From assembly GCA_037389465.1 (NCBI GenBank), contig JAZARR010000164.1:3424501-3488500 (forward strand): 64,000 bases of DNA, written 5' to 3'. The stretch's first letter is position 1. Each line of letters begins with the position of its first letter. The notes beneath the pieces were generated by a model. It made no database searches and was not told the origin of the DNA. It was given only the letters and a program-made list of their open reading frames with translations. The translations under genes and the position numbers were made by a program. The DNA comes from Baylisascaris procyonis. Its lineage: Eukaryota; Nematoda; Chromadorea; Rhabditida; Ascarididae. Shown here one piece after another: positions 1-64,000 of this stretch.

Positions 1-1440
1 TTGATCAGCTATTATGTTTGCAATTGACATTCATGAAGTGCGAGCGTACTGATCAAGGCATTTCTCAGCTATCTCCGTGAGAAACACCTTAAAAAAGAAA
101 CTTGTACCCAATAAAAAAGGAAATATTTTACAAAAAACTAATATAAATACTTGAATTAAATTTTCCCATCAATTCGTTTCATTTATTCGCAAAACGATCT
201 GAAGTCTATCAGCCTTCAAGGAAAATTATTGCAAATAAAGCAAAAAGCCAAATTTTTGCAAAAATGGATCAACGTTGGTCACGTTAACTTTCAGCTAAAC
301 TTCATGACTAAGCTGCTAATCAACGCGAATCAATATAAAATGTGCTTAACCACATGTTGCAATGTTTGCAATGTTTTGCCGTCTAACTGCATGTAAATTT
401 TTAAATCGAACTACATGGTGCATTTCGATTGCAGTCGAAGAACTTCCGGCTAAGCAAATAAATTTGACTGTTCGAATCTATTGCACTGCATATTCTGACC
501 TCTATTCAGCATCGACCAGTTGTACACAGATCGAATCAACTCGTAGGTAGAAAACTGTTTGGTGAAGTACGTCAAATTTTATAGGATGTAAAAATTTCTG
601 CAAAATGTGCAGATTTACTTCAAACATAAAGGGGCTTCTTGATGAAGTTTCTCGAGGAGGGAGAAGGTGAGGCTCTAAGCAACTTCGCAGTCTTGTACGC
701 ACGTTCCAAATAACGCACAGCCTCGTACACACTTTTGCCCTTCGAACAAATACTTACAACAACATTTTCGACAGCAATAAACACATTTTATTGAAGAAGT
801 GTAGTAATGTGTGCCTGAGATGGAAAATCGGCAGATTTCTGAACTGTTCATCTCGATTTCAACATCGAAAGTCAGGCTCCACCGCGCGCAGTTGCCATAC
901 CTGCTAGAGGCGTTAGACAGCCATGGTGCATCGTGATTTCATATGTAGGTAGCATAAGTTGGTCATCGCAGGAATCAACTCTTAAATATGAACTCATAGT
1001 CATAAGAAACGGCTAAAATAGATGTGCATCATGGAGATGTTCACAAATTCTGTCCACTTTATAGCCGTTCGTATCTTTCTTGAATATGTACAGCAAGAAT
1101 GTTTGAAAATTATTTTCGAAAGTTCAAATGACACCGGTCCTTCTAATGAAGACGCTCCGACTGAGAAAATGAAGAGTAAATAATGGCGCCGCGAATATAA
1201 GGCATCACAATAAACTTAGCTGCATGAGGTTGGACGCTGTAACTCCAGAATACCTCGCCATAGGTATGCGATGTTCCGAAATGTTTATCCTTGTTGTCTG
1301 TAGCAATCGTATATATTTACATGTATTCCTTGCTATTTATAGGAGCCATCAGATGCCAATGTATATGTTCCTAATGACACATTTTTTCAAGAAGCGTTCC
1401 TCTAATCGGTCATGCATCGTTTTCCGCACATCTTCTCGAG
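1..1440. other. No gene seen
   Basis: Both strands carry only short ORFs without splice-site support or recognisable motifs. The base composition is AT-rich, as in the introns elsewhere in the window. I see no RNA gene, repeat or promoter that I can support here. Confidence 0.5.
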
Positions 1441-1490
1441 ATGACTTGACTGACCAACTAGTGGAAGCCTTTAATGATGAGTTGTTAGGA

Positions 1491-1620
1491 GCTTCGAGTT
1501 GTGGGTATTTTAGGCGACATAGAACCGGCGGTCATGTCCTATGCTGGATGCGTAAAATACGGCCTGTTGTGGCAGGGTATATGGATGGTGTCCCATGCAA
1601 TGATGGGTTACTATGGGGAT
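1491..1620 (+). CDS. Candidate internal exon, unknown protein
   Basis: An open frame of about 43 codons lies between an acceptor-like GTTGTTAG and a donor-like GATAG/GTGTCG. It reads RVVGILGDIEPAVMSYAG, then CVKYGLLWQGIWMVSHAM and MGYYGDD. The stretch is rich in Gly, Met, Trp and Tyr, like a membrane segment, and is less AT-biased than its surroundings. I do not recognise the family, and no partner exon was found on either side. It could be chance or a remnant of a decayed gene. Confidence 0.22.
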
Positions 1621-1649
1621 GATAGGTGTCGTGCTGAACACTCTTTCTC

Positions 1650-3830
1650 AAGAAATTTGCGACAACCACACTCGATAATTATGCCAGTACATCACTGTCA
1701 CCATTATAGGCTAAAGCTGCGCAATCACGAACAAGAGTTTAACTCATCCGTTTCAAGGGTGTATTCTTTTTTTGTTTGTTAACTACAAATTGCTGGCTCC
1801 ATTCATAGTTGTTAGAACGATGTATCTCGAAAAGGTGTATTACATAAAAAGTTGTATCAATCTATTAGAGCATTAGCTGTTGCAACCATAGGGTAATACT
1901 GTGAGTGCATTCAAAGATCATACATTTTCTTCAAACGAGCAAAGAAGTGGTGTCCTCATTACCACATGGGTTCAATGCATGAAATACGCTACAGAAAATT
2001 TACTTGGTAATGATGCTCGATTGTGAATTCGGATGCTTAATTTGCTTCCTTATTCTCATCGAAAAACTTCCAAGCGTATTTTGTAACTGGGGAATCAATA
2101 GCAGCATTTTATAACGAGCAAAGAAGCCACTTACCAGGAATAAATGAGCAAAGTTGCAACAGCTGTATTACTCGTTGTTTCTTACACAAAACTGCCACCT
2201 CAGAATTTTTGAGCGGTTTTTATATCTTGGCCCATGGACGAATTGAAACAGTCTGCAATGATCTCAGAATTCACGGCAGTGAGGAGATCGCAATGCATGC
2301 TAGCCTATGTCGAAGAAAATTCATAAAACGATGATCCCATCCCACAAGCATCGGCCACAATACCCTCAAAATTGAGACTCAGGTGTTGCGTTCATGTGAT
2401 TCAATTCATCGGCAACTACTTCAATCTGTATAAATCCGTTCACGCTGCTGTAATTGAGCGGTATTTAGGAAAAACATGATGCACTTGTTCACATGACCTC
2501 CTCGCTAGCATTCAGAAGCCGAAGCTGAGATGATGCAGACATCCAGCTTTTTGCGTCTAGTGTCTAAAAGGCAATCACCCATGAGCGTGTTTTTTGATAG
2601 TTATCTCGTCGACCAAAAAAGTGAGGGATCTGTGAAATCTGCCACTCTTCAAATGCTTCAACAGAAAACAGTAATCAAACCAATTTCAAGGAAAAAGGAA
2701 CATTTATCACTTGTCTTTCGTAGCAACTTGTTCAGTTGTTTGCTTCATGCACGGGATGACTGCTGATGCACTGTACATTCGCAACACGATCCCACAGCAT
2801 TCGCCTCGATTCGGAAGTGCAACACACAGCAGTTCGGACTACACCGCAAGCACTAAGTAGAACAGAAAAATGCGCGTGGCATTACACTTTCTAATGTCTG
2901 ACATTCCTCATGTGTATGTTCAATTCCGTTCGAGTTTGAATGGGAGGTATACTTTGACTCCAAGCAGGCTGATTTGATGCGCTTTTTTTGCAAACTCGCT
3001 AATCAGACCACTGGTACTGAAAACTGTAAAGAGGTGACAAAATATCTGCTGTGTCTCATTCATGAGATAAAAAGGCGAGCCGCCTGGAAATCATGTTCTT
3101 GGGACTATTCTACATGTATTTTATGACCACATTAGCGGATAATTCAACATAGACCATTCTTGAAATGGACACGCAGTTCTATGTTTGCCCAAGTGTATTC
3201 AATCCTGAGACAGTGGTACCGGGAAATTTCACTAGTACACTGCTTAAAAATACGGAAGAGGTGAGGCCCACAAGGCACATGGGCAAATGCACAGGCACAC
3301 GGAAACACAACCATACCATAGGAAGCAGTAATGGAATTCGTAGGAGGAAAAGCACAAGTCATTTAATGAACGCTCCTTAAATAAATGGATGCAATCTACA
3401 TTGTGTTGGATGAAATAAGGACATCGATTGCGAGCTTGGCATATCATTTTGGAATCTATATGACAAACGTTCTGAGACAGGTGAATGTTGTTTGCGCAAG
3501 GTGGCATAAACATCGTACACCAGTTCATCTGTAAAGGGTAGCACATTCTGTGTACATACGAAAAAAGCTGTCACATATAGAGCCGTAAATATAATGCCGA
3601 CGAGGCACAATAAAATCTCCAATAATAGGAGCACATCATGTATTGTTTGCATGCACTTATGAAATCTGACCGTTGTAAAGCTGCGCAAATAATGTTCGCA
3701 CAAAAAGAGATTCGTAAAACAATATTTGCATCCGAAATAAAGTCCCTCACATGGACATAAAAGGGGACACAGATCACAGACGACGAATTCACCTTCCCCT
3801 TCGATTGGTTGGACGTTCTACTGTGAGTCT
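1650..3830. other. No gene seen
   Basis: The ORFs here are short, overlap on both strands and have no consistent splice signals. Nothing resembles a known domain. The stretch is best treated as intergenic sequence. Confidence 0.5.
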
Positions 3831-3845
3831 TCCATCCAACCCTTT

Positions 3846-3936
3846 CATGAATAATTGTGTCGACATGTCGATATTCATGAATAATTCATGAATAATTCAT
3901 GAATGTCGACATCGAACTCCATGTCGACATTCACTA
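3846..3936. repeat. Cluster of short palindromic repeats
   Basis: Two self-complementary decamers alternate within about 90 bases: ATTCATGAAT, repeated with near-identical spacing at about 3871-3904, and ATGTCGACAT or its GTCGAC core, seen four times. The arrangement can fold into several alternative hairpins. It lies about 310 bases upstream of the defensin-like gene. It could be a decayed inverted-repeat element or a local tandem expansion; a regulatory role is only a guess. Confidence 0.75.
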
Positions 3937-4199
3937 AGACAAATGGATTCAATGTCAAAAGATATGTGACCAGACCACTAATTCTAAGCAGTGACTAGAA
4001 TTTTGAGGGCGTTCCTCTTTAACAAATTTTTCGAACACGCTGCTGCAGCGCCGTTCTTCAACCGAAACCGTTGAAGCAACATAGCTGATTGCTCACAAAT
4101 TCTATAAGGGAAGATATAAGTAAATCGCTTTTTACATAGGTGGTAAGAATTCTTTAAGGAAGCTGCAGCAAACATTCAGTATCCTTTGCAATGTGGTAT

Positions 4200-4216
4200 A
4201 CTGCTTCTATTTACAG
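4200..4216 (+). promoter_or_regulatory. Candidate trans-splice acceptor of the ABF-like gene
   Basis: A pyrimidine-rich tract ending in TTTACAG lies 28 bases before the start codon of the ABF-like peptide. In nematodes a TTNCAG acceptor just upstream of an ATG, with no matching donor, commonly receives a spliced leader. An ordinary cis-intron in the 5' UTR is the alternative. Confidence 0.45.
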
Positions 4217-4244
4217 ATACAATCCTCAGCGTCAATTAGCAACG

Positions 4245-4754
4245 ATGAAAACCTTCGCCATTGCACTGCTACTCGTTGCTGTGGTTGCCGCTACTGCAAA
4301 TGGAGACCCGTGCTTGACTAACGGTGACCTGGGGTTTCGGGCTTTAAGCAAGTTTTGCTCGAGTGAATGCAAAGAAAAGGTTTGTTTATGCCAAAAGGAG
4401 CATCAATTAATTGCCCTAGACGATATTTGAACACCTAATTCATGATAATGTCCAATCGACCGCTAATCGCTGGGCAAATTGCAAGCGAATTGATTTATAC
4501 CAACGCGCTTTTGCGCTCATAATAATAATAATTTTCCGCCCGAGAAGGGCTCCAGCAAAATCTCCTTTAGTGTGACTCCTTAAAAAGGCATCAACAGCTT
4601 TTTTACTTACAATGCTTCCTGGAACTACGAAAAATTTCATGATTGACATCGTTTTTGCACATTTCAGGACTGCAAGGGAGGATATTGCCGAAGAAACGAA
4701 CAAGGATTATATTGTTATTGCAAGGGATGCAATAGAAGAACCACGCGTTCTTAA
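4245..4754 (+). CDS. ABF/ASABF-type eight-cysteine antimicrobial peptide
   Basis: There are two coding exons: 4245-4379 (45 codons, donor AAG/GTTTGT) and 4668-4754 (28 codons plus stop, acceptor ATTTCAG), joined in phase 0 to give 73 residues. Residues 1-20 are a signal peptide with a hydrophobic core (LLLVAVVAATANG), probably cleaved before DPC. The mature part has eight cysteines at 23, 38, 42, 47, 52, 61, 63 and 66. They show C-x3-C (FCSSEC), GYC and CYC, the arrangement of the cysteine-stabilised alpha-beta fold. The extra first and last cysteines match the four-disulfide pattern of nematode ABF/ASABF peptides. The C-terminus is basic (NRRTTRS), as expected for a secreted peptide that acts on bacterial membranes. 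Without splicing, exon 1 runs on to a stop at 4430 and gives a 62-residue protein lacking the second half of the motif; I reject that reading. The intron is 288 bases. Family membership is inferred from the cysteine pattern; activity and targets are not known. Confidence 0.88.
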
Positions 4755-4759
4755 TTTCT

Positions 4760-7700
4760 CACTTGCAGTAAGCTTCATCTTTCCTATGTCATAAAGTATT
4801 GTAACAGCTCAGTCGTTTTGAAGCTCGCAAATGTCATGCATTGCTCGACTCGTGACATCACAATGTAATGCTCCCTTCACGGAGCCAATTCCTTGTCGAC
4901 TCTTGCCTTCCACAGTTATGGAAGTGTGACTATGGTGGCTTTGTTCCCCGATCTTCTTTACAATTACAGGACTACTATTCCCATAAATTTACGAATTTAT
5001 GTTGAGCATATAAATCTCTGTTGCAACGGATGCTGGCGTAACACTTCCCACAGAGGACTTGGGCTCATTTTCGAAAAATTTTGGCTTGAAAATGCTTTGA
5101 ATAATCGAAAAAGGAGAGAACTGGATGAGGGAGAAGGTAAAAAAGTGAAAGAAAATGAGAGAAGAAGAAAGGGGACTGAAGAGAAAGATAGAGAACGAAA
5201 TCCTGCGCAAATACCGAACGGTCCTGCAATATTTCCGCCAAGGTGATTGACTAATGATTGTCGGAGAGTCATAGTGATTCTAACGCAACAAATTCGTAAC
5301 ACAAAATTAGGAACATATCTTCAAATCTAAAAATGTCATGAATATAACTTGAGCTCAGTGGTCCTATTCGGAAAACCTCGAAGAGGCAGCAGGCGAAATT
5401 TCTCCCAGAGAACTCACTACCCCTCATGCATTCGTGTACCATCATATTGGGTCAGCGCTTGCAAGGATGCTGTCTTTTTCTTTGCTTCGACCTTATTCGG
5501 CGGGGTTGGCTCATGCGGCTTCTCTCCGCTATCGTTCAACATCCTCTCTGATAGAAGGAAAACTTCAGATCACTCACTCTATGAATCGTGACGGTCCCCG
5601 TCTCTTTCTATTTACGGCTCGATGTAATCACTGTTAGAGTCGTCGATGTATTTCGGCTGGACCGCATGACGAAAAGAGGTTTTACACTCAAGGTTAAGGG
5701 TATTTACATCGCGATGAAAGTTCTGTCAGAATGACTCGTATTCTGAATAAAAGATGGAAACTTTTCTATCACACAAAATTATTCGACTTAACATCGCCAC
5801 TGGGTTTCAACATCGTCTCTTTAGGCGTCTTTTCAAAAATCTCATCGCGCACAAGTAGACCTCATATCTTACCGCTGATTTTTTACAACACGGAGAGCAT
5901 ATGTGTCCCAAAACGCAGAAACCAAAAGGAACTTCCCATAGGTTTTTGAATTCCCTCAAAATCACTGAAGTCCTCCTGAATAGATCGATGTCGAAATTGG
6001 TGCGCCTATGCCATCACCACTCACGATTGAGATCGCTTTCAAGCAGTTGCTGTAAGTGGTTGTGCTTGTGAGGTGATTAGATTGCGATTCTGACTTCAGT
6101 TTCCGACAAATTCTGCCCCTCAACAGTGTATAATCGCACAAGTACCTATTTTCTTCTCCATCTTCAAAAAATTCCTGGTCGCACCTGCCCTCTTTTCTTC
6201 ATTTTGTGTTCTGTTGTTGAATCCTCAGAGTGCCAACAACACTATGAAATATTTCATGACATGTTCGTGCTGAAGAAGTGGATACTTTTTTATGTAAATA
6301 CAGTTATTGTTTATTGATACAACTCCACCTGAATTGGTACAACCCTACCGAGACAGCGTGAAACGACCGCTCTTTCTGAAGAAGACCGGTAGATGATTCT
6401 GCAGGTGCATTATATTGCGAATTTGTCATTCGAATTGCAAAAGTTCAGGTACTTTCCTGATAGAGATTCCAATGCTGTTTAAAACACGCTTGGCGGCGTT
6501 CGTCATACCTCTCACCACCATGAAACATCAGGAGAGGTACGAATCAAAGTCGCAAAGTCGTCGTACGTGTCCGTTCTTCTAACTCTAACGTTGGACTGGG
6601 TAAGCTCGCTTTTTTATCTAGGAAAAGGCTCATAAGAAAGCTGATTGAAGACTACTCAAAATAACTCATGTCGACGTCATTTGGAGGACGATGTGGATGG
6701 ACAGTGTTGTTGTTTCTGTGAAATAGCAAGAGTGAGGTGATAACAACTGGTGGTCAGTGAATTTAAAAATCACGAAGTGACGGTGTGGAAGTACCACTAG
6801 ATCACAATTAGGCTAAGTGTGCTGATCAACGTCATCAGTCGGAATCACCATAACATTGAACATTTTCGGTACAAGACCCTGATGGGGTTTGTACCGAAAA
6901 CACGAGTTAGAAGCTAATCTGGGAACTGAAACTTTCCTAAGGTGTGGAAATCTTTTCGATAATACCGCTGCTGTATCTCGCTGTTGTTTTGTATGCATGT
7001 GATAAGTGCCAAAGCGCATTTCACGAGATGTCCGTAGCTATTTTGGAAAAGTCTGTCATATCAACGAAATCCATGGGTATAAAGCCAAGACTTTCATTTC
7101 ACCTCCGCCTAGAATCGTTCAGTTTCAATGTAAAAGGCATGACTGTTATACGGTTCCAACCTTTGTAAGACGATTAACCATTTTTGTTGCGGCAAAATTA
7201 AGTTTTTTGCCTGCTGCAGTTGCACTGTGATGGCTTTCCATCGTCCCTCCGATTCATTCCGTATTTGATGCTTTCACGAAAATCGTGACCGGTAATAAGC
7301 CTAGCAAGGGGCTATCTTACAGAGTTTGAAATTCAGAAGCTTGATGCGTTTATCACTATAGACCGAGCTTTTTGACGTGGCGTCTTAAAGAAACACATCA
7401 TTCTTTTGAGAGTATTCTTTACCCGCATGCTCGGTGAGCTGGAGCAGATAAATACTAATGCTTCCCGTTTGCATCATGCAGACATGAAAGTTGTATCACT
7501 GCAGTCAACAGACAGCAACACTACGGTAGACCATGAGAGTTTAAAGACGACATTAAAGATAACCGAAGTTTAATGCCAATACCCGCAAGTCAGCAATGCT
7601 TATGCTTCCTTTCCTGAGTGCCTCCACAGTGAAGTTATGCTGGCCACATGACTGCTAAGTTGTTCTCTTTGATAAATGGCAACCTCAGTCTAGCAGCACT

Positions 7701-10560
7701 GAAATAACGTTAGCACATTTGTGACACACTATAATATATAGCATGCTAAAACACTGCGAGAGACAAGTAAAAACCACATATAAATAAGATGAGTAATAGA
7801 TATGAAGTTCAGCGCATCCACGACAATATTTAAAGCATTTCTTCAGAGACAGCAGTGGTCACAGGATAGGCAATACAGATTGCTAAACGAATGAATGACT
7901 CTATTTACATAAGAATATTTGCGGATGCCTAATCAACATAGACCGTGAAAGAGTTTGTACCTCTGTTAGCGTCTTTAGAATTACGAACAGAATAGAACAT
8001 GAAGTATCACACTAGTTCCGCGCAGTAATTTTTCAAAGAAGCCCGGACCAAAAACAACTTATAGACATCGCAAGTTGCTGAAGAAAGGCATTCTTGTTTT
8101 CTGCCCTTTCATTCCTATGTCAAGATTACAGAAGAAAAGCAACACTTAGCAACAACATTAATCACTAGTAATTGTGCCATAAGTGCAATCGGCGTGACAA
8201 TCATTACTGGTACAACAAACCGACCGATTTTAAACAAAAGTAGGAGCAGTCCTAGCCATGCACCTCTGGTTTACTTCGTCGTACGACGCATACTGAAGTC
8301 GATACGGACTACGACGACGAAAACGAGGCCTTGATATGCGCTTTTGAGATTTAAGAATGCACACACGCAATGTCGAAATGCAGCGGAGTGTCATAGAAAA
8401 GCATTTGATGTTCTTCCGAAGCATGTTTTCATCACACTTAATGATTCGTACCTATGGAAGTTTAATGTCCTTTAAAATATGCCTAGCCTTGACTCTCAAA
8501 TCTCCTTCCTTCATGCACTTTGCTGTTTGGATCTATCGGCGACTTCTGCCATTCATTATGATCAATGCGTTATATGAAATTTTGATGTCATGGAAAAATT
8601 GAACTTTTACATCGCCGTACCATTTATCCTCACAGACCTTTCAGCGCTCTTCAAGATGTGCTCAGCATAACTCTTCGCAACATTATGAGATATATTTCAG
8701 CGTTGTGACGACTGAATTGGGTAAGGTGGGGTCGCAATTCATTAATGCGTACACTGTCTCGGTCACTGTTCTACCTATCCTGTAAGCGTGTGGCAAAGGT
8801 GCCGATCCTTACCTGAGTCGATAAAAAGCAGTGTTGTCATTGTAAATGTTAGCTGTAACAAACTTTTTGAACCATATTATGGCATGCTATTTATGTAATT
8901 AACTGTGATTCATGTGAAAAGCGTTATGTCTCAATTCCACCCTTTTGTAGCCTATTCACCTGAACGTGGCCGAATCTTGCTACACCCCTCCCTGCACTAT
9001 CGATCCTCCAGTGTCTCCACTTTATTTCTTCCCATGCAATAAGAATTATTCAATGGTCGCAAGCTGTCATTACGCAACCGACTACACCATGCAACAGTTG
9101 ATGACAGCTGTGTCATTATGGAAAATATTGATTGCCAACAGGGCAAGCGATCGAACAAGTCCCTGGAATGTTCCACACACAGCTGTGTCATTCTTGGCGG
9201 CACGCTCATTCTAATACCCTTTCGTTGTTTCTACTGAACGGCTTGAAGAGTGTTAGCTTTGGGACAGTAACAATGTGCCAAATGGCAGCCCCAATAGGGT
9301 CCTTGGGATTAAAAAAACAAACTAGTCCTTGGCATCGAAACAAAAGTATCCCATTCTGTAAAGGCAGTTGTGAGCAACCTATTAGAATACACGAGAAAAT
9401 ATCCACCCAGAAATCCTAACTAAGTCAAACTCGGCGTTTTCGAAATCGCAACCGCGTCAGTTTTTGCTGCATTTGCCCTATCCGTAACGGTTTCAGTTAA
9501 GAGAAAGGACTTATAAGACATCCAGATTTCAATCTAATCAATTTTTATCAAATTAGGCTTCAATCTCACTTCGAAATCCCCACCAATCTTCGATGCATTC
9601 GGGAGTTTATAAGACCCGTTTCGACTGCTTGAATTGATAGCGAATAATCCACATATGGAAGTAAGAGATAATGAAGTCACTCTTGAGCAGTGATGCAGAC
9701 ATAATCTGCTTCCGCGCATAAACACGGCAGTGCGAATGATGACTTACTTTAATGTTTACAATACGGTACTGAACCCATTCACTCTAGACACCAATAGCGT
9801 CACAATCAGAGATAGAGTATAAGTGAGATTCATGTCAAATCTTGTTAAACGGAGGAATTGAAGCGAATTTAAACTCGCAATATGTTTGTATGTCTTGTTC
9901 ACTTATACGGCAAAAACAATTCACATGCGAAAACATACGGGAACATTTAAGCAGCTGAATGTATCGGCACGAATCATGTCCTTGTTGCATCACAGAAACC
10001 AACTGCTTTCGTCATTGATGATTAGATCTATTGTGCTCTCAAAATGGACGTCCAGTATTTCTCTATAAATTATTCTGAAGTTATTTGAACATATATGAAT
10101 TTAATTCTTGAAAAGAAATTTGAGTAAATCGTACTTAAACAGATATCCATAAAATGCGCTGCTTTCAGGAATGAATGTCGAAGATTTGAAAAAATTTTTA
10201 ACAGCTGCCGAATGAACCATTTCTGCAATTCGTTAATTGTAAATCGTGGACCGCAAGCACTTTTCATTTGAAAACCGCTTGCGGTTCATAGCATACGATT
10301 ATGTAAAAGCCCATAACAATAATTTGGTCGTCATAAACGATGGCCTTACTATTTTATTACAGAATCTTTGAGAACTGTCTGTTCCAAGCTTACGTATGTG
10401 TGAAATTAATGACTTGAAGCAGCAATTCTACAACGTTGAGTCGCCAATCTAATTGTGATATGTGGTGTTCTTACCTATCGCTTACAGTTACCGTAAAGTT
10501 CCTACGGCTACAGAACTCATATTATGAACTTAGCTACTTGTGAGCATACGGAAGCAATAA
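4760..10560. other. Gene-poor stretch
   Basis: I find no supported gene. An ORF at 4893-5246 ends in a Lys/Glu/Arg-rich low-complexity run and has no family resemblance. Around 5390-5640 and 6500-6600 the sequence is slightly richer in GC, as in decayed repeats, but no element boundaries can be seen. The remainder is AT-rich non-coding DNA. Confidence 0.5.
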
Positions 10561-10566
10561 TAAAAA

Positions 10567-10690
10567 AGAAGTTAGTTGTATGAACCAGTCGCAACTCCTT
10601 CTGCCAAAAGCAAAAGAGCATCCAACATTGGCAGCAATGTATCAGTTACACTGACCCCAACTTTTAACAGTGTAGAAAATCAAGCACCCC
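10567..10690 (+). CDS. Candidate exon, Ser/Thr/Asn-rich protein
   Basis: An open frame begins after an acceptor-like GAAGTTAG and ends at a good donor (CAAAGT/GTAAGTG). It encodes YEPVATPSAKSKRASNIG, then SNVSVTLTPTFNSVENQ and APHNTQS. The composition suggests a disordered linker. The frame also stays open to 10908, so the splice is not certain. No partner exon or family was identified. Confidence 0.28.
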
Positions 10691-11066
10691 ATAATACACA
10701 AAGTGTAAGTGAAAAAAAGTCTAACCGTATACTATTCCAGCTTTTCACGGCATCGGCGACCGACTGTCCCAGTGGGCTGTGTGCTTCCTTGAGAATTCCA
10801 AAACGGTTCAAGGTTTCATTTAGCTCGTCTGAAAATCGGTTGCATTTGCTGTTCAGAGAAGAAGGAGTTGCTAGAGGGAAGGTGCAGGAAATTGATAAAA
10901 GAAATTAAATTCTTGATGATATACGATCGTGTCCAAGTGTACCCGCCCCCTGTATGATGGCATGCACACATGTATACAGGTAATACAGGTGTATGATGAC
11001 GCAAATAGGAGAGCTGAAAGCACAAAAGTTGATAAAAGCGACCCTTGCATTAGAATGAAGGCAAAA

Positions 11067-11070
<4 letters not shown>

Positions 11071-11139
<69 letters not shown>

Positions 11140-11140
11140 A
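11071..11140. repeat. (AT)n microsatellite
   Basis: About 58 bases of uninterrupted AT dinucleotides are followed by one GT and another short AT run. The tract produces artificial Tyr-Ile ORFs on both strands, which are not genes. Confidence 0.97.
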
Positions 11141-11439
11141 GCCTGTCGTCGCAGGGCTTCACACAACATTTTCACCGGAGTTATACCGTCACAATGACTT
11201 GATTTAAGTGAGAGATGCTTGTGAGACAACTCCCATTCTCTGTTTACCCAAAGCCCGGTGGCTACAGGCACGAAGATCGAGACGTGTAGTCTGAGCAGTG
11301 GGTGCGCAGCAGTGTGGCCAGAAATGAGGCCAGGTTGACCATACAAAACTGTCCTTCCGATACACAATCGTAGCCCACTGCAGGTGCTATTTACTATGAT
11401 TCGAAGCTCCTTTCTCCTAGCCTTTCTTCTTTCACGAAG

Positions 11440-12660
11440 TACCTACAAGGCAGTAGCGGCGGCGGTCTTTTTCGGCGGACCGTATTCGCCGTGACACGAA
11501 ACCGTCGTTGAGTATTGTGACCATTTTTTAGGCGCTGGCGTGCCACCGTCAACCCCAGCCACACCCTGTTGGATTTCGCAGTTAGATTGTCCGCGGTCGC
11601 TTATTCAATATATTCGCAGCTAGCCGTCGTACTGGCGGCCGTTCCCCGATCCGCAACCTGGGGACGCGCCAGATGGCTCCTAGCTGAACACACTGGTACA
11701 TAGCCGAAGTTATGTACCGAGAATGCCCAGATCGTCAGCAGCCTACATCACACACCGTAACGGTTGACGGATCCAGTCTTCGGGTTGTCGATAACTTTAC
11801 ATACCTAAGCAGCCCCCTTACAAGCTCAGCATGCAGTGACACAGAAACTTCCAGAAGATTGGCGAAAACGAGTACCGCATTTGGCAAACTATACAAACGT
11901 CTCTGGAACAGACATGAAGTCAAACTGAGCACTAAAGTTGCGGTATACCGTGCAGTCGTGCTAACAACACTTCTCTGTGGTTCCGAAATTATTTAAACCC
12001 ATAAATGCACCATTAATTAAAAACATGAGATTATTTAAGAACTATGAGTGCAAAATAAAATATAAAAATGAACAAGAACACCGAAACCTGAACGCTATAT
12101 CAAAAAGACATCAAGAGGCTGGATCAGTTTCATATGCGATGTTTACGCAAAACTGCAAACAGCAGCTGGCAAGACAAAATAAGGAACACTGAAGTGCTGA
12201 AAAGGTGCAAGATAACTGGTATCGAAGCATACATCATCTCATCCCAACTACGTTGGGTTGGACATGTCATTAGAATGCCGAACAACCGCATTCCCAAGCA
12301 ACTACTTTACGGACAACTCGCCTCTGGGGGACGGAAATGAGGACGTCCGCTGCTTCGATACAAGGGTAGAGTCAAAGCAACGTTGAAAGCGTGTCAAATG
12401 GAGCTGAAGGATGACATAGTACATGACAGAGAGCTGTGGATGAGAGCATGCCGAGAGAGGACTGCGCGATTTGAAGGATATCGAGTTCAAGCACTGGAAG
12501 TGAAGAGATCGCGACGACTACTGGGCACAAGTGGGCCGGATCAGGGAGCACGGTTTATCTGCGATAGGTGCAACAGGAGTATATATCTCGAATTGGACTC
12601 GTCTCACACATGCGCGTTCACCGGTGATGAGATCCGTTGACTTCAACGGCTCAGTCCATG
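11440..12660 (+). mobile_element. Decayed 3' part of a non-LTR (LINE) retrotransposon
   Basis: The translated region matches the C-terminal part of LINE reverse transcriptases. A thumb-like segment reads VVDNFTYLSS, then LYKRLWNRHEVKLSTKVAVY and CGSE. After a frame break comes the hallmark block KRLDQFHMRCLRK, LRWVGHVIRMPNNR and PKQLLYGQL, then GRPLLRYKGRVKATLKACQ. A degenerate Cys/His-rich tail (FICDRCN...SSHTC) ends near 12640. The copy is dead. About 100 AT-rich bases separate CGSE (about 11985) from the next block. The next block sits in another frame, and an in-frame TGA follows SGGRK at about 12337-12339. The GC-rich stretch 11440-11700 has a different composition from its flanks and is probably part of the same element. 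It stops about 100 bases before the 3' end of the SLC26 gene on the other strand. Confidence 0.82.
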
Positions 12661-12760
12661 ATATATATAAACCCATCTCAACTTAAAACCTAATTTATAG
12701 GTGGATTTTTCGGAAATGGAAGTTGCCAGAATGCCAAACACTGCCTTGTGCATCATCTAT

Positions 12761-15700
12761 TTAACTTCTAAAATAATTCCACTGCCTATATGGTTCCTTC
12801 CTTTTGCTGTGCACATCTATTCTAGGATTTGCGAGACATAATGAAAAATAAGTATATGATATCATAGCAGTTTTTATGCAACCAGTTAGTGGAGAATTCG
12901 ATGTAGTTAATTTCAAATCCAAAAGGCGCAACAACAGCAACTCAATGATTGCGATCGGAAAATGTTCATCAAGAAAGTGATTACCGCCGACATTTGCCAA
13001 CGACACATCCACCCGACGAGCAAGTAAGTCTTTGATGAGCTGGAAATATTCCCATTAAGAGAAACAGCGAAGAAAATTCTCGATAACAACAAGTTTTGAA
13101 ATGGGAACCAATTTCATTGAAAAACAGACCCAAGAGGAAGCCCTTATAGTAGCATTCATGTTAATCAGATAGTTTCCTGCGGTTTTATGAAGAAGTAAGC
13201 AAGAATTCGACCTTATCCCACCTCCTCATCTGTGAAGATCGGCCAAATATGAACTTTAATGCCTTCTGTGTGGGAATTCCATAACAGAAATAGAAAACAG
13301 ATAAAATGTCATCCCATGCAATAACTACCGTGCTAATGCAAAAGTAAAACAATGCTGCAATACCTTAGTTTATCAGATCGCTCGCGCAAATGTATAGAAG
13401 GTTAGTACTTTCGTTATGTGGCTTGTGTAGAATATAGAAACGGCCGATGTTAAATGTATGCAGATCTTTTTCCAAAATATTTGAGTGATGTGATAAACCT
13501 CGAACCTGATGGGTGGGCGCGATTCAAACTATAAATACTAAACTGCTTTTGAGCTTTTGTCTCGAGAAATTTGCGAATCTAGTAAACAAGGTATTAGTAT
13601 TAAATTTTCTCCTTGAAGCATGATCGAAAGAGCTTTGAAAAATAAACCTGACGTATCGACTCCGCGCCACTTACGTCGACGAAAGGCACTGCCGAGAAAT
13701 CGATGACAACGAGTATGCTTGGCTTGCTAGGTTCCTGAAGCGACGCCACCTTTCGTGGATCAATGGTAATTAAAGCACTGTCCAGTGAGATGTCAAAAGT
13801 GAAAAGCATTCTTGCTATGACAAAAACCTTTCAGTCTGTACGTTTAAATTTGAGTATAGATTCACAGAATGGCAAATACAGCACGATCATTTCAGAAAAC
13901 AACAGCAATATTTGTTTACACATTATTATGTAGTATAGTGAGCATTTCCGAGTGTTAGCATGCACCTCATTAGATGGCTGAGAGTTGGTTACATTAGAAG
14001 CGCGAACACTGATATTTGCTAGGATACCTTTCATTCATTGACACACAACGTGAATGGCAGTGGCACAGAAGGTATATGATAGGCAAAAGAGAGCTCTCAG
14101 AATGGCGGAAATGTCAAAGTATTACTGAAGAGGATCATCGCTAGCGATCATATACGGAGACAGGAACATGCTAATAGTATTGCACGACCCGCTCCCCTTA
14201 AAGTCATTTCTATTGTAAATTAGGAGCTCACTAAATCTGAACCCGAAATTAACTTCATCTTTATGAATCTTTAAAGTGTTCGAATTCTTATTGCTTTCAA
14301 CGAGAAAGCATACTTTGATTTCGAGTGCAGTCCACAAGAGACAGCTATAAAAAAGTTTCCACTAGAGAAAACATACCTCGTTTTTGATGACTGCACCAGG
14401 GGCCACCTTCACATTTCGCCCAAATGTGCGCCCATTATCTGGATGCCGTAAATTCATATCTTTCGTTAGCGCTTTCCATTGATCGAATTTCTGCAAAAAT
14501 TCGCAAAGTGCTTCAATATTCAAATAATACTGTTCTTCAGTAGATCTCTTCCCATCATCCTTCAACGAGATTATAAAGCACTGATGAAATGAAAATTTCT
14601 GCTGGGGATGTCATGAAATATCTTTGGCCCTATAAAACATAACTTAAGCGTCAAAGTTCATCGAATGGCTGTTTATTACACTTCAGCAAATTTCATCGAA
14701 AATTTTCAATATGTTGCATGAATCTCTATTGAAATTTAACGTATTATGGGAATAAATTCATCTGCTGTAGTGTTATTTCGAATTTATAGCGGCAAAACTG
14801 TAGGAATGCAAAAGTGTAGAATACGCGAAACCTGCTAAGGTATAAGTTAAAATTCATGAATGGAAGGGATCTCAACGTCCCTGGAAATCAGATTTCACTC
14901 TGCATTTTACGACTTTTTGGAACGGTCAACTGTCACCTCGAAGGTGAGTTATCACAAAAGATAATCCAGAAAGCAATGATATCATAGACAATGTCGAAGC
15001 AGCCTTCGACCGACAAATTCATGACAGCCTCAAAGTCCAGACGATGCGACTAAGGCTTCGAATGCTTTCACAACACGCTTCGACGATGGTTAACCAACAA
15101 CATCCCATTAAGATAACCAAACAATGTGGATGGGAACAATGGATCTAAATGTGACTATAAAAGCCACGTCACCGTTCAATCGAGGAGGGAAGAAGAAATC
15201 ATCGCCGCTCCCCTCTGCACTTCTACGACTTACGCCTCGATGCCTCTACTCTACCAAGCCTTTAAGTTTCGTTTCCTCTACGCTTCCACGTCTCTCGGCT
15301 ACGACAGACAATTTCATTGCTCAAAACCAGTTCTGAATTTAAATTGAGCATTATAATAGACTGTATTCTGCTTTGGCTGCATAATGATGCTTACATAATT
15401 GCTGAAACCGATTTGAAAGCCGCAACCGTCAAACTTACCATGCATATCTTTGTGCGAATTGAAGGTGCATTCATATAGAGAATGGGCCCATTTATGCGAA
15501 ACACATAAACCTTGGAATTGTCCACCAATCCGTTATAACTTTCCGATTCAACATATAAATCGCTTCCTTTTGCTTCTTTCAGTTGGCTTGGTGAGGCACT
15601 TCAAACTCTTTATTTTACCCTATTTGAAAAGTTTTTCATTTCATAATAACGATAAATCAATTACTCGAAGCTGAAAATGCCACCACTTTCAGCACACAGA

Positions 15701-18700
15701 TGCAGCAAAAATAGATGTAAAAATGGGCCTTACACGGTTGTGGGACCCATATTCCAAATCAGTAAACGCGGTGATTACGAAAATAACATACAGATTGCTT
15801 TCCACATAGATCTTGCAAGAATATTGTGTGAATGTGCAAACGTTGGAGGGTTCAATGTAGAAAGTGAGTTGTTCTGATGGAGTCACATTGACTTAAAACG
15901 AATTGTCTAAAATGGCCTGCAGTATGCACTCAAGCTCATCGTTGAGCCACTCCGCATAAATTATGCTGAGCCCTTGGGAAACACATGGTACATAATCAAA
16001 ACACGTTGCTAAGACGACACTATTTGGCAGCAGCGACTGTCAAAGAGAGACTGAAGGAGTTCGTAGCTCACGAATTGCGAAGTGGTAATTCGAAAGTTTC
16101 GAAAAAGCAATACAGAGATATAAAATTATCCTTAATGTATAATCCTCAAGTCTCATACTACTTCTGGCTTTCTGTGAGGGAAAGAGAACGAGAACTTATA
16201 CGCAGCTTTAGATGACTGGAGAAGCTAGATAGATGAAATATTCTTTTAAAAAGGAGCACATTTTTGAGCCAAAACTGTATTTAGAAGAGCAGTTGCAATT
16301 CAAACCATATAAAAGCATTGTTAGGCAATAACTGTTAAAATTATAACCGCTTAACGTGTGCCGAAATGTAAATTGCAGTAAATTGAGAAGCTGAAGTGAA
16401 AAAAACATGAAGTGAACGGGATGATTGTCAGATCAATTAAAGAGCAACTGCATAGTTTCCTTTGAAAAAAGTAAACATACAAATGATAACGCAGTGGAAT
16501 TGTCAGCAGTGTGAATACGGCTGAGATTATCAGTCCCAAAACAACATTGAAAACAATTGTTGCGAAACACGAGAATATCAATGTGATCTGCAAAGAGATT
16601 CTTCTTCGAAACCATTCAAAATCCGAGTTAGAAGAGTTCGCAAGATTAAGCATTTTTGAAGTTCCTCTTATCACACCAAACAACAAACATGAAGGACAAT
16701 GCGGCCACATTTCAACCTAAACGACTGCTTCTACAGATATTTGAAAACAGTTTCCTAATACAAGCCGGTGTAAAAAGAACGGTGTAAAACGTCACTTGAC
16801 CAGTTCAAAAATATATGCAAATTTTTTGTTATTTAAATGATCATAACATTCCCACAGTTACGTGGTTCAGGGCTGAATTATGGTAGGGGATCACACATAG
16901 CAGGCCTTATATTCGCCAAATTTTCCGATTCAGCTTCAACAATTTGCCAGCTGAAAGCACTGAACAGGTAAAAGTACACGCACATCCTTACATGCAAACG
17001 TCTGTAAACATGAGTTTGAAACGACGGATGAGGAAGGTGGGGGATGAGGGGGAGAAATAATTTTCCGGGGACGTGACCTGACATCGACTCGTTCAAAAGC
17101 AAACGCTCAATAAATTTGCACGTTCTAAAACAGACGCCCTCAACGCGATTCCGCTGCACTATATTATAATTTTCATGAAAAACTTACTCCAAAAAATAAA
17201 AAAAAGAAAACAAATCATAAATCCTGCACATATGAGAAAATATAGCAGCAATGTGTTCAAAAAGACCACACAAAATGATTGTTCGAACCAAGAAATGGGG
17301 GATGCAACTTAAGCCTTAATAAAATACATCATGTTGAGCTTACAATGGGGATTTTTCCTTACCTGGACAGCAGATGGTTAGGAATGAACTACTTTGATAG
17401 ATTAATGAGGATCAAAAATTATTCACTGATACATCCCGATATTTTTTGACATCAGTAAGAACTCATTGTAAAACATAATTCGTCCAGTAACCCGAAGTGA
17501 TCCATTTGCATCCATTCCAGGCTTCCAGTTGCGGACACCTTTAGGTATATGAAAAACAATTTTAACTTACACAGTCAATTCTTGAGCATCGCCAAAGGTG
17601 CGGCACTTCAGATATTTTCATGAATACCGCTTTTAAAACGAGCACAACAATTGTTGCAAGAATACACTGAAAATTAAAAAATCTGCCTGTTTGTGTGCAA
17701 CGGCTCCATATGCATTATAAATTGCTCAACGTAAACCTTACTGTAAAAGTTGAATCAGTAACGACTGCATGAACAAGTATTTAAATCCCATGCAACTGCT
17801 TCAAATATAATTAAATCATCCACTCACCTCCCCCCCTTCCACCCATTCTCTCTTATATTTTAGTTGCAAGCTTACCAGTACGCTTTTTTCTGTGAAGATT
17901 TATAAATGCAGTTGAGAAAATGCTAATGGAATAGATCAGCTCACTGAAAATGGTTCGTTTCCGAATTAAATACCTCAAGGAAAAATTCTTGAATGGTCCA
18001 TAAAGTTTCGCGAATATATTGGAATAAGCGAGTACTCCGGATAACAACGAATTTTGAAAGCAAACTGGAATTGGAAACAAACCATTGGCAAGTTGTAGAG
18101 GTATGGTCCAACGAAAAGGAGGACCACAATGAGAAAAGCACATGAAAAAATCGTCTTCAGCTGCAAAAAATGATTCCATTTTTATTCTAGACAGCAGCAC
18201 ACCTTATTTAGCGATCAACTCAAAAAAGCGACACCAAAGCAAAGTTTCACTTCCTCTGAATACCCTCTGATTTCAGAATTCCTGAAGGTTTTAAATTTCA
18301 TGGGCCATGGCATCGCTATGTTTTTTCATTCGATCACCACAAAACATTCTTCTAGTAGCTGACATCGCCGATGTCATTCCTTCTAAGGAAGGTTTATAAA
18401 ATTATCATGCTAAAAGGCATCGTTGTGGCCAGTAAATCAGGCGGCTGAAGAAAAACAAGACCAACTCCTCCATTCGGCCAACTTAGACCCGATTTCCCTG
18501 CATTTTCTTCTGCAGCTCCGATGTGAAAGCGTTTGCCATCAGCGCCACACACGCAGTTTCAAAACTTTCAAGTGGTTCAAGAGTAGATGATGGAGGGAGG
18601 GTGGGCAGACAGTCGGAGGGAAAAGACCGCAGCTGATCTCTTTGGCCAAAGAAATCTAAACCTGCCACTTTTTGTTACCCACTATGAGGGCAGCAGAAGT

Positions 18701-21700
18701 TCTACAATTGCGCATGACGGAGGACGGCAACGCCTTCAGAAATTATGTTGCATATTTCGTGGTCGAACAATTCTATATTGGCCCGGCAATGTCTCAGAAA
18801 TTCCACGAGGTTTACAGCAAAAAGGAAACATTATATATGAAGACTGTTGGTCATCGAGAGTGCCAACCACATTTCGGTATTTTTTTGGCCTTTGTTTCAA
18901 ACACTCGAAATCTACCAGACAGCTAGCATAATGTACGCTTCTTCATTTCGCTTATGTTAGCAATCAGCTGAATTGCCAATAAATAATGGAACTTGCCAGC
19001 AGCACATTCATATTCAGACCAATCCAACTGACATTTTAATTTTCGCAACAACAACTCTTTATTATGCGTAATGGTATTTGCAAGATCTGTTAACGCAATA
19101 TCACCTCTTGGCTCATGTATGTGTCCAACTTGGCTCATGATCGAGAATCTTCAAAGTCGAAAATATATTAGAGCCGGATTTACGAAATTTGATGCATATC
19201 AAGTTCATCACTGGCCAGGGACCATTTTTCACGTTGATTTGCCAAACCCGAAAGGATATATAAACATCCAAGGTGTTTTTTACATCACTCGATTCACAAA
19301 CCAGGGTAAGAACAGCATAAGAGAAGTTGGCAGAAAACATGCCTTTGTATTTATTTCATCTGATCAAGGAATTTCTTAGCTTCCCAATAAATATTAAATA
19401 TGCAAAACGGTGGTATTTTGATTCACTCAATCGCTCCCGAAACCCTCCCAAAAGATAGTTTCTTTTTTTGAACTTAGGCGGTATGAGATGTTGGCAAATT
19501 CCTTCCAGATTCAATTTTTCTTAAAGTTGATGTGTAAAGGAATTGGTAAAGGAATTATCTCATTCGTGAATTATACTCACCAAAATTTGTAGCTCTGGCG
19601 TCACATCTATGCGCACGCATAGATTTGGCGCCGCTCTAGTCCAATTTTGTGGAGCAGATTTGAGAAAGCGCATAAAAGTGAACTTCAGTCAGTCAAAATA
19701 CGCGCATTCAGACAATTTAAATATAATTTAAATATAAAAGCAATGCCCAACAATATTCTGTTATTTGTCATAAGTTATGAATATTTAAAAACTGATAGGG
19801 TTTGTAGATGGAAATATCATGCTAGTTAATTCCACTGACATGCTTTTCAACTATTTCGTTATCGGTCAGCGTAGAACGAAAATCCGGCGCGGTAATCTTT
19901 GGGCACTTTCATTTGTCTAAAACACTCGTTTCGGATTCAATTGGTCTTGGTGAAAGATGGTAGAGCCTGTCAGCCCGCCGAGTACAATGCTCCCAATGAA
20001 TTTTATAGCTGCTGCCTCAACAACTAAAATTCACAGCTGCAGAGCTCTAGCTTCTGTGTCTCTAGAGGTGAAATGACAGGACAGACAGATAGATGTGCAT
20101 ATAAAGACACCTACGCGACATAACAACAATATGCTTTGGAAATACAAATTCGCAAAGTTCGCATAGAAAGGCATGAATTAACAACGATGAAATAAGGGAG
20201 CTGAAATAACGTTCGCTACATTCGAAGTGGATATAGGAGAATGTTGAACATGGAAAGGAAACCTGCGTCTTTGATCCAAGCTCCGAACAAATGAACGCTC
20301 TTCCAAGTCCACACGACACCGGAAAAACCGGAAAGAATGATGCGAACATGTTTGATATTCCGAGGGCATACAGTTCCTGTAGCGGCGTTATAGGTCAGTT
20401 AAGTTGCAGAAAAATCATTCATTCTGCCCTGTTATTTATGCACCAAAAACGCCAATCAAAAAATAGTTCAACTATTTATCCGTGAACTGAAACCTGGTCA
20501 CTACAAAGCTTCCCTCTCAACCTTTCGTTTCAGATGGATCCTGTCAACGCAGTGAGGAGGTGATTATCAAATGGGAAATATGGGTACGCATTGTCTTGAA
20601 TATCCGCTCTTTTTGTACAGCTTCAAACGTTCTTTTGCAACATGTGATTTCTTAAGAAAGTTTTCACCTCATGACAACTCCTAGTGGAATGCGAACACAC
20701 TATAACGTTCCCCCTCCTCAATCTTCAATACAGACTCTTACTTATTTCAGCATAATGAACTAGAGTTCTATTCGTGATTATATGGCAATTCGCTTGTTTT
20801 TCTATGAAGTACATTGCTTTCGCGCAAAATACCTGCGAAGATTTCAACCTTCAAGTGTTGCTCTATAAACGACATCGGACAACTCACCAAAGTGCCGTCG
20901 CAACTACATCTCAAAAAACTAATGATACCGATCAAACATACATTGTCAGTTACTTTGAGGAAGTGCTTAGCTAGGATAAATGTTGGCGAAGGAGAAGGAG
21001 TGAGGGAAAGAGTGGCTTCATAGTGAAGGATCCAATGCGGAAGTGAGGTGGATGAGGGCACTTACAATAAGGTTACAGGCAAAGTGGAGAAAAGTACAAA
21101 ACGTTGGCAATTGTCTTTGCTCCTTTCCCACATCTCGCTGTCAGGAACAGCATCGGGAACAATATCCCTCGTCAAATAGCCTCAAGAATCACCTCAAGTG
21201 GCCAACAAGTCTTTCAACTGTATGTCACTGTTTAACACTAAAAGCGGAATATCTTCCGACAAGTCCCAATTCGTTCTATCCGTTAACGCACGGCAAAGGA
21301 GAACAAGAAACTGTAGGCGATGAGCCCACAAACTACATGACGATCAAGGAGGTAGTGCTTCGAGTTCATCACTTAGATCTCAAATCGCAGATGTCCGACA
21401 GTACTGTCTATTGAGATACCCAAAGCAGGTGCTCCAGTCAGCTCGAGTTGAAACTCGAGATTACAGGAAAACTGCATAATATATGGCGCTGATGTTGCTT
21501 TTGTCGACATATGATAGAACAGGAAAAAATTTCACTCACGTGGCTAAGCGCACTTAAAACTTTTTGCTATCTAACTGCAACTTTGCTGAGTGCCTTAGCA
21601 TGTTGTCAGTAAGTCAAACCCGTACGTGCATATTACTGATGGTCGAGCGGTGACTTTTTTGTTTTCTTAGTGTGCTGGTTTTACTCGTTAAATGAAACGC

Positions 21701-24700
21701 AGATGGAGCAGATTTGGCGGAAATCAAGGAATCGTTAAGGTTTGACTTGATCGCATTGTTGCTGAAAATGCGCTAGGAAGCTATGTAGTTTAATATTCGC
21801 TCGGCTAAACGTTTGGGTGACATTCATGAGGATCGTTTGCAAAATACGCGACCACCTCATGTTACTTCCTGCAGATCATGCAAAATTTTGTTGAGTATGA
21901 AAAAATACATTCATCGTTTGGTATTGGTTACTGCGCGGTCGGTTTAAAGAGGGCTCCGACTAGGCTATCTGGCTCCGTCCTACCGACTCACGCCAACCAG
22001 GCGCCTCATAGGGACGAAGGCGGTGGAGCAAGTCCGAATCCTCTTCTTGAGTGGAACAACGATGAATCGACTCGTCAGTATCCGATGGGCAGGAGACGAG
22101 CCTAAGCCCTAACCTTCACGCTACCTTATAACTTCAGCTTACCCGGAAGTGGAAGCGATATGAAGAGACACCCATTCGTAATGAATGCTTTGTCGATTAA
22201 AGTAAATAAAGTAAATAAGTGAAAAAATACAGCAAAGTGTGAACGCCTATTGCAAAAATTATATGTCGTTATAACCAATTTTTCGATAGTTCCATGTCGC
22301 AGATCAACGACTGTGCCATTCTGTACTGTGGAAGAACGTTCTATTTAATTAGCACCGCCACCAGTGATCAGACCGAGAGTATGGTGGTAGCTGAAAAACA
22401 CCTGTTTAGTGTCAACGTGGTAGTGATGCTTTACAGCCAGTATCTTTGCCACGGACACATGCATTGCAACAATTACGATAGCAATTGAAAACGAATCCTT
22501 CCACACATACTGAATGATGCCAAATGGTGGTAAGGAAGGTGAAGGTAACCTGAAACAGAGGAATCGGTATATTTCGGAGGGCATTAAAAATAAGATCAAG
22601 TGGTAGTCAACAACGATCTGAGAGCATTCAAGCGAAGAATGGAAAGTAATCGTCAGAACATTTGTAAATGAGCTGCCACTAATCATACCGCAATGATCAG
22701 CGCTGCCTTGCCATTGTTAAGAATCGAAACGCATTGAGCAAAATAAATCACTGAACAGATAATTTGCTCTAAATTCTTACAAAATTTTTCCTCTTTCGGC
22801 TGCGTTAACTAAAATTTTACAAGCGACTTAAGGCGAATATAACCTTGGAAACTGTAAGAGTCCCTTCCAAATGGATTGAACAACTCCACAACTATCTCAA
22901 AATCTCTGCCGATATACAAATAAAAATCCAAACTCAGCACTTCTTACTAGTCAACAACAAATGGCAAAATACTTTTCAATATAAAAACGTTTAGGAGAGG
23001 CTGAAAGGAAACTGACAGGGTGTCCTATATTCAGCCGAACAATTAATGAAATAAATGACATTTGCGAGCAACAACAAATATCATTCACCAGCAGTAGCTA
23101 GAAGTAAAAGAAAACACCTTTACAAGCCGCAATCAAGACCTGTATAGAGCACCTTGAGAATTTGAATGAAGCGGTCCAGAATGTAAATAAGAACGCAAAA
23201 TCATGCCACGCAATCCCACAGCACATATTTCAGTGAGGACCTCAAGCCAGAGAAATTAAATCGCGATATGTCTAAATCGCGAACCGCTCATATGAAAAAG
23301 ACGTTTTCTCAACTTTAATTTATACGTGCAAATGTCGGTTTATTATTACAACAAAATATGATTAATTTTTGACGACTGATGAAAATATTACCCGGTAGGA
23401 ATTGCGCCAACAACGCGAACATTATGAATTGTATGAAGACCGAGAACGGTTGACAGTGCCGTTGAAATGATTACCTCAATAATAGCACAATAAAATTTCA
23501 ACGATGGCAGTCGTAAGAAAGCATAATACCTTGAGTGCATTTTTTGAGACCAAGTTCTATATAGCAAAATCGGGAAGGAGTTAGCTCCATGTGGTTAATT
23601 AGCTACATGGACGCAGCAAATATTCACAGACATCTGCAGTTATAACAGGTTAATGTATTGCAAAAATGTAGTGAAGCAATTCGGAAACATGACGCAGGAA
23701 CGCCTTTCAAAAGAAATCATGCAATGGCGCACTTACCACGAACCGAGCCACTGGTTGAGGTAAAACAGAATTTATTCGTAAAGGTGAGTTTCAGAGAAAG
23801 TTTCCTGCTTAGTCATCCAATTGGGTTTTCGAGAATATTGAGATCATCCAAATAGACATATCAAAAATGATTATATTGCTTGCTGACACTAGCAATCGCA
23901 TTATCTCCATGAGCAACAACGGTATATAATGGATGATTATCTCACGATACCCGGAGAACTCTAAGCTGGGTTCAAGGAAGCGTAATTAAGGTTTGTTTGA
24001 AGTCTCAAATTTGTAAGAAACTTCGCCTGCCCAACTTTTTTTCTGGAGAAGTTCTTTCTACATCAACTCCTGTATTTTCCACAAGAAGGGCCGTGTCTAT
24101 TTTCGACCATTGCATTACACATAGTAGTATCTTATCACATATGATTCAAATTCAACGAACATAAAAATGCCAGCGTGAAAAAATAGTCAAGCAACGTACC
24201 AATAGCAGTTCGAATGGAACCGGGAAACTTCTATGAAAATATTTGTTCAGTATGAGGCCAAGAGGCCATCTGCTAAGCAATAATGCACTTCCACCGATCA
24301 GCGAAGTAAAACCAGCATACCAATTGGCACGATAAAGATTTGAGAAGAAATCGTAGGTTTTCTAAAATAATCCAACTTTAACCTAACAGCATGGCTGAAT
24401 AAATCCAGTCAGTTTTTGCAGGCAATGCATAAATTATTTAATATGTGTATGATCACTATTTTACACTTTTCGCTGTAGTAGTGAGTGTTTGTTTACGCTG
24501 CAAAAGTGCAGAAATTGATTTTAATCTACTTAAAGTTTGTTTTTGTGACGGAATACTGACATTTTGAAGTTTATCTACCTCCAATGAGAAAACAGGCCAA
24601 TTGATTTTTTCAAGACTTCACATCATTTCACCTTTTTTGGTACGCTGGTCCATTTGTTTAGAATAAGTACATACACTGATAAGGAGAAGGGATATATATG

Positions 24701-27700
24701 GAAATGCGACTGCAAACAGCAAACCACGCCCAGAAAATTTTATGTAATAGTTTGGAAACACTGTATCATTTCGTTTTGAGTAGTGAATTAGGTTCACTGT
24801 GCTTGAAGTGCTGTTTATGAGAAGGGTGAATAGTATAAAAAAAAACCCGAAAAACTTTGCCAGTGCCACTTCGTCTTGGAAGGCCTTCCAGATCGACTAA
24901 ATCCTTCATCTGTGTGACGATAACGTGTACAGCTGCTCCCAATGAAAAACCGGTAACCAGCTGATCAGAGAGATATACGGTTAGGAAATCCAGTCGTAGA
25001 ACAGCCATCAGAAACTGCAGTAAAAAGAATTTTAAGAATCGCAAGATGATGTGAATAAGGGCGATGTTACGACCTTATCTTTCGTGAGAGCACTGAGGTG
25101 ACCAAGCGCAATGTACTACCGCTTCAGTATTGTAAGCAGAGCATTTATCTTATAAAAACAATCTAAGCAGAGACCTACTGAGCACATTCTCTGTTCAATC
25201 AGTTAATTTTATAAGAAGTTTCTGCGTATCTCATTGAGAGAAGGGTATCATAACTTATCGTTGAATCACTGCCACAGCGCTCCTAACAGGTGTTCCAAAT
25301 CTCACTTGTGCACGACATGAATTCCATATAACATATAATCCATTCAGTGCGATGTACTTTGTGTCAACAGCAATTCATTGCATCATACCAATAAACGAAG
25401 CGGTATTGCTTTGTAGGTATAAATGATTTGCATCGATTCAGTATGCTTGCTATTTCATTCAGTCGGTCGCTACTTCAGCTCGACGCTAATATTAATACTC
25501 ATTAAAAAATTATGTAGCCATTTGCCTCACCTCTACTGCGGATTTGACATCCTCCAATGTTTTGTTCGAACGACTTTATTATACAACATCATTCTTACCT
25601 GTACTGCCCCTGTGCACAGCGTTATTCCAACTGCAAGCGCACAGCGCAACTGCAGCAATGCGTCAGCGTCCTCGGAAATGTCAGACGATGCTGTACCGCT
25701 GGCATTCAGCAAAGCCATTTCTTCTAAATACCTGCCTTCACCATCACGGATAGCTTGTAGTGCCATCACCGTGATTATAGCAAATCCACCTGGAAAGTGC
25801 TCGGATTTGCCACTGTCACCAATACGGTAGGCATAAAAGAAACTTTACAGGATAAAAGTGAGGCAGTTTGTTTGTTGATGCTTGCAATTACGTGAACGAC
25901 TGGTGTGCACAGAAAATCAGAAATGTTGATGAATTGGCCAGCGAAAGGCTTTCTGCTAAGAGACCTGAACCTCAGATTTAGCAGTGAAATCCGCTATATC
26001 ATTTAACACACGTCCATTGTATAAATAGAACCTCTACACTTGCTGCTTTTGCTGGACAGACAATTTGCTCGACAGGTGGAATGGCTATTTTTTAACTAAA
26101 AATCTAAAACTCTCAGTGGGCATTTTGCAGTAGCACAAATAAACAGTCATCAATGCTATCGCATTAATGGATTACTGAAATATTAAATAAACCATTATCA
26201 TCGCCCCAAGTTGTATACACTTTCATCTACTTCCATTTTAAAAACATTATCTTAGACCTCATACATGACTGAGCTCTGCGCCAATTCCGGCGACTGTTGC
26301 CATGACTGTGCTATAAGACGATATGCACAATCACTGAAACAAGCTGGTGCAGGTCCGAATGACGCGTTAGGCTTAACAGAAACATATGCTGTTTTAATAA
26401 CATTTCCGTGTAATCTGTCGCGTGCTGCTTATCCGATAATAAAGAAATTTGATGACATGAGCTTGTGATGAATAATGAGAATTTTTACTGAATGACTTAC
26501 CAATTGACACATGATGAGAGGTACCAAAAAACATATAAAAGAGTGCCGGAAATATAGAAGCGTAAAGACCGTATTCGGCTGGCAGCTTCAACATGTATGC
26601 ATAAGCAATTCCTGCAAATCATTTCTTTTAGTTCGCTCTTTCAAGAGCTTGCATAAGTGTGTGCCTGTTCACCCAGAAAACTTAGCTAGTGGAGCATAAA
26701 AGCCACGTCTTTGTCATCTACATCAATAGAGTAAAGCTAGTCTCGCACCGTTCCTGTTTACATAAATAGCGGTCAGTAGACTATGCGTCAGACCGAACCG
26801 AACAGAATTCCCGCACATTTGTGGAGCCTGCTGCGGATCGGACAAGAAGGTGTGCACCGTTTTAAAAGTTCAAGCCAGACCGAGTAACATGGTTTTCAAG
26901 GAGCGCATAACAGCGATAGGTACAACATGGGAAATTAAAAAGTAAGCCTCTATAATCAGCACTTACAGTACACAAACGGATGATTTCTTCTAACTTTTGG
27001 TCAATATTCTAAGCTACTCCAAGCTGCCATAGCAACAGTACATCTCCGCCTCACTTATCTCACATGACTATGGTAGCAAATACTGTTGGTTTAAATCGTA
27101 TATTGTGTTCGGTACGTACTCCTAAAAGTAAAAAAAAAAGCTTTTGTGCTCGGATGGTTATGAAAAAATGCGCAATAAGAGTCAGGCAACCGCATAACGG
27201 TTGTACACACCGTAGTCAGCTTCTGAGCGAGAAAGTAGTGAGCACTTGAGAAAACGGCAAATTTCACCAATGCCCTCAATTCAGAAAATTCCCTTACATT
27301 CTACAATTCATATACGAGCTGTAGCGGTGGTAGTAATAGTACTATATAGTAGTATCACATTCTACACTCCACCTAGTAGTACCATAATGGCGAATGCAGC
27401 TCTTTTCTTCCTCCTGATTAGATAAAAATTGTTCTCACAGACGATTCGTTGTTCTGCTGATGATGAAATCTATCGAATGCTTTATTTGAGCAGACGAACA
27501 TTCTGAGTTGCATGAATCAGTTCACTACATAACGTAAGTTTCCCGTTGCCAGAGTTTACTATTCCCATCATTCCACCTACGACTCAATAAGCGCGCATTC
27601 AACGCCGTTGCAAATATTCGCTGCGCTCTACATTGTTCCTGCTGTGCATTTATGTCAGTCGCATAGAGTTTCAAAACTTATTAAACTTGTTGCGCTCATA

Positions 27701-30700
27701 TTATGCTCAAGTCAGCCCAGTCGTCATAAATTGCCTGCTATTTCCTGTTAGCGTCAACACATATGGAGGATTACTTCTCGACCACGTGTTGCCAGTAACG
27801 AATAGCAAGTTTTGCTGCAAAGTTACTATCTCAACCACACAAAATTTAGAAGACTAAGTAAAAACTTGAAATAACCATTCGTCTAAGTACATCAACTGCC
27901 CAGACATCCATGCTTCCATTTAAACTTCAAAAGATAAGTAGCGAGTAAGACAAATCATCGAAAATCTAGCTCTTGTAAGATTATGTAAATAAGCAGAACG
28001 AGGTTATGAGGTGGCAACCCGTATCTGCACCATATTGAGCGATAAACAATCTCTAACAAATAACGATGGAGACGAACTGTTGCGAAGTTATTTGCTTCCA
28101 CTGCAAATACATTAGAATTTTGAGCAAAACTTATAATAAAACAAGCATCATTTGAAAGCTAAAGAATTAAAGAAGTTTGTTTTTAACCTTTAGAAGCAAG
28201 TAACCAGTGAGTGATACTATTAGAAATCCAACCACCCATTGTAAGGTACTTTAAGGAAGAGTAAAAAAATATGCTATCGTATCTGTGGTTTGTCGCAAGA
28301 GATCAGTAGTTACGTTTCAATTTTACACACCTACGATGAAGAAGTATTGTTAAACTGAAATACGGAAGAAGAAGTAAATAGGAAGCAAATTTTTAAAAAC
28401 AACAGTTCGGGAGTTGCCCATTTCGTAACCTTAAAGGCAAGTAGGAAGTAGCAGACGTTGTTACAATACTTCTGGATTGAGAGTAAGTGGATGAGAAGCA
28501 AAAAATTATGCGAAGCCAAATCTCCCTAAACACCATGTAGCGAAATCCCAACAGTTATGCGCAGTAACGAGATAGACTCACTACTGTGATAATATTCTAT
28601 TTCTGCAATTAGTTCAAAATAGTGTGCAAGAAGCAACAAGCAGCCTCACAGTGTGTATATACGTTCCTTAAAATGTTTCTTGTACAGAGGCGCAACCACC
28701 TCAGTTGTGCAGTAACTTACTCACTTCAGTGATATATCGCATTTGAAAATCGCCTACTATGTTCTAAAGTTTACTCATGTGCAGCAAAGAGTAGGACAAT
28801 TTGGTCCATCTCCGCCTGACGTTTACTCAATGCCCCATGAAGTGCCACAAAAGGATCAGAAACTTTGCATTTCTTTTTATCCTATAATCGATTGCCTTCA
28901 ACTGAAAAAGAATCTGAGCGTTCGCACATGCGATAAATCAATCATCTGGCAGAAAGGATAAAAGGTAGTCGGTCACCTTTCATGAACACTGGTGGCAAGC
29001 CGCTATATAAATGGGCAAGATTTTTGCAGGTGGGAAAGTATGAAGAAGCGCTCGCCAATTCGAATAAGCGCTTGAACCCATCAGAAACCACTGAGGAAAT
29101 AATGTATGGCAACGTGTCGACTTATTAAAACCGCATTTTTAATTAAAACTTGTTGCTCAGTCCTTATGGATCGATGGTATCGATGGCTTATAAAATCATC
29201 ATGTGCAAATTAATCATCACGTTCAAGTGTAAAATAACTTGTAGATAGGAGGATCGGTCAATATCACGCATACAGGTTACCAATAATGTCGATTATATCC
29301 ACTGAATGTAATTGTCGTTGCTTGCGTAGTTTGCGAACAAAAAAGAGAAGATGGTTAAAAACGTAGAAATACAGGCATGACATTACCATCTCTCTTGCGA
29401 AACTTAACGAAGGTGCAAATCTGCATGTCACGCAAAAATCGCACAAGGAAAACCACGGTGTATCGTTGCTGCATCTATGTGTTTCTACGTCTCTCAATCC
29501 GCATGATCGCTTCCACTCGGAGAACAATGCAGCTAGTACTAAGAAATCCTATGGAGCAACTTACACGATAGGTTACCACTATGACGCATTCTACTTCAGT
29601 CCATCGGCGTCGGGAGGTGCTACAAGCATTTCGAGGCGATAAGAAAGCCCATGCATTTTAAACCGATTCGATTTTCACTTCGTGCACAGACCTACACAAA
29701 AAATAAACGCACATCGTTTGGTAAAATTGTACCGATGGCCGGATTAGATGAAACACGCAGGCTTTTTTCTGCATATTTCCTCATGGGAGCATGGAAATCA
29801 ATCTAAATAAACGGTAAGAGCGCAAAAATGCATATCATGGCAGCTCCCGCACATCTTTGCTGGCTTGTGTATCGTTGTTCTGTTCCATGACCGATGAGCA
29901 CATTGTCCATTGACTGCTTGCCGAGCGAATGCTCACAACCGAGTTGCCGCGGACGCTTTCATTTGCCATTATTCCCTGTTTAGCTCCCTTCATTTCTGAT
30001 GCGGAATAATGCCTATACCGCTAACAATCGAAACTGGATGGCATTAGATGGGACGGGATCCTGTGCAAGTATATAGGTAACTTCTTAGGTCCTGGATGGT
30101 TTGTTAGGAGTAGCTCGATGGTCCAGCATTCGCCCTGCAATCGGGAAGTCACAGGTCCGAACCCGTCTGCGAACGAAGTTTTTCTTGGTCATGGAACAAC
30201 GGTTGTCATTATTATGAACGGCGTTCCACGAAACTCTCTCTCATTTCACCCGACTAATTACTTACACAAGTTATCAGCAAAACTGAAATACACAAAGTAA
30301 TCTTTGCATATTTGTAATGATAAGAACATAAATGTGCCGATCCTTATTTTTCCAAACATCTATGCCGCGCGCACAGATTTTCTACGAAAGAATTCTTTTG
30401 GTTGATTCCAGCCGCTTGAAATGAAAGTCCAGCACTTGTCAAATGCAACTTTTTCAATTCTGGTGCAGGAGATCATCCCGCGACATACATTATGCCAGCG
30501 AAATTTAGTCTTTTGTTCTATTTAAAAAGATTTGGAACCACAAGGCGAAAGATACATATTTCATATATACAAACATGATATTGCGACACTGCGTCTCTGC
30601 AAATTTGCGACAGCGCATACAAGCGGACAAACTTAAACTATTGATTGCGCTGGTCGCATCATCGCACCTGAACCTCAAACATAAATCCTCCTTATTCACC

Positions 30701-31070
30701 TTACAATCGGATCACCATCACATCAAGTGTTTATTGTCTTAACGATGAAGAAAGCACTTCAAAACTGTAAGTTTCAATGACTCAATTAAAACGACCTAAT
30801 TCACGGTTGATGAAAAACGTTAAATGCTGATCGACCAATATTAGCGAATGCCTTGCCTTGAGGGACGTGAAATATTCCCTCGGTTAGACCGCCGAAAACA
30901 TCATATAGTATACTTGTAGAGAATTTATAGTTTGGCAACCAGTTGAGTATGGGCAAGAATTCGACCAATCGCTTCAACAAACTGTTCACAGTTGGTTTAT
31001 GCATCCTCCGGAACCACTTTCTGGGAAACGCTGGCTTCGTTTGTTTCTCAGAAGGTAACACTGCCGTCAT
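12761..31070 (-). CDS. SLC26/SulP family anion transporter, complete, 15 exons
   Basis: This is a membrane anion transporter or exchanger (sulfate, chloride, bicarbonate and related ions in the family). Minus-strand exons: 31070-30857, 26611-26501, 25789-25599, 25014-24856, 24361-24200, 23474-23392, 22549-22402, 20376-20263, 18160-18083, 17666-17571, 16587-16481, 15598-15439, 14580-14377, 13827-13648 and 13039-12761. All phases agree and the total is 2286 bases: 761 codons plus stop, a usual family length. Residues about 45-75 give LPILNWLPNYKF and HVPQGIAYAYMLKLPAEYGL, the SulP signature, followed by FFGTSHHVSIGGFAIITVM. Residues 297-345 contain VVGAIPTGLPSPSLPPFG and DSFSIAIVIVAMHVSVAKIL. 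Residues 357-394 read ELYALGISNMFASFFPVFPV. Residues 395-487 carry the last helices, including NLPMCILATIVVLVLKAVFM. A STAS domain follows: KVYVFRINGPILYMNA, a charged insertion (about 545-610), then SILVVIDFSAVPFVDVSGAE and DLLARRVDVSLANVGG. Exons 12 and 14 use weak acceptors (GAAG, AAAG); a start at 15586 would also fit exon 12. The start is the first ATG in frame, so an upstream 5' exon is possible. Ion specificity cannot be told from sequence. Confidence 0.95.
18161..20262. other. SLC26 intron 8 with unassigned ORFs
   Basis: This intron holds unusually long open frames for AT-rich DNA. On the plus strand, 18684-18926 encodes RMTEDGNAFRNYVAYFVVEQ and further sequence, and 19071-19379 encodes KYIRAGFTKFDAYQVHHWPG and further sequence. 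On the minus strand, 18923-19138 encodes DIALTDLANTITHNKELLLR and further sequence. Their composition is protein-like, but they overlap each other, lack clear splice partners and match no family I know. They may be relics of a nested gene or an old insertion. Confidence 0.35.
21938..22222 (+). repeat. Interspersed repeat family, copy 1 (in SLC26 intron 7)
   Basis: About 280 bases share three blocks with the copies at 52 kb and 59 kb. The head is near GGTCGGTTTAAAG, the central block contains GGCAGGAGACGAGCCTAAGC, and the tail reads TCGTAATGAATGCTTTGTCG followed by (AAAGTAAAT)n. The composition is richer in GC than the surrounding intron. The adenine-rich 3' tail suggests spread by retrotransposition as a short non-autonomous element. 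Confidence 0.82.
23655..23783 (+). CDS. Candidate exon antisense to SLC26 (intron 5)
   Basis: An open frame reads CSEAIRKHDAGTPFKRN, then HAMAHLPRTEPLVEVKQ and NLFVK. It ends exactly at a strong donor AAAG/GTGAGT on the plus strand, opposite to the host gene. The left boundary could be the acceptor-like AAAATGTAG at about 23661. No partner exon was identified; it may be fortuitous. Confidence 0.28.
30096..30165 (+). repeat. tRNA-Cys-derived sequence (SINE head or tRNA pseudogene)
   Basis: The segment follows the order of a tRNA. It has a D-arm/A-box-like TAGCTCGATGGTCCAGC, an anticodon arm with CCTGCAATC (anticodon GCA, cysteine) and a T-arm/B-box-like AGGTCCGAACCC. The acceptor stem does not pair and the T-stem is imperfect, so it is not a working tRNA gene. 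About 100 further bases (to about 30250) may be the body of a tRNA-derived SINE. It lies in intron 1 of the SLC26 gene. Confidence 0.65.
30855..30859 (-). other. Non-canonical GC splice donor of SLC26 intron 1
   Basis: Exon 1 ends ...CCTCAAG and the next bases are GCAAGG. No GT is available that keeps the frame. Joining at the GC gives the conserved PQG-IAYAY motif across the 4.2-kb intron, whose acceptor is ATTTGCAG. AAG/GCAAG is the known consensus of GC-AG introns, which are a small minority of introns and sometimes regulated. Confidence 0.88.
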
Positions 31071-31079
31071 CTGCAACGC

Positions 31080-34000
31080 TGCTGATGATGACTGAAGAAC
31101 CACTGATCCTCAGACGCGTATTCGTATGGCAACAACCGCCTTGGACCGTATAGAATTCGAATTACCGGTCTATCGACCGAAGCTGAGGATCACAAGGTGT
31201 ATCGATCTCACGAGTGATGTCCCCACCTCCTCCATTCACTCATCCCTCCCTGAGAATTGCGAGATTGGGTTGAGGTGGGAGAAGGAGAGCATTCAATGGA
31301 ACAAGACATGTGTAATTTTGTACTTTCATTCCGAACAATAGGTACATAACCACAAGAATTTGACCTCAATTTTAAACATTTGAATCGTCGCCCTTCCACA
31401 ATGACATATTCAAGCAACAATATATCAGGATAACTAATAAATTATTGCATTTTTGAGTCATTCTTATTTTGGAGCCGAAATGTGAAGAATTTACGGGTCA
31501 TCGATGGTAAATACCTATGACGCAACGAATAAAAATTTCCACAGTGAAGTCCTAAAAGGACCACAGAATATAGGACAAGCAGATGAACGCAAGCGTAAGC
31601 ATCTAAACCAATCTGCCAAAAATGTCAAGCCAGAACCAATCTGCCAAAGTATGAAGGACTCCAGCTGGAAAGACCCAAAAATGTCATTTAAACTGCTATG
31701 AGCAGAAAGCGTGTCTGAATGATGGCCGTAAATGATGATAGCATTCTTTTCTTTTAATACTCCAGCTTCACAAGTGAAAATACATCAAATATGCAGGCAG
31801 GAAATTCTTCAACAAAAAACTCATTTATATTCTTCGGAAAGCCGGAACAGCGTTACATTAGCGATCAATATGGCAGTCATTTTTAGTTCAATCGCAACTA
31901 TTAGAAAACGACATTGCGCCTTTATTAGAAAACGGGTGACCAGCAGCTCGGCCAAACAATATCAGCTAAGTTAATTGGTGGAGAGCACAAGCTATTGTCG
32001 ATATTAATCCACTCTCACAGTTTTGATATAACAAACTTTTCCAATCGATTTAAGTGCTATTTCAACATTTGTGATCAAACAACAATAAAATACGAATGTT
32101 CTACTGATTTGTGAAAAATCGCCAAAAAAATCAATGAAGAAGTTCTTCACATCAAAACCTTCCTCGTAACGAACTATGCAGATTTCAGCTAAACTGCAAT
32201 AATGCTGCCACACCAACAAGGGGTTTTACGAGGTATAGCACGCTTTTGCCCGCAAATAATATTCATGCGGACACGATTTCGCCGAGAATTACGTGGCAGA
32301 TGAGCATTTGCATATGCGAATTTGACAACCACTAATCTGCCTATTGCCGAAGCAATTTTAGAACGTTTATAGCTGTTTCACTCTTTATTGAAACGTGTGC
32401 TATAATGTATCAAAAACGTGAAACTCTCAGAATCTCGCAATACCGCATTTCGATAAAGCAACAAATCGCATAATTTTGCACTTCGATAAAGCAACAAATC
32501 GCATAACGTTGAAAATAATTCAATCAATCGAATCATCATCGGATTTCTTTAGCGACCTTCGCATCAATATAACATCGATTACAAAAACTCATCAGTATTT
32601 ACTCTGCACTAGCTGTATAGCATTGCGATGCGAACGCATTGAGCGTAGCCTGCAGCCTGCAGCAGCACTAGATCTCTAGTCTTTTTCATCATCAAATATT
32701 CAAAAACAGACCCCTTGGCAGTGCTATACTGTCGTCCAATTCAGTATAGCATGAGGTATATCTAGAATGCGCTGGGGAGGACTGATTTTACAGCTATAAT
32801 CAGTTAATTTGTTGTGTGTAGAACAGATACACTGACGCTTAGCCACGATACAAAATATCAGCAAATTGCTTCTGAAAAATTCGGCGTCAAAAAGCAGCAA
32901 CGCACATTCATGTAAAAGCACATTGTGAGCTGCTAAATACGTATAAATAGAGAAAGCTGCAGCTGAAAAGTTGCTGCTGAATTGTGGTATATATAAAAAA
33001 TCATGTTATGAATATGTATAAGCATAAATAATAGAACCATAAAAATTTGAAACTTGCCAATACTGCATATGTGATTAGAGAGGGAGATTGTAGAAGCAAG
33101 GATACGAAAAGTATGTAAGAGCTGACTTGATGGTTGAGGAGTTTTCTTAGCGTCGAATTTCTTAGCGTCCCAGAAGCTTGGAAACTGAAGCTGATGTCGA
33201 GTCTAGAGTTGGAGTATCCTAGGTTCCCGCCCCTAGAACATGTTGCTCGTTTTTGTTAGCCCAGTGTGAAATACCCAATCTACATTTCACAGCCAGAAAT
33301 CGCTTCTGAGAGCAAGGTTAGCGAATGTTCATTTGTTGCAAGAATAAGATTGAGTGTTTTCAACATTAGCTCACAATAATTGGAAAGCAGTGGTGCAGTG
33401 ACAGACTTCTGATTTCATAGTAGCCCTCTGAGTTTTGATCGCCGGTTAAAAACGTGTGAAGTTCCATTTGCTAACAACGTCGACTGGGCATCCCTGGTCA
33501 TGAGCATATTTCACTCCTGACGCATCTAGAACGATCATCAAATGTTTTGTGTGAAGGTGGTTGGTTGTGAATGCTTCGGACATAACGCAGTGTTGCATTC
33601 TTTCAATTTGATAGGCTCACTTGAGTGTTAAGGAGGAGGTTTCCATTGCCGAGACTATAACCGATTAGCCATCCTAGGAAGCAACCGCTTTTACGGCGAG
33701 TGACTCCAACATCTGTGCTGTTGAAAATGGCGATGAGGATGTCGCACTCACATTGAAAGCCTCTATCTAGTAACTAACTAGATGTATTGGCGTTCTGTCT
33801 CATATCCTCATAAAACAACTTTGATAATAAACACTTTGATAATGGACACCATATCATTTGGCATCCTCTTCTCCTAAATTTTAAATGTCTATCCGAAGAA
33901 ACTCGGTCGTATTATGAGTCCGTCGTAGCTATCACTTATCAAGAAATAAGTTAACAAAGAGAGACGAGAAGACAATTTTATCCTCAGATTTATCTCTTGA

Positions 34001-35480
34001 GTCATATATTAATGTACTCAATAGTCCACATCGCTTATTCCTCCTTTCGAACATTTTTCATTCGTCGGTAATTTAACTAATGATACTATTTAATCACTTC
34101 CGCGGTTTTCCACTTCTTTATCAGGGACTTTGAAGAATGTCTGCTTTTATCTATGGCGAATGGTGTTTATAACTGCTATGTGAGCTTCTGAAGCTCATTC
34201 AGTTTTAGCCGCATCGATAATAGATTTCGGTCGCGATCGTTGGCGATATGGAGCGTACGATGGTACTATCGGAGATGATTTCTTCCTGCAGTTAGTCACA
34301 GATTTTTATTGATAGCCAAATTCATCCGACTGATATCACTAACATGAAGGCATGCTTGGATATACCGCATTCACGGAACCTGATCACTGACTGGGCCGGT
34401 TTATACGCTTATTATGAAGAAAACAGTGGGAATATCTCACTCCTATATTTTTCTTTTCCTTAGCTAAGAATAAAGCCAGCAAAAATCTCAGAGAATTTTG
34501 CTAAAATGAAGAGGAATGTATGCGAATGTTGTTACAAAGTGAACCAGCGCACTGGAAATGCCTACTTTGGCATAACATTGTTCCAAATTGGGACGCAAAA
34601 TCTAGCTCTATCTAATTTCTAGAAGAAAGCCAGAACTATTTTAAATGCGAATTTGCTTGCATATCAATCACTTGCGCTATTTAATCTCTAAAAATGTAAG
34701 CTTTTCCGCAAATATTATAAGACAAGAATTGAACTATGGGGAAGTTTTTCTCAGTATCACTCAATCATTTTTATTTCTTTCGTCCAGTGGGATAATCGGA
34801 ATGTTGTCAAAAGCAAGTAACGAAGCTATAATGAATTAAGTGGTACTCCCTTATCACTAAATTTTGTACTTTTCGGAAAAATCCCAATTCCAGTAAGACA
34901 TGGAATTTATTGGCTGCTTAATATTTGGGGCCAGTTTCTATGTTGCACAGAAAATTTTTAATTTCGCAAACGCGGTGCAAGGAACATTTTTCAGAGATAA
35001 GCACGGAGGCTCTGTACTGCAAGTGAAGTCTAGTCACGCCACCTCACTGATTACTAAAGGCCCCTGTGCTTCAGCTCCATATTGGCTGCGTAAACAAAAT
35101 GCTTTAGCTCGTAAATTGTGCATGAGCAGAAGCAAACGCACCACTCCAACTCATTTACGCTCTCAGAGCTCTGTTTTGCAATACTCCACCAAGTTCTACA
35201 CGCTCCTAATTGTTTTACAGGAGCGTTGTATTTCTGACGTTACAACACTTTGCATTTTGATATCCCTTCACTGCCACCATATTTCCTACTTTTCTTCTTT
35301 ATATCTCGATAAATAATGAGCCATTTGCAAAAGAAGCACACAAAATTTGGGCCGTTTATTCTTCTCTCTGAATTCAAAAATGAAGGTCGAACACGCTGCA
35401 CCAATCGAGCAATACATCTTTTTAGAAGTCAGCATTTCCAGAATGCATTTTGAAATTCGCACTGCAAAAACGATTTTCTG
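31080..35480. other. Intergenic stretch upstream of SLC26
   Basis: No convincing exon is seen. The promoter and any 5' untranslated exon of the SLC26 gene should lie at the left end of this stretch, but no TATA-like or spliced-leader acceptor can be assigned with confidence. A 138-codon ORF at 34900-35316 has no family resemblance or splice support. Confidence 0.45.
32450..32510. repeat. Short tandem duplication, 33-base period
   Basis: The unit CGATAAAGCAACAAATCGCA is present twice in direct orientation about 33 bases apart, with near-identical flanks. It is a simple local duplication in intergenic DNA. Confidence 0.9.
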
Positions 35481-35559
35481 CTCAGTAATGAGGTGATCAC
35501 CCTATCACTACACATTGTTGGATGAGACCTATGTATGAGCAAACAAACCTCTCGTTTAT

Positions 35560-35890
35560 TTTCATCGATGGACCGGTTTGTTGCGTCTGCGCCTGAGATT
35601 TGTCGGTTTTTGTCGAATCCGTACGCTGTGAATTCTTCGTGAAAATTCGTCGGAATGAAGTGTACTGTTTTTTTGATTTATGTTTAACGGGAGGTCCTGA
35701 GTGAGCGCCTGTCGATTTCGACCTGCTTTTTGTTTGCATTTCTGGATGTGATTTTGAAGTAGTTCGAGAACCCAATGACGCACCTGTTCTCGGGGTACTT
35801 CGAGAACGTGATGAGGCAAGCCGCTTCTCTTTAGTTATATTTACGTCCTGCACGCCATCCTGCTGGTTTTGTTCTGAAAGAGATGAATGA
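35560..35890 (-). CDS. Candidate exon: basic Ser/Thr/Lys-rich tail
   Basis: After a strong acceptor (CATCTCTTTCAG at about 35880), a frame of about 110 codons reads EQNQQDGVQDVNITKEKR, then SRSRSTPRTGASLGSRTTSK and many further Ser, Thr, Lys and Gln. It is predicted to be disordered and phosphorylatable. It lies on the same strand and downstream of the membrane-protein exons at 37-42 kb. It may be the end of that protein, but its entry phase (1) does not match the last mapped exon (phase 0), so a missing exon or a separate gene is required. The ORF stop is at 35497. Confidence 0.45.
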
Positions 35891-37213
35891 TGCAGCACTA
35901 ACGTGGTGTTTGATAGCAAAGTTGGAATTTTTAATTAAATCAAATCATACGACATAAGGGATTGCTGCTTTCATATCTATTAAGTAAATTTTGAAGAGGT
36001 TTGGGAAAATGTCTCAAACAAGACGCCTACACAGTCTTCGGCGATATAATTATAAACGAAATGTATCGCAGAGTACGAAAAATTTATGACAGCAAATTCA
36101 TTTCTTTCTTCCTTTTTTCTTCTCTCCTCTTCTCCTATCTCCTTCATTTTCCTTCTATCTCGTGTTCCGAATATTTCTGCTTCCTATTCAAACAAACTGC
36201 TGTGCGACGAAGAAATTTAACGGCATCAATTCATCTATCAAATCGAGAATTGGAAACCATGTTTTACAGATGCAATCAGGTAAATTCGACCTATCTGCAC
36301 ATCAGGCGCCTGATTTTGCTCATTCGGAAGTGAAACCGTTTTCGGATTTTCGGCAAATTTTTCAACCCCTTCGCCAATCTCATAAGCCTAAATTACATTC
36401 TTTTCAGTGAATATCAGCATATAAAAGAGGAATCTTTATGTCTCAGAACAGTTTCCGATATTTTATCGAGTTATATAATTTTAGAGCAGCTACTATCGAG
36501 CAGCGAGAAAATATTTTGATATATAAATCTAAATCATCAGATACTTGCATTGTGCTCATCGATCTCACTGAATAGATTCATTCACAAGCATGAAGAAATA
36601 TTAGTCGATAAGCAGTAGAGACCGCCTGAGGATCATTCATACAGTTGAAATGAAAATGTGCCATATTTTCCATTATTTGCAACATAGCCGCATCTCCTTA
36701 TAACGGATTTTCAAACGGAGCCCAATTTGAAGTGATATTTAACAGATGAAATTTCTAGCCAAATGCTGAACTGTCAATTGCAATAAATAGCAGGGATCCT
36801 TCACTGAAGAATTTTGCTTGAGCTAATGCGTCTACCATGCTATTAGAAAATCGGATCATACGTCCCCAAGCTGTTTCTTTGACACTTGCATGTAATCCAC
36901 GCGAGCTGGATACTCAAAAATTTTGAAGATTTTATTCACCATGAGTTCTTCAAAGCAATCTTAACAGCATTTTCCCTGCCGTTTTAACTTATCAATTAAA
37001 ATATTTCTGAACCGGATGAAATTCTTAATTGAATGAAGGCAGCAAAAAAGTGCATGAAATTGTGAATGCGCTATTTTGGCAAAAGTCTATAGATCTGCCA
37101 CATACATGAATCAGATATATGTGCCCATGAGCGCTACACATTTTCAATGCAATAAAAATTCGGCTGTGAATTTTTCCTTAGAATTTTGCTGTATCTGAGG
37201 ATAAAGAACATAC

Positions 37214-40200
37214 TTCGTTCATTGCTGAATCGAATTCAATGTGATCACCGCATAATATCTCCCGAGGTGGATCATGCTCTAACTCATGAACCTGTAAGAA
37301 CACATTCAAATAGTGCTATATTACCACTGGGTTGCACCACGCGGTCAGCTTATAATTCCTAGATTCGCCGCATATTTTTGTGGATCGTTCCATATTGAAG
37401 CCACTAAAATCGGTAAGTATCGCTATGTTGGCACAAGTTGACTTGCTTAATGTTTGAATATACGAACACCGAATTGGAAATATAGCCTATCGAAACGCAC
37501 GTTTATGAAAACAACGTTGGGGAAATGAAATCGATGAATTAGTACAGCAAAACTGCCTTGCATCGCTTTAACAGTGAACCAAGTTTTTCTAACATCGCAA
37601 AGCTGAATTTGAACAGACTACTACTTTCACTGAGGCTCAAACGAGTGGTCATTGCTGCCAACGGTGACTTTGCAGAACATCGTTAGAGCACAACTGCACC
37701 TGTTGAATGTATTTATGCCACAATTTTAGATGTCCTTCAGCGCTATCAAGTCGGCTCTCTATTCATTCCTGAACGGTGAACATAGATGGTGAAAACAACG
37801 TTGATGAACTGAACGTAACTTCTATTGATTCGGCTCAGGACAAATAAAAAACAAGGGCAAAAATGCGCACCAATAAAGGAAAGAACAAAAACTTTTGTAC
37901 CAACAAATGACGGTAAAAATTTTCCATTTCTGCAAGAACAAGAAAACTCGCCGCTATATCATTTCTTTGAAATTATAGCCGAACTCATATAAATTCGGCC
38001 TCATGCAAACTCGTAAGGTCGAGTTTTGCGTATGTTACAATCCGCTCGTTACAAAATCGACCAAAACAGAATTCTTTGCTTTGTCGAATTTCTCGTTTCT
38101 TTTCCATCGTTCTCTTGAATGTTCGAAGAAAAGCTTTCTCTATTTGAGCTGTCAAAAAAAAACAACAAACAAACAAACATTTGCACATCGCTGACTGAAC
38201 GAAGCAAGATGGACCATTGCATGGATGAAAACGTACCGAAGTGAACTGCGGTCTGTGTTCTATTATCAGTGGACCTTTGAAATGGAACTGATCGGCATCG
38301 TAGTTTTCAGGTAGATATTTGTTCCTCTCACTTGGACGAGGTTCTGCGTTTCGTGCATTCTCCACTAGGCTTTCAGGTATGGTATCATCGCCTTCATTAT
38401 CCGATTCTGTAAAAAGGCTATCGTCAAACCCCATCTTTGTTTGAAGAATTCCTCGTTTCCCCAAACCACTGATTGAGACATATATAATATCCCATCCACC
38501 TGCTAAGGTGATGAAGAAGCGTGTAAGATGTGCATATAAGCTGAAAACAAAAAAAAAAACGCGAAAATGGCGAATCTCTAAGAGACGGAAACGTTTTTAA
38601 AATCAAAACTGCATTGGATCGGTTTCGAATCCTTGAGTTGTTCACATCTCTTCTAAATTCACACACTTTCCGCTCCATTTTGCTCAAGTGATCTCCGAGC
38701 AGATCAAAAGTATCAACGATTTCAGCAGAGCATTGATAAGTTGCTCATCAAATTGAAAGCTGACTCCACAAACTGTTAGCAGCGGCTCGTTGAACAATGT
38801 CAATTTGGTAATCGAGGAAAAATCTTTTGGACGGTGTGGAAAAAATCGAGTTTGGATTTGAACCTGCAGCTTATCGTGCAGAATTTTTCCTTTCCTCTTT
38901 CAGATTCCATCAGAAAATAACCTTCAGATCAAAGAGGAAGCAAAAATCCTTTCAGATTTTATTTGCTCTTTCGACGGATTGCATGAGTTATTAACAAATC
39001 ATGAAATATGTATAATAATACTCTCGTATTTTGAACTAAGACAGCCACTCGCACAAATCACATGTAAAAAAGCATCTACATATAAGCCAGGGTGTGAAAT
39101 GAGAACGGGACCGTGTTTATTGCACGAAGGTTTTATGACGCTTCCAAATAGCCATCTTTTTTTGAAGTTGATAGGACATGAGATATGGTATAGGAGATTA
39201 TCCTCTAAGGTGCGCGGTACCTAGCAAATCTCATTACTGTTTTCATTGCTCCCAAGTTTGAGCTAATCGGCAAATAGTAGACATATATATGCGCTGATAT
39301 GAATCCACTGTAGTGCGCCTCGCGATTGCAAATTCCATATCCTCATAAGAAACATTTCGCAGGCGATTTGTACAAGTGGTCGGATCAGTTAAAATAAAAG
39401 TGCATTGTTTTGCATGTTCAATTATTTGTTGGTAATTTACGAAACTGGTTGGTTAAGTAAGGGGAATACAAGGGTACATATCGTGCCAAGTGACAGCTTT
39501 TTTTAACCGCCTTGATATTTATTGCATCTTGTTGGTGACAAAGCTTCTGCGCAATGTTTTATTCAAATTAATCCATAACTTCGACACCTCGAAGTCAAAT
39601 GTTTAAGTCGAAAGGCATTTTTTGAATCAGCGAAGCTTCCCCACCTCCTCTCTTTATTCAGAATGTGGCGATCCAGTCTTTTAGTAATAGCGATGGTAAC
39701 GAACATTTGTGTTCGGATAGCGAAATTTTTTTCCGTCCAATGAAATTTAGTTTTGATTTTTTGTTTCTTCATTCGCAATCCCAACTCGACTTTTACCGAA
39801 AAGCTTTGGCCGCTAACCGAAAAAGCATTTTTAAGTGCATTCGATTTTAACTATTCCCGTCCCCAAGCAGCGCTTTCCGACGGTCATCAACCGAAAAAAA
39901 GTCCACCGGTCACTAGCATCACCTCGTAGAATACAACCTATGTGTAACGTCTATGCGTGATGCGTAATCTCACATGATCTTCTTGCAACAACATTTACAC
40001 TGATTGTGAAAAGCTGATATGTTTGAACCGCGCCCAAAACTGACCTATCGTACCACGATTATTGTTAGCACTGCGTGGATGTGAATAAAATTTCAAATCA
40101 CAGTTTGGTATGCTTTCATCACACCTTATTGTGATTTGTGTAAAACGTGTTGTAAATATATTAGCTCGATGTATTTCCTACCTCCGCAATCTGTTCACCC

Positions 40201-42344
40201 TATCAGAATCTCAACAATATTCTTGATTGCCTAGAGTCTGTATATCTCGTCATCCCAGTTCTTCTAGTGCGATTTAGCGTTGCTGTGTTCTACAACCTTG
40301 CACATTCCATCTGGCACAACTTGAGATATTATATGCTCTAAAATGTTGTCATCATCAACAATAAACCATTTTTGCATCAGTGAATCAAAATTGATGCTTG
40401 TTCAACAACTTGAGATGACCGACATATGTTGATAATTCTTAAAATGCAATGATAACTTAAGTAGGAAGCAATCGTGAGTAGACAGCCTTTCTCTTAAGAC
40501 CCCTAAAGATAGCACCCTCGAGATCTTTTATTCATGGAAGTAGTCTTCAGATGAATAACATTATGATGATTACCGGCTGTGGACTTTCGACAACAGTAAT
40601 AATAAAATAGGATGCTCAATATGAAAGTAATGAGCATAGCCAAAGAAAAAACACCAATTGCAACCGCCAGTATAATGCTGCAATATTTTGATTACGTATC
40701 TCTTGAGACTGGTTTTGTTCGACAAATGCAAATTATTGTGATGAATCTTGTATACATTTGTGCAACGAATTGAATGCATTGAAAACTTCAATGCGGGTAT
40801 TTGTTACCTATGCAATTGTTTGGCGTGATTGATGCATTTACAAAAGGTATATGGCAGCTAACATCTTTGGGGAGTTTTCTCATTTTTCATTAGCAGTATG
40901 ATAGCATATAGCAATTGATTGCAAATAAGGCACTTTTTATTGCCGTTTAGATGAACGGATACGGGAGCAGATCGCAGTTGAAAATTGTGTCAATTTTGAA
41001 GAGATGAAGATAATTCCCACGACTTCATTTACGTCGAATGTATAAAAACTCTCAAAAGTACTTAAAGCTTACCACTTATTTTCATTTCGAAACCCACAAT
41101 ACCCTTTTCCGCATGCACAATTACCATTAATCACATTGCATATGAATGGGACTATATTTGGCCTATTTTTAAACGCAAGTGTCGAATTTACTGTAAATGT
41201 CAGTTCTTTTACCAAATTGGTCAATACATTTACAAATCTTTGTACTTAATAATTATTATGTGGAACTGATAAGTATAAAGCCTCAGTATTGAAAGGAAAT
41301 AGGCACAAAACGCCCTTTTTTTGCCAAAAAATATTTAATTTTACAACGTGTTTCTTCTTTTTGAAGGAGAATCTTTGAGAGCTTAGACATAGCGCTTCTT
41401 TACACGGCAAATTTTTTATCAAATTTAACAGTCACATCAGAATGTGGTGAGGAATTTCTTCTAGGCGAACTATCCATTCGTTGAGAAACACCAGCGAATT
41501 GACACTTGAAATGAACATAAATTTCCGTTGCCCTAAAATAGGTAAACAAGTACTCTATAGTGAATTAGGTGGGTAAATGCACAGTTGATCTCTCACCATA
41601 GCTTGCCGAACTGAAAAGTTTCTTCATCCACCTGTAGATGATTCCTTCCAGCGGAGAATTCATCGGTCATTTCCCTCTTCGATCTAAGTACTATTTCATT
41701 TCGTTCTCTTATAATGCATAATGGCCTCACGGAATCCATTTTATATAACAATAATCTATTTTCTCTGAAAATCCCATTATCTTTTATGTTATTCTTATTT
41801 CATTTATTTGCATTTATGTCTATTTCATTGCATGCATATATGCAATAATTTGAATTGAAATATCTGCGAGAGCGAACTTTTCAAGCGGAGTCAGGTGACT
41901 CCTAGTTATAAGTGATGGCTATAATCTCTATAAAACTTCACTTTCTTATTTATTTGTTTGCTCGTAGTCCCATTCCTTTATATTCAACAGCAAAAATTAA
42001 TTAAACATTTTAAAATAACCATTTGATTCCACTTAATTTAGCAGCAGTGAATTCCACTTTGAAGTATTGTTCAAAATCTTTTGTTTTATGGCTCCGAAAA
42101 CATTCCGCATATAATGATAGAAATTTCAATGACAAACAACGAAATTGCCAAACGTTTCTACTCACTTTTTTGTACATTCTTCATAAAGAAGAGTGAGCGC
42201 TCCATTTCCGTAAATGAAATATGAGTTTCGTGTAGAAACATTAAAAATAATAGCATTTTCGCGCTTTATGTCGAAGTTTAAAGTCCTTGAAAAATGGACA
42301 TTTTGACCACGTCTGTAGTAAATATAGCGACCGTCGACGCTTAG
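37214..42344 (-). CDS. Single-pass membrane protein, internal exons, partial
   Basis: Four minus-strand exons have agreeing phases: 42344-42166 (phase 0 to 2), 40677-40574 (2 to 1), 38499-38237 (1 to 0) and 37291-37214 (0 to 0). The first encodes a putative extracellular part containing LSVDGRYIYYRRGQNVHF and YFIYGNGALTLLYEECTK. The second is a membrane segment, IILAVAIGVFSLAMLITFIL, followed by FYYYCCRK, whose juxtamembrane cysteines and positive charges mark the cytosolic side. The third and fourth are an acidic cytosolic tail with DDSLFTESDNEGDDTIPES, NYDADQFHFKGPLIIEHRP and HELEHDPPREILC. The layout is type I. The N-terminal exons with a signal peptide and the C-terminal end are not resolved. 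I do not recognise the family. The phase agreement across four exons makes a real gene likely. Confidence 0.65.
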
Positions 42345-42999
42345 CTGCAAAAACCGTTGACTTATTATTAATGGAGTTTTCTATATATATAAAAAAAAGC
42401 TAAATCATTTTAGTTTTTTTATGTTATTCACTTTCAGAATGGAAACAAAATAAAACTATCGTTGTGAACAGTATCGCTAAGGAAACTACATTAACAGCGA
42501 AAAGAGTTTCACTGCCAACCGCATGTGGACGTCTCTTCAATGGTTTGTTTTATACTCTAGTCCACATCGCTGCCCGATTTCATCGATGTTCGAGAAAATG
42601 AAGCACAGCCTACCCAATAGACTTTAATAAATAACCTATCAGTTTTCAACGAAGAAAATGTTTTTCCTGGCATTCGCTCGCATATAAAACTAATTCTGAC
42701 CTGCAAATATTATAGAATTTTTGGATACTTGAAACTCATAATAAAAATCATTAAAACACAGCAAATTAAGGGGCTCAGTCAAAAATCATGCGCATTTCTT
42801 CCACATGATCTTTCGGATGATCCATACCACAGCATTAGCTGCTAATGGCATTTAGGAATAGCCGAGTGTGCTTTCCGATGCGAATGATTTTCAAAAATTT
42901 TCGTCTGATAATGCGCGAAATATTTGCCGTTTACAGATCACAGTTGTTGGGTAAGGCGCTGAAGAGCCAATCCGAAATATCTATTCGCGTTACAATATT

Positions 43000-45300
43000 G
43001 CAGTGATCACATTTAATCGTATAGTCGACTCTCGTTCACTCTTCTTCACATAGTGCCATTGATCGATTTATGTGCTCTTAGATTGCCCCAGGCGATATCT
43101 GAGGCCTATAAGGTCCGGCTTCAGCGCGTTTGGTGTCAGTTCTTCATTCGGCATTACCCTTTCGTCACCCTTGATTGTCTTTGTTCTTATTCGACTTGGC
43201 TCCCCAGTAAACTACTGCCACTATCTCAATTGTGTCCTCGCGTGTCCCACTTGACCTCCTTCTTCAACCGCCGCTGCCAGTCAAAACAAAAGTGTTTATG
43301 GTAATCTTATGGGTATTTCTCGCTATGTTCGAAAGCCTTGCCAATCACTTTTCAAACAGAGGAAATTTCTCCCGCAGAGAATCTATTTATTTAAGAGAAG
43401 GAGGTGGAATTCACACAAAATCATGTAGTGTTGCTCCAATCCACCCCCGCATCTTTCCAGTTGTTCGATGGAGTCACGGCTCGCGCGATGGCGATCTCGC
43501 TGCTTCACATGCTAGTCGTAGTCAATACCCCACTCGCCCAGTTGATAAGAAGACAGGGAGGGGATTTTTGAGGGGTGGTGAAGGGAAGGGAGAGGGGAAC
43601 CAATAATATCCATCGTCCTTCTCTTCCAAATATTTCAGCGCCAAGGATGTTATCTCACTAAATTTCAACCGAAGGCACTAACATCTTCACTAGTTTAGAC
43701 CATTTTTCTAATTTCATGCGGTAATACCAATTTTAAAACCGTCACTTTGAAAAAGCAAAATTTTACGATGAAATCGTCAAGAGAGCCCAAATGAACGCTG
43801 TGAATGCATCGCTTGAAATAACTTCGACAATCAATGAGGTGCAGTCGACTGCTATTGTATTCACGATATATTCGAACATTATTCGCGATCGATTGTTTTC
43901 GATGGAATAATTTGGTCGCTGAAATATTTATCGGTGTTATAGATTGCTCGCGTCCTTATGATTGCTTCAAAAGAAAGCGAACGGTGAGAAATTTGGTCAT
44001 ATATAGATATAAATAATCGGCATTTTGCCGAACCACAGACCGACTTACATCTCAAAGAATGAAAAACTCACAGCATATCTAAACGCTTTTGAAAATTCTG
44101 ACAGCCGACATAACGATAGTGAATGCACGCAACGGGGTTGCAACGGATGTAGGCGGACAAATGTAAACGGCTTCATTCATTGGCCCATTCAAAAGAGGAT
44201 TTCTATCTTAAGAGTCTTCTTGAGAAATTTCATCAATTTGCAAATCCATTTGAGTATATAATATAAAAGATAAGCATTTTTGAAGATATAACATGAAATT
44301 CGTCCCCACTTGAATTCTTGAATGTCCGAGTCCATTGTTCCACTTTTTGATTGTTTATTTTTCTAGTTTTCGATTTATTTTTCGGAAGCAAATAATTATT
44401 AGCGCATACCCTTACTGTGTACACTATGCGGCACTTTGTGCCTAACTGGAGACGAAATGTTTTTTTTGAAGGAAGACATTTCATCTCGCATATTCCTGTG
44501 ATAAATTAGAACGTTGTTATTTCATCCATTACAACCACACATCCGTAAAGTTTCTAGAGGTATTCTTCGAAGATTTCTAAAGAGAATAATGTTTTAAATA
44601 GTGCAATGTATGAGTTGATCAATTAAAGCCTTATTAAACGCCCCTCTCCCCCCCCCCCCTCCGAGTTCAGTAATCAAGAAAAATTGATAACTCTTTAAGT
44701 GTGCATTGACGTAAACATCTAAATGCGAGCTTTTCAATTTAGTCTGCATTATGTGTGCATAAATCAACAATTACTTGCACTGAAGATATCTTATTCTTCC
44801 ATTTACATGCCTCATGCTTTTATCATCATCCTCGGCATCTTTCCTGTCGAATGATAACCTCAGTTAGAATATTTTCCCACATTATTAGAATATAAGCCCA
44901 TGTCTCGAATTACCGGACGTTCACCTTCATCGTCCGCACAAACGACTGACTGACCTCAGTGAATTAGCACTGAATTTGAGATGCAAGAAAACCTCAACAG
45001 CGAGAAATGAAAATTCCGAGTGCTCAACCCGTTGCTAATTTTCTTTGAAAACACACTACTGGCCTTCTACTTCCATTTTAGTACATTTCGCTTTTAGAAC
45101 TTTGCGGACGCCATAAGCCCAGCAGCTTACAAGCAGAAAAATAAGGGTTTTGATTCAAGGAATACATTTGAACGAAATAAAATGGTACAAGATTGTGGCC
45201 ACACCGTTCTCCTTGCAAGATTTAGCTAAGAACTCTTGCAGCATATTGAATGTCTGCCGTATAGTTCGAGACGAACTTCTCAGGTCTCTGAAATATTATG
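43000..45300. other. No supported gene
   Basis: The ORFs at 43053-43606 are GC-richer and include a Gly/Arg-rich end, as in decayed repeats, but no element can be named. A short C-rich run is found at 44648-44661. The upstream exons of the membrane-protein gene may lie here unseen. Confidence 0.4.
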
Positions 45301-45384
45301 GAACTCCGTGCCAGTATATACATCAAAAATCGAATACTTTAGAACGACCGAAAGGTAGAAAGGCAACAACGTTTTTCTGATAAT

Positions 45385-45545
45385 ACAGGGAATAAATCCG
45401 AAAAGTGAATATTGTCCATCGAAACGTTTTCTTTCATGGTGTCCAAGCGATGTATAGTATCCTGAACTTGTACACGCTCACACCTGCGTACACTGCGACA
45501 AACGGTCCATCGGAAATTGAAAGATAGGCATAGCACCAGTAGCAT
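45385..45545 (-). CDS. Candidate first exon with signal peptide
   Basis: A minus-strand ATG opens a frame reading MLLVLCLSFNFRWTVC, then RSVRRCERVQVQDTIHRLD and TMKENVSMDNIHFSDLF. The first 16 residues look like a short secretion signal, and the following part is charged and looks coding. It lies about 3 kb upstream of the membrane-protein exons on the same strand and could be their first exon, but no donor with the right phase was fixed. Confidence 0.28.
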
Positions 45546-46559
45546 CAACTGCTGTATAGAAAGTGCCCCCCGCCATGTGATGTGATCAGTCATATCCTTC
45601 CTGGGAAATGGGAGATTTCGTCTTGAAAATGCTTTGGGGGACATCCCAAGAGGGATAGAACATAAGAAAGCGCCTACTTTAATCAGGAAACTGTCTTCTC
45701 TTTGTCTATCCAAGTGCAGTGTATCTTGTTCGCATGCAAGTGTGATGGATTGCAACTGTTGAAAGTTGCGGTTTTGATATATTATTGCGTTTGAATTGAG
45801 CTGAATTGATGAAATAGCTGTAACTGACATCCAAAAGGCACATTTGCACCTGATACAACGGCGTTTTATAATCGGTGCATGAAGGAAAGGTCACAACTTT
45901 TCGTGTGGGTTTTTGCATATGCTGCAAATGAACATCTGGGAGATGTCTGCTAATGGCATACTATTCGCCATGAAACCTTCAGCACAAGGAATGCTAAGCT
46001 CCCAGACATTACGTCTTAGTTGCAATTTTAGCAACCAAATCACTTGGAATGGTCATGTGTTAGTCGGCGTCAAGCTGTTTCCCTAAGCTCAGACAACGCG
46101 CTACCTTCATCACTAAGGATGCCGAGCATTCGAAAATTTTGTGATTTCGATCACACAAGTTTCCATTCCTCAGAGCATTGCTCCGTTGAAATGATTGAGT
46201 TGAAAAGGGAGCATAGTTGTGGCATGATCTGATTTCCCCTCAACTTCAGCATTTTATTTGTAATTCTAGCAAACTCTCATATTCTGTATGAGTGCACATA
46301 GGCGAATATTTTATTAAATATAAACGTTGAGCTCGTCTAGCTCTAACCTGTCCCGTTAAAGTTATGTTTTCTGCTCACGTTTACTAGATCCGATCTCCCT
46401 TGTTTAGAACAACTTTTTGTTTCTCTGCTAACATCTGAGTTTTCTTTCTTTACATTTCGATCGAAGAAGCTGCCTGAAGGATTTCCTTTCGTTCCTGAGA
46501 TTCTAAAGAAATTGTTCAACTCGCGAAGGCAAGATGCGCTTTTTAAAATCGCTTACGGA

Positions 46560-46780
46560 TTTCAGGAAACCGACGAGTGCCGCTGCTCAGATCACCGTTT
46601 TTAGAAAACCCGTGCGAAGGAAAGGGTTTTTTCAGCGTCAGCTCGCCTGCGCCTTGTCAGGTCCTCCGTAACCCAAAGTCTATGAGTCAGCCTTAAACGG
46701 GGTGCCACGATGGAGTCCCTACCAAAATGGGATAGCGATGAATTCCGAAAACTCCCTCTCAACATCTTTTGATGCCTATT
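46560..46780. repeat. GC-rich patch, possible decayed repeat
   Basis: About 200 bases are markedly richer in G and C than the flanks and contain CGATGGAGTCCCTACC. They carry no supported gene. The end, GAAAACTCCCTCTCAACA, resembles the end of the tRNA-derived element at 30.2 kb (GAAACTCTCTCTC). Relationship between the two is only suggested. Confidence 0.35.
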
Positions 46781-47048
46781 CATCTGGAGTGCTTATCTCA
46801 ATTCTTACTTATTCAAGTCATGCGAAAAGAAAAGTTTGGATGCGAAGGTGAGAGGATCATTTAAATCATGCAGCAGAATTTCGCTCGATTTTATGACTAG
46901 TCTGTGAAGTATGACATTTTGAAGAGTACATTCACTCATTACCTGCTTAGTTTTGAACGTAATTTGATCGTAGGGCATTGCAATATTGAATTCTATTTAA
47001 CCTAATGCTGTATCGATTGATGTGTTGTCAATGTTTTGACTATCACAG

Positions 47049-47195
47049 CGATCGAGATACCTTTCTTGAAGTTGAAGACATTTTCTTGGTTGACTGGTTT
47101 AAAGTTGCAGTCAAATTGTACGAATTACAACCTTATGCAGCAGTTTCCCGATCCAGTGACGTAGAGGAAGCATACTGTTTTTTGAGACTGAGTCG
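47049..47195 (+). CDS. Candidate internal exon, unknown protein
   Basis: A clean exon lies between an acceptor (GACTATCACAG) and a strong donor (AGTCG/GTAAGTACG), phase 2 in and phase 2 out. It encodes DRDTFLEVEDIFLVDWFK, then VAVKLYELQPYAAVSR and SSDVEEAYCFLRLS. The sequence is a mix of amphipathic helices with no stop or low complexity. Both splice sites and the composition support a real exon of a plus-strand gene, but no neighbouring exon or family was recognised. Confidence 0.42.
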
Positions 47196-47804
47196 GTAAG
47201 TACGAACATAATTGTACAACTATGTGTTACGAAGCATAATTGTACAAGTATAAACATTTTGAGTTGCACAGTTCAACGCAGCTCCAATCAGACTTTATTC
47301 TCAGCGAACGTGGGGGCGTTATGCGTGAATATACAGAACTTACTTATTTGTTAATTGCTGTTTATTTGTGATCAATAAAGTTCTTTGAAGTTCATTCAAC
47401 TGTTCATTTGTGAACGCATTCAACAAATTTTGCAATTTGCATTCGAAATGCTGTAAATTCGATGTACATTTCAACAAAAGTTTTTCCAACTATTTCACCC
47501 TTTATATGATTAGCGATACTACTTATGAAACTCTTCTATCACCATCTGCTTTGAGTAAGAAATTTTCAAATTCTCTAGAGATGTTCGTAGAATGAAAGGA
47601 CTTAGGCATTATTGAACGATTTTCTTTATTCACAGCTTAATGTTCATATATTTGCTGATATCTCGATAGTGCTGTAAAAACTGAACTGAGATGATACAAA
47701 TAAAGCGAATAGCACCTTTTTAAATAAAACGAGATAACGAGGTTTGACAAAACTTCTCTACAACTATGAAAATCTCCTCATACGTTCAGCTCAAATAGTC
47801 AGCA

Positions 47805-47892
47805 TATAGAATGAAACCTACGGGAATCCAACTCGCGTAACATCAGATTGCTATGCTTTGCCTACCAAGCATTATATAACGCTACCCAGAGG
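47805..47892 (-). repeat. tRNA-like sequence, possibly a SINE
   Basis: Read on the minus strand, GGGTAGCGTTATATAATGC resembles a D-arm/A box. About 30 bases further on, GCGAGTTGGATTCCC resembles a T-arm/B box. The anticodon arm does not fold cleanly, so a functional tRNA is unlikely. A tRNA-derived element or pseudogene fits better. Confidence 0.4.
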
Positions 47893-50064
47893 ATATTCAT
47901 GACAAGTTGTATAATATATAAATATCAATATGCAAGTGTTCTACTATATCTGCATGTCGAGAACATCTCCAAAACGTGCATTTTTTAGTTATTCTCCTTC
48001 TCTCATCTCTTCTTACTTACCAAGTTTTCTATCATCTCTACCTAGACATCTTCACAGCAACTCATTTAATAAGTCAGAATACACTTTCGACGTATACTTA
48101 ACTGCTTTCCGCCTGATGGCTAAAAGTTATTTTGTCTTATCGGCTCGCTGCTTCCATACAAAAAAAAAAAGCTCTTGTATCGATTCAAGTCGTGAAAATT
48201 CCTGGAGAGTAAATAAAACCTCACTCAGAAGAAATTAGAAAAAAGATGACCTGAGCTCCTTGGAAAGATGCAAGAAGTTCAATGCTTAACAAAAATGTAG
48301 GTGTTATTGCAAGCATGTTCCGCATAACCATCATGGAACATGCAACCGAAAACCACACAAAAACTTTAGAAAATGAATGTAGTTCGGTTCACCCTCCTTA
48401 TATATTTTTTCTTTCATTTCTTTTGAATATTCTATTCCCTTGATTCACGTAAAAAAAGATATGCAAATCAGTTGTGTCCACAAAACATGATAATATGAAC
48501 TATATCCACAAAACGCATAATAGGTGAGCTGTTGTTGAAGCGATCCAGTGCGATTGCAAAGCTCATTCAACTTCGGTGCCATAGCGCCTTATTTGCTGGC
48601 TGCATGATCTATGCGCCTTCAAACCATTGGTCAAATCGATTTAACCAGCTTTCACCGCATAGCAGAAACATTGTAAGCGGTTTCACGAGCTAAGCACAAT
48701 AAAATTTTTCCAACTTATACCGTCAATGCCAATACAAACATTACATCCGGCTACGAGCGAACAAATTTGACACAACACCCATTCTAACAGCCATCTAGCG
48801 CATTTTCGCACTTACCAGTTGATAATTAGCGTTTGATTTAACAACTTTACTTTGTGAGTTTATGTCTTTATTAAAGAAGAGGAAACATAAAGTCCATATA
48901 TGAGAATAATTGGAGCCAGCACTCCCACTCTCACCCACCCTTTCTCCCAAGAGATATTCCTGTTTATCATGTTACCAATGCAAGAGAAATGATTAAACAA
49001 TTGTGCATCATGAAAATTTGCCACACACCATGCTAGAGACTTTGTTTTCCATAGTTGCCCACCATATTTTTAGAACTTCAACTTGAAAGATGCATTTTCT
49101 CTTAGGCAATTATTGACCTTGATATGACTTTCATGAGGGGCATTACTAAGAAAAGAACGGATGAACCGCATCACAAAAAGAGCCATTTTGTGTTCTGCAG
49201 TCCCAAAATCAGAACGTTTCGTCCTTAAGTTGTACCAATCGGTCATCAACTACCTAAAGTTGTTGACGTTTTATGCTGACAATTCGACAGCAGATTTTCT
49301 GTCTGATAGCACAAGAAAAATAAGTTTTACAGCTAGAGGATGATACTACATAGGCCGGCAAGGAGTAAATTTCTATATTTTCGCTCAATCCACCAAATAC
49401 TTTTATAATTCGCTACTGAATAGAAAAACATGCGCAGTAATGGATGGGCTTTTTAACCGAATCGAATGCGCAAACATTTCGTCTATAAAAGGTTGTATTC
49501 TGCAAAGGGCATAAAATGTGACGCGACGAGTTTATAGATGCAAAAAATTTTTAGGTACCTCTGAGTATCTGGAGCCCTTTTAGAAATTGATTGGGCAAGT
49601 TTAAGGAAACAAATTTCAAAAATGGTTTCCAGCTTCAAATGATCGAGGATAGAGACAGATACACACATACATGTATATGAATGGACACAACGTGCTTACA
49701 AACGTCATTTTGCAAAGGCATATGAAACGAACCTTCCGTAGAAAAATTTTGCGAGCAATTCGTCCGGTTAGAAAATGATCATTCCGCATCAGTGTTCACT
49801 TTTATTATTTGTTGGTAATGCCCTCTATTGGGCAATCTGATAAATGAGACTACAAAATTTGCAAACGTAATTTATGCAAAATTGCACATTGCAAATGTGT
49901 TTTAGCAATTTCTTTGTGACTCTTTCCCACACAGTCCGACAAGTGAAATGATATATATCATTTGATATTTTAAATGGGAGGAATCAACCAATTTAACTGT
50001 ATTATCAATTATTTATGTTTCATTTCAAAATTGAAAGTAAACATATTGCAGCACATTTGAGTTG

Positions 50065-53000
50065 CTATTCATGATTGGGCGTTGCATATGGTGCATAGGC
50101 ACGTGGACGATCACCATGAAGTGCTAAGCGTGCGGAAAAACGGAATGAGCCTGAAATGCGCTATTTTATGCAAACAACAAAGATTTTCTATTACCCCTAC
50201 TGTTGACACAGACAAATTCTTATGACATATTTCTGCTTATATGATATGCAGCTATCGCATTTGTAAAACATCACCAATCCCATCACAGATGTTCGAATCG
50301 TGTTTCCTCATTTAATTAAGCATATGTACCTGAAAGACCTGTTCCCGAGTCCCAAGACTTATATAACTTTCCCAAATTATTTGGTTGGATGCAGCAATGA
50401 GATTGGGGAACGTATTAATCGAGGAGGGTCAGATTGGCCAATTTAAACACTAGCTTTTTGGGAGGAACCTATAATCGAAGGCGAATGTCGATTGGATGGA
50501 AAATATAATTTTGTAGAATGAATTCAACAATGAAGAATTACCGTTTTCACCCCAAGTAGTGCCCCAGTTGTTGTAAGCGATGAATATTGTTTCGTTGTCG
50601 ACCATATCCCACCCGATTACCTTGACATGGTAGCGAAACAATTCATTCGTATAACTCCTTGATAATGGTTCGTAAATACCTTCAAAATTGTTCATACACT
50701 CAACTTCAATCCTCCATTTTCGATTTTCATTAAATGCAAATTTTCATCGCCTAACTGTGCGAATCGATAATTACCATATGAATAATGGAGAGCAGAAATG
50801 AATGGCATTTAAATATTTATAGTGATCAAGAAATCGAACATTTAGTCAGATTTCGCATAATTTGAGTCGAACATTGCAACGATGAGGTGCTAAGTAGCAT
50901 TCACTAATGCTTTAAGAACGAACGAATTCCATATTCGATAATGTAAAAATAATGTAAAATTCACTTTTAATGCAATATTATTTCGCAATTTTCACTTTTC
51001 AACCTGCTCAACGTCTTCACATCAATCGAAAAAAAAAGGACAGAAAATGGCAATACCACTTCTATAAAGAAAGAAATCGTCATAGATAAGCAGATCCATT
51101 GAGATCGGACCACGAAGGAAAAGTTCTTTCTTGACTAAATCAAGCCATTTCGCATCGTCTATGTAGATTTGTCGACGCACAATTTCACCACGATCCCACG
51201 ATTTTGCACGTCGTTCACTGATCACCGTCTTTTGTATCAGATTTACGTAATCACCTAAGAATTTGTTGTATCGAATCCTGAATATTTGAAATATTCACGA
51301 AGATAGAATATCCCCACTTATATTCTCAAAAGAAGCAGCAAAAAAAAAAACCGAATTTCACAGCCCTGCAACAATCTCGCTTCAAAGTAAAAAAAAAGAC
51401 GTTGCCTGAGCTATCTATACTTTAACTGTTTCATCGCTTCCATCCTAACTGCAACCGAGATTGTTATCTCTGTTTTTCAGTCGTTTACTATGCCATTATT
51501 TAGACAATTACTTCCCTGAAGAAAACAAAACGGTCACCCATTGCAGTCATACGCTATAATAGGTTGTCCCTCTCGGTAGATTCCAAGTTTCAACAACGAA
51601 ACACACTTACTAATACATTGACCTGATTTGGAGCAGTTACCGAAATAAGGCAACTAATAGGACGATTAATTACTGCATTAAACATCAACAGTGCGGTAAT
51701 TTGGATGTCTTCTTATGGATTTCACCTAAACTTCACAAAAAAAGTTTGATATACCCAGCAAGGTGCAAATATGCTCCTGAGGTCTCTAAAAAAAACCCAA
51801 CGATGCTAGATCTCAAAAACGCAGACGTTTCGATTTCCCCTCGATAATGATCTAAATTGAGCCATTTCAGCGCATAAAGCAAATTCTTCTACCATAATGA
51901 ACATTGGTCTGCGTTCGATCGTAAATGTCGAGATATCGATGTTCAGGATTGAGACATTCACTATGACACGGTTTTATATGCAAACGTAACTGGCGATCGG
52001 CCTTTTTCACCATCGATAACGGACACGGGGATCCGCAATTGGTTTCAATTGACGAAAATAGACCATCTGATGGTTGACACATCTCTGCAAATGCATCCCC
52101 TCGAGTTCAAACTTCTACCAATCTTTGCCATGCTTTCCTAATTAATTTTCTTTTAAATGTTTTTTTCTTTTGCGTTAATATAATGAAAGGAACATTTAAA
52201 AATACATTCACTGAATTCCGACGTAATTGTATGAGAGGGATTTATCGTTTCCTATTGGTTACAACGGTTGGTTGTAGGTGAGTTCGAGCCAGACTCCCTG
52301 GCACCCTCCTATCGAGTTACTCTGCCCAGTACTCTCATCCATACGAAGGCATTGGGTTAAATTTCGACCCTCCTGCTGAGCGATACAACAGTGAATCGTC
52401 TCGTGAGCATCCGATGAGTAGGAGACGAGCCCAAGCCATAATCTTTAAGCGACCTTACAAATTTTCCTCTCAAGTGAAAATTGAAATGATAGGAAGTGAC
52501 ATTTATTCGTAATGAATCTTTTGTTGATTTCAGCAGAAGTAAAAGTATGAGAGGGCAATGCTCATATACTGTATTTCCTGGAATTAAATGCTCATAAAAA
52601 TTCAACATAGTTGTGAAAGCTTTACTGTGAAGACATCGAGTCATCTTAAAAAGTAATGCCGACTGAAGGGAGCACCTTGCTGGCTACTATTCCTCCTAAG
52701 CACTACATCCACGACTAGAATCAGAAAATGTCCAACTTCAGACGTGGAACGCCACATGGGCAGCTGACTTCTTATGTGAGGCGCATCTTCACCAAACAGT
52801 TAGAAACGACCTATGCTGTCACCGAGGGCTCATGTTAACGAATTGGGTTTTATATTGTAGAATGCACTCTTCCAGTCGTGGTTCTGAACTTGCATTAGCA
52901 CAACGTTAGCACAACGCTCAGACGTTTCTCCATTCACCACGCTGAAGGAAACTATGGCAGTGCTGGGGAGCATCTTCATCACATACCTGTTGTGATGCCA

Positions 53001-54497
53001 TACTTAACCCAGTAGATGTAAACAGCCTCGGGGTTTCCTCCTCGACATCCACCACACTCTTGGCAGCACGTTAACAAGTGGAACATTGACAATCTCATCT
53101 TCTCTTCACCATTTGAAGCTATGCATATGCGATCCTCAATGGTCGATAAAGTCGACAACAGCTGTAAACTTGTGCTATTATCATATTTAGGACAGAACGA
53201 AATGGAAATCGCCTTCTTCTTTATCCAGTCCCCTACCATCACCCATACTTGCGCATACTGTTATACTTTTTGCTTCCTTTTCCTCCACCCAGCTTTCGAT
53301 CCCTTTCCCTTATCACCCATACTTGCGCATACTGTTATACTTTTTGCTTCCTTTTCCTCCACCCAGCTTTCGACCCCTTTCCCTTCTTCTCTCAGAACCA
53401 TGATGCCCTTGATTATAATTATTACCTATTCGATTATGTTAGAATGGCTGAAGGACAGCAAACTCTCACCAAATGAAACATCTTGCACATGCTTAATAAC
53501 AGAAGCACAGAGGGATAAAATCTTTCTGTATTCCGAAAATCCTGTCAACTCGGCAGGAAATCATCCAATGCTTCCGTTGATCCTAAATTCTGTTTGGGCG
53601 ATGATCGAGTATCACGCGCTCCGACGACTCTAAGCATACTGTCAAATTTCTTTATTATGAATGCATGAAAAGCAACGAATGAAATAATTACAGTACGCAA
53701 ACAACTACAAGCCTTACATATTTCACTCACCCAGTAATTCCAGCATGCACCTTGATCGTAAACCTTAGCGGTTGAAGAACGACACAATGGCCAATGTTCA
53801 CGAGCATCAAAATGTTGCGCTACAGATGGCGGAATATGGAATTTCGTTAGCATATCGATGATCAATTGGTAATTATCACGTGCATGAAACGTCGATGCAT
53901 AGATTCGCTCGAATTCACCTTGATACTGACAGTAACAACTTTTTATTGAAGTGATAAATTGAAACGGTGGAAAGAAAAGCCATTGTTTGATTTCAAATAG
54001 ATAGGCAGTTTCCTGCGTAATTTTCATCACTGAATTAACTGATAGAGTTTTTGCTTGAATGAGACTCTCAGAAGTTTCTTATCGTTTTGATTAGGTGATT
54101 TTACAAGTTCATCTGATCTTCTGATTGATCATTGCACTTATGACAGTCAAAGGGCTATAGAATTTTCTTGGGCATCTTTTATAAAACCCACTGGAGCCAT
54201 GGAAGGATGGATTTTTGCTTTTTACAACAGCATTCGACTGTACCGGCGAGCTGTGATATTAGAGCTGTCGTCCAGGGGTACTTCTGGCAAGCGAAAGAGA
54301 ATGGGTGAGGATGATGGACAAGAAGCATATTAACTGTTAACGCAATAATGCTAACCGCAGTTGACGAGTAATTTTCTGCCTTACGAACCTCGACTCCATA
54401 CTCGGCCAGTTCTCTCCTTTGAAAGGCGTTCGCGTTCGGTTCAGCCTTAAAATAAACTTGTTCAGGAAAATGCGCCCTAAGGACGGCCATTGTTTCA
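50065..54497 (-). CDS. Cathepsin B-like cysteine peptidase homologue, probably catalytically dead
   Basis: Minus-strand exons: 54497-54389 (tentative propeptide), 53925-53731, 53161-52987, 52084-51893, 51254-51057, 50679-50542 and 50150-50065. The last six give 984 bases, 327 residues plus stop, without a frame break. The propeptide contains AHFPEQVYFKAEPNANAF. The mature start is FDAREHWPLC. Then come VYDQGACWNYW, a split STIEDRICIASNGEE, CGGCRGGNPEAVYIYW, a Cys-rich region (NCGSPCPLS...KPCHSEC), GPISMDLLIYDDFFLYRSG, YHVKVIGWD and YNNWGTTWGENG, ending SARLALHGDRPRAYAPYA. Aligned to DQGSCGSCWAFG of active enzymes, the catalytic Cys is Tyr. At GHAVKIIGW the His position reads Tyr or is displaced by one. 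The oxyanion Gln and the Asn of the NSW motif (here NNW) remain. The His-His pair of the occluding loop is missing. Such Cys-less homologues usually act by binding rather than cleavage; that role is inference. The signal peptide and first exon are unresolved. Confidence 0.88.
52246..52548 (+). repeat. Interspersed repeat family, copy 2
   Basis: This shares the central block (CGATGAGTAGGAGACGAGCC) and the tail (TTCGTAATGAATCTTTTGTTG) with the copies at 21.9 kb and 59.3 kb, and is the most diverged of the three. It sits in the intron of the cathepsin-like gene between the exons at 52084 and 52987. A B-box-like GAGTTCGAGCC near its left end hints at a pol III-type head, but no full tRNA fold is visible. 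Confidence 0.75.
53239..53390. repeat. Tandem duplication, 74-base period
   Basis: Two nearly identical copies (53239-53312 and 53313-53386) begin TCACCCATACTTGCGCATAC and include a pyrimidine-rich end. They lie in an intron of the cathepsin-like gene. The very low divergence indicates a recent duplication. Confidence 0.95.
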
Positions 54498-54766
54498 CTG
54501 AAAATATTACTCCTGACTGCCCCTCTCGGATGGAAAGCAGGTAACGCCCTAAAAGACGACTTACGATAATTGCAAAACTTCTATAGCCGAATGATCACGC
54601 TGTAACTATTATTAATCAGCAACGAAATAGCGAGCTTGAAGAATGTATTTCAATGTGGGAAAACTAAAATGAATTTTTTCAACTGATGCAGTTGGCTGTC
54701 GTCAAGCTCTATTCGAGACTATTAAAATACGATTCAAACCATTCAATAACAAGGATTCTCTAGTGT

Positions 54767-55360
54767 TTAATTAGGATCCATAATGTTCGCACTCACCCAC
54801 ACATGAATCAGGAAATTCTTGTGGCAGAAGGTATACAAACCCTTTATATTATACCTCTTTGAACACATTTTACCGCAACAAAAGAACCACCATCGGGTAA
54901 GGATGCTGATTGGCAGTTTGCGATTGCGTATTGCGCAGCATAATGGTTGTTGCCGTGCTTCATTATAGTATGCCATTCTCTCACGCATTTCTTATTTGTC
55001 TTCTAAACAACACAGATCTTCCAAACGTTATTCTACATTGAGCGCGGCGTTAGCCACTATCATATAAAAGCATCGTGAACAACTAGCCAATCGGTATTAA
55101 TGTTTGCGGCAGAAAATAAATAAGGAAAGGTCATCAAATGAGCGGACTGCTTCGTTCAAGAACACAAGAAATACGAACTATCCAACGTCTTTCTGCCTTT
55201 ATTCTTTCGATTAATTGCGAGAAATATATCAGTGTTGGACTATTTGGCGGTGGATTCGACGATGCATGAAAGAGCTCCTTCAAGAAGATCGAGACAGCGA
55301 TTGTCAATAAAACAACGAACGAAGCCGTCCCCACCTTAATTAAAAACAAACGTTATTCGA
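54767..55360 (-). other. Possible 5' exons of the cathepsin-like gene
   Basis: Two open stretches on the same strand precede the propeptide exon. One, near 55250-55350, encodes a hydrophobic TASFVVLLTIAVSIFLKEL followed by FSQLIERIKAERRWI, which resembles a signal anchor plus propeptide helix. The other, 54988-54852, starts with ATG and ends at a phase-2 donor (AAAGAG/GTATAA) that fits the entry phase of the next exon, but encodes a Cys/Arg-rich segment without a signal. I cannot decide which, if either, belongs to the gene. Confidence 0.3.
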
Positions 55361-55484
55361 AATAAATGAGATCGTGCTTCTTATAAAAAAGCTTGCTTTC
55401 CCAGTTTCTATTAACAGTTAATATGTACTAGGAGGCGTTGCCTTCTTGCTTTTATTCGTGTAAAAGAATGTGAGGTGCGGATGG

Positions 55485-55580
55485 TATACGCGGCGCAGTG
55501 GCTTAATCGATGGGGGGGTCTCACTCGGGAAAACTAGAACAAGTGTTCGGCCCAATAAAGGTTGCGTATTCCACTTCTAC
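55485..55580 (+). repeat. Possible tRNA-derived element
   Basis: GGCGCAGTGGCTTAATCGAT resembles the D-arm of a tRNA, and AGTGTTCGGCCC about 45 bases later resembles a degenerate B box. The structure between them does not fold as an anticodon arm. It is probably a decayed SINE. Confidence 0.35.
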
Positions 55581-56384
55581 CAAATAGCTGGTACTAATGA
55601 TGTTAAAAAGGTGAGTCAAACATGCGATGAGTGCTTCATGCATTTCATGGGATCCCTTTCTTGTATTTGAAGCGCGAAAGAAATGTGCATATGGAGATGT
55701 ATGGAATAACGACTACATATTGAAATAGCAGTAACGAATGATAAACATAGTAAATAAATTTAAAATTTACAACTCGAGGTTGGAAAAGGGAAATGAATCC
55801 TAATCAAAGAGGGCACAGTGCGGCCATGTGGCAGTGAAGAAGGGAACAGCTTTCTTTTCCCATAGGCAAATTGCAATCCCCATCACCTCTTAATCGGCCT
55901 ATATGATTTCTTGGTAGCATCTACATGGTGGCTTTATGTTCTTAGTCCTGTCTAAAATGAAAAGAAAATCTTCAGTTCTATAATTAAAATGGGTGCCTTT
56001 ACCTAATGCACATGTGACCACCTTGCGTTACCTTCGCATATGATATATTTTGCTCCTTTGTGCCTCCGATAATATGCGTGCGATAGGATGCTTATAACTA
56101 TGGTTTTTGATGATCGATGAGAACATTTTCAACAATACATAAGTGCGAGAATGCACGAATTTTGGATAAAACTATCGTAAAGAATTAAAACCTCAAAGAA
56201 TCGGAGAGATCTTTTAAACCTCAGATCTTCTCCGCAACGACGTAGCAGATGACAGCCATCGCACCAAAACGAAGAATCTAGGTTCAAGTGCCGGTTGCTG
56301 GGTTCCCTACTTGCTTCTATCTGCTCCCCCTTCTTTTATGAATCAACTTTGTCATCGATATTTTAAATCTAACTGAAAAGTTTA

Positions 56385-56600
56385 ACGGACAACCATAATA
56401 CAACAACGAAGTGAGCTTATTGGTGTCCCGCCCAAAAATGACAACGTTGTGCGTCGACTTCTCGTGACGTTACGCTTATCAACTTCAGTGTCGGGCTCTT
56501 CTGAATCCGGACCTGACGTCAGTGCTTCGTTACATTCCAAAGATTCCCTCATTCCAACTTTGATTGTTAAATACGCATTCCAACCTCTGAAAGCACATTG
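56385..56600 (-). CDS. Candidate terminal exon, unknown protein
   Basis: The minus-strand frame ends at a stop codon at about 56382 and encodes RESLECNEALTSGPDSEEP, then DTEVDKRNVTRSRRTTLSF and LGGTPISSLRCCIMVVR. The sequence is charged and protein-like. An acceptor-like TGTGCTTTCAG lies at about 56590. The opposite strand is also open over the same bases, which weakens the case. The family is not recognised. Confidence 0.27.
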
Positions 56601-57448
56601 GAATTTGCGTTCTGTGACTGAGGAATATTTTTTAATTACGAAAATCCTATCCTGCAGCCTGTCAGTCATTATGATCAAAGTTTTTTGACGATTAACACAA
56701 AAGAACTCCCTACATTTATTTACTTACTTACTGAAACACTCCGCTAAAGTAGTGAACAATAAGGAAAACTCATATCTATTGCGTTAATGTTGGCAATGCT
56801 GATTCTACCTTCTCAACAATACCTGAAATCGATAACAGTTTGAGTAATGACGTCATAATTATGCGAGTGAAAAAAAAGAGATAACACCACTCCACTTCAC
56901 TGAATCACTTGGAGAAGAGAGGAAATAAGGATACAAAAACGTCGTTGCTATTTATAATAATTCATTTTTTTAAAACCCTAAAAAATGGAACTTCATGAAA
57001 CAAGGGGAAAGATGATGAACAAAAGAAATGATGTGAAACCATCACAGCAGGAAAGAAAAAACTGACAAAATGAATCCAATCGTATGGTGTTGACGCTACC
57101 CACGATAAGCTACATGGGAACCTCACTTACATGGGAGAAAATATATGAGAACCTGAGGTTACACAGAAGAAACTTAATGGTGACCTCATGTTACACAGCA
57201 AAACTACATGAGAGGTAGGTACCGTTGTTGGCCACATGATCCACGAATGACCAAGTGACTTGCTACATAAAGCTTTAGTCAACATATAGCTGTCGGGAAG
57301 ACGCTCCACCCCACACACACTTCCACACTTTCCAGCATTAAACAACATCACTTAAATGTGAAAAAGATTTGAAAATTCATCACAATTGAAATGCCACAAG
57401 CACTGTTTAGTTATCCCGAAGATTTGAAATTTCAAACACCACAAAACA

Positions 57449-58705
57449 TTATAATAAATATTTATGTTCAAATGAAGTAAGTTGAATTATTGCACCCATT
57501 CGAATATTATTGAAGATATTTACACAGCGATCTTCATAGAACTGTCGATCAAATGCACGCATGGTACATTGAGTTTTCATTGAAATTTGTGTGCCGAATA
57601 ATAATTGAATAGAGTTGTTGATGGGATGTTTTCTGAAGACTCTTTTATTGATGCACAATCGAAATAAAAGCGAACAAATAAAACTTTTCGCTCAATTTGG
57701 CAATCATTTCAATTTGTTTGCATTGGTTGTAAGGTGATGTTTTTTTTTTTTTTTGCATTTATTAGGACAGAATAACCATCATTGTGTTCCTCATTCTACT
57801 ATTCTACTCTTTGCATCCATCTTCTTTTTAATTTTGCATCCATCTGCATATGGCAGTTAGATATATGCCACTGAAATATTTGCATATTCATATGTTTGTA
57901 ATAGAAATATCGAACATAATAGGTGAAGTCAAACAAAAAAATCTTTTTCAAAGAAGTGAATTTGTGCAAATGTGAGGTATTCGTTGTTGAGGATGTTTGA
58001 TGTTACCTCAAAGAAAACTGCTTGATGTTCATTACTGATGAGCAAAGTCCACTGAATGGTGACAAGTGGAACCGTGAAGTCAACATATATGTCAGTACAC
58101 AAGGTCATGAAGTCAGCATTGCGGACGCACCTCCTACCTAATTAAGGCAGAAAAAAATTTTCACTGAGGGGGAGAGGGGAAGGAAGAAGAACAATCCAAC
58201 GAAAAGGCCAGCAAGAAAAAGACGTATTCTCTCAAAATTTTCAGACAACATATTTAGAAATATCACATTCAAACTCGACAAAATACTTTTTCTATTCAAA
58301 TTAGAGCATTTGAATTTCATTTCCATTAAAAATCTATTTCTTCTGAGAAAAAACTTTGACTCAATTTACCGTGAATGAGGTGAAGGAGTTTCTTTTTTTG
58401 TACTAATAAAGGATACATAGTCGCATATTTGTAGGTATAAAGGATACATGGTTATATGGCTGATAAAGGATGAATGGTCGCATATTCGTTGAGAAATTCC
58501 AGAAACTGATGCCAGAAAGTGCGATTAATAACGAATTGACAGTGACCGTTCATATACACTTGTTGATAAATTTTCTCATCTGCTTGTTATCTTCGTGCAG
58601 AATGAAATTATCAGAAAAAGGATCAGTTCTGCCAGCAATGAAATGAAATATAAGGATCAAACACAAACACGCTCCCGCAAATTTATTTCCCACTATATAA
58701 AGCAT
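57449..58705 (-). CDS. Putative small secreted protein, two exons
   Basis: Exon 1 (58705-58560) starts with ATG and encodes a signal peptide, MLYIVGNKFAGACLCLILIF, followed by RTDPFSDNFILHEDNKQMRK. It ends at AACAA/GTGTAT in phase 2. Exon 2 (57632-57449, acceptor GTCTTCAG) continues in phase with KHPINNSIQLLFGTQISMK, QCTMRAFDRQFYEDRC and NIFNNIRMGAIIQL to a stop. The product would be 109 residues with two cysteines outside the signal. The signal peptide is convincing; the choice of exon 2 rests on phase alone. No family is recognised. Confidence 0.4.
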
Positions 58706-59281
58706 TTGTCGGCATCTTAATATTCGCTGTTCGCATTCAGAACACCACGCACAAATTTCAGGATTTTTTAATGAGCATCTATAGTGCAGTATTATATAGT
58801 GCAATATTATAATCTCTCAGTCCCAAAAACCGAAGATTTTGATAATAACACAAAAATATCGAACTTTTGAAGAAAACCAGGTAGAAACTACTTCAAAATG
58901 TTTTATTTCCGCTACCGAAGGCGTTTCTATATTTCGCAAAACAGTTACTCTTCATCGAATTTCGGAGCGCTAAGCAAAAGTATGCTACTATAAGTGAAAA
59001 AAAGAAGTTTCTGATAAATATGAACTTATAAATTTTCATACACATCGCTATCTTTCTCCTCGATGAAGATTACTACTGAATTACTGTGAACCCATCAAAG
59101 ATAATGTACAGCTTAATGAACAGCCACATAGTTGGCACATTGCTGAAAATGCTCATTTATGTTCTCATTGAGCAATTAAGTCAATTGTTGATCGATGAAA
59201 CCTTACTAAACTTATACAACCGACTGACAAGACAATTTGAATATAATTCGACCAGTTCGATTATTGGTAGGAAGTAATGAG

Positions 59282-59668
59282 AAGGATGGCAAGATGCCAG
59301 ATAGTTTATTTATTTATTTATTTATTTCAATGAAGAGAGCATTCATTATGAATACATGCCTCTTCATATCGCTTCCACCTGCTCTGACCCAATGCCTCTC
59401 TGGTCCACTTGGCTCCTGTGGTCTTTAGGTCAGCCTCTCCTTGTTGCAGGTCGGTCGCTTGAACGTTAGGGCTTAGGCTCGTCTCCTGCCCGTCGGATGC
59501 TGATGAGTGGATTCACCGTCGTTCTTCCTGTGACCGTTGGGACTTGTTCTGCCGCCCTTGTCCCTGTGAGAGTGCTGAGCGGGGTGGCTCAGCTGAGCGG
59601 AGCCAACAATTTTGGTCGGAGCTTCACAACCGACCGTGCAGTGACAGACAGGTGGCAGATAAAACACC
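59282..59668 (-). repeat. Interspersed repeat family, copy 3
   Basis: On the minus strand this is the longest of the three copies. It has a GGTCGGTTGTGAAGCTCC head, the block GGGCAGGAGACGAGCCTAAG and the tail CATAATGAATGCTCTC followed by (AAAT)n (seen as repeated TTTA at 59308-59328). It contains about 100 bases (59360-59460) absent from copy 1. The frame ending in GRRRA is open in both this copy and copy 1. Confidence 0.82.
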
Positions 59669-60704
59669 ACATTTACATAGTAGGTTTTGGAAAATTTGAA
59701 AAGTGTTCAGCAAATTCAAAAATATTTCATCAAGTAAAGAAAGAAACAAGAAACTTGAAAGGCAATATTTATGAATGAAAGCAAATTTCTTTTTAGATCG
59801 AACGGAGCGAAAAAAAAAATGAGATTTCTTCAACTATCAACATTTACTATAGACTTTAGGTGAATCCACATCTTTCACAACAGTTATTTTGTTGATTCAT
59901 GAAGCAAATCCGATGTTTCGACCACCACTCATACGAGCTAGAAGCATGTCCTTGATGATCGTTTCGAATGCGACAATGGTGGATTTGTTCTTATTTTATC
60001 GATACGAGTTTCGATCCGTTTCTCCTGTAATGAGATGAATCGCAGAAGTCAATTCTCGAGCTGATCTATACGTTAATGCCAACAAAGAGAATGTGGTACA
60101 GGATTAAGTCGTGCAGGAAATTTGAAAAACTCAGATTCTGTAGAGAAGAATATGAGCTGCCGAAAAATATACCTTGTCATGAATACATTGGTTTGAGAGG
60201 AGGGATGAGCATAAGGGGTTCAGACACCCCTTGTCAGCGCACTTTCCAAATTGGAAGATCTAATAAGTTCTGGAAAGAAACAAAAACTCCCAACAAGCTC
60301 CAAGTTATTTTCTGACCCCTTGGCTTTCCTTGAGGGGTTTCGGCTCATTCCGCTCAAGTTTACGTAAAAACCTCCCTTTTTTTTTTAAATTTCGTCTTCG
60401 TTCAGAAAGTTGGTTTGATTCGCTGACTGTGGTGAAAATTCAGTTTCACTCTATCTAAGAATCATTTAAACTTTTGAGAGATGGCTCGTATTTCCATTCA
60501 TAGTGGATACACAATAACTGCTGTTATCGTTGTAAGTGTTTACTGAAGTAGTCAGAAAAATCGCCCGAAAAGCTGTGAACGCAAATATATTCATGACACT
60601 CTCTTCAATCAAAGAGGGGACATGGGGAGTGAAAGTGTGCATTATATAAAGTGGAACACTAAAGTGAAATAAATGAAATAAATAGACATAGGTGAAATGA
60701 ATGA

Positions 60705-60822
<118 letters not shown>

Positions 60823-62395
60823 CCGGAGCACTGAGCTCATTTTCGGCCAGATCGACCAGCCCTGAATTACTTCGCTGGCTTTTTGAGGAATTAGGACCAT
60901 TCCTAGTCAAGTTAAAATTTCTTTTTTTTTTTTGTAGAAATGGATTTGTGGCACTTTATTAATCGATGAGGCGTAAATTATGCTATAAATCAGTGAGTAG
61001 GAAATTGAAAAATAAAGACTAAGCCGTAATTCTCGGAAATTGAGATGAGATGAAACAATGCAACAATCGAACTAAACTTCACTTCCATCCCGACAACTGA
61101 TTTAATCTAAAGAACAATTTAGTGATACACTCTTCATGTTCATCTTTTTAATATTACTTATCGCTTTTCTAACATTATTATAGATGCAATATGTCGCAAT
61201 ATAAATATATAGAAACATTATGGAAATGAACTCTACTTGATTCACTATCGAAAATACCATTCCAGCAATTATTTCTTTAATGCATTCCTTAACACTTACT
61301 CATACAATGAAATCGATTTGTATGATGGTCGTTTGCGCTCTTATTATCGATCATTTAACAATCGGCACGACATTCTCATTACTAAACAAGGGTAAGGGAG
61401 AAGGGAGGAGAGAGCAATAAAGGACACTAAATGAAGCTGTTGTATTATAGTTGAATCAGTTATTCGTTGAATCAGTAGACCTAGCACAATGCAGAATTGA
61501 TATTGCAGCAGATCACATCAGCCCTTTCATTACTATGCAGCAAACCCCGTTCAATATTTATACCACCACCTTTACTCTACTGAGTTATCCCCGTACAGCT
61601 CATCGTTCTTTCTTGTGTGCCCGTTTTGGCAGTAAATGATGATTGCACCTCTAAGCGGTAAACCACTATCACCAACCGTCGATTGATTTCAGTTTACTGC
61701 CAGATGACCAATACCTAACGGTGACAATTCAACATCGACCATAATAAGTAGGTTGAATTCATGTGGGTAATTTTAATGTGTAGGTTTATTTGTGTGAGGG
61801 CATTGTTTAGCTGCAGAATTTGATTGGTTTTTAAAACGATTCATCAAGATGAATTTTGATGGGAAGAACGAATCCTAAATAATCACATGTGAAGATGCAT
61901 TTCAACACTAATTTTTCATTTTATTTTCAATGTTTTTTGTTCACAATTCGTTCGTTATATTTGTTAGGTGGTATTATATTTGTGAACGAGACGATGGCGA
62001 CGTGTTTTAAGAAGATTCCGTAGAAGCATCGTTTTTCCTTCTTTATTTGCACTGTTAGGCGATACGGTTGTTAGATAACTTGCATCTCTATGCCGTTGTT
62101 TTTGCGATCGCGAAATGTTTTATTTCCCGTTTCGATATGCATATCTATTGCTTCTCAAAAGCTCTTTTAATAAGTAATGAGATAGTCTGTCACTTGTGAT
62201 GTTCTTATTCCCTCGGGAAGTTGATATCTGAGTTAAGGAGAGCCTAAATATCGGCCGCGATCCGTAAAGAATATATAATGCCGTCATGGAGATTGGTAAG
62301 ACCACTTTTAGCACTCCCGCTCCGAGGATGGATTCTATTCGGTTCAAGATTTTTGAGTTTTATGTTTCCTATTTTGATCATGCTTCTAAAAATTT

Positions 62396-62442
62396 CCCTT
62401 TCTCTCTCTCTCTCCCTCTCTCTCTCCCTCTCTCTCTCCTCG
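62396..62442. repeat. (CT)n microsatellite
   Basis: Imperfect CT dinucleotides with interspersed CCCT units lie about 225 bases upstream of the rps-20 start codon. The tract is polypyrimidine on the plus strand. Such tracts in promoters can bind GAGA-type factors; that is a possibility only. Confidence 0.93.
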
Positions 62443-62568
62443 AGAGAGCATGCAATTAAATGCTATCTCTTTCTCGTTTTGTTGATTGTTATATATTTTC
62501 ATAGTAATCAGATTCTCTCATCTGTGTATGCTTCATAAAATATGCTCACCTTTTGTTCCATCTAAAGC

Positions 62569-62582
62569 AACAATGTTTTCAG
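62569..62582 (+). promoter_or_regulatory. rps-20: Candidate spliced-leader acceptor of rps-20
   Basis: ATGTTTTCAG lies about 85 bases before the rps-20 start codon and has no upstream donor that I can pair with it. Nematode ribosomal protein mRNAs are commonly trans-spliced, which makes it the best candidate. Confidence 0.4.
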
Positions 62583-62666
62583 CCCTGGATATTGAGCACA
62601 GGAAAGCTAGAAAAAGGAAGTGATATCTAGTTTTTCGAAAAAGATTCAACAAATCCTCAATCAATT

Positions 62667-64000
62667 ATGGTAAGTTTTCATCCTCTCTTGTAGTTATTTT
62701 ATAGTTTTTCTCCAAAATATGCTGGATTGTTTCCATCTAATATGAATGATTTTGTGCACTAATTAAGTTCAAAACTACCGCTGTTGTTCTGACACTTTCT
62801 AAAAGCGTTGCCTCTTTTCGATACTGAAAGCCGTTCCTCTCTCACTTTTAAGAATCATTCACGAGAAGCAGCTTGCTGAAAATGTATGTATCTGGGTAAG
62901 GGAGTGATTTGCAAGTCACTTTGAATCTGCTGTATTATGCTCATAACGACTGCGAACATACATAGTTTATAAACTGCATAAATTTAACGGTCTGCACTTC
63001 CAGTAGTAGCTAAACTTGAAAAATTGCACGTTTTTGGGCATACTATTAAAAAAAGAACGAACATCATTGCTGAAAGGAATGCACGTGTATTTGTTACTTG
63101 GGGGTTATCCTCAGACGGTACTTTCAAAAGTATATCAGCGTAATTTTTGTTAGATTTATCGCAAAAAAAAAGAATGTCAACTTGAAAATGCTTGAGACAT
63201 GAGAAGAACACCATGAAAATAAAGCTAGTAATAAGATGTTTCATTGTTTTATTGATGCTTAGGGCGGCTGTCAATTTCGCTGTTTTCTACTTGCCACATA
63301 ATATCCGAATTTTCATTATGTTTACATATCAGTTAATATACGACAAAAATGCTCATAAAAGCAGTATTATGTGTGTATGTGTGTTTATATGGGTGAATAT
63401 CTGTGTGTTTATTTGTCACTGCGGTGCCTTTTATTCGCGAACTATCGAAGTTTTGAAATTTATTGAGTTTAAATTCCATTACAATGTGATCCTCTTTCCA
63501 CATTTATCTTCTGCATTTAAAATATCCATAAAAATTTGAAAGTATCATAAAATTCTATGTATTTCACAAGTTTGCACAGCTTGTTAACTTATTTTTGCAC
63601 GTGACTAATCAGATCACCGCAATATATTAGCACACACTAATCAGCTCTTAGAGTAGATGAACTTTCTGCTTCTTTGATTTATCCATTTCGATTGCTACCA
63701 TTCGAATCTTTGTTAATTCTGAGAAGATAAGTAGCATTATTTGCTCACAAAACGAGTCAATATCTGGTTGTATTTGAGGCTGGCGTTCCGTACAAAACTG
63801 AAAAACCAGTGACAGTCGATGAGACTGAGCACCGTATCCGCATCACTCTCACGTCACAGAACGTGTCTTCACTCGAGAAAGGTATGCGGCTTTTCTGTCT
63901 TTTGTGAAGTCGTATCAAGTGAAATGTGTCGTCTCGTTGGTGAGCCATATCGGTTGAACTGTTTGAGTTTTACAAGTTATCTAACTCTTTCATGGTATAT
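62667..64000 (+). CDS. rps-20: Ribosomal protein S20 (uS10), 5' part, runs off the window
   Basis: The gene encodes a small-subunit (40S) ribosomal protein. Exon 1 contributes only the start codon (ATG at 62667-62669, donor GTAAGT). Exon 2 (63779-63881) begins GCTGGCGTTCCG and encodes AGVPYKTEKPVTVDETEHRI, then RITLTSQNVSSLEK. It ends in phase 1 at a GTATGC donor, so the next codon starts with G and can give the expected Val of LEKVCAD. The core HRIRITLTS-NV-SLEK is diagnostic of eukaryotic uS10. The acceptor before exon 2 is TATTTGAG, an unusual form for a nematode. About 34 of the roughly 117 residues are visible; the remaining exons lie beyond the right edge. The start is an inference: exon 2 has no ATG of its own, and the ATG/GTAAGT at 62667 supplies it in phase. 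A 1.1-kb intron separates the two. Confidence 0.92.

What the first reader, a model, noticed from the sequence alone, without database searches (positions are those of the whole stretch)
50065..53925. Intact cathepsin B-like gene that has lost its catalytic dyad
Six consecutive exons keep one frame to a stop (984 bases), so this is not a decayed pseudogene. Yet the residue aligned with the catalytic Cys of DQGSCGSCW is Tyr in DQGACWNYW. With the GW anchor aligned without gaps, the catalytic His position of GHAVKIIGW is Tyr (YHVKVIGW), with a His one place later. Fold-defining residues (FDAR..WP.C, DQG, CGGCRGG, the Asn of NNW, WGENG) remain. The His-His of the occluding loop is absent. Purifying selection on a dead protease implies a non-enzymatic role such as inhibitor trapping, adhesion or host interaction.
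Basis: partly seen in the sequence, partly recalled or inferred. Interest (0 to 1): 0.8.

Follow-up and report, generated by a model that had tools for sequence, protein, structure and literature searches.

The report
Membrane-anchored dead cathepsin B, roundworms
An ascarid roundworm gene makes what looks like a membrane-tethered relative of the protein-cutting enzyme cathepsin B that has lost its cutting residues, yet related worms preserve it, so it probably works by binding something rather than by cutting.

Summary
On the minus strand, six exons (53925-50065, 984 bases) encode a cathepsin B fold with Tyr at the catalytic Cys and Tyr at the catalytic His, while 12 cysteines align with those of active relatives. 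No second close copy was found in its 272.8 Mb genome. Orthologues in Toxocara, Parascaris, Anisakis and Dracunculus have Tyr at the Cys position (5 of 5 covering proteins). The longest invariant run, NELFRYHVK, covers the former catalytic His. Over the comparable half it diverges no faster than an active secreted cathepsin B. Anchor, CG.PC motif, insert, introns and tree place it beside a nematode-wide anchored family with an intact active site; overall identity does not (33% to the anchored paralogue, 37% to the secreted one). The missing His-His is common to the 19 active anchored proteins examined, so it is not part of the loss. Likely role: tethered binding or scaffold protein; classical inhibitor trapping is less likely. 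Expression, partner and codon-level selection are untested.

The parts
56394..56552 (-). Exon 1: start ATG, hydrophilic tail (residues 1-49) and start of the membrane segment
   Evidence: homologous to T. canis P0001 and Parascaris P0002 N-termini
55179..55334 (-). Exon 2: rest of the membrane segment (about residues 54-72), stalk and start of the pro-like segment
   Evidence: mean hydropathy up to 2.40 over 19 residues
54356..54445 (-). Exon 3: pro-like segment AEPNANAFQRRELAEYGVEVRKAENYSSTA with a sequon (Asn130) invariant in the five dead-family rows of A2
53731..53925 (-). Exon 4: end of the pro-like segment, FDAREHWPLC, DQGACWNYW
53734..53736 (-). Tyr199 codon at the catalytic Cys position
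52987..53161 (-). Exon 5: continues directly after the active-site Trp; DRICIASNG, CCQECGGCRGG
   Evidence: intron position and phase shared with the active anchored paralogue and L042
51893..52084 (-). Exon 6: CQPS, NCGSPC (no occluding-loop His-His), CHSEC, NPEHRYLDIYDR
51057..51254 (-). Exon 7: insert relative to secreted cathepsin B (27 residues here, 23 in the active anchored paralogue), WLDLVKKE, DDFFLYRSG
50542..50679 (-). Exon 8: NELFRYHVKVIGW, NETIF sequon, NNWGTTWGEN
50630..50632 (-). Tyr405 codon at the catalytic His position
50065..50150 (-). Exon 9: C-terminus GSFRFSARLALHGDRPRAYAPYATPNHE and stop
   Evidence: a 29-residue stretch is 86% identical to the T. canis end

Best explanation
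The gene encodes a type II membrane-anchored pseudo-cathepsin B of spirurine nematodes. It most likely arose from a nematode-wide family of membrane-anchored cathepsin B enzymes, changed heavily along one long stem branch, and then became constrained. It folds through the cathepsin B disulfides and does not cut. The remodelled former active site and neighbouring loops form a binding or scaffolding surface held at a membrane. Shown by sequence: intact frame, loss of both catalytic residues, hydrophobic N-terminal segment, orthologues, slow protein divergence, shared introns and motif. Inferred: absence of activity, topology, glycosylation, descent, binding role. Unknown: partner, tissue, whether the ectodomain is shed.
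For: Intact nine-exon gene; no second close copy, the other 3 of 12 matches being weak, 35-44% identity. Tyr at the Cys position in 5 of 5 covering proteins from four species and at the His position in 2 of 2 covering proteins. Cathepsin half 264/292 identical to T. canis and 164/265 to Dracunculus, while tail and membrane segment are 49% and 61%, and 32% and 25%. Matched pair with Anisakis: dead protein 84/93 (90%), active secreted cathepsin B 81/91 (89%) over the same half. Longest invariant run in window, T. canis and Dracunculus is NELFRYHVK, at the lost His. 12 cysteines kept in alignment with active relatives. Dead clade 100/100 with a stem of 2.64 changes per column and short tips. CG.PC motif as in 19 of 19 active anchored proteins. 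Introns after the active-site Trp and in SG|IY shared with the active anchored paralogue and L042, not with the secreted gene.
Against: No RNA, protein or binding data and no codon-level selection test. In the cathepsin half the window protein is slightly closer to the secreted enzyme of its genome (83/226, 37%) than to the anchored paralogue (86/260, 33%). AU tests do not reject the dead clade grouping with secreted cathepsin B and TINAG (p 0.133). Two window introns have no match in the active paralogue, one matches only if an alignment gap is moved, and the active paralogue shares one intron with the secreted gene that the window lacks. Stretches away from the lost His are nearly as conserved: WLDLVKKE is an invariant run of 8 and NVHYGDYVNLI has 10 of 11, as have the best windows over the His site; DQGACWNYWL has 8 of 10 against a mean of 59%. 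The structure model is of the T. canis orthologue and modest: mean pLDDT 61.2, pTM 0.63, 183 of 493 residues below 50.
Confidence: 0.68

Rival explanations
1. Inhibitor trap: the dead protein soaks up cystatin-type inhibitors and so spares active cysteine proteases.
For: A dead Trichobilharzia cathepsin B paralogue (Cys29 to Gly) formed complexes with chicken cystatin (PMC7054455, abstract and 12 passages seen). The cathepsin fold is kept.
Against: There the nucleophile became Gly; here Gly-Ser-Cys becomes Trp-Asn-Tyr, and Arg-Tyr stands for Gly-His, which should crowd the cleft that cystatins enter (inference from recalled cathepsin B structure). In that paper only a small percentage bound, after overnight incubation, and complexes with human cystatins B and C were not seen.
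Confidence: 0.12
2. Regulator of the active membrane-anchored cathepsin B paralogue, by pairing with it in the same membrane or competing for its processing or sorting. This is a special case of the binding role and overlaps with the best explanation.
For: The same genome has an anchored paralogue with intact CGSCW and YGHCAK on C212 at about 4.931-4.942 Mb.
Against: Only 33% identity in the cathepsin half; no co-expression or dimer evidence.
Confidence: 0.2
3. An active enzyme with a displaced catalytic centre, for example using the His one place later.
For: His406 is conserved in window, T. canis and Dracunculus; the Gln of DQG and the Asn remain.
Against: The 12 cysteines of the cathepsin half all align with conserved cysteines of active relatives at disulfide positions (pairing recalled), so no spare nucleophilic Cys is left.
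Confidence: 0.03
4. A recently dead gene that still happens to be open.
For: Loss of catalysis itself.
Against: Alike in Toxocara, Parascaris, Anisakis and Dracunculus.
Confidence: 0.02

Closest known systems
Nematode membrane-anchored cathepsin B family (one member, from Aphelenchus, carries the C. elegans name Y65B4A.2)
   Same: N-terminal hydrophobic segment, W.A..N in the pro-like segment, CG.PC in place of the His-His loop, insert before the K[KR]E helix, several introns
   Different: Those keep the catalytic Cys (19 of 19 examined) and His (18 of 19; P0011 has a gap there); here both are Tyr
Secreted cathepsin B (C1A), for example own L043 and Anisakis P0010
   Same: Fold, cysteines, pro-segment intron; 37% identity in the cathepsin half
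   Different: No comparable membrane segment in P0010, catalytic dyad and His-His loop present, no insert, active-site intron elsewhere
Trichobilharzia regenti TrCB1.5/TrCB1.6 dead cathepsin B paralogues (PMC7054455)
   Same: Cathepsin B homologue with the catalytic Cys lost
   Different: Cys to Gly; no membrane anchor is mentioned in the passages seen
TINAG/TINAG-like (non-enzymatic cathepsin B homologues)
   Same: Catalytic Cys lost, fold kept
   Different: Ser at the Cys position and His kept in the three rows I took as TINAG-like, of which only P0014 is so named; held with the dead clade the tree is worse (AU p 0.039)

Membership tests
Catalytic cathepsin B (peptidase C1A) | Papain-like fold | tested here: met
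Catalytic cathepsin B (peptidase C1A) | Catalytic Cys and His | tested here: not met
   Tyr199 and Tyr405
Catalytic cathepsin B (peptidase C1A) | Occluding loop with His-His | tested here: not met
   NCGSPC there; same lack in 19 of 19 active anchored proteins
Catalytic cathepsin B (peptidase C1A) | Cysteines of the six disulfides | tested here: met
   12 cysteines in the cathepsin half, aligned with those of active relatives; the pairing itself is recalled
Nematode membrane-anchored cathepsin B lineage | N-terminal membrane segment after a hydrophilic tail | tested here: met
   Residues about 50-72; T. canis model helix 46-79, block means 90 and 93 for residues 51-70; 17 of 19 active rows have such a segment, P0018 and P0021 do not
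Nematode membrane-anchored cathepsin B lineage | CG.PC motif in place of the His-His loop | tested here: met
   NCGSPC in the window, 19 of 19 active rows
Nematode membrane-anchored cathepsin B lineage | Shared intron positions | tested here: met
   5 of 8 window introns match the active paralogue in position and phase; 2 of these 5 also occur in the secreted gene, 2 differ there, and 1 could not be judged there; 2 of 8 have no match and 1 depends on gap placement
Nematode membrane-anchored cathepsin B lineage | Common branch in a tree | tested here: inconclusive
   Split from secreted plus TINAG 99/95.7, but grouping with the secreted side is not rejected, AU p 0.133
Nematode membrane-anchored cathepsin B lineage | CGSC and GHC active site | tested here: not met
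   CWNY and RYHV
TINAG/TINAG-like | Ser at the Cys position with His kept | tested here: not met
   Tyr and Tyr
TINAG/TINAG-like | Extra N-terminal matrix-type domain (recalled) | tested here: inconclusive
   Only PF00112 found on the full 462-residue model, but in TINAG-like P0014 too the N-terminal match stayed below its cut-off
Inhibitor-trapping dead cathepsin B | Binds cystatin without cutting | not testable with these tools
   Needs protein

The most novel reading that the evidence does not exclude
The former active site has been rebuilt into a frozen ligand-binding surface on a membrane-tethered receptor or co-receptor, used by spirurine parasitic nematodes since at least the common ancestor of ascarids and Dracunculus. 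The dead catalytic region would then be the working part of the protein, not a relic.
Probability: 0.28. Interest if true: 0.7.

Novelty: new variant of a known kind. Interest (0 to 1): 0.55.

Why it matters
Dead cathepsin B homologues are known. Eight full-text searches of the held open-access library (listings, of which one search showed 20 of 151) listed no title on a membrane-anchored one in nematodes, nor on the anchored active family beside it; most listed papers were not opened. A conserved ascarid protein that T. canis records name a cathepsin B-like proteinase gives a test case for how a protease fold becomes a binding protein, and it should not be counted as a digestive enzyme.

Tried and rejected
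Alternative exon restoring CGSCW: no hit in the gene; the His pattern search was too loose to inform, 27 hits against 27.05 expected. TINAG membership: not supported by the residues at the catalytic positions, nor by the tree (AU p 0.039); the N-terminal domain test was inconclusive. Filarial orthologue of the dead protein: none among the hits, although filarial proteins of the active family are in the same database; absence of a hit is not proof of loss. Codon-level dN/dS: no orthologous DNA reachable. Expression: no transcript source reachable; P0006 looks like an unspliced genomic frame around exon 7, so it is not evidence of expression. Pfam's C1 propeptide model did not match the window protein, and was below its cut-off in active P0028 as well, so 'pro-like' rests on alignment. 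Ascaris suum intestinal peptidase paper (PMC4287503, 12 passages seen): one C01 peptidase, GS_06461, from perfusate; I could not link it to this gene. Neighbours: 8 of the 26 open frames of 110 residues or more listed were scanned, none above a Pfam cut-off. Literature: PMC3931558 lists Y65B4A.2 once as an untested candidate (passage seen); PMC6107103, 9 passages seen; all other papers only as search listings. On rechecking I lowered the best explanation from 0.72 to 0.68 and the novel case from 0.30 to 0.28, because of the 37% against 33% identity and the other equally conserved stretches.
Full report
What was checked. On the minus strand, exons 53925-53731, 53161-52987, 52084-51893, 51254-51057, 50679-50542 and 50150-50065 have GT..AG borders, sum to 984 bases and keep one frame to a stop. 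Pfam places the product in the papain family (106.4 bits, cut-off 20.7, full model), and the best 21 PDB rows are cathepsin B or cathepsin B-like (provisional model).

The gene is longer than reported. Homologues found begin well before the first listed exon. Comparing them with the window showed three more exons, 56552-56394, 55334-55179 and 54445-54356. The full model has 1389 coding bases and 462 residues; a spliced alignment to Parascaris P0002 gave the same borders for the first six introns. Residues 1-49 are hydrophilic with basic residues before a hydrophobic segment at about 50-72 (mean hydropathy up to 2.40), which fits a type II membrane protein. Topology is inferred. The first three donors begin GTT, off the usual GTRAGT, so those joins rest on the orthologues and need RNA.

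The dead site. DQGACWNYW aligns without gaps to DQG.CGSCW, so Gly, Ser, Cys become Trp, Asn, Tyr. FRYHVK aligns to YGHCAK of the anchored family or GGHAVK of secreted enzymes, so the catalytic His is Tyr and a His follows. The cathepsin half has 12 cysteines, all aligned with cysteines of the active relatives; the catalytic one is gone. No C-G-x-C-W coding pattern lies in the gene.

Orthologues and constraint. One search returned 11 proteins from 577 candidates. Five of them (two T. canis models, Parascaris, Dracunculus, Anisakis) cover the Cys site and all five have Tyr. The two that cover the His site (T. canis P0001, Dracunculus P0004) read FRYHVK as the window does. A sixth, P0006, is a fragment that covers neither. 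The profile search (14 proteins from 7026 candidates) added no further dead orthologue. Identity of the cathepsin half is 264/292 to T. canis, 213/229 to Parascaris (incomplete), 83/95 to Anisakis (incomplete) and 164/265 to Dracunculus; the tail is 49%, 71%, 40% and 32% in the same order. As a yardstick, the secreted active cathepsin B of the same genome (L043) and Anisakis P0010 are 81/91 identical over the first half and 201/242 over the mature part, against 84/93 for the dead protein over the first half. Across window, T. canis and Dracunculus, 159 of 271 cathepsin positions are invariant. The longest unbroken run is NELFRYHVK (9), at the former His; WLDLVKKE (8) is next, NVHYGDYVNLI has 10 of 11, and DQGACWNYWL has 8 of 10. 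So the former His region is among the most conserved parts, not uniquely so. This is protein-level evidence of purifying selection, not a dN/dS test.

Where it came from. A profile of three active anchored relatives (291 proteins at E 1e-20 or better among 7994 scored, 120 listed) found a nematode-wide family, with rows from Plectus, filariae, Gnathostoma and Pristionchus among others. I examined the first 20 listed rows less the fused P0030, that is 19. The catalytic Cys is present in 19 of 19, the His in 18 of 19 (P0011 has a gap), CG.PC in 19 of 19, and a membrane segment in 17 of 19 (not P0018 or P0021). One row, from Aphelenchus, is named after C. elegans Y65B4A.2; the C. elegans protein itself was not compared. 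CG.PC stands where cathepsin B has His-His, so that lack belongs to the anchored family, not to the loss of catalysis.

The same genome holds an anchored paralogue with an intact site on C212, about 4,931,373-4,941,951 (NQGGCGSCW, YGHCAKLIGW; its first residues are not modelled). It also holds a third relative on C162 at about 1.30 Mb (L042) with CGACY and YWHVARLIGW. A search with the window protein found its own nine exons and three weak matches, so no second close copy. Of the window's 8 introns, 5 match the active paralogue in position and phase: two of these (pro segment, YG) also occur in the secreted gene; two (after the active-site Trp, SG|IY) do not; one (EN|G) could not be judged in the secreted model. 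The one after the Trp, YG, SG|IY and EN|G are in L042 too. One more (TT|E) matches only if a gap is moved, and two have no match. Conversely, the active paralogue and the secreted gene share an intron in CG|G that the window and L042 lack. The window protein has 27 residues, and the active paralogue 23, more than the secreted protein between the YG/FG site and the K-E helix.

The tree (39 rows, 282 columns) makes the five dead proteins one clade (100/100) on a stem of 2.64 changes per column, with tips of 0.016 to 0.5. Its neighbour is a plant-parasite group (P0040, P0043, P0045, P0064; 87/84, not starred) with intact sites and a hydrophobic stretch starting at residue 7-15 that may be an anchor or a signal peptide. 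These groups, L042 and the active anchored rows separate from secreted cathepsin B plus TINAG-like rows at 99/95.7. Against this, the data do not reject the dead clade grouping with the secreted side (AU p 0.133) or with L042 (p 0.319); dead plus the 14 anchored rows plus L042 without the plant-parasite group gave p 0.080, and dead plus TINAG-like p 0.039. Overall identity of the cathepsin half also leans the other way: 37% to the secreted protein, 33% to the anchored paralogue, 32% to L042. I therefore rest descent on anchor, CG.PC, insert and introns together with the tree, at about 0.75.

How it most likely works. A tethered, folded, non-cutting cathepsin B whose remodelled cleft region is held constant is best read as a binding or scaffold module. 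The trap model suggested for a Trichobilharzia paralogue (PMC7054455, abstract and passages) needs an accessible cleft; here small residues at the cleft are replaced by Trp, Tyr and Arg, so I give it 0.12. Pairing with the active anchored paralogue is possible (0.2) and overlaps with the binding role. No partner is shown.

Age and spread. T. canis (Ascaridomorpha), Gnathostoma and Dracunculus (Dracunculoidea) are all in Spirurina. Dead orthologues in Ascaridomorpha and Dracunculoidea put the loss at or before their common ancestor, unless it happened twice. None was seen in filariae within the reach.

Noticed in passing
L042 (G000:C162, about 1,300,500-1,306,500, minus strand): A third, strongly diverged cathepsin B relative with CGACY (Trp after the catalytic Cys is Tyr), His kept (YWHVARLIGW) and NSF for NSW; whether it is active or anchored is unknown.
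   Followed up: partly
L040/L041 (G000:C212, about 4931373-4941951): Membrane-anchored cathepsin B paralogue with an intact active site; 19 of 19 relatives examined have CG.PC instead of the occluding-loop His-His, so typical cathepsin B exopeptidase action is doubtful (inference).
   Followed up: partly
P0020 (Panagrolaimus): An anchored family member with CGSCY, the same Trp to Tyr change next to the catalytic Cys as in L042.
   Followed up: no
P0001 (Toxocara canis), residues about 105-166: The pro-like segment is present twice in tandem in this gene model; real exon duplication or annotation artefact.
   Followed up: no
window 53238-53385: Two tandem copies of a 74-base unit, 99% identical, in the intron between exons 4 and 5.
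   Followed up: no
G000:C169:1402627-1503427: A cluster of papain-family matches on both strands, several with stops inside the match (introns or decay not distinguished).
   Followed up: no
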